Assembly (NCBI GenBank): GCA_027065695.1
Contig: JAMONP010000052.1
Location: forward strand, 186,001 to 250,000
Length of the DNA stretch: 64,000 nt
Direction: 5' to 3'
Source of the DNA: Desulfuromonadales bacterium
GTDB lineage: Bacteria > Desulfobacterota > Desulfuromonadia > Desulfuromonadales > BM103
A program made the translations under genes and the position numbers. The notes below the pieces were generated by a model. That model did no database searches. It worked only from the letters and a program-made list of their open reading frames with translations, and was not told where the DNA came from. Shown here piece after piece: positions 1 to 64,000 of this stretch (positions are counted from its first letter, which is position 1; the number at the start of each line of letters is the position of its first letter).

Positions 1-569
1 TCGGGGTGCAGGTCCTTTTGCATTTCAAGAAGAACCTCGTCGCAAACCCCGGCTCCGTACTGCTCCAGCTCACAGTAGTTGAGCATGCCTTCATGACGCT
101 CTTCGCCGAGAAACACCACATTCTTCAAAAACGGCAGGGTTTCACAGTGGAAATCACCCGGAGTGGCTTTTTTTAACTCGGGAATAACGGTATAGAGACT
201 TTCAATGTAATCGGTATCCTTGAAGCCCTGAACCAGAAACAGAGTTGTCGAATCCGACTGACGCAGGATATATTCCAGCTCAGCCGACTTGTAACTGGTA
301 TTGACAGTAACCAGTACGGCACCAACCTTGGCGGTGGCGAACTGCAGAACCACCCATTCAGGAACATTGTTGGCCCAGATCGAAACATGATCACCCTTGC
401 GGATACCTATATGAAACAGTCCCTTGGCCACCCGGTCTGTCAGTTGGTCGAATTCACGATAGCTCAAACGCATCCCGAGATCAGGATAGACCAGGGCATC
501 ATTTTCAGGAAAACGTCTTGCAGTATCTTGCAACAGACCGCCAATGGTAAATTGGAGTGCTTCTGACAT
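1..569 (-). CDS. Acyl-CoA synthetase (AMP-binding enzyme), N-terminal part
   Basis: This is the N-terminal ~189 residues of a protein of the acyl-adenylate-forming (ANL) superfamily; the rest lies beyond the left edge. These enzymes activate a carboxylic acid with ATP and load it onto coenzyme A. The start is the ATG at 569. The visible part has the usual N-terminal pattern: LSYREFDQLTDRVAKGL near residue 35, then GDHVSIWANNVPEWVV and AKVGAVLVTVNTSYK. This resembles long- or medium-chain acyl-CoA ligases of the FadD type. The ATP-binding P-loop and the C-terminal catalytic lysine lie outside the window, so substrate cannot be judged. Confidence 0.85.
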   Translation of the reverse strand, partial: MSEALQFTIGGLLQDTARRFPENDALVYPDLGMRLSYREFDQLTDRVAKGLFHIGIRKGDHVSIWANNVPEWVVLQFATAKVGAVLVTVNTSYKSAELEYILRQSDSTTLFLVQGFKDTDYIESLYTVIPELKKATPGDFHCETLPFLKNVVFLGEERHEGMLNYCELEQYGAGVCDEVLLEMQKDLHP

Positions 570-664
570 AATAGTAGTGTTCCTTTCCCTTAATCTAAAA
601 GTCTGGATTTACAAAGCCAACAATGGTGTGGCAATAAACAGCTTGGCCCCGCTTCCTGCCGAAA

Positions 665-1147
665 TCAAGCAACGTCTACAATGATAAAAGTTTTTCTAGC
701 CATGCCGTTGCCGATGTGGATCTCGTCCCCGCAGACCTTACCGAGCAGTGCACTCCCCAAAGGCGACTCCGGTGTGATGACAAGACATTCCGCATCGCCG
801 TTGACCAATTTCAATCCTCCCGCATCTGGCCCTAGAAAGACCTTCCTGCTACTGCCGTCATCAGCCTCTATTGTGACATAAGCGGTCAAGCGGATGAGCG
901 TTTCATCGTCAAAGGAGCGGAGTGCCAGCTTCCGGTAACTCTCCAGTGCCTGGCGAATGTCCTGGGCACGATTGGCCTGCCCTTGTGCAACGTAAGAGGC
1001 CTCCAGGCCGGTGGTGTCGTATTTATTGTCGGGAAGGCATTCTGAGTGCGTAGCGGCAGCATGGGCAGTCCTGGAGGCCTCGGTCAGAACCCTGAGATCG
1101 GCAGTTAAAGCCATGATAATTTTATCTAAAAGGTCTTTTTTGTTCAT
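665..1147 (-). CDS. GreA/GreB-like transcription elongation factor
   Basis: A 160-residue protein with the two-part Gre layout: an N-terminal helical part (residues 1-75) and a C-terminal FKBP-like domain with the family signature SPLGSALLGK and GDEI (about 128-145). Gre factors bind the RNA polymerase secondary channel and stimulate cleavage of backtracked RNA. The N-terminal helices carry few of the paired acidic residues expected at a catalytic coiled-coil tip, so it may be a paralogue that binds polymerase without cleavage activity, like Rnk-type proteins. It lies 13 bases downstream of the DUF423 gene on the same strand. Confidence 0.75.
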   Translation of the reverse strand: MNKKDLLDKIIMALTADLRVLTEASRTAHAAATHSECLPDNKYDTTGLEASYVAQGQANRAQDIRQALESYRKLALRSFDDETLIRLTAYVTIEADDGSSRKVFLGPDAGGLKLVNGDAECLVITPESPLGSALLGKVCGDEIHIGNGMARKTFIIVDVA

Positions 1148-1160
1148 GATAACGCGGCAA

Positions 1161-1538
1161 TTAAAGACTCGAGTCTCGCCAGACGTTTAGGGCTAGTAGC
1201 AACCAGCCGACCAGGAAGGCGACTCCACCTATCGGTGTAATTATACCAAGCGGCTTAGTACCAGTCAGCACCATTGCATACAAACTACCTGAAAACATGA
1301 CGATTCCGACAAACAACAGCCAGCCGGAGGTACGCAGCAGAGAGGCTTCCGGCATTAACTTGCAGAGGAGGCCGATCATGATCAGTCCAAGAGCATGGAT
1401 CAGGTGATATTGAACCGCCGTCTCCCACACAGTCAACATCTCCGGGGCAACTTTGGATTTCAAACCATGGGCGCCAAATGCGCCGAGGCTGACACCGATA
1501 AGGGCGTTCAGGCTGCCAAGGATAATGAATAGTTTCAT
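1161..1538 (-). CDS. DUF423 family small membrane protein
   Basis: A 125-residue hydrophobic protein with four predicted membrane segments. The N-terminal pattern (GALNALIGVSLGAFGAHGLK-like) and the later GWLLFVGIVMFSGSLYAM are typical of the DUF423/YgdD family of inner-membrane proteins. Their function is not established. It starts 8 bases after the M14 peptidase stop on the same strand, so it may be the tail of the peptidase/ATP-grasp operon; a link in function is not implied. Confidence 0.85.
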   Translation of the reverse strand: MKLFIILGSLNALIGVSLGAFGAHGLKSKVAPEMLTVWETAVQYHLIHALGLIMIGLLCKLMPEASLLRTSGWLLFVGIVMFSGSLYAMVLTGTKPLGIITPIGGVAFLVGWLLLALNVWRDSSL

Positions 1539-1546
1539 GCGATGAT

Positions 1547-4141
1547 CTACTCCACAGGGTACTTCAGATAGGTAACTACAGAGAAGTTTGGTACGTCATC
1601 ATAGGTGAATACTGCATAATATTTGGCCGTATTTTTGTCGCCGAAATTATCGTACGTGTAGTTGTCTTTGCCGCCGTAAAGCTTTTGGCCATCATAAGGT
1701 GTGCATGGCACGTGGAACGGATTCTTGACCACGATGACGCCTCCAAAAGCTGTATCATTCGGGTTGTCCCACAGCAGTTTAACCATGTTTTTTTCAAGCA
1801 CAAAACGTAGGTTACTAACCGGGTCAACGCCTTTTCTACGCTTTTTGATATAGTTGAGGACCAGGCTGGGGGGGTGCTGACCATTTCCATCCAGCCACTG
1901 CACTTTTTGCGATTTACAGAAGGTCTTTTCGGATGTGGCATAGAGGAAGAATGAGAGCTTTTCGCCGGCTTCACTGAGACGAACCATCTCGTTGATCGCA
2001 AAAGTATCAAAGACAAAATTCTGCTGCGGATGTGTCTTGAGGGTCTCCACACTGACCTCGTAGCCGACCCTTTCTATCACCTGACGATTTTTGACATTGG
2101 CATAACTCTTTTCATCTTCAAGAGGCTTGACCATTTCGACGTGAAAACGAGTATTGTCATCAGCGCTCACCGTATCCGCATGGAGAATCAGATAGGCCTC
2201 GGAGATAACCGTATTTTCCATATCCGGCATCTGGATCGTATCAAAAGCAATGCAGCCGTACAGACGATCACCTTTGGCATCATAGCCAACATCAAGAACC
2301 GATCTATCCAGACCGGCACGTGAAATGGTTATCGTGGATGAACTTTGCAATTCCAGGCGCGCGTCTGGAAGCGTATAGGATATTTCCAACTTCGGCCGAT
2401 AGGTTAAGCCACTGCTATACTTGCCAAAACCGATATCCCACTGCATCAACTGCGAGGAACGATTCATAGGCAAGGATTTTGGCCCTTCCATTCTGAAGGT
2501 AGCTTTACGGCGTTTGAGTGCTTCTTGCAGCAGTTGGCGCTCTTGTTCAGCAAACACATAAGCATGCCAGATCCCCTGAGAGAGCTGATGTGAACCGGAC
2601 GGTTGGTCGATGTAACCAAGCAGCTTTGCTTGTTTGATATCATCGTAGCTGGAGAGCGTCTCCACTGTACGTTCGTCAATCATCCCGACACGCCATTCAC
2701 CATAGCGTTCCACCTGTACCAGGACCCGATTCATCGGGAAAAACGAGATACGGGCATCAGTGATGATTGCGTGTTCAGGAACAGTCTCCAGGGAAAAGGA
2801 AGTAATACCGTAACAGACCCCTTTGGTCTCGGAAATACCGACAAAAAGTGAGTTGACGCCAAAATGTTCCTTGTTTTTGACTGTTAATTCACCTACATAG
2901 CCAACATCTTCTTTGCGCGGATAAAGAATTTTGGAGAACATGCTGAGTTCAGGATGCGTACGTATACCGACGACCGGAGCGTAGGGTGATTTGATATAAC
3001 GTCTACCGCGCTTGATGACGGCTCGGACAAAGTAGTAATAGTTGGAATTGGGTTCGATCTGACGATCGGTAAAGCTGTGCGAACGAGTCATGCCGATACG
3101 ATTGGATCCCCGGCAGAAGCCGTTAGATTTATCTGAACGGTATATCTCGAAGTAAATGTTCTCCGTGAGCGGGTATTGCCAAGACAAGGTCGTCTCTTTG
3201 GCATTGACATCGGTGGCAATAAAGCTCTCCACTCGCGGCAAACCATCTTTTTTAGCATAGTTGGGTGCCTCACGAAGGGCTTTGCCAAGAGCGGAAATAT
3301 GCTCATGGATATGCTCGGTCATATCTTCCTGGTAGTCAGAGATATTACGTGTGCCCACCTCAACGACCAGTGCCAGGGCTCCCTGGGAATAGTAAAATTC
3401 CCTGCCGCTGCCGGAGATGAGTGCCGTGGGAGGCTTGCCCATATGAACGCCGTATTCACGTCCTGAAACCCTGCGTATTTCCTCAGCCATATTTGCCGCG
3501 AGCACATTTAAATCGGTTGTGCCGACAACATCTTCGTGGATGAAATTGTGTGCTGGGAAAAAGACATTGCCCTGAGAGTGGTAGTCAAGTGCGATGGTAA
3601 TATTGGGATGATCTTCGGCAAAAGCTTTCAGTGCCTGAGTCTCGGGCTCAGAGAATGCCGAGGGTCCCGGGTAGACATTCGAAGAGGTGTTTTTATTGGG
3701 CGTGAAACCGATGGAAAAATTGCGATTCAGATCGACGCCGAAACTGCCATCGGCATTCTGGCGACGGTTTTTTCGCCAGAATGAAAAATGGGTGCGTGAA
3801 TACTCAAATCCATCTGGGTTAGCGCATGGCACCATATAAAAGGTGGCGCGCTCAAGCAGATGATTCAGAAGCGGGTCATATTGAATATGATCAAGGACGT
3901 ATTGCGCAAAAGCAATCGAGAGTTCTATACCTATCCATTCACGAGCATGAATGGTTCCGGTATAAAAAAGCGCCGGTTTACTATCGGCATCTTGCATACC
4001 TTTACTGACCGTGACAGCAATGATATCACGCTCTTCCCAGGTTGTTCCTATGGTCTCGATACGGAACAGGTCAGGATGTTCTTTTGCTGCGGCCTTGAAA
4101 AAATCGATACACTCATCGTATGAGCTATACTGCTGTCTCAC
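1547..4141 (-). CDS. M14 zinc carboxypeptidase with FnIII and DNRLRE-like domains
   Basis: An 864-residue protein starting at GTG 4141, with AAAGGAA just upstream. Residues 1-300 are an M14 metallocarboxypeptidase domain. Zinc ligands H65 and E68 sit in HAREW, the third ligand is H188 in DYHSQG, the substrate-binding DLNRN is at 137-141 and the catalytic glutamate is E261 in VVEVGT. All key residues are intact. A fibronectin type III-like domain follows (about 305-395), then two beta-rich DNRLRE-like segments (about 405-750) and a second FnIII-like end. There is no signal peptide, which is odd for such adhesive domains and suggests a cytoplasmic role or a non-classical export route. It is the last of four tightly spaced genes with an M20 peptidase and two ATP-grasp ligases, so its substrate may be their product. 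Confidence 0.85.
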   Translation of the reverse strand: MRQQYSSYDECIDFFKAAAKEHPDLFRIETIGTTWEERDIIAVTVSKGMQDADSKPALFYTGTIHAREWIGIELSIAFAQYVLDHIQYDPLLNHLLERATFYMVPCANPDGFEYSRTHFSFWRKNRRQNADGSFGVDLNRNFSIGFTPNKNTSSNVYPGPSAFSEPETQALKAFAEDHPNITIALDYHSQGNVFFPAHNFIHEDVVGTTDLNVLAANMAEEIRRVSGREYGVHMGKPPTALISGSGREFYYSQGALALVVEVGTRNISDYQEDMTEHIHEHISALGKALREAPNYAKKDGLPRVESFIATDVNAKETTLSWQYPLTENIYFEIYRSDKSNGFCRGSNRIGMTRSHSFTDRQIEPNSNYYYFVRAVIKRGRRYIKSPYAPVVGIRTHPELSMFSKILYPRKEDVGYVGELTVKNKEHFGVNSLFVGISETKGVCYGITSFSLETVPEHAIITDARISFFPMNRVLVQVERYGEWRVGMIDERTVETLSSYDDIKQAKLLGYIDQPSGSHQLSQGIWHAYVFAEQERQLLQEALKRRKATFRMEGPKSLPMNRSSQLMQWDIGFGKYSSGLTYRPKLEISYTLPDARLELQSSSTITISRAGLDRSVLDVGYDAKGDRLYGCIAFDTIQMPDMENTVISEAYLILHADTVSADDNTRFHVEMVKPLEDEKSYANVKNRQVIERVGYEVSVETLKTHPQQNFVFDTFAINEMVRLSEAGEKLSFFLYATSEKTFCKSQKVQWLDGNGQHPPSLVLNYIKKRRKGVDPVSNLRFVLEKNMVKLLWDNPNDTAFGGVIVVKNPFHVPCTPYDGQKLYGGKDNYTYDNFGDKNTAKYYAVFTYDDVPNFSVVTYLKYPVE

Positions 4142-4167
4142 GTATTTCCTTTAACCTTGATATACAT

Positions 4168-5508
4168 TCAATCCAGAAACGCTTTACGCCACTGGTTAAT
4201 GTTCGCTTTGGGAATAAATTCATAGTCAACCAGCTCTTCAAACGAGCTGACTTCCTTATTATCTACCAGTTCCTTGATGCGTACTGCCGTGTCATCATCC
4301 ATGCCATAGAGCGTAAGAAGCTGTGTCAGCGTCACTGAGGCAAAATCGAAACACTCAGTCCGAGCAATCGGTGAAGACTCTTCATTTTCTTCAGCAGCCA
4401 CCTTCACTTTTTCAGGGAGTTCGCCTTCATCAGCAAGCGGGGCAAGTGGGGCAAGCGCTTCAGGCACATCAGAAAGTTGCGATTCTTCAGTCAATTCCAT
4501 CTCAAGATTGTCGTCTTTGTCTTTAAGCCAGTAAGCACCATCAGTCGAAGGGGTATAAGGCGAAAAGTGGATATGACGCATAGTGCGAAGCAACGAAGCC
4601 GAGATCTTGCCCAGTTCTTCCCATGAGTAGAGTGGCACATGCGGCATCTGGAAACGTCCTTCACTCAAGTCCCACATAATGTACTGACCGATCCAGTCAC
4701 GAATGTATGGAAAAGCCGCGAAGGCCGTTGCACACTCTAGCACATAAGGCTGATCGGTTTTAGCATCGATGGCGATATCGCATGCCCAGTACTCCGCCTT
4801 GGCTGCCTTGGAAGTCTTTACCGCCAGTTCCAGCGCGTTCATGGGAACGTTATCGTAGCTCATCGAACCGCCCTGGGAGGTATTGGTAATCCACTCGCCC
4901 TTGCCCGAATAGCGCCAGAAGGCACAAACCGGTTTGTGACCGATCAGCATGACTCGAAGATCGCCGCTGTCTTTAAGCTCAATGGCGTCCTGAATGTACA
5001 TCGGCAGATACTTCTTCTTGTCAAAAAGGGCCTTGGCCTCTTTTTTGTTATCCACTTTATGGACGAAATAGCCACCGTAATTTGAAGGCCCGTAGGAGCG
5101 CTTCACGATCTTCGGATATTTTGCCGTCTCAAGATATTTATCCCCGGCCTGCTTATCGTAAAAAATTTCTGTTTTCGGCGTGGCAATGCCATATTTATCA
5201 CAAAACAACGTCACATTCTCTTTGGACTTATTCGAAAACTGGGTTTCAAGGGACGGCAGGAAACGCACATTCGGTAATGCTTTAGAGATCTCAACAAAGG
5301 TCTCATAAGCCGTTGCGGGGATATTGCCGATCAGCACATCGATCTTTTTGCGTTTGACCTCTTTGATAAACCGGGCCTTGTCGTTGCCCCAATGGTAGAC
5401 AACCGTTTCAATTTTGTCAGGCCATCCCTTGAGGTTGCTGCTATTAAAAAAACAGAGCACATAATCCAGGTACAGCAAGCCAATTTTCGGCAATTTGGTC
5501 TGACTCAT
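4168..5508 (-). CDS. ATP-grasp ligase with C-terminal helix-hairpin-helix tail
   Basis: A 446-residue protein read from ATG 5508, with AAGGGG about 8 bases upstream; a GTG nine bases earlier is less likely. The N-terminal ~100 residues form a pre-ATP-grasp fold. The ATP-grasp core follows (about 105-300), with the PKIVKRSYGPSNYGGYF nucleotide-binding loop, the TNTSQGGSMSYDN segment and the YVLECATAFAAFP metal-binding strand. This resembles RimK-like amide ligases, which activate a carboxylate as acyl phosphate and join it to an amine. An acidic linker (about 350-385) leads to a C-terminal ComEA-like helix-hairpin-helix (LLTLYGMDDDTAVRIKELV...). That tail is unusual and may bind DNA or a partner protein. 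The substrate is unknown. It lies 12 bases after the first ATP-grasp gene. Confidence 0.75.
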   Translation of the reverse strand: MSQTKLPKIGLLYLDYVLCFFNSSNLKGWPDKIETVVYHWGNDKARFIKEVKRKKIDVLIGNIPATAYETFVEISKALPNVRFLPSLETQFSNKSKENVTLFCDKYGIATPKTEIFYDKQAGDKYLETAKYPKIVKRSYGPSNYGGYFVHKVDNKKEAKALFDKKKYLPMYIQDAIELKDSGDLRVMLIGHKPVCAFWRYSGKGEWITNTSQGGSMSYDNVPMNALELAVKTSKAAKAEYWACDIAIDAKTDQPYVLECATAFAAFPYIRDWIGQYIMWDLSEGRFQMPHVPLYSWEELGKISASLLRTMRHIHFSPYTPSTDGAYWLKDKDDNLEMELTEESQLSDVPEALAPLAPLADEGELPEKVKVAAEENEESSPIARTECFDFASVTLTQLLTLYGMDDDTAVRIKELVDNKEVSSFEELVDYEFIPKANINQWRKAFLD

Positions 5509-5520
5509 TACTTCCACCCC

Positions 5521-6423
5521 TTATTGATTTTTATTAGAAATACGGTCAATCAAGGCAACTATTTTGTCGATTTTTTTGTCATTAAAATCAAGTCCCATCG
5601 TTTCCTGCTCCGGTGTTGCAAAAGCCGGAAGACCATTGATTTCAAGGACAACGTACTCTTCATGTTCAATGTCATAGATAATATCAACACCGGCAATCTC
5701 AAGACCAACCACTGACGCCGCATGGATTGCAAGAGCCACGATCTCGTCATCTGGCTCACGCAGAATCACACTGCCACCGGAGGTGATATTGGTACGCCAG
5801 TCGCGGTTCCCGGCTTTGCGACCGTAACAACCGATATACTCACCATCAACAATATCGATACGGTAATCGGTGAAATCGTTCTTGATAAACCGTTCAAGGT
5901 AAATATGACGCATATCTATCTGATTCAGAAACGGCATCAACATATCAAGAGAGGCACGGTTCTCAAGAAGCGCCATGCCAGCACCACCCCAGCCATCTAT
6001 CGGCTTAAACACCATTTTGCCCCATTCATCCATCTTTGCATAGATCATCTCAGGTTTTTCCCGGTGACCAATAAAAAAATCAGAAGTTTTCACGCCCGCC
6101 TGGCTCAGTATCATGTTAGTACGGAATTTGTCTTCGGTCAGCATGAATGCCTGGGAATTATTCACTGTAGGGATATATGAACCCAAGGTCTCATACATAT
6201 ATAATTGTGCTACCGTCTGCTCACCGGCATTGTAGGAAAAAAACACATCCAGCTCACACATATCAATGCCATTACAGAGAATACCTGCATTATCACCATA
6301 AGCAAACCGCAGATCAAGACCTGTTATCGGTTCAATTTCACGTTCCCGGAGACGATCCACAAGCTTCTGCTGAACGACATCGCCACCACCGTTGGCATAC
6401 ATCCAGATACCTGCTCTTCTCAT
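5521..6423 (-). CDS. RimK-like ATP-grasp amide ligase
   Basis: A 300-residue protein with an ATP-grasp fold close to RimK/GshB-type ligases. The nucleotide loop KPIDGWGGAGM is near residue 140, the phosphate-proximal segment is WRTNITSGGSV near 210, and the metal-binding strand VVLEINGLPAFA is near 265, with the expected Glu and Asn. It should form an amide bond from a carboxylate and an amine using ATP. The start ATG at 6423 lies 3 bases after the M20 peptidase stop, and its ribosome site is inside that gene's end, so translation is probably coupled. The two ATP-grasp proteins of this operon differ enough to be separate functions, not a recent duplication. Confidence 0.8.
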   Translation of the reverse strand: MRRAGIWMYANGGGDVVQQKLVDRLREREIEPITGLDLRFAYGDNAGILCNGIDMCELDVFFSYNAGEQTVAQLYMYETLGSYIPTVNNSQAFMLTEDKFRTNMILSQAGVKTSDFFIGHREKPEMIYAKMDEWGKMVFKPIDGWGGAGMALLENRASLDMLMPFLNQIDMRHIYLERFIKNDFTDYRIDIVDGEYIGCYGRKAGNRDWRTNITSGGSVILREPDDEIVALAIHAASVVGLEIAGVDIIYDIEHEEYVVLEINGLPAFATPEQETMGLDFNDKKIDKIVALIDRISNKNQ

Positions 6424-6426
6424 ACC

Positions 6427-7536
6427 TTACTCCCTGAAATCATGATGTCTGACAAAATGTTTCAGCAGTGTCGTCGTGAGCTTAATGCGCTCGGCAAAAC
6501 TGCTTTTACGGGCACGTTCGTACACCGTATGGTCGCCGTCGCCGAAAGGGCCGAAACCATCCAAGGTAATAACATTGTGTGAACTGAGAATATTCGCATC
6601 ACTTACACCGCCGCGCTCTTCAGTCTGTAGTTTTTGACCGCTGATGCGTTCTATATCTGCGACAAACTGTTGTGTTGCCGGTGAATTTTGCATTACGTCA
6701 CGCTGGATACCACCGCCGAGGACCGCTGTGGTTCCGTGGATATAACTCCTGGCAACAATATCGTCAATTGCCGCAAGCACGCGGTCACGCTCTTCGGCCA
6801 CCTTATAGCGCAACTCAAACAGCAAGTGAGCTTTAGGTGAGATCGTGTTTGCCCCAAGGCCACCTTCCATTTTACCAACATTGACGGTGGTTCCCCGGGA
6901 AAGGTCTGTCAGTGCTACCAGTGCTTGCAACTTGTAAGAGGCTTCGAGATTGGCGTCAATACCGTCAGCATAATGGTTGCCAGCATGCTCGGCCTGGCCT
7001 TCGATATTGATGGTATAGGTGCCGACACCCTTGCGACCGCTGACCACTTCCAGATTCGGCCCGGCGGCTTCGAAGACAAGACAGTAATCGTAGTCCTTTG
7101 CCAGTTCTATGCTGAGATATTTAGAATCATCGCTACCAGTTTCTTCATCGCTGACCAACAGCACGTCAATATTGGCGATCTCAATGCCCTCACGATGCAG
7201 GTTGCGCAGCGATTCGAGCGCAACGATGTTGCCCCCTTTCATATCACACGCACCAGGACCAAATATCCATTCGTCATCTTCTTCGTAATGATCAAATGTC
7301 TTCGGTGGGAACACCGTATCAAGGTGGCCCAAAAGAAGAACCTTTTTGCCAACCTTACAACACTTCGAACGGTAGTAACGATGTTCACCGATCAACTCAC
7401 GCTCATAACGGATAACCTCATAGCCGAGCGGAGCCAGCCATTCATCAAATAGCTCACCGACAGCATCAACCCCAACCTTGTTCTTGGTGTAGGAATTGAT
7501 GCGCATAATTTGCTCTAAGTCTCTGAAGTAATCCAT
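6427..7536 (-). CDS. M20 family metallopeptidase (carboxypeptidase G2-like)
   Basis: A 369-residue M20 di-zinc hydrolase. First-zinc His and catalytic Asp are in LLGHLDTVF (near residue 70). The bridging Asp is in GPGACDMKGG, the catalytic Glu pair in SDEETGS, and the C-terminal zinc His in FGPFGDGDHTVYE. The dimerisation domain carries GQAEHAGN. The layout matches glutamate carboxypeptidase/CPG2-type enzymes, which remove a C-terminal amino acid, often Glu, from amide-linked substrates. It is the first gene of the operon with two amide ligases and an M14 carboxypeptidase. No strong ribosome site is visible before the ATG. Confidence 0.85.
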   Translation of the reverse strand: MDYFRDLEQIMRINSYTKNKVGVDAVGELFDEWLAPLGYEVIRYERELIGEHRYYRSKCCKVGKKVLLLGHLDTVFPPKTFDHYEEDDEWIFGPGACDMKGGNIVALESLRNLHREGIEIANIDVLLVSDEETGSDDSKYLSIELAKDYDYCLVFEAAGPNLEVVSGRKGVGTYTINIEGQAEHAGNHYADGIDANLEASYKLQALVALTDLSRGTTVNVGKMEGGLGANTISPKAHLLFELRYKVAEERDRVLAAIDDIVARSYIHGTTAVLGGGIQRDVMQNSPATQQFVADIERISGQKLQTEERGGVSDANILSSHNVITLDGFGPFGDGDHTVYERARKSSFAERIKLTTTLLKHFVRHHDFRE

Positions 7537-7792
7537 GCATTATCCAGAATATAAGATTTAGAAAATATATCATACAACATAAGGCACCTTAATGTTGAGC
7601 CAGTTTCTCTTTCATGACTTTTTAAAGACCTGACAATAAGGATTCATTGTCTGACAAATTGGACATGTTTAAGAATTTTATGCTTTTCTTCGTGAGCATA
7701 TCGACGATAATAGTAAATTGGTCATGTAGGATCGTCATCACATAAACCTATGTGGTATATTGTGAAGTATAATTTTCAAAAAGGAGTCAACA

Positions 7793-9712
7793 GTGGCACG
7801 TTTACCCGTAATCGTTGGATTTGGAGGGATCAATCCTGCAGGCAGAAGTTCAGCTCACCACGGTTATCGCCGTATGGTGATTGACCGACTGGACCAAGAA
7901 CCCGCACAACAGACCTATGCCGCCCTTGCTCAAGTAATGGGGCTGACCCGTGATGACAACGGGCAAACCGTTGATGGCGACGGCACGGTGCTCACGCAGG
8001 CGGCGATCACAGAAAAATATGCATCCTATATCAAGGACAATACCTTGATTCGTCGTTTGGAGAATAATCTGTTTGACCGGGATTTTATTCCGGAGAACAA
8101 AACGGCTATGCTCACAGCCTCACCGGGACAACCAATCATTTTCACTCTCAAACGCAAGCAGCTCCCCACTATCATCCCTGAGAATTGGCAGGTGTCGGAT
8201 CTGGACAAGAACAATGTCAAGATTGAAGTTCAGAAGAGTATGGACGTGTTTCTGCCCAGTACTCGCTCCTCAAAGGTGCAGAGTGCCGGACAACTACCAA
8301 CCGGTTTTGACCCAGCAAAGCTCTACCAGTCACGAAGCCATCCACGCGGCCTGCAAATGACCATCTATGGAGCTTCAGATGCAGTGCAGTCTGTCGGCAT
8401 TGACTGGGAAATAATTCGCTCGGCTGTCGCCCCGGACAAAATCGGGGTTCTCTCCGGAAGTGCCATGGGACAACTTGATTATGATGGCTCAGGCGGTATG
8501 CTGCAGGCTCAACTACTAGGCAAACGCGTCAGTGCCAAACAGTTGCCATTAGGTCTGGTGGAGATGCCCGCCGACTTTATCAATGCCTATATTCTCGGCA
8601 GTGTCGGTGCCACCGGCTGTAATGTCGGTGCCTGCGCTACCTTTATGTACAATCTGCAGGTAGCGAGCCAGGACATCCAGAGCGGTCGCCGACGTGTGGT
8701 CGTGGTCGGCACCAGCGAAGCACCGATAACTCCTGAAATCATCGAAGGCTACCGTACTATGGGCGCTCTGGCCGAAGACGACAAATTACTCTCTCTGGAT
8801 TCGGATCGTGATACGCCCGACTTCCAGCGTGCCTCCAGACCATTCTCAGACAACTGCGGGTTCACCCTTTCAGAGTCCTCACAGTTTTTTGTCCTTTTCG
8901 ACGACGAACTGGCTATGGAACTCGGCGCTAACATTTACGGCTCGGTTGCCGATATCTTTATCAATGCAGATGGTTATAAAAAATCTATACCCGGACCAGG
9001 AGTGGGCAACTATATCACCGTCGGCAAAGCCGCTGCAGTAATCAAGGCAATCATCGGTGAAGAAGGGTTGAAAAGAAAAAGCTATGTCCATGCTCACGGC
9101 ACCAGCACCCCGCAGAACCGGGTGACCGAGTCTCATATTATTAACGAAATAGCCAAAGTGAACGGTATCGACCAGTGGACTGTCGCTGCAGTGAAATGTT
9201 ATCTGGGACACTCTCTGGGGGTTTCTGCCGGCGATCAACTGATGGCTTCCCTGGGCACCTGGAAATATGGCCTGATTCCAGGTATCGTCACCAGCGACCA
9301 TATGGCAGACGACGTCCACGACAGCAACCTGCGCTTTATCCTCGATCACGATGAAGTAGGCGTCACCGGCATGGATGCTGTACTGATGAACGCTAAAGGT
9401 TTCGGCGGCAACAATGCCACTGGCGCAATTTTATCACCACAGGTCACCAAGGAATTGCTGGAGAACAAATACGGTCGCCAGCGTATGAGTGAATATCGCA
9501 ACTGCAATCAGTCTGTAGCCGAAGCTGCGGATTTATACGACTGTGAGACAACCGCTGGCAGGACAACCCCGATCTATCGTTTCGACCATAATGTAGTTGC
9601 TGGAGAAGATCTTGTGATTACCGAAAGTGAACTTAAAATACCAGGTTATTCCCGTGCTATAGACCTGAGAGTGAAAAACCCATATACCGATATGGTACTA
9701 GAAGCCCCTTAG
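7793..9712 (+). CDS. fabY: FabY-type beta-ketoacyl synthase
   Basis: A 639-residue protein starting at GTG 7793 with AAGGAG at 7781-7786. It begins RLPVIVGFGG, as in the long ketoacyl synthases of the Pseudomonas FabY type (about 634 residues). The condensing-enzyme triad is intact: Cys281 in GACAT, His435 in HAHGTSTP and His473 in LGHSLG. FabY condenses acetyl-CoA with malonyl-ACP and can replace FabH as the starter enzyme of fatty acid synthesis. Whether this organism also has FabH cannot be seen here. The residues before the catalytic core (about 1-200) are longer than in FabB/FabF, as expected. Its last four bases overlap the end of the convergent gene. Confidence 0.7.
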   Translation: MARLPVIVGFGGINPAGRSSAHHGYRRMVIDRLDQEPAQQTYAALAQVMGLTRDDNGQTVDGDGTVLTQAAITEKYASYIKDNTLIRRLENNLFDRDFIPENKTAMLTASPGQPIIFTLKRKQLPTIIPENWQVSDLDKNNVKIEVQKSMDVFLPSTRSSKVQSAGQLPTGFDPAKLYQSRSHPRGLQMTIYGASDAVQSVGIDWEIIRSAVAPDKIGVLSGSAMGQLDYDGSGGMLQAQLLGKRVSAKQLPLGLVEMPADFINAYILGSVGATGCNVGACATFMYNLQVASQDIQSGRRRVVVVGTSEAPITPEIIEGYRTMGALAEDDKLLSLDSDRDTPDFQRASRPFSDNCGFTLSESSQFFVLFDDELAMELGANIYGSVADIFINADGYKKSIPGPGVGNYITVGKAAAVIKAIIGEEGLKRKSYVHAHGTSTPQNRVTESHIINEIAKVNGIDQWTVAAVKCYLGHSLGVSAGDQLMASLGTWKYGLIPGIVTSDHMADDVHDSNLRFILDHDEVGVTGMDAVLMNAKGFGGNNATGAILSPQVTKELLENKYGRQRMSEYRNCNQSVAEAADLYDCETTAGRTTPIYRFDHNVVAGEDLVITESELKIPGYSRAIDLRVKNPYTDMVLEAP

Positions 9713-10479
9713 TCTGATTTCTCTTTCAAACTCCTGGCCAGGATTTCGAAGGCCAGGTCGTGGTCGACTTCAGGATTCAGTGCAGGCCCGAGTAACCGAA
9801 TCAGCGCAGCACGTTTGAGCAGGCGGTCATCAAAAGTGGCCTGTGGAGCCAGGCGCTGTAGTTCATTTTTAAAGTGGCTAAAGTTGAGATCGCGCGTCAA
9901 CTGCATCGCATCACCAAGACTGTTATAGTTCATGGCTGCTCGGTCAAAGATCGCCCTTGCTCCTTTGCGCGTATATAGCCAGAGGGTCTCATCACGTTCT
10001 TCTGTGACCACGACTGTCTCGCTCTTGACTTTCTTGGTCATGGGTATCCCACCGGCAAGTACAGTTTTGCCCAGACTGAATTTGCGCTGCGTCTCCGTAA
10101 CCATGATTTGCGATTGTCCGGCAGTACAGGTTGCAACCAGAAGTAAATCAATATTGCGGTAATCAAGTGAACAGACCTTGCCATCAGACAATTCAAGCCG
10201 CAACAACTGCGGTCCCAGAATGAAACGATGGATATAGAGTGGTGAGGTTTTACTGCGCACAGTATCGACATCAACCACCAATGCAGGAACACCGCCCTGG
10301 ATGAGTCGAGCGGCCAATAGCTTTGCCTGCTGCGCATCAGCAAAACTTGCGACAACCGCCGGGCCACCGTCGGAAATCTTTTGTCGGGTCTCAAAAACCA
10401 GACTACCCATAGTATCGGCAATGGTTTTAGCAACTACAGATTCTTCCTGATGCCAGCCATAAACTGCAACAATATGCAT
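9709..10479 (-). CDS. Conserved hypothetical protein
   Basis: A 256-residue soluble-looking protein that I do not recognise. There is no signal peptide or membrane segment. Residues 1-80 read like a small alpha/beta domain (ADAQQAKLLAARLIQGGVPALVVD), and the C-terminal ~90 residues are helical and charged. The start region reads MHIVAVYGWHQEESVV. A well-placed purine-rich ribosome site (GGAGG) precedes the ATG at 10479. It converges on the FabY gene with a 4-base overlap. No function is proposed. Confidence 0.6.
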   Translation of the reverse strand: MHIVAVYGWHQEESVVAKTIADTMGSLVFETRQKISDGGPAVVASFADAQQAKLLAARLIQGGVPALVVDVDTVRSKTSPLYIHRFILGPQLLRLELSDGKVCSLDYRNIDLLLVATCTAGQSQIMVTETQRKFSLGKTVLAGGIPMTKKVKSETVVVTEERDETLWLYTRKGARAIFDRAAMNYNSLGDAMQLTRDLNFSHFKNELQRLAPQATFDDRLLKRAALIRLLGPALNPEVDHDLAFEILARSLKEKSD

Positions 10480-10638
10480 GACCTCCCTCCGCTCACAAAA
10501 AAACGTTTAATTTATTATGCCACCATTTTATCAAAAAAGTTTCAAAATCAAGCGACAGTCTCTTTTTAATGATAATGTTGATCCAACGCTTACAAACATA
10601 GTCATTAATCAAGATCAACGTACGTCTTTGGTGATAAA

Positions 10639-11646
10639 ATGGGCATATTAATAATTGACGACTCAATGGTTTCGCGAATTTTTATTGGCGACCTGCTCAA
10701 CGAGGTCGGCTATACCGATCTGACTCTTTGTAGTTCAGTTGAAAAAGCATATCAAGCTATTGGGTTCTATAAACACGACACAACGACAACAGATCTTGAC
10801 CTGATCCTGCTGGATATTAATCTGCCGGGGAAAAGCGGCATCGATGCCTGTAGGGAACTTTCCGAGCATGCCGTCTTTGGTGATGTGCCTATTATCATCA
10901 TCAGCGGTACTGACTACCTTGAGGGACTGGATGCCGCGTTCTCTGCCGGTGCCATTGACTATATAACCAAGCCGCCAAGCCACACAGAACTACTGGCCAG
11001 GATACCTTCCGCCCTCCGACTGAAAGCCGACATGAATCATCGCAAGGCACGTGAAGCCGCGCTTCTGGTTCTCAACGAACGCCTCGCAGAAATGAACCGG
11101 GAACTGGAAAGACTCTCGGTAACTGATAGCCTCACGGGCCTTGCAAATCGACGCTTCTTTAATGAGTTTTTGCATCGTGAATGGCTGCGAGACCAGCGCG
11201 AACAACAGCCGTTTTCAGTAATCATGGTCGATATCGACCATTTCAAGAAGTATAACGATCACTACGGTCATATCGAAGGTGATATCTGCTTGCAGAAAGT
11301 ATCGCGGGCATTGCAGGGTGCGCTCTGCAGAGCCGGAGACCTTCTGGCCCGCTACGGCGGGGAAGAATTTGTCGCTATTCTTCCCCATACCAATATACTA
11401 GGAGCAGCTGAACTGGCGGCAGCCTTTCATTCCCACATCCGCAAGTTGGCAATACCACATGAGACATCACCGGTGTCGACAACAGTCACTATCAGCGTCG
11501 GCGTCGCCAACGTTACTCCCAACCAAAGCATCTCCCCTTCACAAGTGGTCGCCACAGCTGATAAAGCCCTCTATCGGGCCAAACAAGCCGGCCGCAATCA
11601 GAGCGTAATAGCCAAAGATTTCACAGAAGAAGACCAAGAAGCCTGA
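10639..11646 (+). CDS. Response regulator with GGDEF domain (PleD-like diguanylate cyclase)
   Basis: A 335-residue protein. Residues 1-125 form a receiver domain with Asp7/Asp8, phospho-acceptor Asp59 (LILLDINLPG), Thr/Ser near 89-91 and Lys111. A coiled linker (130-160) leads to a GGDEF domain with GGEEF at 240-244. An RxxD inhibitory site (RAGD, 231-234) lies five residues before it, so product feedback by c-di-GMP is expected. Phosphorylation should switch on synthesis of c-di-GMP from two GTP. No histidine kinase is adjacent, so its partner is elsewhere. Confidence 0.92.
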   Translation: MGILIIDDSMVSRIFIGDLLNEVGYTDLTLCSSVEKAYQAIGFYKHDTTTTDLDLILLDINLPGKSGIDACRELSEHAVFGDVPIIIISGTDYLEGLDAAFSAGAIDYITKPPSHTELLARIPSALRLKADMNHRKAREAALLVLNERLAEMNRELERLSVTDSLTGLANRRFFNEFLHREWLRDQREQQPFSVIMVDIDHFKKYNDHYGHIEGDICLQKVSRALQGALCRAGDLLARYGGEEFVAILPHTNILGAAELAAAFHSHIRKLAIPHETSPVSTTVTISVGVANVTPNQSISPSQVVATADKALYRAKQAGRNQSVIAKDFTEEDQEA

Positions 11647-11680
11647 CGGACTTCAAGAAGTTGGCTGTTAGGGGCCAGAT

Positions 11681-12271
11681 TCATCCTTCTGGCTCCAGTG
11701 CCAGTGCGATCAACTCCCACAATTCTTCATGGCCCTGCCTGGTCAGGACTGAGAAAGGAGTAAGAAACTCCTTAGAAAGCCCCGTACTCCCAGCAATTTT
11801 TGCCACGCGACGAGCAAGTTCGTTACGGCTAACTTTATCAACCTTAGTGATTACCGGAATAGTTGGGATCTCACTCTCCTCCAACCAGTCGAGAAACCGC
11901 AGATCTTCTTCGCTCGGGTCCCGACGGGCATCAAGCAACCAGACCACAGCCCGCAAATTTGAACGTCCCTTCAGGTAGCCATGCACCATAGGTTGCCACC
12001 TCTCGCGCACTGAGCGCGGCGCTCTGGCAAAACCGTAGCCAGGCAGATCAACGAAATAAAGGACCTCGTTGATCGCAAAGAAGTTCAGCAGTTGCGTACG
12101 TCCAGGAGTTGACGATGTGCGAACCAACCCTTTACGATTGAGGAGACAATTGATCAGACTACTCTTACCAACGTTACTGCGTCCGGCAAAAGCAATTTCA
12201 GGCCACTCGTCCGAAGGACAACTGGCCAGGGACGGAGCACTGGTTACAAATTCAGTACTATGTATAAGCAT
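11681..12271 (-). CDS. engB: Ribosome biogenesis GTPase EngB/YsxC
   Basis: A 196-residue GTPase of normal length for EngB. Visible G motifs are GRSNVGKSSLIN (G1), the TPGRTQ switch (G2), DLPGYG (G3) and TKVDK (G4). EngB assists late assembly of the 50S ribosomal subunit and is usually essential. The gene stands alone and converges on the REC-GGDEF gene. Confidence 0.95.
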   Translation of the reverse strand: MLIHSTEFVTSAPSLASCPSDEWPEIAFAGRSNVGKSSLINCLLNRKGLVRTSSTPGRTQLLNFFAINEVLYFVDLPGYGFARAPRSVRERWQPMVHGYLKGRSNLRAVVWLLDARRDPSEEDLRFLDWLEESEIPTIPVITKVDKVSRNELARRVAKIAGSTGLSKEFLTPFSVLTRQGHEELWELIALALEPEG

Positions 12272-12691
12272 TTATACGCACCTGTTTTTAGCATTTCTCT
12301 TGGTTATTTTTCGTTCCTGGCATCCTAGTCAGTGACGTTTATCCTACCACAGAGTCATATGATCACCCAATTTTCTACAACTTGTAGGAGCCTGAATACC
12401 TCATTGGATGACCAGCCAACCTGGAAAAAACGTTGATTTTTTTTGTGAAAGCTGTTATCCAGTATGCTGTTCATGGGACATGATACTCCACCGCTTCCTG
12501 AGGGGGCATGGGCTGGCAACATCTTCAGCCAGGCGTTGAAGCGGGCTCCCACAACGGCAATAGCTTCGAAGCGCACCAACATTATTGTTTTTTTATGGCT
12601 CAGCGCTCGAATCTGATAGACATTTTACAAACACTGTTTTAGTTTAGTATCTAAATTCAATCTTTTGTCTAACTTTAAGGAGTGCCGTGAA
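12272..12691. other. Intergenic region with no recognised gene
   Basis: About 400 bases between divergent engB and the small exported protein. It must hold both promoters. A 75-codon minus-strand frame at 12355-12582 exists, but it has no ribosome site and matches no family I know. It might be decayed sequence. I see no RNA gene. Confidence 0.4.
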
Positions 12692-13153
12692 ATGGGATTT
12701 CGCATGATTGTGCGCTTGATGGCCCTGCCCCTGCTGACTATCTTTTGTCTGGCAACCTTTGCCAGCGCTGACCAAAATCGTCCTGGACGACTGGTTACCC
12801 TCGATAACAAGGAAATCGTTTTTGACAGTATCTTGGAACGAGATATTATCAAAGGCTGGTGGAATGGTTCAGCGATTACAGTGCCATTGGATACTGTCAC
12901 TGAAATCACCTTTTTTGAGGCACCAAAAGTTGATTACAGTATCATTGGCAATGATATCAAAACCGGCATTATGGGTCTGACCAGACGATCTGATGGTAAA
13001 AAGTTCGTATTGCAGGACGCCTTTATGCCTGCGGACTGCAACTGCAGCTATATCACTTACACCTATCGCAATCCGTTCACCGGTGAAACCCTGCAGGCCA
13101 ATGCAGCAATTGATGGACTGCAGAAGATCAGCTTTGAAGATGGCGTCCGCTGA
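12692..13153 (+). CDS. Small exported protein of unknown function
   Basis: A 153-residue protein read from ATG 12692, with AAGGAG at 12677-12682. An upstream in-frame start would put extra residues before the signal peptide and is less likely. Residues 1-28 form a Sec signal peptide ending FASADQ. The mature part is beta-rich and acidic, with DNKEIVFDSILERD and a CNCSY motif near residue 115. It resembles short periplasmic DUF proteins found in Geobacter relatives, but I cannot name the family. It is followed by a clear terminator, so it is monocistronic. Confidence 0.65.
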   Translation: MGFRMIVRLMALPLLTIFCLATFASADQNRPGRLVTLDNKEIVFDSILERDIIKGWWNGSAITVPLDTVTEITFFEAPKVDYSIIGNDIKTGIMGLTRRSDGKKFVLQDAFMPADCNCSYITYTYRNPFTGETLQANAAIDGLQKISFEDGVR

Positions 13154-13179
13154 TTTAAAGAAGAAACAGAGATAACGAG

Positions 13180-13204
13180 CGGGGCAAATATGCCCCGTTT
13201 TTTT
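13180..13204 (+). terminator. Rho-independent terminator after small exported protein
   Basis: A 7-bp GC-rich stem (CGGGGCA/TGCCCCG) with a 4-base loop is followed by seven T, 27 bases after the stop codon. Confidence 0.85.
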
Positions 13205-13312
13205 ATGTGTTACGTTGCAGTATCTCCTACTCTCAGGTATAATTTCGACGACGTTATGCAGCATCCGCTTGCCCTCTGCAAAACAATTCTATTCTTTTAA
13301 GGAGACACTAAA

Positions 13313-13825
13313 ATGTTTAGCTCGCAATTGATTGATGCTATGAATGAGCAGATGAAAAACGAATTTCTCTCTGCCTACCTATACCTTGCTATGGGCGGCT
13401 ACTTTGAAGCCGAAGACCTCCCGGGAATTGCTTCATGGATGCGAGTTCAAGCGTTGGAAGAACTCTCCCATGGAGAAAAATTCTTTAATTTTATCTGCGA
13501 AGCTGGTGGCCGCACCGACCTGCGAGCAATTGACGCACCGCAGAACGATTACACCTCGCCACTCGACTGCTTCGTATATTCTCTGAAGCATGAAAATTTT
13601 GTCACCGAGAGTATCAACAAACTTATGGACCTGGCTCGTCAGGACAACAACCATGCTGCCCAGATATTTTTGCAGTGGTTTGTCACAGAACAAGTCGAAG
13701 AAGAAGCCAATTTTGGCCTGATTGTGAAAAAGCTTCAGCGTATCGGCGACGATGGTAACGGCCTGTTGCGTCTCGATGAAGAACTGGCCCAACGTAGCTT
13801 TATACCTATTCCAGCAGGTGCCTGA
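13313..13825 (+). CDS. ftnA: Bacterial ferritin (Ftn)
   Basis: A 170-residue non-haem ferritin, full length. The four-helix bundle has the ferroxidase ligands in NEFLSAYLYLAM (helix A), EELSHGEKF (helix B, ExxH) and the later EQVEEEANF. It oxidises Fe(II) and stores iron as a 24-mer. A strong ribosome site (AAGGAG) precedes the ATG. It lies beside a second di-iron four-helix protein, so this part of the window is an iron/redox stress locus. Confidence 0.93.
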   Translation: MFSSQLIDAMNEQMKNEFLSAYLYLAMGGYFEAEDLPGIASWMRVQALEELSHGEKFFNFICEAGGRTDLRAIDAPQNDYTSPLDCFVYSLKHENFVTESINKLMDLARQDNNHAAQIFLQWFVTEQVEEEANFGLIVKKLQRIGDDGNGLLRLDEELAQRSFIPIPAGA

Positions 13826-13973
13826 TCGACCGACAGGAGCTAGGGAAACTCTCTCAACGGTATACCTTGCCTGTTAGTTAGAAAAAAATAATTTTGTTTG
13901 GCAAACAACTTTTTTTGCTGCTAAGATTAACCGTCTTTGAGCCATATGAATAATCAGTTTGAGGAGGATTTAC

Positions 13974-14471
13974 ATGCTTGACAACATTGATTTGAAGGAT
14001 GCCGTACGTCGTGCCATGCAAACGGAAAAAAATGCCATGGACTTCTATCTGCGTGGCGCAGAGATCATGCAAAACGCCGAAGCTAAAAAGGTCTTTGAAC
14101 TTCTCGCTCGTGAAGAACGTGAACATGCTGAGTGGTTTTACAATGTCTATCCTGGCGATGACATTGCCAACCTTGATGAATTCCTGAATGCCGATGTCGA
14201 TCAGGATTCGGAATGGATGTCGGAACTGAATCAGATGGAAGCTTCAGATTTCAACGAACGCAAAGCCATGGAAATGGCCATGGAGAAGGAAAAAGGCCTG
14301 GCTGAACACTTGCGCGCCTTTGCCGCAAAAATTGAGAACCCTGAAGTTCGCAAGGTCTTTGAAGATAATGCTACGTCAACCGATTATCACTTCCAAATCA
14401 TCGAATCAGAGTATGCCCGCCTGATGGGCATGGTGCATGAAACAGACATAGATACCTTTGTACGTGAATAA
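13974..14471 (+). CDS. Ferritin-like (rubrerythrin-type) di-iron protein
   Basis: A 165-residue protein from ATG 13974, with GAGGAGG at 13961-13967. It is a four-helix ferritin-like domain: Glu18 in TEKNAMDFY, E48xxH51 in REEREHAEW, and a second pair in EKEKGLAEH and STDYHFQIIESEY. It lacks the C-terminal rubredoxin domain of true rubrerythrin, so it is a 'ferritin family protein' that may reduce peroxide or handle iron; activity is inferred. A paralogue lies at 43807-44271. It ends before a strong bidirectional terminator. Confidence 0.85.
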   Translation: MLDNIDLKDAVRRAMQTEKNAMDFYLRGAEIMQNAEAKKVFELLAREEREHAEWFYNVYPGDDIANLDEFLNADVDQDSEWMSELNQMEASDFNERKAMEMAMEKEKGLAEHLRAFAAKIENPEVRKVFEDNATSTDYHFQIIESEYARLMGMVHETDIDTFVRE

Positions 14472-14500
14472 ATTTGTACGCGAATAAATAGCTTTTAAAA

Positions 14501-14533
14501 AGCCGGAGGCCACATGGCCTCCGGCTTTTTTTA
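14501..14533 (+). terminator. Strong terminator after ferritin-like gene
   Basis: A perfect 10-bp stem (AGCCGGAGGC/GCCTCCGGCT) with a 6-base loop is followed by a T tract. An A-rich run on the other side could let it also serve the convergent GGDEF-EAL gene. Confidence 0.9.
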
Positions 14534-14583
14534 TGGACCATCATTCTACTGCAAACCAATTCCTTCATCAAACTTCTATCAGC

Positions 14584-16959
14584 CTATTTTTCGTCGTCTC
14601 TTTTTGCCACCCCATTACGTAACAGCCCCTCCACATCTCCGACCGGCACCGGCTTACTGAAAAGATAGCCCTGCATCTCATCACACCGTTTTTCCTTGAG
14701 CACAGCGAACTGCCCTTCCGTTTCGACACCCTCTGCAATCACTTTGAGATTCAGACTGTTACCCATGGAAATAATCGCGCTGGCAATGGCGGCATCGGTG
14801 GAGTTACCTTCGATATCCCGAACAAATGTGCGATCAATCTTCAGAGTGTTAACGGAGAAACGCTTGAGATGCGCCAAAGAGGAGTAACCGGTACCGAAAT
14901 CATCGATTGAGATATGGATACCCATGTCACGCAACTGAATGAGGATCCCCACAGCAAACTCTGGATTTTGCATAATAACTGTTTCGGTGATCTCGAATTC
15001 GAGGTACTCGCCGGGCAGACCCGTTTCTTTCAGGAGATCTTTAACCGTTCTGACAAAGTTTTTCGCCTGCAACTGAAAACCACTCACGTTGACAGCAACA
15101 CGTACTTTGGGCAGGCCCTGATCCTGCCACTGCCTATTGTCCTGGCAGGCCCGCCGGATGACCCATTCACCAACCGATATAATCAGGCCGGTCTCCTCAG
15201 CCAGGGCAATAAATTCCGCAGGAGGAAGCATTCCCAGCTCCGGATGCTCCCAACGTATTAATGCCTCTAGGGCAGTAATCTGATTACTGACTGCGTCTAT
15301 TTTAGGCTGATAGACAATGTAAAATTCCTCGTTCTTGATCGCCCGGCGCATGCCACCTTCAAGTGTCAGCCGTCTTTCCGTATCAAGATCCATCGATGGA
15401 TCGTACACCTGGCAATTATTACGACCTTGCGCCTTGGCCTGATACATAGCTGCATCTGCTTTTTTCAATAGAGTTTCAGGATTTTCGTCATCTGTAGGAT
15501 AGATACTGACACCGATACTGGTGGTGATAAAGAGTTCATGCTCTTCAGCCTGTACCGGCTTGGCAAGAGCTTTGAGAATCTTGTCGGCCACCTGTTCAGC
15601 ATCAACAGCATGAGTGAGATTGACCAGAACGATAGAAAATTCGTCACCACCGATACGGGCGACAGTATCTACTTCACGCACACAACTGCTCAGACGTTTG
15701 CCAACCTCCCTCAGGAGAATGTCGCCGACAGCATGACCAAGGGTATCATTAATTATTTTGAAACGATCAAGGTCCAGATAGAGAATGCCGCATTTATGCC
15801 TTTCACGTTTTGCCAGAGCCTTAGCCTGACGCAAGCGATCCGTAAAGAAAAGCCGATTCGGCAGACCAGTCAGCTGATCATGGTGCGCCATGAAATAAAG
15901 CTGTTCCTGAGCTTCCTTGCGAGCTGATATGTCCCGACAGATAACCCAGACAACACCCGCTTCATCGCTCTTAAAACTACTGGTAATTGTGCCCTCAACA
16001 TCAACAGTCCTCCCATCACAGGTGATCAAACGTCCCTCAAGAGGATCTATACGTTCACCTCTGGCGGCTTTTTCGATCTCAGCCATACACTTAATGCGCA
16101 TATCGGCATCAATAACATCCCCGAGCGATAAACCCTCCAGGTTTTGCCGATCATAGCCGAGCACATGTTCCCATGCCCGGTTTGCATAGAGAAACTCGCC
16201 AGTCGGCTTAACACTGAAAATCAGATCGTTGGCACCTTCGAGAAACTCCTTGAGACGGGCCTCAGTAGCCTGAACCTGTGCATGACCACTGCGTAGCACA
16301 TTCATCAGATAGCTGCTGAACACCGCTGAAATGGTATTTAAGAGAATGACCCAGAACCACATCAGGACTAAAAAGAAACCATGATGATGCAGACCTGAAT
16401 CAATAAACGGCATATCAACGTATGTCAGAACATTGGCATATTCACCAGCGAGCACCAAGCCATAGCAGACACCGGCAAATACTCCAAGAGCAATGACTTG
16501 TGCACGGCTTTCAATCAGGATCGCCGCTTCGAAGGTCACCAGTATATATACCGGCCAGAACCAACTGGCCGCACCGCCGCTGAGATGCACCAACAGAGTG
16601 ACACACAGGTAGTCGAGAATGATCTGCAAATGATCACCCCAAACCATCTGCAGCATGCGATCAGGCTTGAAGTAGTAAACAGCATTGTATGCCAGGATAA
16701 TCAGCAGGCCGATCAAGATACCAATCAGTTGAGAAGTGGTCAGGAACCAGCCGTAGTCACTGAAGGTGTAACCAATACCGGCACAGACTCCATAGATAGC
16801 GACGAAACCAAGAAAGAACCAGCGGGCTTTGGCAAGCAACAGGAATCGCTCACGGCGTTCCAGCAGGGGAGTATTCAGTTTGCTGCTTTGCATGTATTTA
16901 CCCAGGTTGTCTGCCCAACGAGGATGAGATGAAGATTCGGCTTTTGTGACAGGTTCCAT
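14584..16959 (-). CDS. Membrane PAS-GGDEF-EAL cyclic-di-GMP protein
   Basis: A 791-residue protein. Residues 45-220 form a membrane domain of about six segments, which may sense an input. A PAS domain follows (about 235-350), then GGDEF (about 355-520) with intact GGDEF at 437-441 and an RxxD site at 428-431, then EAL (about 530-785) with EAL at 565-567, DDFGTGYSSL and EGVET. Both the synthesis and the breakdown motifs look intact, so either activity is possible and the PAS or membrane input may set the balance. It stands alone. Confidence 0.93.
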   Translation of the reverse strand: MEPVTKAESSSHPRWADNLGKYMQSSKLNTPLLERRERFLLLAKARWFFLGFVAIYGVCAGIGYTFSDYGWFLTTSQLIGILIGLLIILAYNAVYYFKPDRMLQMVWGDHLQIILDYLCVTLLVHLSGGAASWFWPVYILVTFEAAILIESRAQVIALGVFAGVCYGLVLAGEYANVLTYVDMPFIDSGLHHHGFFLVLMWFWVILLNTISAVFSSYLMNVLRSGHAQVQATEARLKEFLEGANDLIFSVKPTGEFLYANRAWEHVLGYDRQNLEGLSLGDVIDADMRIKCMAEIEKAARGERIDPLEGRLITCDGRTVDVEGTITSSFKSDEAGVVWVICRDISARKEAQEQLYFMAHHDQLTGLPNRLFFTDRLRQAKALAKRERHKCGILYLDLDRFKIINDTLGHAVGDILLREVGKRLSSCVREVDTVARIGGDEFSIVLVNLTHAVDAEQVADKILKALAKPVQAEEHELFITTSIGVSIYPTDDENPETLLKKADAAMYQAKAQGRNNCQVYDPSMDLDTERRLTLEGGMRRAIKNEEFYIVYQPKIDAVSNQITALEALIRWEHPELGMLPPAEFIALAEETGLIISVGEWVIRRACQDNRQWQDQGLPKVRVAVNVSGFQLQAKNFVRTVKDLLKETGLPGEYLEFEITETVIMQNPEFAVGILIQLRDMGIHISIDDFGTGYSSLAHLKRFSVNTLKIDRTFVRDIEGNSTDAAIASAIISMGNSLNLKVIAEGVETEGQFAVLKEKRCDEMQGYLFSKPVPVGDVEGLLRNGVAKRDDEK

Positions 16960-17357
16960 ATTTAAAGGTCCACCCTTTCAAAAAAGGCTAATGAACATAA
17001 GTCAAGCTTGAATATAAAGATTTTATCAATAAACAGCCAGAAGAAATTATTCGCAATGTACGAGGAGGATCCAGCGACCCCCGATGACGTTATTTGGCAT
17101 CCTCTAATGTTTAAAAACCGCCTTTTGACGTAAGCTGCAACGGCACAACAATATTTAATCTTGCGACAGATCAGGTATTTTTTCACACAATTCAATAACT
17201 TCCATATAACAGTTAAGCACGGCTAACGATTGGCACGAATCGTGTAATCAGAATATAGCATAACCAATATAAAGATGGGGCCACCATGGCAGCCGATAGC
17301 CGGCAGAGACCAAACAGGTGACTCACGTAACAACAAATCAACGGAGGCGTCCCAACC
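16960..17357. other. Intergenic region before cytochrome locus
   Basis: About 400 bases between divergent genes, holding the promoters of the GGDEF-EAL gene and of the cytochrome/porin locus. A short AT-rich stretch lies near 17140-17200. A TGGCACG at 17231-17237 resembles half of a sigma-54 promoter, but the -12 part is poor. I see no gene or known riboswitch. Confidence 0.4.
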
Positions 17358-17678
17358 ATGAAAAAACTGATCAGAACTGTACTCTTCATTACTCTTGCAG
17401 CGTTTATTGCCACATCAGCCCTGGCATCTGAAGGCGGCAACCCGCGCAAAGGCAAGCACCTCTACAAGAAAAACTGCAAAACCTGTCATGCCAGTGGTGG
17501 TGAGGGTGGTCTGGTCACACCGATGACCAAAACCCAGGCTCAATGGGATCGTATCTTCAAGAAGAAAAAGCACAACGAAGACGGCTGGAAAAACCTTTCG
17601 GATAAAGACTTGAAAGACATCCAGCAGTTCCTATTTGATCACGCAGCAGATTCACCTCAACCACAAACTTGCGGCTAA
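17358..17678 (+). CDS. Monoheme c-type cytochrome
   Basis: A 106-residue exported cytochrome. There is a Sec signal peptide (1-24, cleaved after ALA-S), then one heme site CKTCH at 40-44. The fold looks class I: SDKDLKDIQQFLFDHA near the end is the usual C-terminal helix. The axial Met is probably in the VTPMTK stretch. The ribosome site is ACGGAGG. It is the first gene of the porin/octaheme locus and probably carries electrons in the periplasm. Confidence 0.88.
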   Translation: MKKLIRTVLFITLAAFIATSALASEGGNPRKGKHLYKKNCKTCHASGGEGGLVTPMTKTQAQWDRIFKKKKHNEDGWKNLSDKDLKDIQQFLFDHAADSPQPQTCG

Positions 17679-17713
17679 TAACTTTTTAGCAGTTTTTTTC
17701 AGGAGGAACAAAG

Positions 17714-19339
17714 ATGCAGAAAATTTTTTACCTGATCATGGCAACGTTACTGGCTCTGCCGATGACCGCTTTTGCGATGAACCAAGAAGACGCCATGATG
17801 TCTGAGTTGCAGAAGCAGATTCAGGAACTGAGCGGCGAACTTGAGGAACTATCTGATCGCCTCGATGATGCGGAACGCCACTCTACACTCGACCGCATTG
17901 AATTGACCGGCGACCTGCGCGTCAAAGCCGACAGCCTGCACTACAATAAGGTGACGGTTGTAGAGCCACCCATAACCACCCCCGTAGCTCTTCCAGGCGG
18001 CCAGATGGATGGATGGAACCTCAATCCTGACGGCACCTTCAAACGCCACACCTCCACTCTCAATAATGACGTCCTCTACACCACACGCTTGCGCCTCAAT
18101 ATGAAGGCCAGGATCTGGGATAATGTCAAATTCAACGGTCGTCTGCTCATGTACAAAAACTGGGGAGATTCTTCCGGTACGAAAGTTTTTGACTCCTGGG
18201 ACAGCTTCACCATGGATGGCACCAGCAGCGGCAACACGACCGACGACACCCTGCATGTCGAGCGTGCCTTCTTCGACTGGTCCAACATCAACGGCAGCAA
18301 CTTCTATCTCTCGATCGGTCGTCGCCCCTCGACCTACGGCCCTCCGACTCAATATCGTGAGAACGAACTGCGCGGCGGCACGCCTTCCGGCCATCTGGTT
18401 AATTTCAACTTTGATGGCATCACTGCGGGCTACAAACTTGGCGAACTCACCGGATGGGAAGGCCAGACGGTACGTTTCTGTTATGGTCAGGGCTTCGAAT
18501 CCGAGTATGGCAATGGCGAACTATGGGGAGAGATCTCTGCGAAAGACACCCATCTGGGCGGCTTCAACATCGATGTTCTCAACGACGGTACTAACTTCAT
18601 TCAGTTGACTGCCTTTCGCGCTCAAGATATCAGTGATGGCTTCAAAGGCACGATGGCCATTCCGAGCAGTTTCCTGCCCCCAGACTTGGGTTCGGCTCTG
18701 CTGCCAGGCTTCAACCTTGAATCTCGCTACTTCGGTACAACCACCATCGGTAACCTGAATCTCGCCGGCATCGGTTATGCCCGCGAAGAAGATAACGGTC
18801 TGGTCTGGTTCGGTTCTTTCGGTTGGACCCAGACTGACCCTAATGGTGAATCCGGCATGTTCGGCGGTATGCTTTCCGACGCTAAACTGGATCCGGTTCT
18901 TGGTGATACAACTGGAGACGGCAACGTTGACAGCATCGTCGGCATGATACCGTCTGGCTCATCCATGGAAGACAAGACTCGCGACGGGTATTCCGTTTAT
19001 ATCGGTCTGCAAACTCCTGCCCCGTTTGGCAAATTCGGCCTTGAATACAACTACGGCTCCAAATACTGGATGCCCTTCACTCAGGCACAGGACGATGTTG
19101 TCGGTAGCAAATTGGCAACCCGCGGCCATGTAGGTGAAGCCTACTATGTCATCGACATCAATCCACGCATGTTCCTCAAAGTCGGCGCTATCTACTACGA
19201 CTATGAGTACACCGGCAGTGGCTCTCCAGTCGGTAAACCCAAGAAAGTCAAAGACGTACAGGATGGTAAAGCTTACTCCATGCTGCCGGCAATCGACGAA
19301 ATCTGGGATTTCAATGCTTCGTTGACAATGCGGTTCTAA
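17714..19339 (+). CDS. DUF3373-like outer-membrane beta-barrel (porin-like)
   Basis: A 541-residue protein with a signal peptide (1-21, AFA). Residues 25-57 form a coiled coil (QKQIQELSGELEELSDRLDD), as in trimeric porins and porins of electron-transfer conduits. The remaining sequence is amphipathic beta strands ending in a C-terminal Phe (SLTMRF), the BAM signature. It resembles DUF3373 proteins, common beside multiheme cytochromes in Geobacter relatives. It starts 35 bases after the monoheme cytochrome and is followed by the octaheme cytochrome. Confidence 0.7.
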   Translation: MQKIFYLIMATLLALPMTAFAMNQEDAMMSELQKQIQELSGELEELSDRLDDAERHSTLDRIELTGDLRVKADSLHYNKVTVVEPPITTPVALPGGQMDGWNLNPDGTFKRHTSTLNNDVLYTTRLRLNMKARIWDNVKFNGRLLMYKNWGDSSGTKVFDSWDSFTMDGTSSGNTTDDTLHVERAFFDWSNINGSNFYLSIGRRPSTYGPPTQYRENELRGGTPSGHLVNFNFDGITAGYKLGELTGWEGQTVRFCYGQGFESEYGNGELWGEISAKDTHLGGFNIDVLNDGTNFIQLTAFRAQDISDGFKGTMAIPSSFLPPDLGSALLPGFNLESRYFGTTTIGNLNLAGIGYAREEDNGLVWFGSFGWTQTDPNGESGMFGGMLSDAKLDPVLGDTTGDGNVDSIVGMIPSGSSMEDKTRDGYSVYIGLQTPAPFGKFGLEYNYGSKYWMPFTQAQDDVVGSKLATRGHVGEAYYVIDINPRMFLKVGAIYYDYEYTGSGSPVGKPKKVKDVQDGKAYSMLPAIDEIWDFNASLTMRF

Positions 19340-19353
19340 GTAGCAACAACTTA

Positions 19354-19378
19354 GGGGGAGAGGCATAGCCTCTCCCCC
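19354..19378 (+). terminator. Strong hairpin between porin and octaheme cytochrome
   Basis: A perfect 11-bp stem (GGGGGAGAGGC/GCCTCTCCCCC) has a 3-base loop but no T run after it. It could be a 3' stability hairpin or a partial terminator that sets different levels of the porin and the cytochrome. Confidence 0.6.
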
Positions 19379-19501
19379 ATATATTGGCCCCGATTAATCA
19401 ATGTATCAATATATTGTGTTAGGCTACCCAGAATCAATGTTCCGATAAACGTAAAAAAAATTGCAAAAGCTAACCACAAACAACACCAAGGAGAAACAGT
19501 C

Positions 19502-20893
19502 ATGCAAAAGTCTTTCTGGTCAGTAGCCATACTGGTCTTCGCTCTGGCGGCAATCTTGCCGGGCGCTGCACTGGCCGCTGAGAATGATCATTCCTATTAC
19601 GTTCAGGGGCCGATGGACAGTGGCCCGGAAGTCACCGCCCAATGCCTGAAATGTCATGAAAAGCACGCCACTGACTTCATGAAGACCACACACTGGACCT
19701 GGGGAATGGAACAGGAAGTCGATGGTCGCAAAGTCGTGCGCGGCAAAAAAAACGCCATCAATAACTTCTGCACCTCAATCGCCGGCAACGAGCCGCGCTG
19801 CACCAGCTGTCACGCCGGTTACGGCTGGAAAGATTCCAACTTCGACTTCAGCAACGCTGGCAACATTGATTGCCTGGTCTGCCACGACACCACCGGCACC
19901 TACACCAAAGAGCCAACGGGCGCAGGGAATCCCTCCAAACGCGTAGACCTGGTTTATGTTGCTCAGAACGTTGGCAAACCAAGCCGTTACAACTGTGGCA
20001 CCTGCCACTTCTACGGCGGCGGCGGCGATGCTGTCAAACATGGTGACCTCGATTCATCGATTGAGTACCCGTCCAAAGACATTGATGTGCACATGGACAC
20101 CGACGGCAATGATTTCAGCTGCCAGGAGTGTCACGAAACCAAAAAGCACAGCATTCCGGGCAACTCTCTCGGCGTTTCTCCCGGCGGCACTTCACACTTC
20201 AGCTGTGCAAAATGCCATACCGATGAACCTCATACGCAGGCTCGCCTGAACAAGCATGTCGCTGATGTCGCCTGCCAAACCTGCCACATTCCAGTGTTTG
20301 CCAAGGATGTCCCCACCAAGCTTTCCTGGGACTGGTCAACAGCTGGCGAAGAAGGCAATGGTGCAGAGAAAGACGAATACGGCAAGCATGCTTATTCGAA
20401 GAAAAAAGGTCATTTCAAGTGGGGCAAGAACGTGATTCCTGAGTACCTCTGGTATAATGGTACAGCCAGTGCTTATGAGCGCGGCGACAAGATTGATCCT
20501 GACAAAATTACTCGCCTGACCTATCCTAAAGGCGATATCAAGGACAAAACTGCCAAGATCTTCCCGTTCAAACTGCACTCTGGCAAGCAGATCTACGACA
20601 CCAAGAACAAGTACTTCATCACCGCCAAAATCTACGGTGACGGCGGCTACTGGCGTGATTTCGATTGGAACAAAGCCGCAACGCTTGGTATGAAAGCCAG
20701 TGGCCTCCCCTATAGCGGTGAATATGGTTTTGCAGCCACAGAGATGTACTGGCGCATAAATCATATGGTCTCACCCAAAGAAGACGCTCTCAGCTGCCTC
20801 GATTGCCACGATGAGGGCGGCCGCATGGACTGGAAAGCCCTCGGCTACAAAGGCGACCCGATGGATAACCCGAAGTACTCTCGCTCTAAATAA
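19502..20893 (+). CDS. Octaheme c-type cytochrome, OTR (tetrathionate reductase-like) family
   Basis: A 463-residue exported protein (signal peptide 1-26, LAA-EN). It has eight CxxCH sites: 48-52, 100-104, 124-128, 165-169, 207-211, 235-239, 258-262 and 432-436. The spacing and length match the octaheme tetrathionate reductase (OTR) family known from Shewanella, in which one catalytic heme has a lysine ligand. OTR-type enzymes reduce tetrathionate, and in vitro nitrite and hydroxylamine; the physiological substrate varies. The physical link to a porin suggests a role in electron transfer across or at the outer membrane. A strong terminator follows. Confidence 0.8.
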   Translation: MQKSFWSVAILVFALAAILPGAALAAENDHSYYVQGPMDSGPEVTAQCLKCHEKHATDFMKTTHWTWGMEQEVDGRKVVRGKKNAINNFCTSIAGNEPRCTSCHAGYGWKDSNFDFSNAGNIDCLVCHDTTGTYTKEPTGAGNPSKRVDLVYVAQNVGKPSRYNCGTCHFYGGGGDAVKHGDLDSSIEYPSKDIDVHMDTDGNDFSCQECHETKKHSIPGNSLGVSPGGTSHFSCAKCHTDEPHTQARLNKHVADVACQTCHIPVFAKDVPTKLSWDWSTAGEEGNGAEKDEYGKHAYSKKKGHFKWGKNVIPEYLWYNGTASAYERGDKIDPDKITRLTYPKGDIKDKTAKIFPFKLHSGKQIYDTKNKYFITAKIYGDGGYWRDFDWNKAATLGMKASGLPYSGEYGFAATEMYWRINHMVSPKEDALSCLDCHDEGGRMDWKALGYKGDPMDNPKYSRSK

Positions 20894-20920
20894 GTTTCAT
20901 GTGCAGATTTCAGATTTACG

Positions 20921-20950
20921 GGGACCGGCATTTGCCGGTCCCTTTTTTTT
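20921..20950 (+). terminator. Strong terminator after octaheme cytochrome
   Basis: A perfect 10-bp stem (GGGACCGGCA/TGCCGGTCCC) with a 2-base loop is followed by eight T, ending the cytochrome locus. Confidence 0.93.
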
Positions 20951-20983
20951 GCTCAGTTATGAAAGTATGATGTAAAGTAGCTT

Positions 20984-21559
20984 ATGCATCATACTCTTGC
21001 TGAAATCAAATCCTGCACGATCTGCAAAGCCTCGCTTGATCATGAACCACGTCCGGTTGTTACTGCCAGCAGAACCAGCAAAATAATTATTATTGGCCAG
21101 GCCCCGGGGCGCAAGGTTCATGAAAGCGGTATTCCATGGAATGATCCCAGCGGCGAGCTGCTGCGCATCTGGATGGGAATTGACAAAGAGGTGTTCTACA
21201 ATACCGATAAAATCGCCTTAATACCTATGGGCTTCTGCTATCCCGGCAAAGGCAAATCAGGTGATTTACCTCCACAACCGGAATGTGCGCCGCGCTGGCA
21301 CGAAGAATTGTTTGAGCAGATCACCGACAAACAGCTGGTTGTACTGATCGGGCAATATTCGCAGCGCTATTATCTGGGCAAACGCCGACAAGAGAATTTG
21401 ACGGCAACGGTCAGGCAGTTCACAGACTACCTGCCGGAATATTTTCCGTTGCCGCACCCGTCGCCGAGAAATCGCTTGTGGTTGAGGAATAACCCCTGGT
21501 TTGATAAAGATGTTTTGCCGGTTTTTCGGCAGTTAGCCCAGAGCTTTTTGTCAAGTTGA
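20984..21559 (+). CDS. Uracil-DNA glycosylase family protein
   Basis: A 191-residue protein with the UDG superfamily fold: motif A IIIIGQAPGRKVH (near 33-46), a later GIPWNDPSGELLR segment and motif B PLPHPSPRN near 150-160. A CTICKASLD segment near the N-terminus holds two Cys, which may be part of an iron-sulfur site, but four are needed and not clearly present. It probably removes uracil from DNA. Small stand-alone family members like this are common in marine proteobacteria. Confidence 0.8.
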   Translation: MHHTLAEIKSCTICKASLDHEPRPVVTASRTSKIIIIGQAPGRKVHESGIPWNDPSGELLRIWMGIDKEVFYNTDKIALIPMGFCYPGKGKSGDLPPQPECAPRWHEELFEQITDKQLVVLIGQYSQRYYLGKRRQENLTATVRQFTDYLPEYFPLPHPSPRNRLWLRNNPWFDKDVLPVFRQLAQSFLSS

Positions 21560-21715
21560 GAATAAAGATGGTACTCTTTGGCCATCAAGACAGTTCGTGA
21601 GTTAATATTAAGGCGCTACCCAAAGGGATCAAGATGTCGTATGAAGTCGACTTGATCCTGGAAAAGGAAGAGCCGGGTTGGCTTGCACCTATTTCTCTTC
21701 GCAACAAGGAAACAG
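21560..21715. other. Short gap before the HsdM remnant
   Basis: 156 bases with a 33-codon frame (21634-21735) lacking any family match. It is probably the old upstream region of the lost restriction operon. Confidence 0.4.
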
Positions 21716-21844
21716 ATGTTTGCACAAACCTTTAAAAATATCGACGATGTGCTCTGGAAAGAAGCGGGCTGTTCTTCCGAGCTGGATTACACCGAGCAAT
21801 CAGCCTGGATGGTGTTTCTGAAGTATCTGGATGATCTGGAGTAG
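21716..21844 (+). pseudogene. hsdM: Remnant of type I restriction HsdM (N-terminal fragment)
   Basis: Only 42 codons remain, encoding a near-canonical start of a type I modification subunit: FKNIDDVLWKEAGC, a YTEQSAW segment and FLKYLDDLE. It ends at a stop at 21842-21844. The methyltransferase core is gone. The next bases are a fragment of the partner HsdR gene, so an internal deletion removed most of the operon. Confidence 0.75.
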
Positions 21845-22010
21845 GAACGGGCATGTACAGGAAGGCGGCGGCGAGCTGGCACAAGAGAAACTGCCGACGC
21901 TGTTGGAAGTGAAATACAGCGGCGTCAGTGACGCAGCGGCAAGCCTTGGTAGCATTCCTGAAATCAGAGACGTGTTCGTTGAGTTTCAACAGTATTTGTA
22001 TGCAAGGTGA
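21845..22010 (+). pseudogene. hsdR: Remnant of type I restriction HsdR (C-terminal fragment)
   Basis: A frame ending at the TGA at 22008-22010 encodes about 50 residues typical of the extreme C-terminus of HsdR: LPTLLEVKYSG, AAASLGSIPEIRDVFVEF and QQYLYAR. It lies directly after the HsdM fragment. The specificity gene and the rest of HsdR and HsdM have been lost. Confidence 0.7.
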
Positions 22011-22159
22011 GTGTAGAGAGTTCCGAAAACTCAAACTGGTTACCATCATTCCATTCGTAGAAAAGTCCAAAGGCTACAGAGAAGTGCAAATCAGTTGATT
22101 TTTTTAAGAATATGACTATGATGATTGCTCACACAACCTAACGCTAAGGAGTCACTCCC

Positions 22160-22357
22160 ATGTTCGGATTGGGCACAACAGAACTGCTTATCATCTTGGC
22201 CCTGGTCATGATTATTTTTGGTGCAGGCAAACTACCGCAGGTAGGTGGCGCTCTAGGCAAGAGTTTGCGCAACTTCAAAGAAGGCGTCAAAGAGGGTGAA
22301 GAAGATAAGTCCGGGGATGACCCCGATAAAATTGATGATAACGGCCAGAGCAAATGA
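22160..22357 (+). CDS. tatA: TatA/E twin-arginine translocase subunit
   Basis: A 65-residue protein starting FGLGTTELLIILALVMIIFG, a short N-terminal transmembrane helix, then the FGAGKLPQVGGALG hinge and an amphipathic helix (SLRNFKEGVKEG), then a charged tail. TatA forms the pore of the Tat pathway for folded proteins. TatB and TatC are not in the window. A terminator-like hairpin follows. Confidence 0.93.
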   Translation: MFGLGTTELLIILALVMIIFGAGKLPQVGGALGKSLRNFKEGVKEGEEDKSGDDPDKIDDNGQSK

Positions 22358-22409
22358 CCCTGAACGGTTCATAGATAGATGAGCCAGAACTCAGGACAAA
22401 CAAAATAGG

Positions 22410-22436
22410 GCGCCTCCGCATTGGGGGCGCTTTTTT
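22410..22436 (+). terminator. Terminator after tatA
   Basis: An 8-bp GC-rich stem with one G-T pair (GCGCCTCC/GGGGGCGC) is followed by TTTTTT. Confidence 0.75.
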
Positions 22437-22536
22437 ATTGTCAAAAAATTCTCGTACTTGCCATGGAATGGGAGCCCGTGCTAGTTTTCCTAATTGTATT
22501 TTAAATGAAACCAAACCCTGGAGGTTGAATAAGAAA

Positions 22537-22824
22537 ATGAGAATTACTCGGGCAGAAGTCGAACATGTCGGTCGCCTGGCGCGACTGGCTTTGAGTGATG
22601 AGGAACTCGATTCTCTAACTGGCGAGATGGATGCAATACTCGATTATGTAGAGCAGCTTAAAACTCTCGATACTGAAGGGATTGTGCCAACAGCTCATGC
22701 CGTACCTATGGAAAATGCTTTTCGCGCTGACGAGGTTAAACCAGGCTTCACTCCAGAGCAGGCCTTGAGCAACGCCCCCGACGCAGCAGAGAGTGCCTTT
22801 CGGGTTCGCCGAGTCATCGAATAA
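22537..22824 (+). CDS. gatC: Glu/Asp-tRNA amidotransferase subunit GatC
   Basis: A 95-residue protein from ATG 22537, with GGAGG at 22520-22524; an upstream in-frame start is less likely. The family pattern is intact: EVEHVGRLARLALSDEEL near the N-terminus and ending FRVRRVIE. GatC holds GatA and GatB together for the correction of Glu-tRNA(Gln) to Gln-tRNA(Gln). It opens the gatCAB set. Confidence 0.95.
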   Translation: MRITRAEVEHVGRLARLALSDEELDSLTGEMDAILDYVEQLKTLDTEGIVPTAHAVPMENAFRADEVKPGFTPEQALSNAPDAAESAFRVRRVIE

Positions 22825-22848
22825 ACAACTATTTACGGACAAAACATT

Positions 22849-24312
22849 ATGACAATTTACGACCTGACTCTGGCCGAGTTACGCACCAAGCTGGACAACC
22901 GGGAACTTTCGGCGGTTGAGGTAACCAACGCCTACCTGGAGCGCATTGCGGCCACTAATCCTGATCTCAATACCTTTATCACGGTCTGTAACGAAACCGC
23001 CCTTGTCGAGGCGCAGGCCGCCGACCAGGCAATCGCTGCCGGGGAAGTTGCGCCGCTGACCGGCCTGCCGATTGCGGCAAAAGACATTTTCAACACCGCC
23101 GGCCTGCGCACCACCTGCGCTTCACGTATCCTGGAAAATTACGTATCACCCTACGACGCCACAGCCATTGCCCGCATCAAGGCGCAAAAAGCTGTGATTG
23201 TCGGCAAACTGAACATGGACGAGTTTGCCATGGGCAGCTCCAACGAAAACAGCGCCTTCGGAGCCGTCCGCAATCCATGGAATCTTGAGCACGTTCCAGG
23301 GGGCTCCTCAGGAGGCAGTGCCGCCAGTATCGCCGCCCATCAAGCGGCAGCGGCATTGGGCACCGACACCGGTGGATCGGTCCGTCAGCCAGCGGCACAC
23401 TGCGGCGTGGTCGGCTTGAAACCGACCTACGGTCGCGTCTCCCGTTATGGAGTGGTCGCTTATGCCTCTTCTCTCGACCAGGTCGGCCCAATCACCCGTG
23501 ATGTGCGCGACAGCGCACTGCTGCTGCAAGCTATCGCCGGTTATGACTCGGCAGATTCCACCTCTGTAGATACTCCTGTCCCCGACTACCAGGCCAATCT
23601 GACCGGAGATCTCAAGGGTATGAAAATTGGCCTGCCGAAGGAATATTTCATAGAGGGTCTGGATAAAGATGTGCGCGCAGCCGTTGAAGCCGCTGCCGCA
23701 ACATACAAAGCCCTCGGTGCCGAAATTATCGAAGTCTCCCTGCCACACACCTCCTATGCCGTAGCCTGCTACTACCTGATCGCCACCGCCGAGGCTTCCA
23801 GCAACCTGGCCCGCTACGACGGCGTACGCTACGGTCTGCGTGATGAGAACGCCGAAAAGCTGATTGACATGTACATGCAGAGTCGGGCTACTGGTTTCGG
23901 AGCAGAAGTCAAACGTCGCATCATGCTCGGCACCTACGCGCTCTCTTCAGGTTACTACGATGCCTACTATATCAAGGCGCAAAAGGTCAGAACCCTGATC
24001 CGCCAGGATTTTCTCGACGTCTTTGAGAAAGTAGACACCCTACTGACACCGGTGGCCCCGACTCCGGCCTTTGCCCTGGGGGAGAAAACCGACGATCCCT
24101 TGCAGATGTACCTCTCGGATATTTACACCATCCCGGTTAACTTGGCTGGCACCTGCGCCATGAGCCTGCCAGGCGGCTTCTCGACACAAGGGCTGCCAAT
24201 CGGTTTGCAGCTGATCGGCAAACCGTTTGATGAAGTAACCATGCTACGCACCGCTCATGCCTTTGAGCAGGCAACGGAATGGCACAAACGAACACCGAAT
24301 TTTAAGGTTTAA
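22849..24312 (+). CDS. gatA: Glu/Asp-tRNA amidotransferase subunit GatA
   Basis: A 487-residue amidase-signature protein of normal length. The Ser-cisSer-Lys site is visible: Lys in AAKDIFNT and the GSSGGSAAS signature. GatA releases ammonia from glutamine and channels it to GatB. It lies 24 bases after gatC and 2 bases before gatB, so they are co-translated. Confidence 0.97.
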
Positions 24313-24314
24313 TC

Positions 24315-25769
24315 ATGACTCAACGTTACGAAACTGTCATCGGCCTGGAAGTTCATGCCCAACTGACCACCAAGACTAAAATCTTCTGCGGCTGTTCCAC
24401 AGAGTTCGGTCAAACCCCCAACTCACAGACTTGCCCGGTCTGCCTGGCGCTACCTGGCGCTCTGCCAGTCCTTAATCAGAAGGCTGTGGAGCTTGCCATC
24501 CGCACCGGGCTGGCGATCAACTGTCAGATCGCGCCACGCTCGATTTTTGCGCGTAAAAACTATTTCTATCCGGACCTGCCAAAAGGTTACCAGATTTCCC
24601 AATTTGAATTACCGGTCTGCGGACATGGCTGGCTGGATATCGATCTGGAAAATGGTGAGCGCAAACGTATCGGCATCACCCGTGCGCACATGGAAGAAGA
24701 CGCTGGCAAACTGGTGCACGGCGACACTCCAGAGACTTCCGGCAACTCGCTGGTCGATCTCAACCGCGCCTGCACCCCCTTACTGGAGATCGTTTCGGAA
24801 CCGGACATGCGCTCGGCCAACGAGGCGATTGCTTATCTGAAAAAGTTGCATCAAATCGTCGTCTATCTCGATGTTTGTGATGGCAACCTCGAAGAAGGCA
24901 GCTTCCGTTGTGACGCCAACATCTCGGTTCGTCCCTATGGCCAGGAAGAATTAGGCACACGTGCCGAGTTGAAAAACATCAACTCCTTTCGCTTTATCAA
25001 ACAAGCGATTGAGTATGAAGTGGAACGCCAGATCGACCTGATTGAGGGCGGCGGCAAGGTGGTTCAGGAAACCCGCTTATTCGATAGCAACACCGGCATG
25101 ACCCGTTCCATGCGCGGCAAGGAAGATGCTCACGACTACCGCTATTTTCCCGACCCCGATCTGGTGCCTCTGGTGATCAGCCCGGAGTGGATCGAAGAGG
25201 TACGTGCCACCCTGCCCGAACTACCTGAGGCAAAGCGTACCCGCTTTGTCGAAGAGCTGGGGCTGACCGCTTATGATGCCGAAGTTCTTGCTGCTGATCG
25301 CGAACTGGCTGATTATTTCGATGCCTGCGTTGCTCTTGCCAAAGATGCCAAGAGCTGCGCCAACTGGATCATGGGTGATATCCTGCGCAAGCTCAAGGAA
25401 ACTGACTCAACCATCGCTGACACGCCAGTCTCACCAGCACTTCTTACCGGTCTGCTGGCCCGCATAGCAGATAATACAATTTCCGGGAAAATGGCTAAAA
25501 CCGTTTTTGAAAAGATGTGGCAAAACGGCCAGACCGCTGACCAGATTATTGATAAAGAAGGTCTCAAACAAGTAACTGATACGGGTGCTATAGAAAGTCT
25601 AGTGGATGAAGTAATTGCCGCCAATCCTAACCAGGTTGCTGAATATCTGGGCGGCAAAGACAAGCTGATTGGCTTTTTCGTCGGCAAGGTCATGCAAGCC
25701 AGCCAGGGCAAAGCTAATCCCGGCATGGTTAATCAACTTCTCAAAAAGAAACTGCAAGGTGGGAGCTAG
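24315..25769 (+). CDS. gatB: Glu/Asp-tRNA amidotransferase subunit GatB
   Basis: A 484-residue protein of full length: N-terminal [18 protein letters not shown], with zinc-type cysteines in FCGC and [16 protein letters not shown] and the helical YqeY-like tail domain (from about 395). It phosphorylates Glu-tRNA and transfers ammonia from GatA. The start is 2 bases after gatA. Confidence 0.97.
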
Positions 25770-25809
25770 GGGCTGGAGGCTTAAGCATTCAGCTATTGGT
25801 AATAAGGTC

Positions 25810-25885
25810 TGTCATCCCCGAACGGTTCTATCGGGGATCCATAGATTTAAAAACTGGATTCCCGATTACACCCTCGGGAATGACA
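25810..25885. repeat. Palindromic element, 76 bp, two hairpins with TGTCAT/ATGACA ends
   Basis: The element begins TGTCATCCCCGA and ends TCGGGAATGACA. It contains two inverted repeats: CCCCGA...TCGGGG and TTCCCGA...CTCGGGAA. The outer ends are mutual complements (TGTCAT/ATGACA). This looks like a small non-coding mobile element (REP/MITE-like). The right half recurs at 32086-32113. It sits between gatB and mtnA and may act as a terminator or an mRNA-stability element. Confidence 0.75.
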
Positions 25886-25925
25886 GTATTTTATAATGCT
25901 GCACAGTTACCTTAAGGATCATAAA

Positions 25926-27002
25926 ATGAGCAATTGCAGTTTTTCATCCAATAATGACGGCATTCGCCCGATCAAATACAGCAACGGTGTCCTGAGCCTG
26001 ATAGACCAGCGCCTTCTGCCCACCGAAGAAGTCTGGCTGGAGTACACTGATTACCAGGAGGTCGCGGAAGCAATTCGCAGCATGGTGGTCCGCGGTGCAC
26101 CGGCAATCGGCATTACTGCCGCTTATGGAGCTTTCTTTGGTGCCCGTGATATTAAAGCTGAGAATCACGCCGATTTTGTCAGTGAACTCAACAATATTTG
26201 TGAGGTCCTGGCCGCGACTCGCCCAACTGCGGTCAATCTATTCTGGGCTCTGGAGCGCGTGAAGAATCTGGTGCGCGCCAATCCCGATCAGCCGGTCAAC
26301 AACCTGAAGATCGGGCTCGAGTATGAGGCCATGGCTATCAATGAAGATGACATTCGCATCAACATGAGCATGGGCCGTCATGGTGCGGCCCTCCTGCCGG
26401 ATCAAGTACGCATCCTGACGCATTGCAATGCCGGAGCTCTCGCCACCGGTGGCTATGGTACTGCTCTGGGTGTCATCCGTGCCGCAGTAGCTGCTGGTAA
26501 ACAGGTCTCCGTCTTTGCCGACGAAACCCGGCCCTTCTTGCAAGGCTCTCGGTTGACCGCATGGGAACTGCAGCGGGATAATATCCAGACAACCCTGATC
26601 TGCGACAACATGGCCGGTTTTCTAATGTCCAAAGGTTTGATCGATGCGGTGATTGTCGGTGCTGACCGAATCGCAGCCAATGGCGATGTCGCCAACAAAA
26701 TAGGCACATACACGGTCGCCGTACTCGCTAAAGAGCACAACATTCCTTTCTACGTTGCGGCTCCGACTTCAACGATCGACTTACAGATCTCCGACGGGTC
26801 ACAGATCCCCATTGAGGAACGCGATATTCGTGAGGTCACCCATATTGGCGAGCAGCAACTGGCACCAGCAGATATATCTGTACTCAACCCGGCCTTTGAC
26901 GTCACTCCAGCACGGATGGTCAGTGCCATTATCACGGAACATGGTGTCGCAAAGGACAACTACACAGAGCAGTTGGCAACTTTTGTCCGGCAGGGTGGAT
27001 AA
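25926..27002 (+). CDS. mtnA: Methylthioribose-1-phosphate isomerase
   Basis: A 358-residue protein from ATG 25926, with AAGGA just upstream. An alternative start at 25896 adds ten residues. It has [14 protein letters not shown], the catalytic Cys in [15 protein letters not shown], and the [12 protein letters not shown] motif with the key Asp. MtnA converts 5-methylthioribose-1-phosphate to methylthioribulose-1-phosphate in methionine salvage. It is followed 8 bases later by glnE. Confidence 0.95.
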
Positions 27003-27010
27003 TTGACCCG

Positions 27011-30000
27011 ATGACTTTTGCAGAAGCGCAGAGATGGCTTGAACAGCTTATCGCCGGTGATGAAGCAGCCCTTGCTGTCACTGCCGGGGAAGCCGGTTAT
27101 GCGGAACCGGCGAAAACCGCAACCAACCTGGCTCTGCTACAGGAAATTCTTGAATCTCCCAAACTTGTCATCAGCCTCGCCCGACAAGCGTTGACAACTG
27201 CTGATCCAGATCTGGCCCTCAACAATCTTGAACGTTTGAGTGGAACAGTCAAGATGGAGAGACTGACTAAAGTCCTCAACGAGCCAATATCTGCAAATCA
27301 ATTACTGACGATACTCGGAGCGTCACCTTTCCTCAGTGGAATCCTCTGTCGCCGCGCCAGCTTTTTCGAAAATCTGTTCATCCAGAATTGGATCAACAAC
27401 ACGAAAGCTGAAGAGCAGATGTGTACGGAACTGCGCTGCTTGATCGCTGACGACGCAGATCCTGCTACAATGAAAAAAGGCCTGCGCATCTTCAAACGCC
27501 AGGAGATGTTACGCATCGGTGGGCGTGATTTATGTGGTATGGCGGAGCTTGAGGAAGTCACAGCCGAACTCTCATCCCTGGCTGCGGCGACCCTGCAAAG
27601 AGCATTTGAGGTATGTAGCCTGCAATTGCAGGCTGAATACGGGCGGCCCTTGCTCGACCCGGAGGAAAAAGGACCGGAAGAAGAGGCCGAGTTCACTATT
27701 CTCGGCATGGGCAAGTTCGGCGGGAATGAACTGAACTTCTCTTCAGATGTCGACCTGATCTACTTCTACAGTTCTGACCGTGGCCAGACCACGGGAATTA
27801 CCGATCCTGTTCGCGGTCAATGTAACCGTATTTCACTCCACCAGTATTTCATAAAACTCTCAGAAATGATCAGCAAGGCGATTGGCCAAGCTACTGAAGA
27901 CGGCTTCGTCTTCCGTGTCGATCTGCGCTTACGCCCTGAAGGCAACAGCGGCGAAATGGCCAATTCTCTTGCAGCCGGAGAGATTTATTACGAAAGCTGG
28001 GGGCAGAGTTGGGAACGTTCGGCTATGCTCAAGGCCCGTCCAGTGGCCGGATCTAAAGCACTCGGTAAGCAACTGCTACAGCGACTTGAACCCTTCATCT
28101 ACCGTCGCCATCTTGATTACGCCATGATCGATGACATCAAGATCATGAAACAAAAGATTGACCGTAGTCTCACACGCGAAAAAGAAGGTGACCTGAACCT
28201 CAAGCTGGGGCGCGGCGGCATACGGGAAATCGAATTCTTCATTCAGGCCCTGCAGTTGATTAATGCCGGTAAGAACCCTCTCCTGCGGGAACGCAACTCT
28301 CTACTGGCCCTACAAATACTCTGCTCTGAATCGCTGATTACCACCGAAGAAAGGGATAACCTGAGTGCGGCCTACCGCTTTTTACGCACCACAGAACATC
28401 GCATCCAAGTGGTCCATGAGCAACAGACGCATAACCTGCCGACCCGCCCTGAAGAACTCACCGCCCTGGCCAGGCGCTGTGGCTTCCCTGACTCCAATGA
28501 GTTCATGTCTGTCCTGCAGCAACACAGAGAGAAAGTCTCCGCCGTTTTCCGCGACCTGTTTTATACCAGTGAAGAAGAATTGCCGGCCCAGGTCAGCTCT
28601 GAAGTTGCTTTTCTTTTCGAAACTGACGCCGACCCGGACCTCTGCATGGATATCCTCGAAGCAAAAGGCTTTCGACCACCGGAGGCAGCCTACGAGAGCT
28701 TGACTGTCCTGCAGCATGGTGGCACCAAAGGGTATCTGACCGCACGAGCACGCCGACAGCTTGACCGGATCGCACCGCTACTCTTTCAGGAAGTGATGCA
28801 CAGCCCGGACCCGCCGATGGCGCTGGCGAATATGGAAAAATTTCTGGAGAGCTGCCGACGGGCACGTGGTACTTATTATGCTTTGCTCGCTGAGAATCAT
28901 GAAATCATAAAACTTCTAGCCGCCCTGTTTGCCACCAGTCAGTTTCTCTCACGCAATTTCATCCAACACCCGGAAGTTCTCGACGTCCTGGTTTCGAGAA
29001 TATACGCTCAGAACATCAAGGAAGCCGAAGACCTGACTGCGGAACTCTCCGGATATCTTAACAATGTCTCTCATTACGAAGATAAACTGAACACCCTGCG
29101 CCGCTTCCGCAACGAGGAATTCCTGCGCATTGCTCTTAATGATCTTCACGGTCATACACCTCAAGGACAAACCACACGCCAACTCTCATTGGTTGCTGAT
29201 GCCTGCCTGCAACAGGCTCTGATTATCGCCCGTGAAGAGTTACTTGAGCGTTACGGTCTGCCCTGTTGCAAAGATAACAACGGCAAAACACATGAAGCTG
29301 AATTTGCAATAATCGGCATGGGCAAACTCGGTGGGATGGAACTGAATTATCATTCCGATCTCGACATCATCTTTATTTACGAAGGAGACGGAAAAACCCT
29401 AGCGGTTGAAAAGACTGACCCTGGGCGGTTCAAGCTCCAGACCAATCAGCAGTATTTTGTCCGTCTGGCCCAGAGGATCATCTCCATTCTGACCGTCATG
29501 ACTCAGGAAGGATACGTCTACGAAATTGACACCCGCTTGAGACCATCAGGGAATCAGGGCCAACTGATATCTTCTTTACCGGCCTATCGTGAATACCACG
29601 AGAGTGCTGCCGCTCCATGGGAACGGCAGGCACTGATCAAAGCCAGGGTGGTAGCGGGGTCACCAGAGTTGGCGGCAAGCTATGATGCTTTGACTGCCGA
29701 GATCGTATATGATCGCCCCCTGCCGGAGAATCTCGCTGCAGAGACCTGTCGTTTAAGAAAACGTATGGAAACAGAACTCGGCAAAGAAGATGCGTTGCAC
29801 CGCAACATCAAAACCGGTCGTGGTGGCATGGTTGACGTTGAATTCATTGCCCAATACCTGCAATTGTGTCATGGCAAGGAAAAACATGCGCTACGCTGTC
29901 GCAACACGGTAGATGCCCTGCACCTTCTGCAGAACGAAAACTTAATTTCGGAAATGGACTATGAGAGTCTGGTCACCGGCTACAAGTTCCTGCGTCGTCT

Positions 30001-30205
30001 GGAAAACAAACTGCGGTTGGTACACGACCAGTCAATTAACGAATTGGCCGCCGATCCTGCATACCTGGCAAAACTGGCCCGACATCTGGGTTATCCCGAA
30101 GCGACAGGACAGCCGGAGAAACTTTTCCTTGAGGAATATGCCAGAACAACCCAGACAATCCGGGAGATATTCAACCGTACCTTAAATTGCATGGAGAATG
30201 CTTGA
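27011..30205 (+). CDS. glnE: Glutamine synthetase adenylyltransferase/adenylyl-removing enzyme
   Basis: A 1064-residue bifunctional enzyme, close to the usual length. It has two nucleotidyltransferase domains: the first with GMGKFGGNELNFSSDVD near 232 (deadenylylation) and the second with GMGKLGGMELNYHSDLD near 770 (adenylylation). GlnE adjusts glutamine synthetase activity to nitrogen supply with the PII protein. It lies 8 bases after mtnA, so the two are probably co-transcribed. Just after it come scarred gene pieces. Confidence 0.96.
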   Translation: MTFAEAQRWLEQLIAGDEAALAVTAGEAGYAEPAKTATNLALLQEILESPKLVISLARQALTTADPDLALNNLERLSGTVKMERLTKVLNEPISANQLLTILGASPFLSGILCRRASFFENLFIQNWINNTKAEEQMCTELRCLIADDADPATMKKGLRIFKRQEMLRIGGRDLCGMAELEEVTAELSSLAAATLQRAFEVCSLQLQAEYGRPLLDPEEKGPEEEAEFTILGMGKFGGNELNFSSDVDLIYFYSSDRGQTTGITDPVRGQCNRISLHQYFIKLSEMISKAIGQATEDGFVFRVDLRLRPEGNSGEMANSLAAGEIYYESWGQSWERSAMLKARPVAGSKALGKQLLQRLEPFIYRRHLDYAMIDDIKIMKQKIDRSLTREKEGDLNLKLGRGGIREIEFFIQALQLINAGKNPLLRERNSLLALQILCSESLITTEERDNLSAAYRFLRTTEHRIQVVHEQQTHNLPTRPEELTALARRCGFPDSNEFMSVLQQHREKVSAVFRDLFYTSEEELPAQVSSEVAFLFETDADPDLCMDILEAKGFRPPEAAYESLTVLQHGGTKGYLTARARRQLDRIAPLLFQEVMHSPDPPMALANMEKFLESCRRARGTYYALLAENHEIIKLLAALFATSQFLSRNFIQHPEVLDVLVSRIYAQNIKEAEDLTAELSGYLNNVSHYEDKLNTLRRFRNEEFLRIALNDLHGHTPQGQTTRQLSLVADACLQQALIIAREELLERYGLPCCKDNNGKTHEAEFAIIGMGKLGGMELNYHSDLDIIFIYEGDGKTLAVEKTDPGRFKLQTNQQYFVRLAQRIISILTVMTQEGYVYEIDTRLRPSGNQGQLISSLPAYREYHESAAAPWERQALIKARVVAGSPELAASYDALTAEIVYDRPLPENLAAETCRLRKRMETELGKEDALHRNIKTGRGGMVDVEFIAQYLQLCHGKEKHALRCRNTVDALHLLQNENLISEMDYESLVTGYKFLRRLENKLRLVHDQSINELAADPAYLAKLARHLGYPEATGQPEKLFLEEYARTTQTIREIFNRTLNCMENA

Positions 30206-30206
30206 C

Positions 30207-30329
30207 ATGAGTTCTGGGGGGGAACAACAAACATATTCTGATTGTCGACGACGACCTGAATATCCGGCATTTCCTTTCTGAATCCCTGCGTCTGCACGGC
30301 TACACAGTTGACAGCTTTGAAGTTGCGGG
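30207..30329 (+). pseudogene. Frameshifted N-terminal receiver-domain fragment
   Basis: After the glnE stop, an ATG at 30207 is followed by a run of seven G (30216-30222). One base fewer would join MSSGG to HILIVDDDLNIRHFLSESL, the start of a response-regulator receiver domain. About 33 receiver residues remain before the sequence breaks into an unrelated TPR-like tail near 30325. Neither frame can encode a working regulator. Confidence 0.65.
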
Positions 30330-30482
30330 GCCGACGGAAAGGAGGCACAGCGTCGTTTTGAACGGGCAATCCTGAGCAACCCAAATTGTACCGAGGCTCT
30401 CCGTGAGTTACGGCTGATGGGCATGCGTAAGGAAAAGCCCGGGAAAGATAAAAAAGGCTTATTCGGTAAAATTTTCAATTAG
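30330..30482 (+). pseudogene. C-terminal fragment of a TPR/DnaJ-type protein
   Basis: A frame ending at the TAG at 30480-30482 encodes about 50 residues: EAQRRFERAILSNPNC, TEALRELRLMGMRKEK and a Lys-rich end KGLFGKIFN. This is typical of the C-terminal TPR and tail of the DnaJ/TPR proteins of Desulfuromonadales. It is directly joined to the receiver fragment, so a deletion fused two genes. Confidence 0.5.
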
Positions 30483-30520
30483 CAACCAGCTCATTGATAG
30501 GCCGACAGACCGCTGGCATC
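30482..30520 (+). repeat. Right-end fragment of the 161-bp element
   Basis: This 39-base piece matches 60697-60735 at 32 of 39 positions, including CCGACAG and ATTGATAG. It lies right after the TPR-like gene scar and may mark an end of a former insertion or a deletion junction. Confidence 0.5.
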
Positions 30521-31202
30521 AAAGATTAACCGGCAGGTCGAGCCAACTGACACAAGGATCTGTGGTCGGAATATTCTCTCTGGCACAGGCAGATTCGATA
30601 CAGGTCTTTTCAATAAAGTTTTGGAGCAATCCGAAATTCTGATCATTGGACGGCTTGAAGAGCACCCCTATTTGAGGCTGTAAGCGACCCGAAGAATCTC
30701 CAGCTGGAATGCAATACAGAACCTCCGAAGGCATTCTAAAAATCCTGCCAGCCAATTTTAATTCCAGATTCAACAGCTTGCCACGTGGGATTTCATGTGT
30801 GCAGGTAATGCGGCCGCCACGACCAGATAGAGAGATCAGGCGGCCTTCCAACCAGTCATTTTCAAGCCTCAAATCAACAACCGTTTCCATAGCAACCCGG
30901 ATATAACGTCGAGGTGTCGGAAACAAGTCCTGCTCAAGTAGCTGATATAGCTGGGTTAATGAGATGGGGACGGTCAGGAAACTTCCCTCCAGGAGTGGCA
31001 GTGGCGTCAGCCAGACCACCTGACCATCGTACGCCGGCAATTCGAGCCCACGTTCAGCAAAAACGACTTTTGCCGCTTTGATATTATCGACAACGAAGAA
31101 TTTCCAATCAGCAAGGATGTTGCCCAGCAACCTGTTGAATTTCCGGCTGCGAGTCACAACTGCAACCTGCTTGAGATCAGCCTGTTTTCCCCCTAATAGC
31201 AT
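30519..31202 (-). CDS. PilZ-like domain protein with extended N-terminus
   Basis: A 227-residue protein. Residues 1-90 form an unrecognised alpha/beta N-terminal part. A PilZ-like domain follows (about 95-200): RRYIR (arginines of the c-di-GMP motif) and then LISLSGRGGRI, in which the usual D/N of the second motif is replaced. It may bind c-di-GMP weakly or not at all. It may be a flagellar or pilus effector, but no such genes are near. It lies upstream of ttcA's end on the same strand. Confidence 0.7.
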   Translation of the reverse strand: MLLGGKQADLKQVAVVTRSRKFNRLLGNILADWKFFVVDNIKAAKVVFAERGLELPAYDGQVVWLTPLPLLEGSFLTVPISLTQLYQLLEQDLFPTPRRYIRVAMETVVDLRLENDWLEGRLISLSGRGGRITCTHEIPRGKLLNLELKLAGRIFRMPSEVLYCIPAGDSSGRLQPQIGVLFKPSNDQNFGLLQNFIEKTCIESACARENIPTTDPCVSWLDLPVNL

Positions 31203-31252
31203 TCGTTAGTTTCCTTTGTCTGGTAAAATCAAGAAGCTATCCTGCAAACGTA

Positions 31253-32047
31253 TCATCGGAGCTCCTGTTCGTCTATCTCCTTCAGCCTGACCACTTCACG
31301 ATCCAACAGGTGGCGCGGACATACATTGCTCAGAGCGCGGAGCATACTGCTCTTCAAGTAACGGTTTTCCTTATGCAGTTCAGTAAGCAGCCGTTTCATC
31401 CTCTCACGCTTCTGGTCCTCCTGCCCCATCATGGGACAACCACAATCAATAACTGGAAATTCATTCTGGTGAGCAAGTTTGATTATATCGGATTCTTCCA
31501 CATAAACCAGTGGCCGAATCACCGTATGCCGCTTATTGTCCGCCAAAAGTTTGGGACTCATAGCTGCCAATTTACCCGCATAGAACTGGTTGAGAAGTAG
31601 CGTCTCGATGAAATCATCAAGATGATGACCGAGAGCAATCTTATTGCAACCAAGCCGGTCCGCCACGGTATAGAGTACGCCACGTCTCAGACGGGCGCAG
31701 AACGCACAATAGGATGAACCGGGACGCCGTTTCTCCTCGATGATCTGCAAGCAGTTAGTAGCTTCCATATGTACCTGGAAACCACACGCCCTCAGATAAT
31801 CTTCTAGAACATCTTTGCGATAATCCGGGAAGCCAGCATCCACATTAACAGCAATCAGTTCAAATTTAACCGGAGCACGACGGCGCAATTGATCGAGAAT
31901 GTGTAGCAGAGCGTAGGAATCCTTACCACCTGAAACAGCAACAGCAATCCGGTCGCCGTCTTCGATCAAATTAAAATCGCCGACAGCCTGTCCGATTAGC
32001 CTTTTAACGTTACGAAAGTGTTTGTTTTTGAGTAACAACGTTGGCAA
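31253..32047 (-). CDS. ttcA: tRNA 2-thiocytidine synthetase TtcA
   Basis: A 264-residue PP-loop ATPase with SGGKDS at 39-44. Cysteines C114 and C117 (CAFC) and C202/C204 (DCGCP) match the TtcA iron-sulfur ligands. TtcA thiolates cytidine 32 of some tRNAs. Its length is normal for a short TtcA. A C-terminal CPRHLLD motif also fits the family. A hairpin repeat lies just downstream of the divergent side. Confidence 0.9.
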   Translation of the reverse strand: MPTLLLKNKHFRNVKRLIGQAVGDFNLIEDGDRIAVAVSGGKDSYALLHILDQLRRRAPVKFELIAVNVDAGFPDYRKDVLEDYLRACGFQVHMEATNCLQIIEEKRRPGSSYCAFCARLRRGVLYTVADRLGCNKIALGHHLDDFIETLLLNQFYAGKLAAMSPKLLADNKRHTVIRPLVYVEESDIIKLAHQNEFPVIDCGCPMMGQEDQKRERMKRLLTELHKENRYLKSSMLRALSNVCPRHLLDREVVRLKEIDEQELR

Positions 32048-32085
32048 CGTTCCTTTATTTATCGAAAGGGTTCATCACAATCTGC

Positions 32086-32113
32086 ATTCCCGATTACACC
32101 CTCGGGAATGACA
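32086..32113. repeat. Half copy of the TGTCAT palindromic element
   Basis: This sequence matches the right half of the element at 25858-25885: ATTCCCGATTACACCC followed by TCGGGAATGACA. The flank TTTTATAAT is also shared. It lies in the gap between ttcA and the RND gene and forms a 7-bp hairpin that could end transcription of the efflux operon. Confidence 0.75.
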
Positions 32114-32137
32114 ATCTTTTATAATACTGAATAGCAA

Positions 32138-35100
32138 CTATTTATCTAGTTCAACGCGATGATCAGCATGGAGCTCTTTAAGGCCTATAAACTCTCGACC
32201 ATCTTCCAAAATCAGGTAGAGAGAGGGGACCAGCAACAGGGTAATCCCGGTCGCAAAGAGGATTCCAAAGGCCAGGCTGATCGCCATAGGCACAAGAAAC
32301 TGGGCCTGTACGCTGGTTTCCATAATCATCGGCATAAGACCGAAAAATGTTGTCAAAGACGTCAGCATAATCGGCCGAAAACGCCTTTGTCCAGCTTCTC
32401 TAACCGCATCCAGCGATGATTTGCCTTTCCTCCTGACACGGTTGGTAAAGTCAATCAACAACAATGAATCGTTGACGACCACGCCGGTCAAGGCAACGAT
32501 ACCGAACATGCTCAGAATGCTCAGATCGTAACCCATGATAAAATGCCCGAGGATTGCACCAACAATCCCAAACGGGATCGCAACCATGATCAACAACGGC
32601 TGGGAATAGCTGCGAAAAGGGACCGCCAGCAGGGCAAAGATAACGATCAACACCAGCTTGAAGCCATTAAACATACTCTCCATCGACTCCCGCCGGTTCT
32701 TATCTTCACCTTCCATGTCATAACTTAAGCCGGGATAATCAGCCATCAGTTTCGGCAGAGCAGTTGACTTGATTTCGGCGACGACCTCTTCCGCATTGGC
32801 CGTATGACTGTCAACCGTTGCGGTCACATTGATCACCCGCTTGCGGTCGCTCCGGTTGATCTTGCTGAAGCCACGGCCTTCGACCAGAGTCGCAGCTCGA
32901 TCAAGTGGAATTTCGCCACCGCCCGGCACCCGTATCCGCATGTTCTCGAGATCCCAGAAGTGTTGACGGTTCTCTTCAGGATAGCGGACCAGAACCTTGA
33001 CTTCATTACGCCCACGCTGCAACCGTAATGCTTCAGAACCGTAAAAAGCACCGCGTAACTGTCGGCCCAGGTTCTCTTCAGTAATTCCGAGAGTGCGTGC
33101 CTCAGGCTTCAGCCGGATTTTAACTTCCCGTTTGCCGAGAGTATAATTGTCGGTAATGTCACCCGTACCCGGATATGCGGCAATGATTTCCTTGAGACGC
33201 TCTGCCGCCTCATCCAGAACGGCAAAATCCTCGTGAGCCAGTTGAATATCAATATTGGCACCGAGATGAATCAGGTTAGAAGTAAAGGTTAGGGTTTCCA
33301 CTCCTACGATCTCTCCCAAGCTCTCGCGCCAACGGTTGGCAATCTCGGTTGCCGTCACCGCGCGATCTTCACTCGGGGTCAAAAACATGGAGATACTGGC
33401 AAGGTTCCCGCCCGAGCTGGAAAAGTTACCGGCCGGGCCCCGATCCGCAGTTGCCGAACCGACATTTGCATATACATGGCGCATTATGGATTCACCCGGT
33501 GGAAGTTCTTTATCGTACTCGGCAACAATTGCCAGACCTGTGTTAACGACCTGCTCCTGAATCTGCGTTGTCAGTGTCACAGGACTACCCGGAGCCAACT
33601 CAAGAGCAACCTGGATGACATTACTGTCAACCTCAGGCATGAATCGGAACTTGACAATCCCGCCACCGACCAGACCAAAGCCAACAAACATCAAAACTGC
33701 ACAAGCCACGGCAACCGTCGTGTAACGATACTCCAGGCAAAGGTCAAGGGCTTTCCGGTACGGTCCATCGATAAATTTCTGTAGCGTGCGGCCGAAACGT
33801 CGCCGGTTCTTATCAAGAAAACCGAGGAAACCACCAGGGGTCTTCCGGGGTTTTCCAATTGATAGATGAGCAGGCAGAATAAAAAGCCCTTCGACAAGAG
33901 ATACCAGCAGAATCGTTATGACAATCGCCGGAATCACCATAATGAACTTACCCATGATGCCACTGGTATAAAGCAAAGGTAGAAACGCTGCCACTGAGGT
34001 CAGGACCGCAAAGATGACTGGTTGGGCAACTTCAATAGTGCCGTCAATGGCTGCCTGCAGATAGGGCTTGCCGGTTTGGCGGTGCTCATAAATATTCTCA
34101 CCAACGATAATAGCATCATCGACCACGATGCCAAGCGCCATAATAAAAGCAAAGAGTGAGATCATGTTGATCGAGACATCGATTGCTGGCATGAAAAGTA
34201 ACGCGCCGCAAAACGAGATAGGGATGCCAAGCATGACCCAGAGGGCCAGACGTATTTCAAGGAAAAGACTGAGCGTGATAAAGACTAGCACCAGGCCGAT
34301 CATGGCATTTCTGACGAGTAAGTCCTTACGACTCTTGAAAAGCTCAGAATTGTCATTCCAGGTAGACAGTTTGACTGATTCCGGAAACTGCTGTCGTTTA
34401 GCCTCGACATACTTTTTGACGGTGTCAGCAATTTCTGTCGGCTTCTGATCGCCGACCCGGTAGACCTTGGCCATGGCTGCTGGCAGGCCATCGAAGAGAC
34501 CGAACTGATCCGTCTCCGCGAAGCCATCCTTAATGGAGGCTATGTCATCAAGCGTAACTTCGGTACCATCAGCAGTAGTTAAAACAACAATACTGGCGTA
34601 TTCACGACCGACATAGCGGCGCTCCTTGGTCCTGACCAGAATCTCACCGGAACCGGTTTTTATGGTCCCACCAGGCAGATCTAAAGAGGCCTGCCGAACC
34701 CGTTGTGCAACCTGGTCAAAAGTCAAACCATAGCGGCGCAGGTTGGTTTCATCGATCTCAATAGAAATCTCGTAGGGTCGCACGCCGCTCAGATCAACCT
34801 GGGTGATATTGGGTTCCAGCAGCAGTTCATCACGGACCTGCTCAGCGAGTTCCCGTAAGCTGCGTTCCGGCATGTGACCGAAGACAACCACGGAGATGAC
34901 CTCACGTCGGTTAAGCATTTTGCTGACCACCGGTTTTTCGGCGTCCTGTGGAAAAGTGATGATCCGGTCGACCTCACTCTTGATATCTTGCAGGACCAGG
35001 TCAATATCGGCATCGGTTGTAACCTCCGCAGTGACGACTCCGTAGCCTTCGGCAGCCACGGATTTGACTTGCTTGATGCCGTCAACCCCGGTCAGATTTT

Positions 35101-35308
35101 CCTCTATTTTGAGGATGACGCCCTCTTCAACCTCTTCCGGACCGGCGCCGGGATAAGCTACGCTCACCTGAATACGGTCAAGCGTTATATCCGGAAAGAT
35201 TTCCTGCTTGATGCTGAAGCCGATGATCAACCCGCCGACGATTAACACCAGCATTAACAGGTTGGCGGCGACGTGATTCTCCGCCATCCAGCGAATTGCA
35301 CCGTTCAT
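32138..35308 (-). CDS. RND efflux transporter, inner-membrane pump
   Basis: A 1056-residue RND protein with two sets of membrane helices and two large periplasmic loops. The proton-relay Asp pair is in VVDDAIIVGENIYEHR, near residue 405. It starts NGAIRWMAENHVAANLL, typical of the HAE-type efflux branch. Its stop is at 32138. The start overlaps the stop of the adaptor gene by one base (TAATG). It is the last gene of a tetR-OMF-MFP-RND operon, so a complete tripartite pump is encoded. Substrates are unknown, probably hydrophobic compounds. Confidence 0.93.
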   Translation of the reverse strand: MNGAIRWMAENHVAANLLMLVLIVGGLIIGFSIKQEIFPDITLDRIQVSVAYPGAGPEEVEEGVILKIEENLTGVDGIKQVKSVAAEGYGVVTAEVTTDADIDLVLQDIKSEVDRIITFPQDAEKPVVSKMLNRREVISVVVFGHMPERSLRELAEQVRDELLLEPNITQVDLSGVRPYEISIEIDETNLRRYGLTFDQVAQRVRQASLDLPGGTIKTGSGEILVRTKERRYVGREYASIVVLTTADGTEVTLDDIASIKDGFAETDQFGLFDGLPAAMAKVYRVGDQKPTEIADTVKKYVEAKRQQFPESVKLSTWNDNSELFKSRKDLLVRNAMIGLVLVFITLSLFLEIRLALWVMLGIPISFCGALLFMPAIDVSINMISLFAFIMALGIVVDDAIIVGENIYEHRQTGKPYLQAAIDGTIEVAQPVIFAVLTSVAAFLPLLYTSGIMGKFIMVIPAIVITILLVSLVEGLFILPAHLSIGKPRKTPGGFLGFLDKNRRRFGRTLQKFIDGPYRKALDLCLEYRYTTVAVACAVLMFVGFGLVGGGIVKFRFMPEVDSNVIQVALELAPGSPVTLTTQIQEQVVNTGLAIVAEYDKELPPGESIMRHVYANVGSATADRGPAGNFSSSGGNLASISMFLTPSEDRAVTATEIANRWRESLGEIVGVETLTFTSNLIHLGANIDIQLAHEDFAVLDEAAERLKEIIAAYPGTGDITDNYTLGKREVKIRLKPEARTLGITEENLGRQLRGAFYGSEALRLQRGRNEVKVLVRYPEENRQHFWDLENMRIRVPGGGEIPLDRAATLVEGRGFSKINRSDRKRVINVTATVDSHTANAEEVVAEIKSTALPKLMADYPGLSYDMEGEDKNRRESMESMFNGFKLVLIVIFALLAVPFRSYSQPLLIMVAIPFGIVGAILGHFIMGYDLSILSMFGIVALTGVVVNDSLLLIDFTNRVRRKGKSSLDAVREAGQRRFRPIMLTSLTTFFGLMPMIMETSVQAQFLVPMAISLAFGILFATGITLLLVPSLYLILEDGREFIGLKELHADHRVELDK

Positions 35309-36480
35309 TAGTTGCCCTCCCGCAACTGCGGCCGCAGAAGCATGCCTTCAGCCACTCCGGAAAGGTTTGTCAGGACAATCTTTTCGCCAGCATTCAGTCC
35401 AGAACGAATCAGGACTTCATCACGCTCACGGCGCAGGATATCAACCGTGCGGATATGCAATCTGTTTTCGTCGTCAACAGTCCACACCGTATCGTTGTCG
35501 TGCAAAGCGCCACGTGGCACAGCGATAACATCGGAAATTTCTTCGCCCTGCAAATAAACCTCGACAAACATGCCGGGCAAGAGGTCCTTTGGAAGATTCG
35601 CATTCTTCTTATCCTGAGAGAAAGGATCATCAACCGTCACCACCACACGCGCCATCCGGTTACGCGGATCAATCTCGCCCAAAGCTCTGGTTATTTTTCC
35701 TTGCCAGTGAAAGACCTGGTCACCTGATTGCAATTCAACTTTAGCAATTGAACCCTCTCGCGATATGCCACTGCGTGGCACCTGCAACCAGGTAAGCTCG
35801 TCAAGAGGCAGCGGCACGACAATTTCCACCTGATCTGTCCCGGCAACTGACGCCACCGGTGAACCCGCATTGAGAAACTGACCAATGCCAAGCTGCTCAC
35901 TGCGGACATAGCAGTTAAACGGGGCAAAAACCCGGGTGCGCTGCAGGTTTAGTTCGGCCTGTTTGACATTGGCTTGCGCTGCAGCGCGCTGTGCCATAGC
36001 ACTTTTCAGCTGAGGTTCATACACGACCAGTGGATTAGGTTCTGCATCACTTCCTGAATTTAATGTCTGCCATTCATTGCGGGCCACTTCGGCCAGGTTT
36101 TCGTTGCGCAAAAGTTCAAGCTCTGCCTGGGCCAGGTTGGCGTGAGCCAGGTCTATGGCCAATTGATAGTCCACATCCTCAATGGCGAAAAGTAACTCAC
36201 CTTTACGGAAAACCCCACCGGCAATCATTTGGGGAGAGAGCTCCACGACTCGACCTTTGACCTGTGGCGAAATACTGGCCTCGTACCGCGCCTGCACTGT
36301 GCCGGTACCACTGACTACGACCTGACGGCTACTTTTGACCAGTTCGGCCACCTCAACCAACGGCCCAAGATGAGGCATCTCATTAGGTTTGGGCACCTTG
36401 CGTGACTTGATCATTATGAAGGTTAATATAATGGCAATCACAATGACCAGAACTGGCAATATGGTTCTCTTCATTCTCAT
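35308..36480 (-). CDS. RND efflux periplasmic adaptor (membrane fusion protein)
   Basis: A 390-residue protein. Residues 1-25 form a signal or membrane anchor (PVLVIVIAIILTFIMI). The lipoyl/coiled-coil hairpin layout follows: VSGTGTVQARYEASISPQVKG near 55, an alpha-helical hairpin (about 100-170), then beta-barrel and membrane-proximal domains ending in a GLNAGEKIVL segment. It joins the inner pump to the outer channel. Start and stop overlap with both neighbours by one base. Confidence 0.92.
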   Translation of the reverse strand: MRMKRTILPVLVIVIAIILTFIMIKSRKVPKPNEMPHLGPLVEVAELVKSSRQVVVSGTGTVQARYEASISPQVKGRVVELSPQMIAGGVFRKGELLFAIEDVDYQLAIDLAHANLAQAELELLRNENLAEVARNEWQTLNSGSDAEPNPLVVYEPQLKSAMAQRAAAQANVKQAELNLQRTRVFAPFNCYVRSEQLGIGQFLNAGSPVASVAGTDQVEIVVPLPLDELTWLQVPRSGISREGSIAKVELQSGDQVFHWQGKITRALGEIDPRNRMARVVVTVDDPFSQDKKNANLPKDLLPGMFVEVYLQGEEISDVIAVPRGALHDNDTVWTVDDENRLHIRTVDILRRERDEVLIRSGLNAGEKIVLTNLSGVAEGMLLRPQLREGN

Positions 36481-37895
36481 TATTTCTTATCCTTTTCAAG
36501 CTGCAACCGTGAATTCATTTTATCCCGCATCCAATCCCCTCCCAGCGCCCGCGCCAGACTAATGCGATCAGCAAGCAACTGTCGTTGTGCAGAAAGCAAG
36601 CGGCTGCTGATATCAAAATCAGCACGTTGGGCAGTCAACACCGGGAGATAATCGGTCAGTCCGGCAAGATAACGTGCCGTCGACAGCCGCAGAGTTGCGC
36701 CAGTCGTTTGCGCGGTCTCGGCAAGACGCTCGACACGCTGCCCGGTTGCGAAATTATTGATCAACACGTTCTCAACTTCCTGAAAAGCTGATAACACTTT
36801 TTGTTGGTAGATGGCCACAGCCTCCCGCAAAACAGCCTCTTGTCTATCGACCTCAGCCTGACGCCGACCACCATCAATAATAGGCATAGCCAGGTTACCC
36901 AGCAGATTCCAGAATTCCCCCTTGATCAAACCTGCGGTAACATCCTGACGCAGCGACCCATAACCGCCAGACAGACTGATTGACGGGAAACGATCGGCAA
37001 TCGCCACAGCGACTCTGGCGTCGGCAGCCTCAACACGCTGTAACGCCGCCTGCAGATCAGGGCGTTGACTGATCAGGTCAGTAGGAATACCGACCACAAA
37101 AAGATTGGGCGCAGTTGGCAATTGTTCTAAACTACCATCAGGACTTCGTTCAGGATAGCGACCGAGCAGAACAGCTATAGCATGTTCAGCCTCAGCCAGG
37201 CGCGCTTCGAAGAGATAGCGAGCTGCCTGTGCTCCAGATAGGCTCTGGCGGGCCTGGTACATATCGACGGCGGGAACCAAACCAGCGCGGTAACGACTTT
37301 TGACACGTACGACCGTATCAGCAAAAGAAGCAATTGACTGCTCGGTCAGTGCCAGTTGAGCTCGCTGTTCAACAGCTAGGAAGTAAAGGTCTGCCAGGCG
37401 TGCCGACAGGCCAAGGTAGACTGTTTGCACATTTTGACGGCTTGCAGAGAGTTCCAAACTCGCCGCTTTGGTCTGCGCTGCCAGCTTCCCCCATAGGTCT
37501 AGCTCAAAGCCTGCCGCCAGCGACAACTGCTGGTTATTGCCGATAAAATCGTCGTTCAGGCCAGGTTGCTGTGATCGGCTTTGACTGGCCCCAGCAGAAA
37601 GTTGTAGCGACTGGGCACTACGGGTGATTCTGAATGCTGATTCGACCTGCTGCAAACGTGCAAGCGACTGGGTCAACTCCAGGTTCTGAGCAAAAAGCTC
37701 TGTCATCAGTAGATTGAGACGCTCATCATGGAAAGATAACCACCATTGATCGAGCGGCAATCCTGGCTCAGCGGTCGCCTTATTTCCCAGATACTCCGAC
37801 GGTGGCGTTACTGACAGCTCAACCTTGATCGGCTTATGCAATGAACAGCCAGCCAGAAACACTACTACAATGAGAACGCCAAGACGTATCATCAC
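36480..37895 (-). CDS. TolC/NodT-family outer-membrane efflux channel, lipoprotein
   Basis: A 471-residue protein. The signal peptide ends in a lipobox (FLAGC, Cys16), so it is likely a lipoprotein, as are NodT-type channels. Two OEP repeats with long amphipathic helices follow (for example LELTQSLARLQQVESAF and QRPDLQAALQRVEAADARV). It should form the outer-membrane duct of the tripartite pump. It starts within the last four bases of the tetR gene (ATGA overlap). Confidence 0.92.
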   Translation of the reverse strand: MMIRLGVLIVVVFLAGCSLHKPIKVELSVTPPSEYLGNKATAEPGLPLDQWWLSFHDERLNLLMTELFAQNLELTQSLARLQQVESAFRITRSAQSLQLSAGASQSRSQQPGLNDDFIGNNQQLSLAAGFELDLWGKLAAQTKAASLELSASRQNVQTVYLGLSARLADLYFLAVEQRAQLALTEQSIASFADTVVRVKSRYRAGLVPAVDMYQARQSLSGAQAARYLFEARLAEAEHAIAVLLGRYPERSPDGSLEQLPTAPNLFVVGIPTDLISQRPDLQAALQRVEAADARVAVAIADRFPSISLSGGYGSLRQDVTAGLIKGEFWNLLGNLAMPIIDGGRRQAEVDRQEAVLREAVAIYQQKVLSAFQEVENVLINNFATGQRVERLAETAQTTGATLRLSTARYLAGLTDYLPVLTAQRADFDISSRLLSAQRQLLADRISLARALGGDWMRDKMNSRLQLEKDKK

Positions 37896-38527
37896 TGAGT
37901 CACCTCCATACCAGCCACAGCAAAGTCGAGGAAGAGGTCAACAAAGGCATCAACAGGCATGTCAATATTGACACCCTCTGGCACCATGGCATGACGCTCG
38001 TGATAACGCATTATGTGGCTCAGGGAACCTAAAGCAAAATGCACCCTCCAGAAGAGAGTCTGTCGTGACAATCCTGGCAAAGAGACAGCCAGGGCTTGAA
38101 AGAGTCGATTCATCAACGGCTCCATGTGAGCCATAAAGATCGTCATGGCAAGGCCACGCGGCTCGGCGAGGATTCTGCCAATCAGGGCGATGAAATCCTC
38201 GGCATCGGCCCCCTGTTGACGCAAACGCAGAGTCGGCTCAACAAATGTCCGCAAGATGTTACGGCAGGTCGGCACCTCTTCAGTCTCCTCCGACTTTTTC
38301 AGCAAAGCTTCAAGTTGACCGAGTCGAATCTCGTTCAAAGGATCCAACCGGCGTATAATTACTGCTTCTAAAAGCGCCTCTTTGCTGCCAAAATGATAAT
38401 TAACTGCAGCCAAATTGACTGTAGCCATAGTGGTTATACTGCGTAGAGATGTAGCATGATACCCATCTCTTGAGAATAGGTGCTCTGCTGCATTGAGGAT
38501 TCTCTGCTTGGTATCTGGCTGGCTCAT
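37892..38527 (-). CDS. TetR-family regulator of the efflux operon
   Basis: A 211-residue protein. The N-terminal HTH is clear: RILNAAEHLFSRDGYHATSLRSIT... and NYHFGSKEALL. The C-terminal domain resembles the CecR/DUF1956 group (YbiH-like). It is the first gene of the efflux operon and overlaps the OMF gene, so it probably represses its own operon in the absence of the substrate. Two palindromes upstream (38570-38594) are likely operators. Confidence 0.9.
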   Translation of the reverse strand: MSQPDTKQRILNAAEHLFSRDGYHATSLRSITTMATVNLAAVNYHFGSKEALLEAVIIRRLDPLNEIRLGQLEALLKKSEETEEVPTCRNILRTFVEPTLRLRQQGADAEDFIALIGRILAEPRGLAMTIFMAHMEPLMNRLFQALAVSLPGLSRQTLFWRVHFALGSLSHIMRYHERHAMVPEGVNIDMPVDAFVDLFLDFAVAGMEVTQ

Positions 38528-38569
38528 TATATGATAACAACTCCGAGAAAAAGGACATCAAACAAAATC

Positions 38570-38594
38570 ACACGTATGTGTTAAACGTACGTTT
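38570..38594. promoter_or_regulatory. Candidate TetR operator pair upstream of the efflux operon
   Basis: Two palindromes lie next to each other: ACACGTATGTGT (38570-38581, one mismatch) and AAACGTACGTTT (38583-38594, perfect). They share an ACGTAYG core and lie 43-67 bases before the TetR start, where a repressor would sit on the promoter. TetR autoregulation is common in the family. Confidence 0.65.
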
Positions 38595-38679
38595 TAATTA
38601 TGTCAAGTAAATTTCCCCTCGTAAAATTCGTTTAATTGCCTCATTGCGTCAAGCAACTTACATGCTAGCATTTAATGTA

Positions 38680-38710
38680 AAAAACCCCGCCCAGAGGACG
38701 GGGGTTTTCA
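38680..38710. terminator. Bidirectional terminator between efflux regulator region and remnant genes
   Basis: AAAACCCCGCCC ... GACGGGGGTTTT folds into a GC-rich stem flanked by A and T runs, so it can work on both strands. It lies between the efflux promoter and the DUF748 remnant. Confidence 0.75.
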
Positions 38711-38721
38711 CTTCTTACTAA

Positions 38722-39289
38722 ATAGAAGCCAGCAACTTCAACATCCCGGTGTACGGTAGCCTGGACAACCCGCAGTTCAGCACCGGTGGGGTGGTCTGGA
38801 CAGTTATCAAGAATCTCTTGGTCAAGGCGGCCACCTCGCCATTCGCTCTGCTCGGAGCCGTGATCGGTGGGGACGAAGAGGATTTCAGCAACATCAGTTT
38901 CGAATATGGCTCTACACGTCTGAGCGCTGCAGAAAAGGAGAAGCTACAGAAAATAGCTCAAGCTCTGGCGGACCGTCCAAGCCTTGATGTTGGAGGTGAG
39001 TGGGTTTATAGACCCGGATAATGATGCCGAGGGTTACCGCAGGGAGCAACTCAGCAGGGAGATCAAGCGGCTCAAGTACCTTGACCTGATCTACACCAAT
39101 ACGTCGGTTACCCAAGACAACCTGTCCGACCTCGCCGAGGCACGTGCCATAACGGTACAGAACTTCATGATCGAAAAAGGTCAACTGGCGCCGGAAAGAC
39201 TCTTTTTAAAGAAGCCGGACATCACGGCGCCACCCGATCAGAAAGCAACCGATCGCGCCCGGGTCGAACTTGGTGCAACGGTACGTTAA
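38722..39289 (+). pseudogene. C-terminal remnant of DUF748 protein (frameshifted)
   Basis: No start is present. The open frame begins at 38722 with NFNIPVYGSLDNPQFSTGG, then VVWTVIKNLLVKAATSPF and FEYGSTRLSAAEKEKLQKIA: the end of the large DUF748 (AsmA-like) envelope proteins. A frameshift near 38985-38995 moves to another frame, where VSGFIDPDNDAEGYRREQLS continues the family to the stop at 39287-39289. The N-terminal several hundred residues are missing, so the gene is dead. Confidence 0.75.
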
Positions 39290-39383
39290 TTTCTCCTCCG
39301 TCTCGGGTAATTCCTGTTCATTGGCAGCTTTTTGCGCTATCTTGGGGCGTTATTTACTTAATATCCTGGGAGTTTGCAATATC

Positions 39384-39694
39384 ATGTTCACACGTATTAT
39401 CATCTTCGCTCTGGTCGTCGGGCTGGTTTACCTAAATTATACAACACCGAAAATTGATGACCATAAAGCTTTCCTGCTCGCCGAACTGCAACAACAGTAT
39501 CCCATCCCGGAGGCAATACAGGAACAACTATGGAAAAAACTCGATTACTCGAATTTGATGGTCTGTTCATTCATGAAGACCAGGGAAGGCAGCACAATGA
39601 TTTCTGCTGGCTACCTGAAAAAATCAAGCTGATTGACACTGAGTGGCTCGACAACGTCAAAGCCGACTTGCGGCGACAAGCGGAAAAATACTAG
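39384..39694 (+). pseudogene. Small single-membrane-span protein, frameshifted at an A6 run
   Basis: An ATG at 39384 starts FTRIIIFALVVGLVYLNYT, a membrane anchor, followed by a soluble part that could resemble DUF4359-type proteins. The frame stops at 39632 after YLKKSS. If one A is added at the six-A run 39618-39623, the frame continues LIDTEWLDNVKADLRRQ to the TAG at 39692-39694, giving about 103 residues. So this is either a fresh frameshift, a sequencing error, or slippage at the A run. Confidence 0.55.
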
Positions 39695-39791
39695 ACATCT
39701 GCTGGTTAGCCTTATTTGTCACCCTTAAATAAACAAGAATCACAGTTGCCTTTTAACAAACCGAAATCTTCAAAAAAAGAAGTCATATAAC

Positions 39792-41612
39792 GTGGCCAAT
39801 TTCAGCCTTTTCTTCGACAATCTCAAAAAAATCGACTGGCGATTGCTGACCCGCCCTGTGATTCTCAGCGTCATGGTCGGCCTGGTCACAGGCAGTGCCG
39901 CCGTCCTTTTCTACTTTGCCACCAACAGCATCGACCACCTTTTTCTCAACAACATGGCTGGCTATCATCCTCCTGGAGAGGGTGCCGAGGCAGTTTTAGC
40001 CATGGGTGATCAAATGATTGACACCCTGGCAATGGATCATCGCTGGTTTCTCTTTCTGATACCGGTTATCGGCGGCCTGATCTCCGGTTTCCTGGTTTTC
40101 AAGTTTGCCCCTGAAGCTGAAGGCCATGGCACCGATGCAGCTATTGACGCCTTTCACAACAAGGGCGGCATTATCAGAGGGCGAGTTCCAATCATCAAGG
40201 GACTCGCGTCCATAGCGACGATAGGAACCGGTGGCTCAGCCGGTCGTGAGGGCCCAATCGCACAGATCGGCGCCGGGTTCGGTTCATTTATTGCCAGCAA
40301 ACTCAGGCTGACCTCTGCTGACCGGAGGATCCTACTGTTGGCTGGCATGGCAGGCGGTATCGGTGCCACCTTCCGCGCGCCCTTGGGCGGAGCCCTGTTT
40401 GCCGTCGAGGTGCTTTATAAAAACCCGGAATTCGAACATGAAGGATTGATCCCGGCCATCATCTCTTCGATTACAGCTTTCTCCCTGTTCGGGGCCACCA
40501 CCGGCTGGAAACCCCTTCTGGAAACCCCGCAATTCAGCTTTGAACATCCGCTGGAGCTTATCTTCTTCCTGCTACTCGGTATCATCTGTGCTGCCCTTGG
40601 CAAGTTGTACGTAAAGTGTTTTTACGGTGTCCAGCATCTTTTCAAGCTGTGGGCTTTTCCAATCATGCTGAAACCTGCTGTTGGCGGGCTTCTACTTGGC
40701 CTGCTTGCCATGGTGGTTCCTCAAGTACTGGGCTCGGGATACGGCATGGTACAGGCAGCCCTTTACGGAAAGGTGGCTCTCTGGATCATGCTGCTGGTCG
40801 CCCTGGCCAAGATCCTGGCCACCAGCCTGACAATCTCCTCCGGTGGTTCAGGTGGCGTATTCGCACCCAGCCTGGTCATCGGCGCAATGCTTGGCGGCGC
40901 TTTCGGCGCGTCCGCAGAAGCACTCTTCCCGACTCTTATTTTTGAACCAAGGGCCTACGTTCTAATCGGCATGGCCGGCTTTTTTTCTGCCGTATCCAAA
41001 GCACCAATAGCCACCTTGATCATGGTCAGCGAACTAACCGGAAATTACGGTCTTCTGGCTCCATTGATGCTGGTCTGTACCGTGGCCATGATCGTCTTCC
41101 CACGTAATTCAATTTACCATAAGCAGGTTAAAAGCCGCATCGATTCGCCAGTCCATCTCGGTGAATTCATCGTCGATGTTCTCGAAGGGCTCCGGGTCGA
41201 TGACCTGAACGAACACGGTCGAAAACCGACACTTATAAGCGAAGGCCTACCCTTGCCTGAAATCCTCAAAAAAATCGCTAACGCCCAAGGGGCTTACTAT
41301 CCCGTTGTTGATGAGGACTTGAACATGACCGGCATTTTCTCTGTCAACGATATCCGCCGTATTCTGGCTGAGGATCTTCCGCCCAGCCTGGTTCTTGCAA
41401 AGGACATCTCTGTACCCCACGTTATCACAACGACTCCAGATGAGTCTTTGACGGAAGTCATGCGTAAGCTTTCCAGTCGCGGGCTGGAGGAAATCCCGGT
41501 CGTTGCTGATAAAAATCCTCAGCAAGTGCTTTTTATGCTGCGACGCCGTGCAGTCCTGGCCCGTTACGCTACGGAGTTGGAAAAAAAGAAGGAACACTAT
41601 TCGACAGACTGA
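39792..41612 (+). CDS. CLC-family chloride channel/transporter with CBS domains
   Basis: A 606-residue protein starting at GTG 39792. Residues 15-440 form the CLC membrane domain with GTGGSAGREGPIAQ (gating Glu), FRAPLGGALFAVE and SGGSGGVFAPSLV. Residues about 450-590 are two CBS domains, which often bind nucleotides and gate the channel. The proton-glutamate site (the second residue after AVE) is Val, as in CLC channels, not Glu as in CLC antiporters. A chloride channel or fluoride/chloride route is therefore likely. It lies 3 bases before the Nudix gene. Confidence 0.92.
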   Translation: MANFSLFFDNLKKIDWRLLTRPVILSVMVGLVTGSAAVLFYFATNSIDHLFLNNMAGYHPPGEGAEAVLAMGDQMIDTLAMDHRWFLFLIPVIGGLISGFLVFKFAPEAEGHGTDAAIDAFHNKGGIIRGRVPIIKGLASIATIGTGGSAGREGPIAQIGAGFGSFIASKLRLTSADRRILLLAGMAGGIGATFRAPLGGALFAVEVLYKNPEFEHEGLIPAIISSITAFSLFGATTGWKPLLETPQFSFEHPLELIFFLLLGIICAALGKLYVKCFYGVQHLFKLWAFPIMLKPAVGGLLLGLLAMVVPQVLGSGYGMVQAALYGKVALWIMLLVALAKILATSLTISSGGSGGVFAPSLVIGAMLGGAFGASAEALFPTLIFEPRAYVLIGMAGFFSAVSKAPIATLIMVSELTGNYGLLAPLMLVCTVAMIVFPRNSIYHKQVKSRIDSPVHLGEFIVDVLEGLRVDDLNEHGRKPTLISEGLPLPEILKKIANAQGAYYPVVDEDLNMTGIFSVNDIRRILAEDLPPSLVLAKDISVPHVITTTPDESLTEVMRKLSSRGLEEIPVVADKNPQQVLFMLRRRAVLARYATELEKKKEHYSTD

Positions 41613-41615
41613 ATC

Positions 41616-42251
41616 ATGACACCTGCTGACAAATTAAACTTCACAAATATCGCCAGGGCCCTGGCAAATTATCGCCCCGAGATACTGACTCCCGACAACC
41701 GACAAGGGCATGCTGCCGTTGCCTTACTCCTTAGAGAGGGCCCTCTTTCTCCAGAAGCTCTTTTTATTATCCGTGCTGAGCACGATCAAGACCCATGGTC
41801 AGGAAACATTGCTTTTCCCGGAGGTCGTTTGAACCCGGGAGGAGAATCTCCACAACAAGCTGCCGAGCGAGAAACCTTTGAAGAACTGTCCCTTGATCTG
41901 GGACGAGCCCAATACCTCGGCCGCATCAATGACCTCTACGGTGCAACATTGCCGGTGCTTGTCTCCTGTTTTGTCTATCAACTCCTGGAACCGGCAAGAT
42001 TACAGCCAAACCATGAAGTTGCCGAGGCCTTCTGGTGTCCACTGACAAAACTGATGGAACCGGAACGTCAACAACAGAGAACCTTTTTTTATAGTGGTGC
42101 AGAGCATACTCACCCTGTCGTTGAGTTGCTAGATCCTCATCAACCCCTTTTATGGGGGATAACCTATCGATTGATTTGCAGTTTTTTCGAATCTTGTGCC
42201 CTTGGTTTCAACTCGCCGGAACCGACAGAATCAACGTCATTTCGAACATAA
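41616..42251 (+). CDS. Nudix hydrolase, CoA pyrophosphatase-like
   Basis: A 211-residue protein with the Nudix box in GGESPQQAAERETFEEL (REtxEE). The preceding WSGNIAFPGGRLNPG fits the CoA-diphosphatase branch (YeaB/Nudt7-like), which cleaves coenzyme A. The C-terminal 70 residues are less conserved. It starts 3 bases after the CLC gene, so they are co-translated, although a shared role is not evident. Confidence 0.85.
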   Translation: MTPADKLNFTNIARALANYRPEILTPDNRQGHAAVALLLREGPLSPEALFIIRAEHDQDPWSGNIAFPGGRLNPGGESPQQAAERETFEELSLDLGRAQYLGRINDLYGATLPVLVSCFVYQLLEPARLQPNHEVAEAFWCPLTKLMEPERQQQRTFFYSGAEHTHPVVELLDPHQPLLWGITYRLICSFFESCALGFNSPEPTESTSFRT

Positions 42252-42325
42252 CTTGCCTCACTGCCTTTTTACGTTAGAATTTCACCACACGTTAGCCAAC
42301 TAAAGATTGATGAAAGAGAGAGCCA

Positions 42326-42682
42326 ATGCACAATCGCCGCTTCCGCAGGATCCCTTTTGAAGCTGAAGTCACGCTAAATGTCGGGCAGGAAAACTGGTCT
42401 GGGGAACTACTCGATGTTGCGATGAAGGGTGCCATGGTTGGCTCTGGTACTCCGCTGCCACTCCCCCTTGGAAGTAAATGCAGCCTCTGCATCTCTCTAC
42501 CAGATTCTACCATCTCACTTAATTTTCAGGCAGAACTGCTCTACTACGAAAACAGCCGTTACGGTTTCAAGTTTATCAGCGAAGATCTTGAGACCTTCAC
42601 CCATCTACGCAAACTGATAGAACTTAACACCGGAGATGCTGAAGCAACCCGTAGCGAGTTATCAACCTGGCTCAGCAACTGA
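42326..42682 (+). CDS. PilZ domain protein (cyclic-di-GMP effector)
   Basis: A 118-residue single-domain PilZ protein. The c-di-GMP motifs are present: RRFRR near the N-terminus (RxxxR) and DVAMKGAMV (D/NxA/SxxG). The fold continues with a beta barrel and the YYENSRYGFKF strand. It likely acts as a small adaptor that senses c-di-GMP. The window also encodes two c-di-GMP turnover proteins. Confidence 0.88.
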   Translation: MHNRRFRRIPFEAEVTLNVGQENWSGELLDVAMKGAMVGSGTPLPLPLGSKCSLCISLPDSTISLNFQAELLYYENSRYGFKFISEDLETFTHLRKLIELNTGDAEATRSELSTWLSN

Positions 42683-42710
42683 GTTGGAAAAGACATGATG
42701 TGCATTACCA

Positions 42711-42738
42711 AAAAGGCAGCCGATCGGGGCTGCCTTTT
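42711..42738. terminator. Bidirectional terminator between PilZ and DUF4350 genes
   Basis: A perfect 11-bp stem (AAAAGGCAGCC/GGCTGCCTTTT) has a 6-base loop and A/T-rich ends on both sides, so it serves two convergent genes. Confidence 0.9.
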
Positions 42739-42763
42739 ATCGTTTCAACTATTTACGCGACAA

Positions 42764-43537
42764 TTATTGAGAAGCCAGCCAGTCGACCAATTGCAGAGCC
42801 AGCTTTCGATTGGCTTCGTCAAGAAAACGGTTCTGAAAAATTGCATCGTCACCAAGCACAACATATCGACCCTGCCCTGATTCTCCAGCAACCATAACAC
42901 CAAAGGACTGGATGGCATCCACATCTGAAAGCTGATTATCACGATTCAGATCAACCCAGCCATGCGGGCTGGTCTCAGCCAGGATACTGGCTTGTGGCGC
43001 TGTGCCACGCAAGGCCCAACTCCCATAGATCGAGAAACTCTGCAAACCTTTTGTGATGGGGTGATCAGCAAGAACCGTGACTTTGAAATTAAGATGGTTA
43101 CCATCAATGACCTGGTTCATCTCGCGAAGAGTCCCATTGGTAAAATCAACTTCCAGGCGGTGCAGCAAATCGCGCACAGGTGGTGCAATATGCAACATGA
43201 CTGCCAGCCCACCACCGGCATCAACAAAGTCAATTACGGCGCCTAGCTCACTCTTTGTTAGTGGCATAAAGGGGCCTGAAAGAACCAATACATCAGCTGT
43301 GGACAAAATCTCTTTGGTCAAAGGACCAGAATGACTTGCAACCACAAAACCGTTCTTCTGGTAGAGTGTCGCCAGCTCAGAGAGGTCCAGGGGGCCACTT
43401 TTGCCGACAAGAAACTGCTGACCATGGGACTCGTCAAAAAGCACAACGGGTGCGGCAACAGAGTATGCTGTAAAAAACCATAATGAGGCAAAAGACAAAA
43501 GAAAGGTGCGGGTGAGAAACAACATACAAGACCTCAA
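42764..43537 (-). CDS. Exported DUF4350-like glutamine amidotransferase-fold protein
   Basis: A 257-residue protein with a signal peptide (about 1-28, SVAAP). The rest resembles DUF4350: VVLFDESHGQQF near 32, ADVLVLSGPFMPLTKSELGAVIDFVDAGGGLAVM, and later GRYVVLGDDAIFQN. The fold is like ThuA/GATase-1 domains that lack obvious catalysis. It probably lies in the periplasm. A DRDNQLSDVDAIQ stretch near 200 resembles a dockerin-like calcium loop. Function is unknown. Confidence 0.75.
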   Translation of the reverse strand: MRSCMLFLTRTFLLSFASLWFFTAYSVAAPVVLFDESHGQQFLVGKSGPLDLSELATLYQKNGFVVASHSGPLTKEILSTADVLVLSGPFMPLTKSELGAVIDFVDAGGGLAVMLHIAPPVRDLLHRLEVDFTNGTLREMNQVIDGNHLNFKVTVLADHPITKGLQSFSIYGSWALRGTAPQASILAETSPHGWVDLNRDNQLSDVDAIQSFGVMVAGESGQGRYVVLGDDAIFQNRFLDEANRKLALQLVDWLASQ

Positions 43538-43806
43538 ATATTGTTAGCAGTTTGACTGTTATAGTGATTTAAAGGAAGATCCGAACATGACCATTACCAT
43601 ACCGTAACCATTGCCAGACGGCAACCTACCACGAACGTCAAGTGATACGATAAGCCTATAATGGTAAAAACTGGGAGGTAACGCATCTAAACACTGCCGA
43701 CAAACCCCTTCTTTCAGGAATAAAAAGCAAGACCTGTTCCTTAAAATATGTTATGAATACGTCCGGTAAAATAGTGAGCAGAAAAGGCCGAAGAGGAGGC
43801 TTAACC

Positions 43807-44271
43807 ATGGGAATTGTTGATGTACAAAAAGCTATCAAGAGCTCCATACAGACGGAAAAAGACGCCATGGATTACTACAAGTATGGTGCTGAACGTATGG
43901 CTGGAGATAAAGCTCGACAGACTTTTGAGATACTCGCTCGTGAAGAATATCAGCACGCTGAATCCTTTTACAGAATTTACCCTGGAGATGACATCCCTTC
44001 CTTCGAAGAGTTCATGACTGCTCCTCCTAATACTGAATCCAGCTGGTGGATAAATCTTCAAAGCCTGCTAGTTCAGGATTTTGATGAGCGTAAAGCTCTG
44101 GAGCTTGCCATCGACCAGGAAGAGGCCCTGGAGAAGTCCCTACGTGAAATGGCCGCTAATATTGATGACCCTGATATCGCACGGGTCTATCTAGCGAATG
44201 CTACTTCGACTCACAACCATCTGAATTTGGTCGAAGAAGATTACAGGGCCATGTTTGGTATGAGCGGCTAG
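43807..44271 (+). CDS. Ferritin-like di-iron protein, paralogue
   Basis: A 154-residue protein from ATG 43807 with GAGGAGG at 43793-43799; an earlier in-frame start is unlikely. It is clearly related to the protein at 13974: TEKDAMDYYKYGAE, AREEYQHAESFY (ExxH), PGDDIPSFEEF and the NATSTHNHLNLVEEDYRA end. Di-iron ligands are kept. It probably reduces peroxide or moves iron. The gene is monocistronic. Confidence 0.85.
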   Translation: MGIVDVQKAIKSSIQTEKDAMDYYKYGAERMAGDKARQTFEILAREEYQHAESFYRIYPGDDIPSFEEFMTAPPNTESSWWINLQSLLVQDFDERKALELAIDQEEALEKSLREMAANIDDPDIARVYLANATSTHNHLNLVEEDYRAMFGMSG

Positions 44272-44301
44272 GAACCTGTGCGCGAACAGATTATTGACCC
44301 A

Positions 44302-44334
44302 TAAGGCCACCCTCAAAGGGGGTGGCCTTTTTAT
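44302..44334 (+). terminator. Terminator after ferritin-like paralogue
   Basis: AAGGCCACCC/GGGTGGCCTT is a 10-bp stem with a small loop, followed by TTTTTATT. Confidence 0.9.
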
Positions 44335-44488
44335 TCACATATTCCATGGTCAGAGTTAAATCTGATCTTTTTCTTAAGGTCACAAGGTCGATTTTGATTA
44401 AAATTTGACTTGCGCTAGGGAGATTTACCGATTAGGATACAATTAGTAGTGTCTGATTTATTAACACCTACTACATCCTGAGGTGACT

Positions 44489-44626
44489 GTGAGTAATTTA
44501 AATATGCAACAGTGTAAAGAATGCGGGAAATCCTACTCGGCAGCTTGCCGTCAGTGCCATGTCCCGCAGAGTCACACCACACAGTGCCACCCCCCAGAGC
44601 GCAGCAACATAACCATCAAACGCTGA
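44489..44626 (+). CDS. Possible small cysteine-rich protein
   Basis: A 45-codon frame starting at GTG 44489, with GAGGTG just upstream. It encodes QQCKECGKSY, then CRQCHVPQSH and TTQCHPPERS. Six Cys and several His suggest a zinc-binding knuckle (CxxC...CxxCH). The second pair also reads as a CxxCH, but there is no signal peptide, so heme attachment is unlikely. It overlaps no other gene and lies 39 bases before the Dus gene. Coding status is uncertain. Confidence 0.4.
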   Translation: MSNLNMQQCKECGKSYSAACRQCHVPQSHTTQCHPPERSNITIKR

Positions 44627-44665
44627 CACACCTGCCATCCTCTTTGCCTGTGAACCTCTGACAAA

Positions 44666-45643
44666 GTGACCAGTAACTATCCAAATCAACGTAAACTGCC
44701 TTGGCAAAAGGGAGAAAAACCCCTGATGCTGGCCCCGTTGCAGGGGCTGACAAACCGAGCCATGCGCGCCCTGTTTGTAGACTGGGTGCGTCCTGATGTG
44801 GTTTTCACTGAGTTCATGCGGGTCAGCAATGTCAGTCGCAAACGTTTGCAGCGTAACGATCTGAAAGAGGCCGCCAGCACAACCGGAAACGTTCCTCTGG
44901 TGGCACAACTGGTTGGCAACCACGTCGAGTCTCTGGTAGCCGCCGCCCACAATGCTGAAGAGGTCGGTGCCCAACATATCAATCTCAATATGGGCTGTCC
45001 TTACGGACGCACGACTAGCGGCGCAACCGGGGGTGCTTTGCTGAAAAAGCCTGAACTGTTGGCTGATATCATCCCAGCCCTGCGCACAGCTATATCCGGA
45101 ACCTTCTCAATCAAATTGCGAGCCGGTTACAACGACCCTGAGCAAATCTTTTCACTCCTCCCCCTCTTCGAAAAATCCGAAGTCGATTTCCTGATCATTC
45201 ATCCACGCACAGTCGCACAAAAATATGCCGGATCAGCTGACCACTCAATTACCGGACGGATTGTTCGTGCGACGGCAATACCAATAATCGCCAATGGTGA
45301 TATTCGCACTGCTGACGAGGGCCTGCGGATTCTGGAAGAGACTGGTGCTGCCGGGTTGATGCTGGGGCGCGGTGCAATCACTGACCCTTTGCTTTTTGAT
45401 CGCCTGCGCAGCCGCAACCCCAGAGAACCAACAGAAGCAGAAATGGCAAATATGCTGAGCCGCTACCTGAGCGACCTTCTTACCCGCTACTGTGAACTCT
45501 TTTGTGGTGAAAGGCAAATCCTCGACAAGTTTAAAAATGTTCTGTCTTTTATTGAGATCCCGACCCTTTCCATTGAGATCACCCAAATGAAACGAACTAA
45601 CAAAGTTGCTGACTTGACCGCTTTGATTGAGGCCCTACAGTAA
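44666..45643 (+). CDS. tRNA-dihydrouridine synthase family protein
   Basis: A 325-residue flavoprotein. Family motifs are PLQGLTNRAMR near 26, the catalytic Cys in NMGCPYG, KLRAGYND, HPRTVAQKY and NGDI. Dus enzymes reduce uridine to dihydrouridine in tRNA. The start is probably GTG 44666, which has a weak ribosome site; ATG 44726 would cut into the first strand. The order of motifs fits Dus but does not tell which position is modified. Confidence 0.9.
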   Translation: MTSNYPNQRKLPWQKGEKPLMLAPLQGLTNRAMRALFVDWVRPDVVFTEFMRVSNVSRKRLQRNDLKEAASTTGNVPLVAQLVGNHVESLVAAAHNAEEVGAQHINLNMGCPYGRTTSGATGGALLKKPELLADIIPALRTAISGTFSIKLRAGYNDPEQIFSLLPLFEKSEVDFLIIHPRTVAQKYAGSADHSITGRIVRATAIPIIANGDIRTADEGLRILEETGAAGLMLGRGAITDPLLFDRLRSRNPREPTEAEMANMLSRYLSDLLTRYCELFCGERQILDKFKNVLSFIEIPTLSIEITQMKRTNKVADLTALIEALQ

Positions 45644-45648
45644 ATATT

Positions 45649-45873
45649 ATGAGTGAAGCTCCCGTTGTTGATCACAATCAACTGCTCGAACTGGTCAAAG
45701 CACGCATGCCATTCGGTAAGTACGAGGGTCGCTTGATCATTGACCTGCCGGAGGACTATCTGGTCTGGTTTGCGGGTAAAGGGTTCCCACAGGGTAAGGT
45801 GGGCATGATGATGCAGGCAGTCTACGAGTTCAAACTGAATGGTCTCGAATCACTTTTTGATCCACTGCGCTGA
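45649..45873 (+). CDS. DUF3820 family small protein
   Basis: A 74-residue protein with MPFGKYEGRLIIDLPEDYL and WFAGKGFPQGKVG, typical of the DUF3820 family. The function is not known. It starts 5 bases after the Dus gene, so the two are co-transcribed; the same pairing in other genomes would support a link to tRNA metabolism. Confidence 0.85.
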   Translation: MSEAPVVDHNQLLELVKARMPFGKYEGRLIIDLPEDYLVWFAGKGFPQGKVGMMMQAVYEFKLNGLESLFDPLR

Positions 45874-45888
45874 GACAAAAGGCCGAGC

Positions 45889-46869
45889 TTAAATGTTTGC
45901 CCGATGTGCTGGCAGAATCTCGCCATCAGGGCTCACATAACGCACCTCACAGCAGAGTTCAAAGCCGATCTTTTCATGCACCACCTGGCGAATATGAGCA
46001 ATCAGGCCGAGAACATCCTCTGACGTTGCACCATTACGATTGACAATAAAATTAGCATGCTGCTGAGAAACCTCGGCATTGCCGACGCGCATGCCTTTAA
46101 GCCCCGCTCCTTCAATAATCTTACCGGGTGGGCCAACACTCGCATGCATTTCACTGGTGCTGAGGAAAACTGAGCCGCAGTTCGGCTCTTTTCGCGGAAA
46201 TTTGCAACGCCTCTCACGCAGGTCTTCGAGCATCGTCCTGCGAATCCGCTGCGGCTGCTCCCGCTCACATTCCAGCTCCACCTTGACCACGACAGCACCA
46301 GTTCCCTGCAGGGCACTCTGACGATAAGAGAAGGAACATTCCTCCCTACTGAGTTCAAGCAATCTTCCCTCGGGATCGACAATCCAGACCCGGCGCACAT
46401 TATCACCGATGCCTTTACGCTGGCTGCCGCCGTTCATGAGCACCAGACCACCGATCGTCCCGGGGATACCAATGGTATGCTCGAGACCACTCAGACCTGC
46501 CTGCATCGCTTTGCGTGCCAAACCTGGTACCCAGGCACCAGCTTCAGCCGTAATTCTATGATTGCTGATGGCAATTCTGGAAAGGTTGTGACCTAGTTTG
46601 AGGACGATGCCACGCAGACCGGCGTCATCGAAGAGCAGATTAGTGCCTTGACCAATGACAATCAGAGGGATACGGCGGTTATTGGCAAAACGGACAACGG
46701 AAGCCACATGGTCAGCGTTTTCCGGTTGAAGCAACAGATCGGCAGGACCACCAATCTGCCAGCTGCTGTGTTCGGCGAGCGGCGCGTCGAAAATACAAGG
46801 ACAGCTTACAGCATCTGCTAGCTGTTTAAGTTGCTGCTGATTTGTCTCAAGAGATAAACGAGGGGTCAT
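45889..46869 (-). CDS. murB: UDP-N-acetylenolpyruvoylglucosamine reductase
   Basis: A 326-residue protein read from ATG 46869, with AGGTAGGA upstream; a longer frame back to 46935 has no ribosome site. FAD-binding motifs are IGQGTNLLFDD and GLEHTIGIPGTIGG. The catalytic Ser is in CGSVF and the C-terminal Glu in EVRYVSPDGE. MurB makes UDP-MurNAc for peptidoglycan. It is not in a division/cell-wall cluster here, which is unusual. A typical mur cluster might hold a second copy. Confidence 0.93.
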   Translation of the reverse strand: MTPRLSLETNQQQLKQLADAVSCPCIFDAPLAEHSSWQIGGPADLLLQPENADHVASVVRFANNRRIPLIVIGQGTNLLFDDAGLRGIVLKLGHNLSRIAISNHRITAEAGAWVPGLARKAMQAGLSGLEHTIGIPGTIGGLVLMNGGSQRKGIGDNVRRVWIVDPEGRLLELSREECSFSYRQSALQGTGAVVVKVELECEREQPQRIRRTMLEDLRERRCKFPRKEPNCGSVFLSTSEMHASVGPPGKIIEGAGLKGMRVGNAEVSQQHANFIVNRNGATSEDVLGLIAHIRQVVHEKIGFELCCEVRYVSPDGEILPAHRANI

Positions 46870-46931
46870 TGATGATCCTACCTGAACAATCTGTCTGTGC
46901 ATAAGTTGACAATGATAGCCATATCCAGACA

Positions 46932-47639
46932 TCAAGTCTTGCTTTTTCTCTGTCCACTTGTTTTAGGTAAGATTGCCAGGAACACTACGTGACGGAAACC
47001 GCCCCGGCCCGGACGTTCATGCCTGACGGTAAAGCCAGCCGAACGCAATCGTTTGTCGAAGCTCTCATCGTAGCTCTCACCCCAGATAGAGAATACTCCG
47101 CCAGGTTTCAGAGCCGACCTGGCATTTTCGATGGCACGACTACCATAGAGAGGATCTTTAAGCTTATCGGTACGATAATGCGGCCCCTTATATAGGTCAA
47201 AAACAATAGCATCAAACTTGTCGGCGACATCAGCCCTGGAAGCGTTACGCACCAGATCCGCCACATCACCAATTTCTATATGAACCCTCGGATCACTTAC
47301 CGCAGCACTGGTCAGCGCAGCCAACGGTCCCCGACACCACTTCAGCACCACGGGATTGAGTTCGGCCACCACCACCTCAGCCGATGTCGGTAGTGAATCA
47401 AGTACCGCCCGGAGAGTACATCCCATCCCCAGGCCACCGACGAGGACCCGTGGTTCAGGATGACCCTTCAAGTGCTTACAACCGAGCTGTCCGAGCACCA
47501 CCTCGGAGCGATTGGTCATGCTGTTCATTAGTACCAGACCGCCGACGGTGATCAGGAAATCACGCTCATCGCGCTGACGCAGTTCGAGTACGCCTTCGTC
47601 GGTGGTAATACTTTCGATGGTCTTCCAGGGTTTGGCCAT
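46932..47639 (-). CDS. Spermidine synthase-like SAM-binding protein
   Basis: A 235-residue protein read from ATG 47639; a TTG start at 47669 sits inside the terminator hairpin and is less likely. It has LVGGLGMGCTLRAVLD (SAM-binding loop), VVVAELNPVVLKW and DAIVFDLYKGP. It belongs to the spermidine synthase/methyltransferase superfamily. Key polyamine-binding acidic residues are not clear, so the substrate is unknown. Confidence 0.75.
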   Translation of the reverse strand: MAKPWKTIESITTDEGVLELRQRDERDFLITVGGLVLMNSMTNRSEVVLGQLGCKHLKGHPEPRVLVGGLGMGCTLRAVLDSLPTSAEVVVAELNPVVLKWCRGPLAALTSAAVSDPRVHIEIGDVADLVRNASRADVADKFDAIVFDLYKGPHYRTDKLKDPLYGSRAIENARSALKPGGVFSIWGESYDESFDKRLRSAGFTVRHERPGRGGFRHVVFLAILPKTSGQRKSKT

Positions 47640-47669
47640 AAGGAGATTTTGACACTCTTCAAAAGGCAA

Positions 47670-47696
47670 CGGGGACAGCCATTATGACTGTCCCCG
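47670..47696 (-). terminator. Hairpin ending the hflKC operon
   Basis: A perfect 9-bp stem (CGGGGACAG/CTGTCCCCG) lies 50 bases after the hflC stop. On the minus strand it is followed by TTGCCTTTT, so termination is plausible but the T run is weak. Confidence 0.6.
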
Positions 47697-47745
47697 CTCC
47701 CATGTCGTTATACATCGTTATAACCTGATCATTACCGGCAGGGAA

Positions 47746-48678
47746 TCACTTCGCCTCTTTCAGGTAGCGGTAATAATCCGAGTCGGTGGAAATCACCAAA
47801 CGACCGTTTTTCTGGATCGATTTCTTATAGGATTCCAGAGTTCGCAGGAACGTATAGAACTCCTTGTCCTGGTTGTAGGCCTCAGCATAGATTGCGGCAG
47901 CTTCAGCATCAGCACCACCACGCACCTCAAGCACCTTACGGTAGGCTTCAGAGCTAATTTCTTTAAGCTCGCGCTCCATCTGACCGAGGATATCAGCCTT
48001 TTCGCCCTCACCCTCAGAGCGATACTCGGCAGCAACCTTTTTGCGCTCGTTGATCATACGTTCGTAAACCCGGGTACGCACCTGCTCGACATAGTTGATG
48101 CGTTTGATCTGCACGTCGAGAAGTTCGATGCCATAATCCGGGGTATTGGCCCGGGCTTTCTCCAGGATTCCCGTCATGATCTCCTCGCGGCCAACCAGGT
48201 CCTCTTTCTTTACCACAACGCCTTCAATTTCCAACTGTTCCTCTTCCTCGTTTTCCGGGGCCTGGTAATCGCTGCCGCGCACCAGTTCCACCAGCAGACG
48301 CCCGGAAACAGCATCACGCACCACTGAGTCGATAATGTCGTCGAGGCGGCTCATGGCGGCACGCTCAGTGGCAACAGTAGTGTAAAAGAGCAGAGGATCA
48401 GCGATGCGCCAGCGCGCCGTGGTATCGATCCAGATAAACCTTTTGTCCTTGGTCGGGATCTGATTCGGGTCACCATCCCATTTCAAGATGCGTTTCTCAA
48501 AACGAGAGACTTTCTGCACGAAAGGGATTTTGAAGTGCAATCCAGGCTCAGCGACACCACCTACCGGCTTGCCGAACTGAGTAATAATCGTCTGCTCCGC
48601 TTCGTTAACCACATAGAGGCCATCCATGCCAACCAGAACCAAGGCAACGATGACAATCAGAATAATTGGTGTTTTCAT
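47746..48678 (-). CDS. hflC: HflC, modulator of FtsH protease
   Basis: A 310-residue SPFH protein with one N-terminal membrane anchor (IILIVIVALVLVGMDGLYVV) and the family segment PGLHFKIPFVQKVSRFEKR near 45-65. With HflK it forms a cage around FtsH and controls turnover of membrane proteins. Start and stop overlap hflK by one base. Confidence 0.95.
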   Translation of the reverse strand: MKTPIILIVIVALVLVGMDGLYVVNEAEQTIITQFGKPVGGVAEPGLHFKIPFVQKVSRFEKRILKWDGDPNQIPTKDKRFIWIDTTARWRIADPLLFYTTVATERAAMSRLDDIIDSVVRDAVSGRLLVELVRGSDYQAPENEEEEQLEIEGVVVKKEDLVGREEIMTGILEKARANTPDYGIELLDVQIKRINYVEQVRTRVYERMINERKKVAAEYRSEGEGEKADILGQMERELKEISSEAYRKVLEVRGGADAEAAAIYAEAYNQDKEFYTFLRTLESYKKSIQKNGRLVISTDSDYYRYLKEAK

Positions 48679-49706
48679 TATTTGGTCCCTCCTTCCATTG
48701 GCTTGCGCAGGGGTAGCAACGGTAGCAGTCCGCCGTTTTCGGCATCCATGATATAGATCTCATCCAGGCGGGGCAGAACCTCTTCGAGCGTCTCCAGGTA
48801 AATCCGGCTCCGGGTCACTGATGGGGCTTTGCGGTATTCAGTCAGCAGGGCTAAAAACCGGTTGGTTTCACCGCGGGCCTTATTAACCCGCTCGACAGCA
48901 TAACCTTCCGCCTCCTGCAGCACTTTCTTCGCCTCACCGCGGGCACGCGGCACTTCACGGTTAAACTGCTCGCGAGCCTGGAAGATCAGACTCTCCCGCT
49001 GCTGCTCGGACTCGTTAACCTCGTTGTAGGCAGCTTTGACCGGGTCTGGTGGTGTCACATCCTGAAACTTGACAGTGACGATACGTACACCAATGTCATA
49101 CTGATTAAGGGTGGACTGCAGGTCCTGTTGAATATTGTTGGCCAACAGGGCACGTTCCGTGGTCAACGCCGCGCTGACGTTAGCGTTGCCGATCGACCTG
49201 CGTACCATCGCCTCGGCAATGTCACGGACAGTACCGATCGGGTCTTTGATGCCAAAAATAAATTTAAAAGGATCAGCGACCTGAAACTGCACGATCCACT
49301 CAACATCAATGACGTTGAGGTCACCGGTCAAGGTCAGGGCTTCCTCTTCGAGTCCACGCTTGGTGTAGGTCGAGCGGATGTCAGGCTTGACTGTGCGAAA
49401 GCCAAACTCCTCCTTGAGAACGCGCCCGGTCTGCACCAGATAAATCTGGTCGACACCAAAGGGTATTTTGAAGTGCAACCCTGGATCGGCAAAGTTGGAG
49501 AACTTACCAAAGCGCAAGACCACACCGGTCTCTTCGGTATCCACCTCGTACATACTGTTGAAAGCACCGAATACGATCAGAATGATCACAATCACTAACG
49601 GCAATATGCTCTTGCTTGCACCGAACTTATTCTTAAAATAATCTCTAATCTCGATGACCTTCTTTTCCAGGTCTACATTCGAGGGACCACTGCCCCAATC
49701 CTGCAT
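48678..49706 (-). CDS. hflK: HflK, modulator of FtsH protease
   Basis: A 342-residue SPFH protein from ATG 49706, with a perfect AAAGGAGGT ribosome site. One membrane anchor lies at about 33-55, then PGLHFKIPFG and the conserved SPFH core. A longer in-frame start (49781) comes from a repeat element directly upstream. HflK partners HflC. Confidence 0.95.
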   Translation of the reverse strand: MQDWGSGPSNVDLEKKVIEIRDYFKNKFGASKSILPLVIVIILIVFGAFNSMYEVDTEETGVVLRFGKFSNFADPGLHFKIPFGVDQIYLVQTGRVLKEEFGFRTVKPDIRSTYTKRGLEEEALTLTGDLNVIDVEWIVQFQVADPFKFIFGIKDPIGTVRDIAEAMVRRSIGNANVSAALTTERALLANNIQQDLQSTLNQYDIGVRIVTVKFQDVTPPDPVKAAYNEVNESEQQRESLIFQAREQFNREVPRARGEAKKVLQEAEGYAVERVNKARGETNRFLALLTEYRKAPSVTRSRIYLETLEEVLPRLDEIYIMDAENGGLLPLLPLRKPMEGGTK

Positions 49707-49729
49707 TATTACCTCCTTTAGGCTTGCTG

Positions 49730-49890
49730 GGAGCATGTCCGACAATCCATGATCGGCTAAAAACCCAGCTGTTTGGCCCATATTTCAGCTCCTTTTCGAC
49801 CAATAGCTATAGCTATCACTCTCAAACGAGCCATAATCTGTTCTCAAACTTCTGCGTTTTCTCTTCGACCCTTATTCTCGGACAGGCTCC
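49730..49890 (-). repeat. MITE-like repeat, 161 bp, copy A
   Basis: The ends are inverted repeats: GGAGCATGTCCGA on the left and TCGGACAGGCTCC on the right (one mismatch). The interior matches copy B at 60566-60727 in the opposite orientation, including CCCATATTTCAGCTCCTTTT and CAAACGAGCC. On the minus strand it carries AAAGGAGCTGAAATATG, a ribosome site and ATG, in frame with hflK. Confidence 0.8.
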
Positions 49891-50056
49891 TAAAAACTCA
49901 CATTTTCGTTCCAGAAATCACTGTTAACCAAAGCAGCTGTCGTTAGAAAATCATTTATAACAGGTTTCCCTGCCGAAACAAAGGGCATTCGGAAGCACCT
50001 ATCAAACGGTGCAAAGATCTGACATCACAGTTTATGACCAGGCTGCGACCAGATTA

Positions 50057-51307
50057 TTAACCCTCTTGCCTTCGGGCAGCATTAATGCCCGCCAGATAAC
50101 CTGTCGACCAGCATTCCTGTAGATTAAAACCACCAGTCGGACCATCAAGATCAATTATCTCGCCAGCAAAGAAAAGATTTGCAATTCGCTTCGAGCGCAT
50201 GCTGCGCATATCGATGTCCTTGAGTGATATACCTCCTGAAGTGATAATTGCCCGACGGAAGCCTTCACATCCAGTCACTTCGAGTTCGAGCTCTTTGAAG
50301 AGTTTCAGCAATCTCTGCCGCTCCACCCGCGTTACTGAATGACATTTTTTCTTCGGATCAATGCCGACCAGTCGCACAAAGACCGGAATCATATCGCGCG
50401 GCAACAATTTGCCGAGGGAGTTACCGAAAGCCCTGTTGCTGTGCTCAGCCAGCTCCCGCTGTAAGCGCTTGTCGAACAGATCTGAGGCAACCGCCGGTTT
50501 AAAGTCCAGAAACAAACGCACTTCGCCCTGCTTAAGGGCGTCACGTATGTGGCTACTCATATCGAGAATGATCGGGCCGCCGATTCCTGAATGGGTAAAA
50601 AAAGCTTCACCGAAACGTTCATCAACTTTTTTTCCATCGGCACGCAGGGTAATTCTGACATTCTTCAAGTTGAAATGGCTGGCATCAGCAGTCCAGTTCT
50701 CGCGCAATTTCACTGACACCAGGGCCGGTTCGGGTGTCACCAGTTGATGGTCGCAGGACTTGGCCCAAGCATAGCCATCGCCGGTACATCCGGTTTCCGG
50801 GTAGGAAAGGCCGCCGGTGGCGAGGACAACATTACCGGTGGCAAAATTCCCGACCCTAGTCTCGACCGCTTTGACCAGGCCATCATCAATCAGCAAGTTT
50901 TTCACCTCACAGGAGGTGCGAACCTCGACACCGGCATCACGGACAAAGCTCTCCAGAGCTCGCTGGACATCTCTAGCCTCGCCAAACTCCGGGAAAATAC
51001 GCCCGCCCCGCTCAATCTTCAAAGGCACATCCCGCTCCTCAAAAAAAGCCACCACATCCTCGACGCCAAAAGTGTAAAGTGCCGTCAATAATGCTCGGCC
51101 ATTGCGACCGAAATGCTCAGCAAACTTGCGCGGGTCATTCTCACTGTGCGTAACATTGCAGCGGCCCTTCCCGGTGATCAAGATCTTTGCCCCGCAGCGC
51201 GGATTCTTTTCCAGCAGCAGAACACTGGCACCTTGACGCGCAGCAACCCCGGCAGAGAACAGTCCTGCCGGGCCACCGCCGATAACAATGACGTCATATC
51301 GTTTCAT
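50057..51307 (-). CDS. HI0933-like FAD-dependent oxidoreductase
   Basis: A 416-residue flavoprotein: DVIVIGGGPAGLFSAGVAAR (FAD-binding GxGxxG), RCGAKILITGKGRCNVTH and the C-terminal GEIIDLDGPTGGFNLQECW. It belongs to the BaiN/RdsA/YhiN group, whose cellular role is unclear. It is monocistronic. Confidence 0.9.
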   Translation of the reverse strand: MKRYDVIVIGGGPAGLFSAGVAARQGASVLLLEKNPRCGAKILITGKGRCNVTHSENDPRKFAEHFGRNGRALLTALYTFGVEDVVAFFEERDVPLKIERGGRIFPEFGEARDVQRALESFVRDAGVEVRTSCEVKNLLIDDGLVKAVETRVGNFATGNVVLATGGLSYPETGCTGDGYAWAKSCDHQLVTPEPALVSVKLRENWTADASHFNLKNVRITLRADGKKVDERFGEAFFTHSGIGGPIILDMSSHIRDALKQGEVRLFLDFKPAVASDLFDKRLQRELAEHSNRAFGNSLGKLLPRDMIPVFVRLVGIDPKKKCHSVTRVERQRLLKLFKELELEVTGCEGFRRAIITSGGISLKDIDMRSMRSKRIANLFFAGEIIDLDGPTGGFNLQECWSTGYLAGINAARRQEG

Positions 51308-51415
51308 ATCGTACCCATCTTTTGATTCAAAAATAATTTCTCCTCACAACTGCAGCCAAGATAGCAGGTTTTAAGTAGAAATCGTTAGTTTAACAGCAAG
51401 CAACCATCTTAAGTC

Positions 51416-51444
51416 ATGACAGCGAAGATAAACATGCCTATAAT
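51416..51444 (+). promoter_or_regulatory. Sigma-70 promoter of S1 gene
   Basis: ATGACA (51416-51421), a 17-base spacer and a perfect TATAAT (51439-51444), placed 42 bases before the start codon. It matches the -35/-10 consensus at 11 of 12 positions. Confidence 0.6.
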
Positions 51445-51485
51445 AATGGCCCAAATCCATTATTTAAGCAGAGGGCACCTAATTA

Positions 51486-52667
51486 ATGAGTGACGAAACA
51501 TTCGACGATCAGAAAATGAACGAGGAAGGCAGCTTTGCCGAAATGCTTGAGCAGAGTATGGTTGGCAAAACCCAGCTTGAGCCAGGGCAGAAGATCAACG
51601 CTACAGTGCTGCAGATTGGCAAGGAATGGATCTTCCTGGATGTTGGCCAGAAGGGTGAAGGCCTTCTGGAGACCAAGGAACTCCTCGACAAAGAGGGCAA
51701 CCTGACAGTCTCTGTCGGCAACCAGGTCAGTGCCTATTTCATATCACGAAAAGGCGGTGAGCTACGCTTCACCACTCGCCTCGGCAGTGGTTCTTCCGGA
51801 ACAGCTCAGCTTGAAGAAGCCTGGCGCAGCGAAATCCCGGTTGAAGGTCACATTGAAAAAGAGGTCAAAGGTGGCTATGAAATCAAACTGCCAGGTAATG
51901 TACGAGCCTTCTGCCCCTTCTCCCAACTTGGTCTGCGTCGCTTGGAAAGCTCCGATGAAGTGATCGGAAATACCCTCTCCTTCCGTATTACTCAATTCGA
52001 CGAGCGAGGCCGTAACATCGTCGTCTCTCATCGTGTCATTCTCGACAATGAGCGCCGCCAGCAGCGAGAGGAACTCATGAAAACCCTCAAGGAGGGGATG
52101 GTGGTCTCTGGCACAATCACCAACATCCGCGAGTTCGGTGCATTTGTTGATATCGGCGGGCTCGAAGGTCTGCTGCCAATTTCCGAAATCTCCTACGGTC
52201 GAGTGGAGAATATCGAAGAGGTTTTACAGGTTGGTCAACAGCTAGATGTTGCCCTGAAAAAATGTGATTGGGAAAAAGAACGTTTCTCCTTCAGTCTGCG
52301 CGACACCTTGGCCAACCCATGGCTGAAGGTTGAGACCAGCTATCCAGTAGGCTCGACTCACACCGGCACCGTTTCACGCCTTGCCAAGTTCGGTGCCTTC
52401 ATCACTTTGGAGGAAGGCATTGATGGTTTGATGCATATCTCAAAGATCGGTGGAGACCAGCGCATCAAGCACCCCCAGGATGTACTGACAGTTGGACAGC
52501 AGTTGCAGGTCAGCATTGAGAAAATCGACCTTGACGAGAAGCGTATCTCCCTGGTTCCGGTACGTGATAAAAGCGACGAACCGGCAGAGACCTCATACGA
52601 AGAGAAAACTACGGGTGGGATGGGCTCTTTTGCCGATCTGTTCAAGAAGGCCCAGGCAAACAAATAA
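51486..52667 (+). CDS. S1 RNA-binding domain protein (ribosomal S1-like, four domains)
   Basis: A 393-residue protein with four S1 domains: about 36-105, 118-185, 195-265 and 283-353. Each has the usual G.V..I...GAFVDIG-like pattern, clearest in [27 protein letters not shown]. It is shorter than the six-domain S1 of E. coli and may be an S1 paralogue acting on mRNA, not the ribosomal S1 itself. It ends with an acidic/Lys-rich tail. Confidence 0.85.
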
Positions 52668-52716
52668 CCTCATTAAGAGAATCACCAAGGAAGTATAGCG
52701 GGACATTTCTGGACTT

Positions 52717-52748
52717 AAAGAGGGACACTTCCAGAAGTGTCCCTCTTT
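52717..52748 (+). terminator. Long perfect hairpin after S1-like gene
   Basis: A perfect 14-bp stem (AAAGAGGGACACTT/AAGTGTCCCTCTTT) has a 4-base loop and A/T ends on both sides. It lies 49 bases after the S1-like stop and directly before the RarD start, so it terminates the first gene and may reduce read-through or hide the next start. Confidence 0.85.
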
Positions 52749-52749
52749 A

Positions 52750-53709
52750 ATGGCCGCGAAGATGAAATCCACCTACACCCTTACAGACAACCATAAAACG
52801 ACCCCATCAGACCGGCACGACAATACACGTCTCGGCGTTATATATGGCCTGGCAGCCTATTTCATATGGGGCTTTTTCCCGGTCTTTTTCAAGGCTCTTG
52901 AGGGAGCTACACCGCTAGAGATCGTCTGTCACCGCATCATATGGTCGGTTGTCTTCCTCTTCATTCTCGTTACGATAAGCCGTCAACTCGTTAAGGTCCG
53001 CAACACCCTGCACAACCGCTTTACCCTGCTGACATTATGTGGTTCAACGCTGCTGATTGCCACCAACTGGCTGGTCTTCATCTACGCGGTCCAGCAAGGT
53101 GAAGTCCTCCAGTCAAGCCTGGGATATTTCATCACGCCACTACTCAGTGTCCTACTGGGCTTTGTTTTTTTGCGGGAGAGATTGAGCCGGCGGCAGCTAC
53201 TCAGTGTTCTGCTTGCCCTGCTCGGAGTATTGAACCTGACCTTCCAGCACGGCCAATTCCCCTGGATTTCCCTTACCCTGGCAGCCTCATTCGGTTTTTA
53301 CGGGCTGCTGCGTAAAGTGGCACGGGTCGAAGCAATGATTGGCCTTACGGTAGAAACCCTTCTGTTGGCCCCGATCGCTTTAGGCTACCTGATTTATCTG
53401 GCAACGCAGCAGGAAAGCTCGTTCCTTACTGGAACAGTGCAGCTGAATCTGCTCCTGCCCCTCTCCGGCGTAGTGACTGCCATCCCCCTGCTACTCTTTG
53501 TCGCCGCCGCACGTCGATTGCAACTCGCCACCACCGGCTTTCTACAATACATCACACCCAGCCTGCATTTCATCCTGGCCGTCTGGCTTTACAATGAGCC
53601 CTTTTCGCAAGGACAGCTGATCAGCTTTCTCTTTATCTGGGCAGGGTTGGGCATCTATTCCAGTGATGCACTCTGGAAAGGCCGGGCAAGCTGGCGTAGT
53701 GAGTCATAA
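52750..53709 (+). CDS. rarD: RarD-like EamA-family transporter
   Basis: A 319-residue protein with ten membrane helices in two EamA halves. It has GLAAYFIWGFFPVFFKAL and CHRIIWS near the N-terminus, typical of RarD. RarD is a drug/metabolite-superfamily permease with unproven substrate. The annotated ATG at 52750 lies 1 base after the hairpin, so ATG 52762 is an alternative. Confidence 0.9.
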   Translation: MAAKMKSTYTLTDNHKTTPSDRHDNTRLGVIYGLAAYFIWGFFPVFFKALEGATPLEIVCHRIIWSVVFLFILVTISRQLVKVRNTLHNRFTLLTLCGSTLLIATNWLVFIYAVQQGEVLQSSLGYFITPLLSVLLGFVFLRERLSRRQLLSVLLALLGVLNLTFQHGQFPWISLTLAASFGFYGLLRKVARVEAMIGLTVETLLLAPIALGYLIYLATQQESSFLTGTVQLNLLLPLSGVVTAIPLLLFVAAARRLQLATTGFLQYITPSLHFILAVWLYNEPFSQGQLISFLFIWAGLGIYSSDALWKGRASWRSES

Positions 53710-53732
53710 GTTCAATGTCATCGCGGTGATGC

Positions 53733-56700
53733 TTATTTGATGTACCAGAAACGACCCTGCTGTGTACGAGTTATTTTGATGACACCTGACGGGCTGATCT
53801 CAACCTCTTCAGATACGGACGATTTCTCTTTATGCTCAATATCGTCAGCAAAGATTCGTCCGGTGATCAACATCTCGTAACTGACCTGGTAATGCTCATC
53901 GCCGAGCGGTTTTGTTGTTAAGCCGCTCAGCTCAACCTGAATTTCATCAAAAACACTGAACATATTGCGGAAGTAGTCTTCCACATCATACAGGGTCGTG
54001 CCATCGCCAGCCTCCCAATCATCGTTGAGGTGACTGAGGAGCAGGCCTTCGTTCTTTTCTTCGTAGTCTTTGCTGAATTGTTCATAAAATGTACGGATTT
54101 CTGTCGCTGCATCGGTTTTGAGATTCTGCAAAGTCACTATTAGGTTTGCCAGATCGGAAGAAAGAGTGTTCAATTCCTTAAATAAGGCCCCAATTTCAGC
54201 GCCAAGGGGGCCATTCCTGTCATCTACTGAAATTGAACTGGAGAGTTTGTTTATCGTCCGGTAGGGTTCGTCGAAGAGAGTGTTCCTGGTCTTTTCCAGA
54301 TCATCAATTAACGCCATCAGTTGCGCGCCTCTTCCAGAAAAATCTTTGGCACTAACAACCTTTTTGTGGCCATTGCCTACCAGCTCGCGCAGCTCTTTAA
54401 GCAATCCAGGCAGGAGTTGTTGAGCCCTATCCCTCTGCTCCTGTTGCTGTTTAGCAATCTGCTGCTCTATCAGAGTATAGTGCTGTTGGAGTTTTTTTCG
54501 TAAGGTCTCTCGAATCTTTACATACTCAGGTGCAAGTGGAGCCTTCAAGGACTCGGGAGAAAGATCGTAAAAATGCTCTTTATTCTGATCTCCCGGAAAT
54601 GATATTGCCATAGGTTGAATCTTTAAAATTGAGTAATATTGCTCCATGAATTCATCTGAACCTGGGGTCATGTTGTTGACTACGGCCTTGCTTTTCTTTA
54701 TAGAACTGACTGTTATCGCCCTTTCAGAATATCCCCCCATGCTGCCATTAATTAAAAAGTTCCCCTCGCGAGCAACCGGCAGTTGTTTGAGTTCTTTGAA
54801 ATAAGGATTAACAAACTCTTCCAGCCATAGGGCATAGCTGTCGCTGAACCTGGCCAAGCCACCACTCTCCCAGAGACCCTGTAACCTGTCCAACGCCTGG
54901 TTACGTTCTTCCTCTACCATGTAGTGGGGATAGGGGTTGCCAAGTCTTATAGGCAGAGGATCACCATCACGGTGTCCGGTATGCAGTGTCATGAAAAAGC
55001 CAGGCCCACCCGTTGTGCTCATCACCTGCATTTTTTCCCCAGCTTCGAACCAGTCTGTCAAATTTTTGGAAATCGTCCTGATGTAGCTGGTAGCAGCCAG
55101 CCTTTCAGAGGTGTACTCTTGTATTTTTGTGGCAAGGAGATCTGCCTGCTTGCGGTTATGCTCTATCCAGCCAGGAGCTGCATTTCTTTTCTCAACCCAG
55201 GAAAGATAGGGTTTGGAATCCATAAAATCAGGATCGACAAACAGGCGGATATCATCGAGGTTGGCTTGCGTTTCCGCTACGAGGCTATCCCAGGTTTTAA
55301 TATTCTCCTGTATCGCGTCACAGGTAGCATAGATAGCGTCTACACCTGAGGTAAACTTTGTTCGAAGAGTTCGTATCGCCATGTCATTTTTGCGGGCAAC
55401 ACCATCAGCATAGTCCCGAAATGCAGACGTGAGCCATCCCATAAGTGGTTTGATTGGTTTTAACTGATAACCGGAAAATTGTTTTTCCAGCAGAATCTGC
55501 ATGCCAGGAGCATCGATAGTGTTTTTCTGATTCGTTAAGGGCAGCTTGTCTTTATCCTTTAAAAAGCCATCATTTGTCCGGTCATATCCAAGGTACGCAA
55601 GACTGAAGGCCTGGCTGCCGAGACGGCTGAATTTATAATCAATATCTTTGGCGCGTTGATAGACTTTCTCAGCTTCAATACCATAAACGCTGAGCATGTT
55701 ACGCAGAGCTTCAGCTGTTTCTTTACTTTCCACTTTACTGAGCTGTTTCAGGTTGTCAATGCTGTTTAAAGCCATCATCCGCGCACTTTCCCAGCCTTCG
55801 TTGATATCCCCTCCTGCTGGTCCGCCATAATAGATTTCCTCTATCTTGTCGTTTGCCTGCTGATAAAAGCCGCTGATGGTTTCGCTCTCTTCTGGAGGGT
55901 CAATGCCTTTGTCAGTGCCACCGGAACAGGCCACGATATAATTTTCCATCTCCCAGGCTTGTATAATCGACCCTGCATAATCGATCCGTCCTTGCGGTAG
56001 CGTGGCCTTGTCAAATGATGTTCTGAACTGACCATCAGCAAGCACTCCTGCCATCTTTTCGATTGCCGTCTGCGGACCTCCTGCCCCAGCCCAGTTAAAT
56101 GCTTTGACGGTTGCTTTGAAATAGTTTCTATAGTAGGACGTCGCATCTGTCGCCTCGGTAAAGGTTGGCTGAGGAGATTTTACAGCCGCCGCAAGTTTTT
56201 GCTTCAAGGTGTCGATCGCTGCATTAACCTGTTGATGTCCTGCAGCCAGCTTGGCGAAGACCTGGTCAACACCGGCGTCTGCTCCTTGTGGCGGTAGCCA
56301 GCGTAATACGTCACGAACATAATTGACAATTCTCGAACGTAGAACCGTGAGCATATAGAGGCTTTCGTCTTCAAGTGTGCGACGAATATCGGCGGCACAG
56401 CGATCAGCAAATCGGCTGACTTCTGGCAAACGTTTGCTGGCTGCCTCCATATTTTGCAGGCCAGCTTGCAGTGAGGATCCCTGGCGATCAAAGTAGGCCT
56501 TTAATTCGCGTAATTTTCGGTTGGCAATTATCCGTTTCTCTTCATGCAGCGCAGATCTGTTCAAGATGGCAAGCAAGCTTGCACTATATAAATTTATGTT
56601 GGCTTTGTGCTCTTGTATTTCTGCTTGCAGAGCGTCCTGCAACTCCTGGTTGCTGTTTGCCAGACCCTGATATTGGGCATCCATCCGGGCAAAAAAACCG

Positions 56701-57509
56701 GCTGTTGGCCATTCTCCAGAAAAATCCTGAACAACGTAGTTGCCAAAATTTGTTCTGAAAGTTGTGTCGTGCAGAATCCTCTGCCAGATTTTTTCAAGAT
56801 TTTCTGCTGACGCCGGGAAAGGGCCGGGACGTGCCCCCAGAGTACGGCCTCTGTCACGCGTTAGAGTCGCTATGGTTCCTTTGACAGACTCAATGCCTGT
56901 CGACATAATGGCATTATCTTTAGCATCAATGCTGGCTTTATAAATCTGAGCAGCGAGGATTGCCGCAGAAATTGGTGCTGTTGAAGCCATACCCAAGGCT
57001 TTGGCGACAGAATCTCTAGCAAGTAGTTCACCAAGAACAGTAAAGCCAGCCGACCATGCTGCCGCTTTAGTGTCACCAGCGGCAAGTTTATTGGCAACAT
57101 CACTCAAGGCCAGAAGGCGTCCTATCCCCTGGGTTATCTTTGCGATTTTGTCACGAAATACCTTGATTTTGGCAGCGGAGACTATCGCTGAACCAGAACC
57201 ACTGGAAATGGCCTTCCTGATCCCGGTCTTGGCTCCTTCCTGCGTGAGCGTAAGTAACTCACCATAAAGAGGACCGGAGCCACTGTTGCGCAGCTCATAA
57301 AGAAAGTCACTGCCAGCACTACCGGTTGTGGCTTGCTGCGCTACCTTGAGTGCAAGTTTTTTGGTTGCCGTTTGCAACTCCGATGCGGTAACCACACCAG
57401 GCAGTAATATGAGTAGTATAACGAGGAAAAATCCTGTGATTTCTATTAGTGTCTGCTTAAAAAATTGCATGGGTGCTGAGGTCCAAGTCAGTGAAGTCTG
57501 GAGAGGCAA
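53733..57509 (-). CDS. Very large exported coiled-coil protein with C-terminal NTF2-like domain
   Basis: A 1258-residue protein that I do not recognise. The best start is TTG 57509 with GGAGGA at 57517-57522; ATG 57470 gives a more normal signal peptide (MQFFKQTLIEITGFFLVILL, ending VTAS). A Gly/Ala-rich stretch (to about 200) is followed by long amphipathic helices, including KQQQEQRDRAQQLLPGLLKELRELV and many Gln/Lys/Glu-rich segments. The last ~120 residues form a small NTF2/SnoaL-like domain (FYEQFSKDYEEKNEGLL... and GRIFADDIEH). No catalytic motif is seen. It probably forms a large periplasmic or surface scaffold. The gene lies downstream of a barrel and another exported protein but after a terminator. 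Confidence 0.7.
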   Translation of the reverse strand: MPLQTSLTWTSAPMQFFKQTLIEITGFFLVILLILLPGVVTASELQTATKKLALKVAQQATTGSAGSDFLYELRNSGSGPLYGELLTLTQEGAKTGIRKAISSGSGSAIVSAAKIKVFRDKIAKITQGIGRLLALSDVANKLAAGDTKAAAWSAGFTVLGELLARDSVAKALGMASTAPISAAILAAQIYKASIDAKDNAIMSTGIESVKGTIATLTRDRGRTLGARPGPFPASAENLEKIWQRILHDTTFRTNFGNYVVQDFSGEWPTAGFFARMDAQYQGLANSNQELQDALQAEIQEHKANINLYSASLLAILNRSALHEEKRIIANRKLRELKAYFDRQGSSLQAGLQNMEAASKRLPEVSRFADRCAADIRRTLEDESLYMLTVLRSRIVNYVRDVLRWLPPQGADAGVDQVFAKLAAGHQQVNAAIDTLKQKLAAAVKSPQPTFTEATDATSYYRNYFKATVKAFNWAGAGGPQTAIEKMAGVLADGQFRTSFDKATLPQGRIDYAGSIIQAWEMENYIVACSGGTDKGIDPPEESETISGFYQQANDKIEEIYYGGPAGGDINEGWESARMMALNSIDNLKQLSKVESKETAEALRNMLSVYGIEAEKVYQRAKDIDYKFSRLGSQAFSLAYLGYDRTNDGFLKDKDKLPLTNQKNTIDAPGMQILLEKQFSGYQLKPIKPLMGWLTSAFRDYADGVARKNDMAIRTLRTKFTSGVDAIYATCDAIQENIKTWDSLVAETQANLDDIRLFVDPDFMDSKPYLSWVEKRNAAPGWIEHNRKQADLLATKIQEYTSERLAATSYIRTISKNLTDWFEAGEKMQVMSTTGGPGFFMTLHTGHRDGDPLPIRLGNPYPHYMVEEERNQALDRLQGLWESGGLARFSDSYALWLEEFVNPYFKELKQLPVAREGNFLINGSMGGYSERAITVSSIKKSKAVVNNMTPGSDEFMEQYYSILKIQPMAISFPGDQNKEHFYDLSPESLKAPLAPEYVKIRETLRKKLQQHYTLIEQQIAKQQQEQRDRAQQLLPGLLKELRELVGNGHKKVVSAKDFSGRGAQLMALIDDLEKTRNTLFDEPYRTINKLSSSISVDDRNGPLGAEIGALFKELNTLSSDLANLIVTLQNLKTDAATEIRTFYEQFSKDYEEKNEGLLLSHLNDDWEAGDGTTLYDVEDYFRNMFSVFDEIQVELSGLTTKPLGDEHYQVSYEMLITGRIFADDIEHKEKSSVSEEVEISPSGVIKITRTQQGRFWYIK

Positions 57510-57534
57510 GCGTCTTTCCTCCAGCCTTAAAGTT

Positions 57535-57569
57535 AAAAAAGGCAGCAGCACCAAAGAGGTTCTGCTGCC
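57535..57569 (-). terminator. Terminator between the two exported-protein genes
   Basis: Read on the minus strand, an 8-bp stem (GGCAGCAG/CTGCTGCC) with a 13-base loop is followed by TTTTTT. It lies 36 bases after the stop of the exported Ig-like protein. It argues that the long protein is made by read-through or from its own promoter, and that its start is downstream of this site. Confidence 0.75.
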
Positions 57570-57604
57570 ATAAGAGACAAATTTTTTATTCTGATTTCAA
57601 AAAA

Positions 57605-58870
57605 TCAGCTATTATCAACCGAGACAATGTTACTAGGGCCATTCTGTGCGCCATCAGAAACTCTTTCAATAATGATACGATAATAAAGCATTGGTCCATC
57701 ACCCTGTGCAATTGCATCCGAAGTAAAATTTGAAATTGTAGTGCTATCCAAGGTCTGGCGATAAACCTCAGACCAAAGCCCAGGGGCCCCAACTGATTCC
57801 TCTAAAACAACCTCATATCCTGGGACAAACCCCACATCTGGCAAGAGGTTAAAGGATAGAGATATGTCATGATGTCCACGAAAAAGTGTTACTTGCAGGT
57901 CATCTGGGAAAGGAAAATCAACGCCACTGCCTCCCGGAGGAACTCCTCCTCCACCACCCGGAGAAACGCCACCGTCACCGCCCCCTACAGGCCCCAGACC
58001 AGCACCCCCTAATGCATCGACAAAGAGAACTTCATCATTTTCACCGGAGTTAACCGTTCCGGTGGCAACCTCTTCAGCTTCGCTCAAACCGAAAAGCAAT
58101 GGATTCTTCATTGCTGTGACCTGGGCTTTGCCTGCCTGCAAGTTAAAGATAAATTCTGTCAGACCATTATCTGTAAGGGTCTCACCGCTACGAGTTGATG
58201 TCACCTGGCGGTTATAGGTCAGGGCGACAAAAACCTTGCCCTGTGCACCAGAAGCAACATTATTCAGGGTGTAATCCAGAATCAGGGAATCAAAAGCTGT
58301 AAAGTCTTTACGGACAGCGCGATCGAGAACCATGTAGCCGCCAGCAAAATTGTCATTGATGATCGTCATGAAACCGCGAGGGTTTTCATCTCGATAAGCA
58401 CTGATCATGGCATCGAGGGCTTCACGGATAATCTGGTCAATGTCACTGTTTGACACGGTAACTTCACGATAGGTTTTGTCTACCTCGTTGCTTTTTCCAG
58501 AAGTATCCAGGATCTTCACGTAAAGTTTGTAAGTTCGTTCCAGTTCCGGAACGAAGCTGAACTCGAAACTGCCGTCAGCAGACTTATCCGCCTTCTGCCA
58601 GGTTTCCTTGTCGTCCAGACTGATTTCAACTTTGCCGATCATACTTTTGCCCGACTGGGCCTTGCCACGGATTATCACGTGGCCATCAGGGAGCATATCC
58701 TTGTACAGGGTTACCTGCTCATCAAGTTCGGTGAATGAGATATCGTTCAGGTAAAGATACCTGGTGGCAACAGTGTCATCGGATTGACCGAAAATCCACC
58801 ATTTGGCCGAGGCATTGGTGCTGAGCAAACAGCTTATGACCAGTGCGAAAAATAAGGTTTTCTTCAACAT
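57605..58870 (-). CDS. Exported multidomain protein: Ig-like, NTF2-like, Gly/Pro hinge, FnIII-like
   Basis: A 421-residue protein from ATG 58870 with GGAGGA upstream. A signal peptide (1-22, SAKWW) is followed by an Ig-like domain (about 50-130, GKVEISLDDKETWQK), an NTF2-like domain (about 140-260, DAMISAYRDENPRGFMTII), a Gly-rich hinge (GGAGLGPVGGGDGGVSPGGG), and an FnIII-like domain (LFRGHHDISLSF...). Such layouts are typical of surface or periplasmic adhesion/scaffold proteins. It lies 39 bases after the barrel gene. Confidence 0.75.
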   Translation of the reverse strand: MLKKTLFFALVISCLLSTNASAKWWIFGQSDDTVATRYLYLNDISFTELDEQVTLYKDMLPDGHVIIRGKAQSGKSMIGKVEISLDDKETWQKADKSADGSFEFSFVPELERTYKLYVKILDTSGKSNEVDKTYREVTVSNSDIDQIIREALDAMISAYRDENPRGFMTIINDNFAGGYMVLDRAVRKDFTAFDSLILDYTLNNVASGAQGKVFVALTYNRQVTSTRSGETLTDNGLTEFIFNLQAGKAQVTAMKNPLLFGLSEAEEVATGTVNSGENDEVLFVDALGGAGLGPVGGGDGGVSPGGGGGVPPGGSGVDFPFPDDLQVTLFRGHHDISLSFNLLPDVGFVPGYEVVLEESVGAPGLWSEVYRQTLDSTTISNFTSDAIAQGDGPMLYYRIIIERVSDGAQNGPSNIVSVDNS

Positions 58871-58909
58871 GTGATGAGTCCTCCAGTAAAACGGGTTCTC
58901 CCGCAAGAT

Positions 58910-60535
58910 TTATAATCGGGTAATAATTCCAATTGTAATGCTGTTTTCACGGAAATCACGATTACCGGCAGAATAATCGAAATCGTTAACAAAGGCTCGT
59001 AGATAAAGCCGACTGTAGTCAAACATGGAAAGACATTCGGGTCGATAATAAATACTCAGATTGGCTACGCTCTTTTTGTTGTCATCGCCGTCGTCTTTTT
59101 GTAGTTTGTTCTGCCCGACTCGCAAGTTCGAGGTTACTTTCCAGGTTGGGATATCCACCCCGAGACCGAGAGAGTATTCCCAGATTTTATCTTTGGTATT
59201 CTCAAGATCGTTGTCCAGAGTCCAGCCACCCAAGCGTAACGAGGGCTTTAATACAAACATACCGGCGGTATAGCGAGTACTCAAGTTCGTGTTGTAAATG
59301 AACTCATCCTGGTCTTGTCTGTCATTGGTGTCGTAGATGGTCATACCAAGGTTGGTGTCACTGTCAAAGACTCCAAAGCGATCACGGTAGCCCATATTTA
59401 TAAAGTGATTTTTGGTGCTTGTGCCACCACCGTAGGCACGATCATACTTGTAAGTGAGATCAACTACAGAATAACGTCTTTTGAACGCACGTTTCACCGA
59501 TACGCCAATCTCGGGTCGATAATGATCGGTGCGGAAATCAAGGTCACCATTGAGATTGTCACGATACCAGAGAAAACCGAAATTCATGGTCAGGGTTTTC
59601 GTGTACTTGTAGCGCCAGGTTGCCTTGGCCTTTTCCCGATCAGGGGTTGCTGAGCCAACCAGAGTCAGGAAGTCGGGTGAGATCCTCTCATATTCGAGTA
59701 CAACTCGACTCGGCCCGCCATCCCCTATTGCTTCCAGATGGTGGGCATAACCGTCTTGGTCCTGGTCGTCTACATCTCCGGTAAATGACTCTGTAGTGTC
59801 ACTGAACGCGGATTCACCGCGGATCGTCAATCCTGGTATTGGCAGGTACTCCCAATCGACCGAAAAGGTTTCGGTGTCAAAGAGTGAGGAACCTGCCACA
59901 CGATCACTGTCATCTGTTGTGACGTAGTTGGCTGCCACCCAGAATTTATCATTCAGCTGCTGTTTGACGCGAGCACCAAAGACATCACGCTCTATAGCAT
60001 CAAGGCCCCACAGATTATCCCAGCGCGGGTAAGCCATACCATAAACCAGAGTAACATCCGGGAGCTTGTTACTCTGGTTCTGATAGCTATAGGAAACACC
60101 CTTCACGGCCGTATTCAGAGAATACTGAGAAAAGGCTTCGAAGGTGTCACCAGCAGTAAGTGTGTGTATCCGGTTACTAAGTCTACCCTGCAAATGGGTA
60201 AGGGAGTAACGCTGTATATCGTTGCGCCGGTCGTCCGTCGTTTTAGCACCAATATTAAAACGGTACTTGTATGCCCCCAGGTCACCCCGGCCATTGGCGG
60301 TCAGCACCTCCAGGAAATGGCCTCCTTCAGAGATCGAAGACTGATCATCTCCAGAGCCGCTGACATCATTGGACGTAAAAGACAGATCATTGTAAATATG
60401 GAGTTCATTCTCTGCCTGAACATCCATTGCCATACCAAACAAAACCATCATGACAAGCAGGGGAATTATTGCAAATTCCCTGGCCCATTTTGTTCGTCGG
60501 CTTATGATTCCCCGACTGTCACACTGCAGTTTCAT
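58910..60535 (-). CDS. Outer-membrane beta-barrel protein (porin-like)
   Basis: A 541-residue protein from ATG 60535 with GGGAGGAAA upstream. A longer frame upstream is due to the repeat at 60566-60727. The signal peptide is long (1-42, VQA). The rest is beta-rich with alternating strands such as GAYKYRFNIGAKTTDD, ATWRYKYTKTLTMNFGFLWY and SITIGIITRL at the end. It resembles large Desulfuromonas barrels of 20 or more strands with no known role. It is the first gene of the exported-protein operon. Confidence 0.75.
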   Translation of the reverse strand: MKLQCDSRGIISRRTKWAREFAIIPLLVMMVLFGMAMDVQAENELHIYNDLSFTSNDVSGSGDDQSSISEGGHFLEVLTANGRGDLGAYKYRFNIGAKTTDDRRNDIQRYSLTHLQGRLSNRIHTLTAGDTFEAFSQYSLNTAVKGVSYSYQNQSNKLPDVTLVYGMAYPRWDNLWGLDAIERDVFGARVKQQLNDKFWVAANYVTTDDSDRVAGSSLFDTETFSVDWEYLPIPGLTIRGESAFSDTTESFTGDVDDQDQDGYAHHLEAIGDGGPSRVVLEYERISPDFLTLVGSATPDREKAKATWRYKYTKTLTMNFGFLWYRDNLNGDLDFRTDHYRPEIGVSVKRAFKRRYSVVDLTYKYDRAYGGGTSTKNHFINMGYRDRFGVFDSDTNLGMTIYDTNDRQDQDEFIYNTNLSTRYTAGMFVLKPSLRLGGWTLDNDLENTKDKIWEYSLGLGVDIPTWKVTSNLRVGQNKLQKDDGDDNKKSVANLSIYYRPECLSMFDYSRLYLRAFVNDFDYSAGNRDFRENSITIGIITRL

Positions 60536-60565
60536 GAAGTTTCCTCCCAAGAAAGAATTTAACCC

Positions 60566-60727
60566 GGCAGCCTGTCGGACAATCAGGGCTGAAGCGAAAG
60601 TTCGGGAGTTTGAGACCAGATTTTGGCTCGTTTGAGAGTAATAGCCGTAGCTATTGATCGAAAAGGAGCTGAAATATGGGCCAAACAAGCGAATTTGCAG
60701 CCAGCCTATTGATAGTCCGACAGGCTG
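60566..60727 (+). repeat. MITE-like repeat, 162 bp, copy B
   Basis: Perfect 14-bp terminal inverted repeats: GCAGCCTGTCGGAC at 60566-60579 and GTCCGACAGGCTGC at 60714-60727. The body matches copy A at 49730-49890 in inverted orientation. It lies between the divergent barrel and LuxR genes and may carry or disturb their promoters. A 39-bp piece of the right end recurs at 30482-30520. Confidence 0.85.
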
Positions 60728-60824
60728 CTAGCATCCGATGATGAAAATTATCTTACAATTTTTTGGATTTGATAATAAATGCCGCCTCATGTAAAGTCGT
60801 CTTTATGTCAACCTTGCTACTGAA

Positions 60825-62135
60825 ATGGCTTTTTTGCCCAAATATTTCCTGATGTCTGATCTTTTTCCTGTCAGAAATATTCCTTTCGCTGGAGTGCGTT
60901 TCAGTCTGTTCGTTTTCTGGCTGCTAAGCTTTCCGATGGGTGGTTCGCTTATGCAGGCATATCCTGGTTCGGTTGAGCCAGCGCTGTTTCTGTTGCCACA
61001 TGCATTAACCCTGTTACTCGTCAGCAGGTACCGTGTCGAACTGGTTCGGAAATCCCAATCAGTAGCTGCGATCGTAGCTGCGATAATCACCCTGTCTCTG
61101 CTCCTTCCTGATCCTTTCATCTGGTTACTACCAATTTTGGGTGTTAGTAGTGCGATCATCTCTTTAAATATCTGTAATGATCTGATTCATGATGCCTCAC
61201 CAGTGACGGTCATTGCTTTTGGACTCATAGTAGGCAATATTTTTCTGGCCATCACCATGCTATGTAAAATCCCATTGGCCATGCACATTATCATAATAGC
61301 TCTGGCTATACTCTTTCTCTACAAACAACAACCATCGTATCAATCGCACCGGTCGGCCATTAATCTTGGTATGTATTTGATCTGCCTATTTCTATTTCAC
61401 CTTGTCAGTGGCTTGATGTATGGCTATGTTTTCCCGAGATATCTCGCCGCCACACCTGCTCCCGGTATTGAGCTTGCCTTTTATATTGCGGCTATAGCCA
61501 TAGCTATTGGTTTAAAACGTTTCAGCCCGGATATTCTACTGGTTAACGCCATTGGTTTTGCAATGTTTGCTTTTGCTTTGCTGTTGGAAGCCAAGCCAGT
61601 AAGCTTTGTCATGGGAATGTTTTCTTTGCAGGCAGCAAGTGGTTTCGCCGACATGTTTGTTCTGCTTTTGATCGCCAGTGCGGGAGGGGGATTGGTAGAA
61701 CTTGGTTATGCTTTGGGAAGTGTCTGTTCCGCAATATTGATTGGTCAATATCTGGTGAGTGCCAACACTGTAATGATGCCTGGTGTTGCTCTTGCGGGGA
61801 ACCTGGTGCTTAGCCTTGCGGTGCTCTGTCTGTATCTTTTCAAAAGAAAAACGGAAGCACGATTCAAATCTGAAAATATTAGCTTTTTGCCTTCAGAACT
61901 AATAGCTGCCCGGATTCCCGACAGAATTTCCTGTCAGCTCTCCGCTCGGGAACTCTATGTACTCAAGCAGGTGGTGCGGGGTCAGACCTATCGTGAAATT
62001 GCCGAGCAGATCGGGGTGACCGAATCAACTATCAAGACCTACATGAAGAGGATTCGTGAGAAAACCGGCACTTCGACCAAAAGAGAGTTACTCGCCCTGC
62101 TGTCGTCGACAGAAACTTCCGTATCAATCAAGTAA
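60825..62135 (+). CDS. Polytopic membrane LuxR-family regulator
   Basis: A 436-residue protein. Residues 20-340 carry about 10-12 hydrophobic segments in an MFS-like layout. The last ~75 residues form a LuxR HTH: LSARELYVLKQVVRGQTYREIAEQ and VTESTIKTYMKRI. Such membrane LuxR proteins sense a signal in the membrane and bind DNA at the cytoplasmic side. It is divergent from the barrel operon, so it may control it. The start may also be ATG 60852. Confidence 0.85.
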   Translation: MAFLPKYFLMSDLFPVRNIPFAGVRFSLFVFWLLSFPMGGSLMQAYPGSVEPALFLLPHALTLLLVSRYRVELVRKSQSVAAIVAAIITLSLLLPDPFIWLLPILGVSSAIISLNICNDLIHDASPVTVIAFGLIVGNIFLAITMLCKIPLAMHIIIIALAILFLYKQQPSYQSHRSAINLGMYLICLFLFHLVSGLMYGYVFPRYLAATPAPGIELAFYIAAIAIAIGLKRFSPDILLVNAIGFAMFAFALLLEAKPVSFVMGMFSLQAASGFADMFVLLLIASAGGGLVELGYALGSVCSAILIGQYLVSANTVMMPGVALAGNLVLSLAVLCLYLFKRKTEARFKSENISFLPSELIAARIPDRISCQLSARELYVLKQVVRGQTYREIAEQIGVTESTIKTYMKRIREKTGTSTKRELLALLSSTETSVSIK

Positions 62136-62140
62136 CCAGG

Positions 62141-63268
62141 TCAAACAAATTCTCTTAAAAAATTATGCACAAGGCGTTTATTGTTCAACGCTGCATTACG
62201 GATATCTATAGGCAATTCGAACGTTTTTTCGTTATCAAGGGCACCATTTAACAATTCGCCTAATAGACCAGGTGTATATTCAGATATAGGGGTGCATCTA
62301 TTTTGCATGCCGATTTGTTTATAAAAACGGGGGGTTTTTTGATGATGCGGGAACGACAAAACTTCTTTTCCAAGGGCAACAGATACTATACCTACATGCA
62401 ATTTTGTAGTTACAGTAATTCTCAACTCAGAAATAACGCCAAGCATAGTCCAATTGTCAGCATAGGGAATAAAAAGAGCTTGCGTACCAAGAGTTTCTAC
62501 AATTTTTTTGGCAATTTTTTCATCGCTACTCAAAATATCAGTTGGGTTTAAAAAATCAGTGAATACTACAAAACCGAGATTGGGGGTTTTTTTTGCGAAT
62601 TCAATCAATTCATTTTGTAACTGTGATTGTTGTTCTTGATTACTATTGTCATGTGTAAAGTGTATTCCAACCTTAATTTTATTATCTAATGGCGCAAGCA
62701 TACTTTTTGCTTTTTGCTTAAAAGCTCCAGGAATATCATCAGAGTCCATGGCTAGTGCAGCATCAGCAGCCAGTATAATTTTGTCTTTTGCCACTCCGTA
62801 TTTTACAAGGTAATCACAAGATTCTTCGTCCCTGACAGCGACTATCTGTGCACCATTAAACAGTTTTACAGACGAATTTCTTAATAAACGATTAGTAATG
62901 GGACCCGCGCCAACACCAATAATTGCATAAGGTTTACCGAGGCATTTACTAAAAACCCCCAATAAAAGGTGTCGGAACCAGTTACGAATACTCCATTTGA
63001 GGATTTGGGTAGATGGCTCACCGAAATATCCACCTCCTGCATAAATAAGGCATTTTGAAACGACAAATCGCGGGACACCATTAATAGCAGCACCAATTGC
63101 TATGCAATTCTGATTAGAAGCCAAAGGGAGAACTACATTAATTTCCGAGGAAAAATCTTTTATCCACTTTAGGAAGAGTGTAATCAAAAGAATATCTCCA
63201 AAATTTTGACTAAAATATGACCCATGGAGAGATACAGTTTTTTCTGTTTTCCTGAAATTCATACTCAT
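62141..63268 (-). CDS. Polysaccharide pyruvyl transferase family protein
   Basis: A 375-residue protein. Motifs are LHGSYFSQNFGDILLITLF, CLIYAGGGYFGEPS, VAVRDEESCDYL, and the C-terminal VTTKLHVGIVSVALGKEVLSF. The family includes CsaB/WcaK-type enzymes that add pyruvate ketals to exopolysaccharide or cell-wall sugars. The sequence is AT-rich compared with its neighbours, which suggests transfer, as is common in polysaccharide loci. It converges on the LuxR gene with 5 bases between stops. Confidence 0.88.
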   Translation of the reverse strand: MSMNFRKTEKTVSLHGSYFSQNFGDILLITLFLKWIKDFSSEINVVLPLASNQNCIAIGAAINGVPRFVVSKCLIYAGGGYFGEPSTQILKWSIRNWFRHLLLGVFSKCLGKPYAIIGVGAGPITNRLLRNSSVKLFNGAQIVAVRDEESCDYLVKYGVAKDKIILAADAALAMDSDDIPGAFKQKAKSMLAPLDNKIKVGIHFTHDNSNQEQQSQLQNELIEFAKKTPNLGFVVFTDFLNPTDILSSDEKIAKKIVETLGTQALFIPYADNWTMLGVISELRITVTTKLHVGIVSVALGKEVLSFPHHQKTPRFYKQIGMQNRCTPISEYTPGLLGELLNGALDNEKTFELPIDIRNAALNNKRLVHNFLREFV

Positions 63269-64000
63269 AAATTTACCCCATGGGCGTGTTTAAACCATGC
63301 AAACAAATCCCTGCTACACCTTATACAAACGTTATGACCAGCCCCAGATGACACCCAAAACAGTGCATTAAATGCTTGCTTTGTCAGCTTATTATTTTTG
63401 CCTGCAATCAGACGGATTCCGGACCCTGGTTCAGGCCAGCAAGCATGGCTTGCATAGCCTTGATTGAAACTGACGTATCAGGACATCAACAACCGGAAAA
63501 CTGTTTCCGTTATATTCCAGACTAAAACGGGGTGCCCAATTGTGACTCATGGCACTGTCTTATCACCATGTTGACACAGAACAAGAACACAACACAAACA
63601 GTAACAAACCATAAGACGATCAGTAACACTCTGAAATAGCTACCATCACACATATATGGCGGATAAATATCTGGAATAAATTAGAGTTGGCATACGTCTG
63701 ACAATTGAGTAGTAAGCAACACATTACGGAACAAGCGGTATCCGAGCTGGCAACAGCGACAAGATGAAGTAACAAATTCAGTTGCCGAAATCCAGTCCGG
63801 ACGCCTGATCAGCCCAGCCGCTATTCCAAAAACCCGATGACTCCTTCCTCTCATCGGATGTACACATGAAACCCCAGCCAATTATGGCTGGGGTTTCATT
63901 TTGAGAAGGAGACCCTGCAAAGACTTAAACTCCCAGCGGTTTTTCCATCTGCATGCATCAGCTGCTATCTGAGTTCAATTGCTTATAACAACCTTTGTTC
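63269..64000. other. Intergenic region with no recognised gene
   Basis: About 730 bases with no gene I can support. A 66-codon minus-strand frame at 63681-63881 has no family resemblance and overlaps a terminator. The promoter of the pyruvyl transferase should lie near 63280-63350. The region is of mixed composition and may be decayed DNA at an accessory boundary. Confidence 0.45.
63867..63904. terminator. Strong hairpin in the right-end intergenic region
   Basis: A perfect 13-bp stem (TGAAACCCCAGCC/GGCTGGGGTTTCA) has a 6-base loop and is followed by TTTTG. It could end an untranslated transcript coming from the left, or a minus-strand one. Confidence 0.75.

Follow-up and report, generated by a model that had tools for sequence, protein, structure and literature searches.

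Two ATP-grasp proteins and two metallopeptidases form a co-inherited four-gene unit in Desulfuromonadales, Campylobacterota and Gammaproteobacteria

The analysis of a 64,000-nucleotide stretch of DNA from a Desulfuromonadales bacterium (the window) reveals four genes, encoding two RimK-type ATP-grasp proteins (GRASP300 and GRASP449), an M20 peptidase and an M14 carboxypeptidase, which form a real unit far beyond chance and are gained or lost together. We tentatively favour the reading that this unit is a self-contained module which would attach acidic amino acids to an acceptor in the cytosol and take them off again. At the sequence level, this reading draws on the RimK-type residues of GRASP300, the metal and catalytic residues of both peptidases and a basic residue in the S1' pocket of the M14 enzyme.

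Organization and distribution of the four genes

All four genes lie on the minus strand and are transcribed in the order M20 (6427..7536, 369 aa), GRASP300 (5521..6423, 300 aa), GRASP449 (4168..5508 from its ATG) and M14 (1547-4141, 864 aa). The preliminary description of this DNA had presented them as a packed one-strand operon with gaps of 3, 12 and 26 bases, which matches the open reading frame (ORF) coordinates when GRASP449 starts at the ATG. Its assignment of two ligases and two metallopeptidases likewise holds, with Pfam M14, RimK-like ATP-grasp (PF08443, in both GRASP300 and GRASP449), and M20 and M20_dimer in the first operon gene all scoring above cut-off. An in-frame GTG at 5517 would give GRASP449 449 residues, and its residue numbers here run from that codon; its homologues begin close to the ATG. 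Two minus-strand genes absent from the preliminary description follow the M14 gene, a DUF423 gene 8 bases past it and a GreA/GreB-like gene 13 bases beyond DUF423. As queries with the two found no match in the two sets of 6 and 80 loci listed, they look like local, incidental neighbours.

Homologous loci were collected with GRASP449 as bait, so that its presence in them is by design, and comprised the best 80 of 148 plus the window; L057, L060, L061 and L063 were treated as the same contigs as L009, L011, L012 and L014. Of the 80 loci, 62 had enough flanking DNA for linkage to be counted, namely no fewer than 2300 bases upstream and 1500 downstream of GRASP449. All four genes were present in 59 of these 62, and 8 of the 18 loci short of flanking DNA nevertheless hold the complete set. 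The hosts of four-gene loci belong to Campylobacterota, Gammaproteobacteria and Desulfuromonadales, and an alternative layout exists in which the M20 gene is divergently oriented. The preliminary description had named a conserved order across distant genomes as its check, and genes lying apart in most relatives as a finding that would count against it; the complete loci from three groups strongly support a functional unit, and in most relatives the genes were not dispersed.

This observation is further strengthened by co-occurrence across 298 Campylobacteria genomes, searched with three profiles (both ligases and M14) at the differing cut-offs of 1e-60, 1e-30 and 1e-40, where 29 genomes held all three, 3 held a subset and 266 held none. 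The genome at the centre of this set (G522) had been picked as a holder and is included in the count, as is G523. In two genomes (G536 and G656), GRASP449 is still present although the contig places it more than 700 kb away from GRASP300 and M14. The pairwise distances of the four families also correlate (Mantel r 0.61-0.89), with 0 of 500 permutations reaching values as high. No published description of this gene set was found in the open-licence literature; a 2009 survey reportedly covers ATP-grasp amidoligase neighbourhoods and could mention it.

Active sites of the four proteins

Residue conservation was counted with one ORF per locus and minimum lengths of 820 (M14), 390 (GRASP449), 285 (GRASP300) and 345 aa (M20), and many of the rows are close relatives. 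GRASP300, whose best PDB match is RimK (5zct, 1.2e-20), has a complete ATP-grasp active site, with K140, E177, D247, E261 and N263 kept in 72 of 72 copies, including the Asp, Glu and Asn (D247, E261 and N263) that we take to be the Mg-binding positions. Against the NCBIfam equivalog for the S6-glutamate ligase RimK, GRASP300 scored 63.1 bits and GRASP449 21.2 bits, both below the cut-off of 331. Identity of one ligase with the RimK that acts on S6, the other finding that the preliminary description had set against its own idea, was thus not encountered.

The ATP-grasp site of GRASP449 is incomplete. Its residues 261-263 (4729..4737, minus strand) read E-C-A in 79 of 79 copies, so that Ala263 occupies the metal-binding Asn position, whereas relatives read E-x-N, a motif retained in 19 of 19 outgroup proteins (those of 25 other matches that came with loci). 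D247 and E261 are kept in all 79, and together with the lost Asn they are presumably the Mg-binding positions. We consider this loss a new feature. The earlier interpretation of a conserved functional unit pairing two ligases with two peptidases is strongly supported. With a metal ligand gone, however, it is uncertain that both ligases work; GRASP449 may lack catalytic activity, in which case the unit would have a single ligase. The set may, as that interpretation proposed, build and then trim an amide-linked compound. PF08443 is matched by 54 of 54 GRASP449 rows (E<=0.01), the nearest PDB sequence relatives are LysX/ArgX (3vpd, 4.2e-12), and the GRASP449 model compares with ArgX, LysX and RimK at Z 21-22. 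Its C-terminal extension carries a helix-hairpin-helix-like domain (residues 396-449; 4171..4332, minus strand) that is predicted to be helical (block pLDDT 86-96); of the 54 homologues, 23 match Pfam HHH_5 and 17 match HHH_3 at E<=0.01, a threshold at which neither matches the GRASP449 of the window itself.

The catalytic domain of the M14 enzyme (residues 1-297; 3251..4141, minus strand) is supported by its conserved residues and by structure comparison of the model, which reaches Z 33.7-35.0 with the carboxypeptidases CPO, CPT, CPA4 and CPB. H65, R67, E68, R123, N139, R140, H188 and E261 are kept in 62 of 62 proteins, and all 62 thus hold the zinc ligands HxxE+H, the catalytic Glu and the Arg plus Asn-Arg carboxylate site, roles that we assume by reference to carboxypeptidase A (CPA). 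Position 247 (codon 3401..3403, minus strand), placed by ungapped sequence alignment with CPA4 and aligned with Ile255 of CPA at the base of the S1' pocket, is basic in all 62 (Arg in 61, Lys in 1). In CPO, Arg255 has been linked to a preference for C-terminal Glu or Asp (PMC9925722); the basic residue at 247, which we consider a second new feature, is possibly a determinant of acidic specificity. Arg is absent at position 255 from three further M14 proteins in the phylum sample, for one of which the alignment is poor; this control is small because only 4 of the 198 genomes, the window's own included, carry M14 at 1e-20. The acidic Glu248, at CPA position 256, is kept in 62 of 62 and could pair with Arg247, and the equivalent of CPA Tyr248 is never Tyr in the 62 proteins (His, Lys, Gln, Asn, Arg, Ser, Ile or Ala). 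A basic S1' residue would not by itself prove deglutamylation, because BcCCP, likewise a bacterial M14 enzyme with a basic S1' residue and proposed acidic-substrate binding, is reported to be without deglutamylase activity on a furylacryloyl-Glu substrate; its Lys330, however, sits at the CPA Asp256 position and not at 255 (PMC3940198).

The rest of the M14 protein (residues 298-864; 1550..3250, minus strand) is beta-rich, with fn3-like and DNRLRE-like stretches. As to the FnIII/DNRLRE form given in the preliminary description, in the window protein fn3 falls just under the Pfam cut-off and DNRLRE scores 27.2 bits, under its cut-off of 34, but DNRLRE matches 43 of 44 homologues (E<=0.01). A simple hydropathy scan revealed no strong hydrophobic start among the 62 proteins (top 12-residue mean 1.04).

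For the M20 protein, the best PDB match is carboxypeptidase G2 (CPG2; residues 3-357, E 6.8e-36), which makes this its best solved relative. H71, D73, D98, E131, E132, E156 and H336 are kept in 69 of 69 copies, giving a dinuclear metal site and catalytic Glu of the CPG2 type, with residue roles taken on our assumption from that enzyme. Its specificity for Glu is doubtful, because CPG2 Lys208, which we take to contact the substrate glutamate, aligns with Glu163 (Glu in 62, Asn in 4, Asp in 2 and Gln in 1 of 69). The protein scored 162.3 bits against the NCBIfam glutamate carboxypeptidase PRK06133 (cut-off 349) and 203.9 bits against its best model, PRK07338 (cut-off 357).

Genomic context and competing explanations

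Among the 25 largest neighbour clusters, no fifth gene holds a fixed place across lineages. The two largest (30 and 18 loci) vary in their distance from the unit and in strand; judging by eye, we take the former to be sensor- or kinase-like and the latter to be ABC-type ATPases, UvrA-like, perhaps including transporter subunits. Where a cluster does keep its position, its genes belong to a particular lineage; again by eye, these are presumably trmD and rplS (15 loci), mutM (10) and argG (9). The small ORFs lying within 1.5 kb (2508 of 18-110 aa) were clustered too: each of the 14 largest clusters was confined to one lineage, and only one small-ORF cluster, with three members, contains an ORF of the window. 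The absence of an adjacent carrier, as claimed in the preliminary description, extends to the neighbour clusters inspected, where no carrier or precursor recurs.

A role in anti-phage defence was considered and rejected, as 0 PADLOC families matched any of the four proteins (E<=0.01) and the steady position within lineages also speaks against it. Phage cargo was rejected as well, on a search limited to GRASP449 that gave no match in phage records; M14, GRASP300 and M20 have weak PHROG matches. A 2.1-Mb plasmid replicon of Photobacterium sp. DA100 bears all four genes. Within the genus (11 genomes, the window's included), DUF423 was found in 7 and the ketoacyl synthase in 2, and since these show no shared order a clean empty site could not be identified.

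In the acidic-addition cycle that we favour, GRASP300 would use ATP to attach Glu (or Asp) at the carboxyl end of the acceptor, with GRASP449 acting alongside it; GRASP449 could be a partner protein that recognizes or positions the acceptor, or a ligase whose metal binding is altered. The added acidic residues would be taken off by the M14 enzyme, the M20 enzyme, a relative of the glutamate-releasing CPG2, would remove or recycle the last residue or released short peptides, and the acceptor would be encoded elsewhere or be a metabolite. A bolder version, which we consider doubtful, is a bacterial "tubulin code" of reversible C-terminal glutamylation, where GRASP300 would write, the HHH-armed GRASP449 would select the target (perhaps on nucleic acid or the ribosome) and the two zinc carboxypeptidases would erase in two steps. 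It is also possible, and to be taken seriously, that the ligases assemble a small, free peptide-like metabolite that serves as an osmolyte or as a storage or stress compound and is degraded by the peptidases when unneeded. The N-acetylglutaminylglutamine amide system pairs ligases with a peptidase, and the ligase and peptidase homologies are the same as for the acidic-addition cycle. The M14 start is not signal-peptide-like, no protein target is linked to the unit, and many of the host genera are presumably marine or vent taxa, which also counts in favour of a metabolite; the large, conserved beta-rich M14 part and the HHH tail of GRASP449 homologues, however, are unexpected for small-molecule enzymes. 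Nothing specific was found in the osmolyte literature.

The remaining explanations are far less probable. Modification of a ribosomal precursor peptide by the ligases, with the peptidases maturing the product, is improbable: ATP-grasp ligases do act so in graspetides (PMC8939145) and diverse precursors could escape detection, but none of the 14 largest small-ORF clusters crosses lineages, and the main text of that survey is without M14, M20 or carboxypeptidase (PMC8939145). RimK-like modification of ribosomal protein S6 is more improbable still, even though, among solved structures, RimK comes closest to GRASP300 and one lineage (15 loci) has the operon after trmD and rplS, recognized by eye. 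Both ligases score far under the S6-ligase cut-off, the operon is placed elsewhere in other lineages, and the S6 proteins of six holders have no common Glu-Glu end (e.g., KKAN, RENKE and TSEA); these six come from the 8 readable of 9 S6 genes fetched, with G523 (L127) left out. Finally, the notion of four unrelated genes merely sharing one transcript, to which the close and incidental-looking DUF423 and GreA-like genes lend some colour, is refuted in practice by co-occurrence across the 298 genomes and by conservation in three phyla, split layouts included.

Relation to known systems and significance

RimK/RimB, of the Pseudomonas RimABK system, provides a bacterial precedent for a ligase/protease poly-Glu cycle, where a RimK-type ligase is joined by a peptidase taking the attached Glu off again, and RimABK has been described as an accessory element whose distribution does not follow that of its hosts (PMC11957791). 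That system relies on a retropepsin-like aspartic protease, one ligase and S6 as its target, whereas the four-gene unit has two zinc peptidases (M14 and M20) and a second, diverged ligase. The TTLL/CCP system is similar in that a ligase adds, and an M14 carboxypeptidase of described acidic specificity (PMC6214572) removes, acidic C-terminal residues. It differs in being eukaryotic, and the M14 protein of the window matches CPA/CPB/CPT/CPO among the carboxypeptidases compared. CPO shares the Arg at 255 (PMC9925722), and its structure (5mrv) compares with the M14 model at Z 33.7 and rmsd 2.6 over 286 residues, but identity is 23%, the enzyme is human and of the secretory pathway (PMC6214572), and its solved chain of 355 residues has no counterpart of the long M14 C-terminal part. 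A partial likeness to the LysW pathway is seen in LysX/ArgX, to which GRASP449 is closest by sequence in the PDB, and in the LysW-lysine hydrolase, an M20 enzyme to which the M20 protein is weakly related; the metal ligand lost from GRASP449 sets the unit apart, and no LysW-like gene was noticed among the recurring neighbours and small-ORF clusters inspected.

Such tightly co-inherited likely writers and erasers in three phyla would point to a second, independently assembled ligase/peptidase cycle beside RimK/RimB. GRASP449 is an ATP-grasp paralogue without a metal ligand, yet it is strictly kept with a complete partner, and this natural pair makes the role of such pseudo-ligases testable. Since several holders carry strain names, including Sulfurospirillum arcachonense DSM 9755, Pseudoalteromonas luteoviolacea and Thiomicrorhabdus heinhorstiae HH1, the acceptor can be sought directly.

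Conservation and history of the four-gene unit

The operon reported in the preliminary description, four minus-strand genes with gaps of 3, 12 and 26 bases (counting GRASP449 from its ATG), is real. In transcription order it comprises an M20 peptidase (6427-7536), GRASP300, a 300-residue RimK-type ATP-grasp ligase (5521-6423), GRASP449, another ATP-grasp protein (4168-5508; an alternative GTG lies at 5517, with homologues preferring the ATG), and an 864-residue M14 carboxypeptidase (1547-4141). Genes for a DUF423 protein and then a GreA/GreB C-terminal-like protein (665-1538, minus strand) follow the M14 gene closely, with successive gaps of 8 and 13 bases, so the transcript may span six genes; neither of these two is paired with the operon at the other loci compared. 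Upstream and divergent lies an unusual 639-residue ketoacyl-synthase-like protein (7793-9712), whose gene occurs in only two of the genus's 11 genomes, that of the window and G012 (84% identity).

A single scan of the genome contigs with a GRASP449 alignment returned 148 relatives, and the best 80, which were retained, belong to Campylobacterota (Sulfurimonas, Arcobacter, Sulfurovum, Sulfurospirillum and others), Gammaproteobacteria (Pseudoalteromonas, Alteromonas, Thiomicrorhabdus, Veronia and others) and Desulfuromonadales. All four genes were found in 59 of the 62 loci with sufficient DNA on either side, M20 being co-directional in 34 and divergent in 25. This is the conservation across distant genomes that the preliminary description had proposed as a check, and the unit has stronger support than could then be known. 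The exceptions are L033, with fragmented M14 and M20 genes and no GRASP300, and L081 and L087, with no M14 gene nearby. GRASP300 is split in two pieces in L028; the broken versions in L028 and L033 may reflect sequencing errors or decay. A second 300-residue ligase occurs in L025 (8483-10387) and L048 (9041-15164), 54% and 50% identical to that of the window, one copy preceding GRASP300 and the other following the M14 gene. In Photobacterium sp. DA100 all four genes lie, in the divergent layout, on pDA100, a replicon of 2.1 Mb listed as a plasmid.

Linkage was further examined with independent profiles in 298 genomes of the class of Sulfurospirillum arcachonense (itself counted), which revealed GRASP449 in 30, M14 in 31, GRASP300 in 30 and all three in 29. 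Partial holders were G744 (lacking GRASP300), G782 (M14 only) and G632 (GRASP300 only); the G782 protein (G782:C7:99090-101669) is a full-length member of the operon's M14 family (1250 bits), and neither ligase passed the cut-offs applied to that genome. Among the 29 genomes with all three genes, 26 have them side by side; GRASP449 sits >700 kb away on the contig that carries the other two in G536 and G656, and G775 has its M14 gene on a separate contig. This co-occurrence even when separated argues for a shared function and not just a shared location.

Within the window's order, 7 of 136 genomes, counting that of the window, encode a close GRASP300; the six other copies are 53-60% identical, and their loci have the same gene order (6/6) to the limits of their contigs. 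At E<=1e-30, the remaining 10 genomes of the genus yielded no GRASP300. GRASP449 occurs in 9 of 295 genomes of the Gammaproteobacteria order around G523 (G523 counted), and a 395-genome phylum sample, evidently drawn without the six other holders, contained it at full length in the window's genome only, the other 25 matches being partial (<=100.6 bits). Pairwise distances of the four families correlate across 55 loci plus the window (56 rows; Mantel r 0.61-0.89, 0/500 permutations as high). A quick tree of all four proteins concatenated, built without bootstrap, groups the window with Thiomicrorhabdus heinhorstiae and three Campylobacterota (five rows, SH-aLRT 98), apart from two long-branched Geopsychrobacteraceae rows. 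This placement, together with the absence from the rest of the genus, suggests a horizontal gain.

A RimK-type ligase and a second, diverged ATP-grasp protein

The residues expected of a RimK-type ligase are kept in GRASP300 (K140, E177, D247, E261 and N263, 72/72; conservation counts here and below use one ORF per locus from the best 80 of 148 loci plus the window), and its closest match among solved structures is RimK. GRASP300 also shows a weak match (1.4e-14) to a PHROG phage family annotated as ribosomal protein S6 glutaminyl transferase. The GRASP449 model (pLDDT 81.7) has a RimK/ArgX/LysX-like fold, superposing on ArgX and RimK with Z 22.1 and rmsd 3.2-3.4 over 265-268 residues. Its metal-binding Asn position is occupied by Ala (E-C-A, 79/79), the 19 other RimK-like proteins of the phylum sample all having E-x-N, and its glycine-rich loop region is two residues longer in the alignment with these proteins. 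Judging from the near-total invariance of K139, D186, R188, R202, T211, N212, D247 and E261 (all invariant) and G217 (78/79), numbered from the GTG, GRASP449 is under strong constraint. The C-terminus forms a confidently modelled helical domain that matches HHH_5 in 23 and HHH_3 in 17 of 54 rows, the window protein giving no match. Both ligases fall below every listed NCBIfam cut-off, including S6-RimK; neither is clearly a RimK acting on S6, the finding that the preliminary description had named as contrary to its reading. Loci L096-L114, from several families within the window's phylum, encode RimK-like proteins, many of ~260 residues, with 26-34% identity to GRASP449 and E-x-N kept.

Two peptidases and a possible acidic mark

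The M20 protein, whose nearest solved relative is carboxypeptidase G2 (CPG2), keeps its metal and catalytic residues in 69/69. It differs from CPG2 in having Glu163 (Glu in 62/69) where CPG2 has a lysine that contacts the substrate glutamate.

The M14 domain retains its full set of zinc, carboxylate-binding and catalytic residues (62/62), and its modelled fold is near CPB, CPA4, CPT and CPO (Z 33.7-35.0). The residue aligned with CPA Ile255, which forms the base of the S1' pocket, is Arg in 61/62 and Lys in 1/62. Residue 255 contributes to specificity in the A/B subfamily, and CPO, with Arg255, cleaves acidic C-termini (PMC9925722; CPO activity, PMC6214572); the basic residue of the operon proteins resembles that of CPO and is a possible mark of acidic specificity. 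Against this, an acidic Glu248 adjoins the Arg247 position (62/62), an equivalent of CPA Tyr248 is found in 0/62, and the bacterial BcCCP, with a basic S1' residue one position on, showed no deglutamylase activity on the substrate tried (PMC3940198). Two M14 controls from the phylum sample have Ile at the 255 position and hydrophobic, leader-like N-terminal segments, a third aligning too poorly to judge; the operon M14 proteins start without strong hydrophobicity.

A putative cycle of acidic residues

S6 is not indicated as the target, considering the S6-RimK cut-off and the S6 genes read from six holders, whose products have no Glu-Glu end in common. The neighbour and small-ORF clusters inspected contain no carrier, precursor or fifth gene that recurs in a constant position. 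We found no description of the four-gene unit in the open-licence papers searched. RimK/RimB offers a precedent in bacteria, in which RimK adds Glu to S6 and a protease takes it off (PMC11957791); a RimK-type ligase would likewise be opposed by peptidases here, the putative erasers belonging to other families and a second, diverged ligase being present. The combination of a RimK-type ligase with two putative removers of C-terminal residues, one bearing a possible acidic mark, points to a cycle in which the ligase would add acidic residues to a cytosolic acceptor and the M14 and M20 peptidases would remove them. The amino acid used and the order of the steps are inferred, GRASP449 may or may not be catalytically active, and either a protein acceptor or a small-molecule product may be involved. 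The mechanism proposed for this unit is testable.
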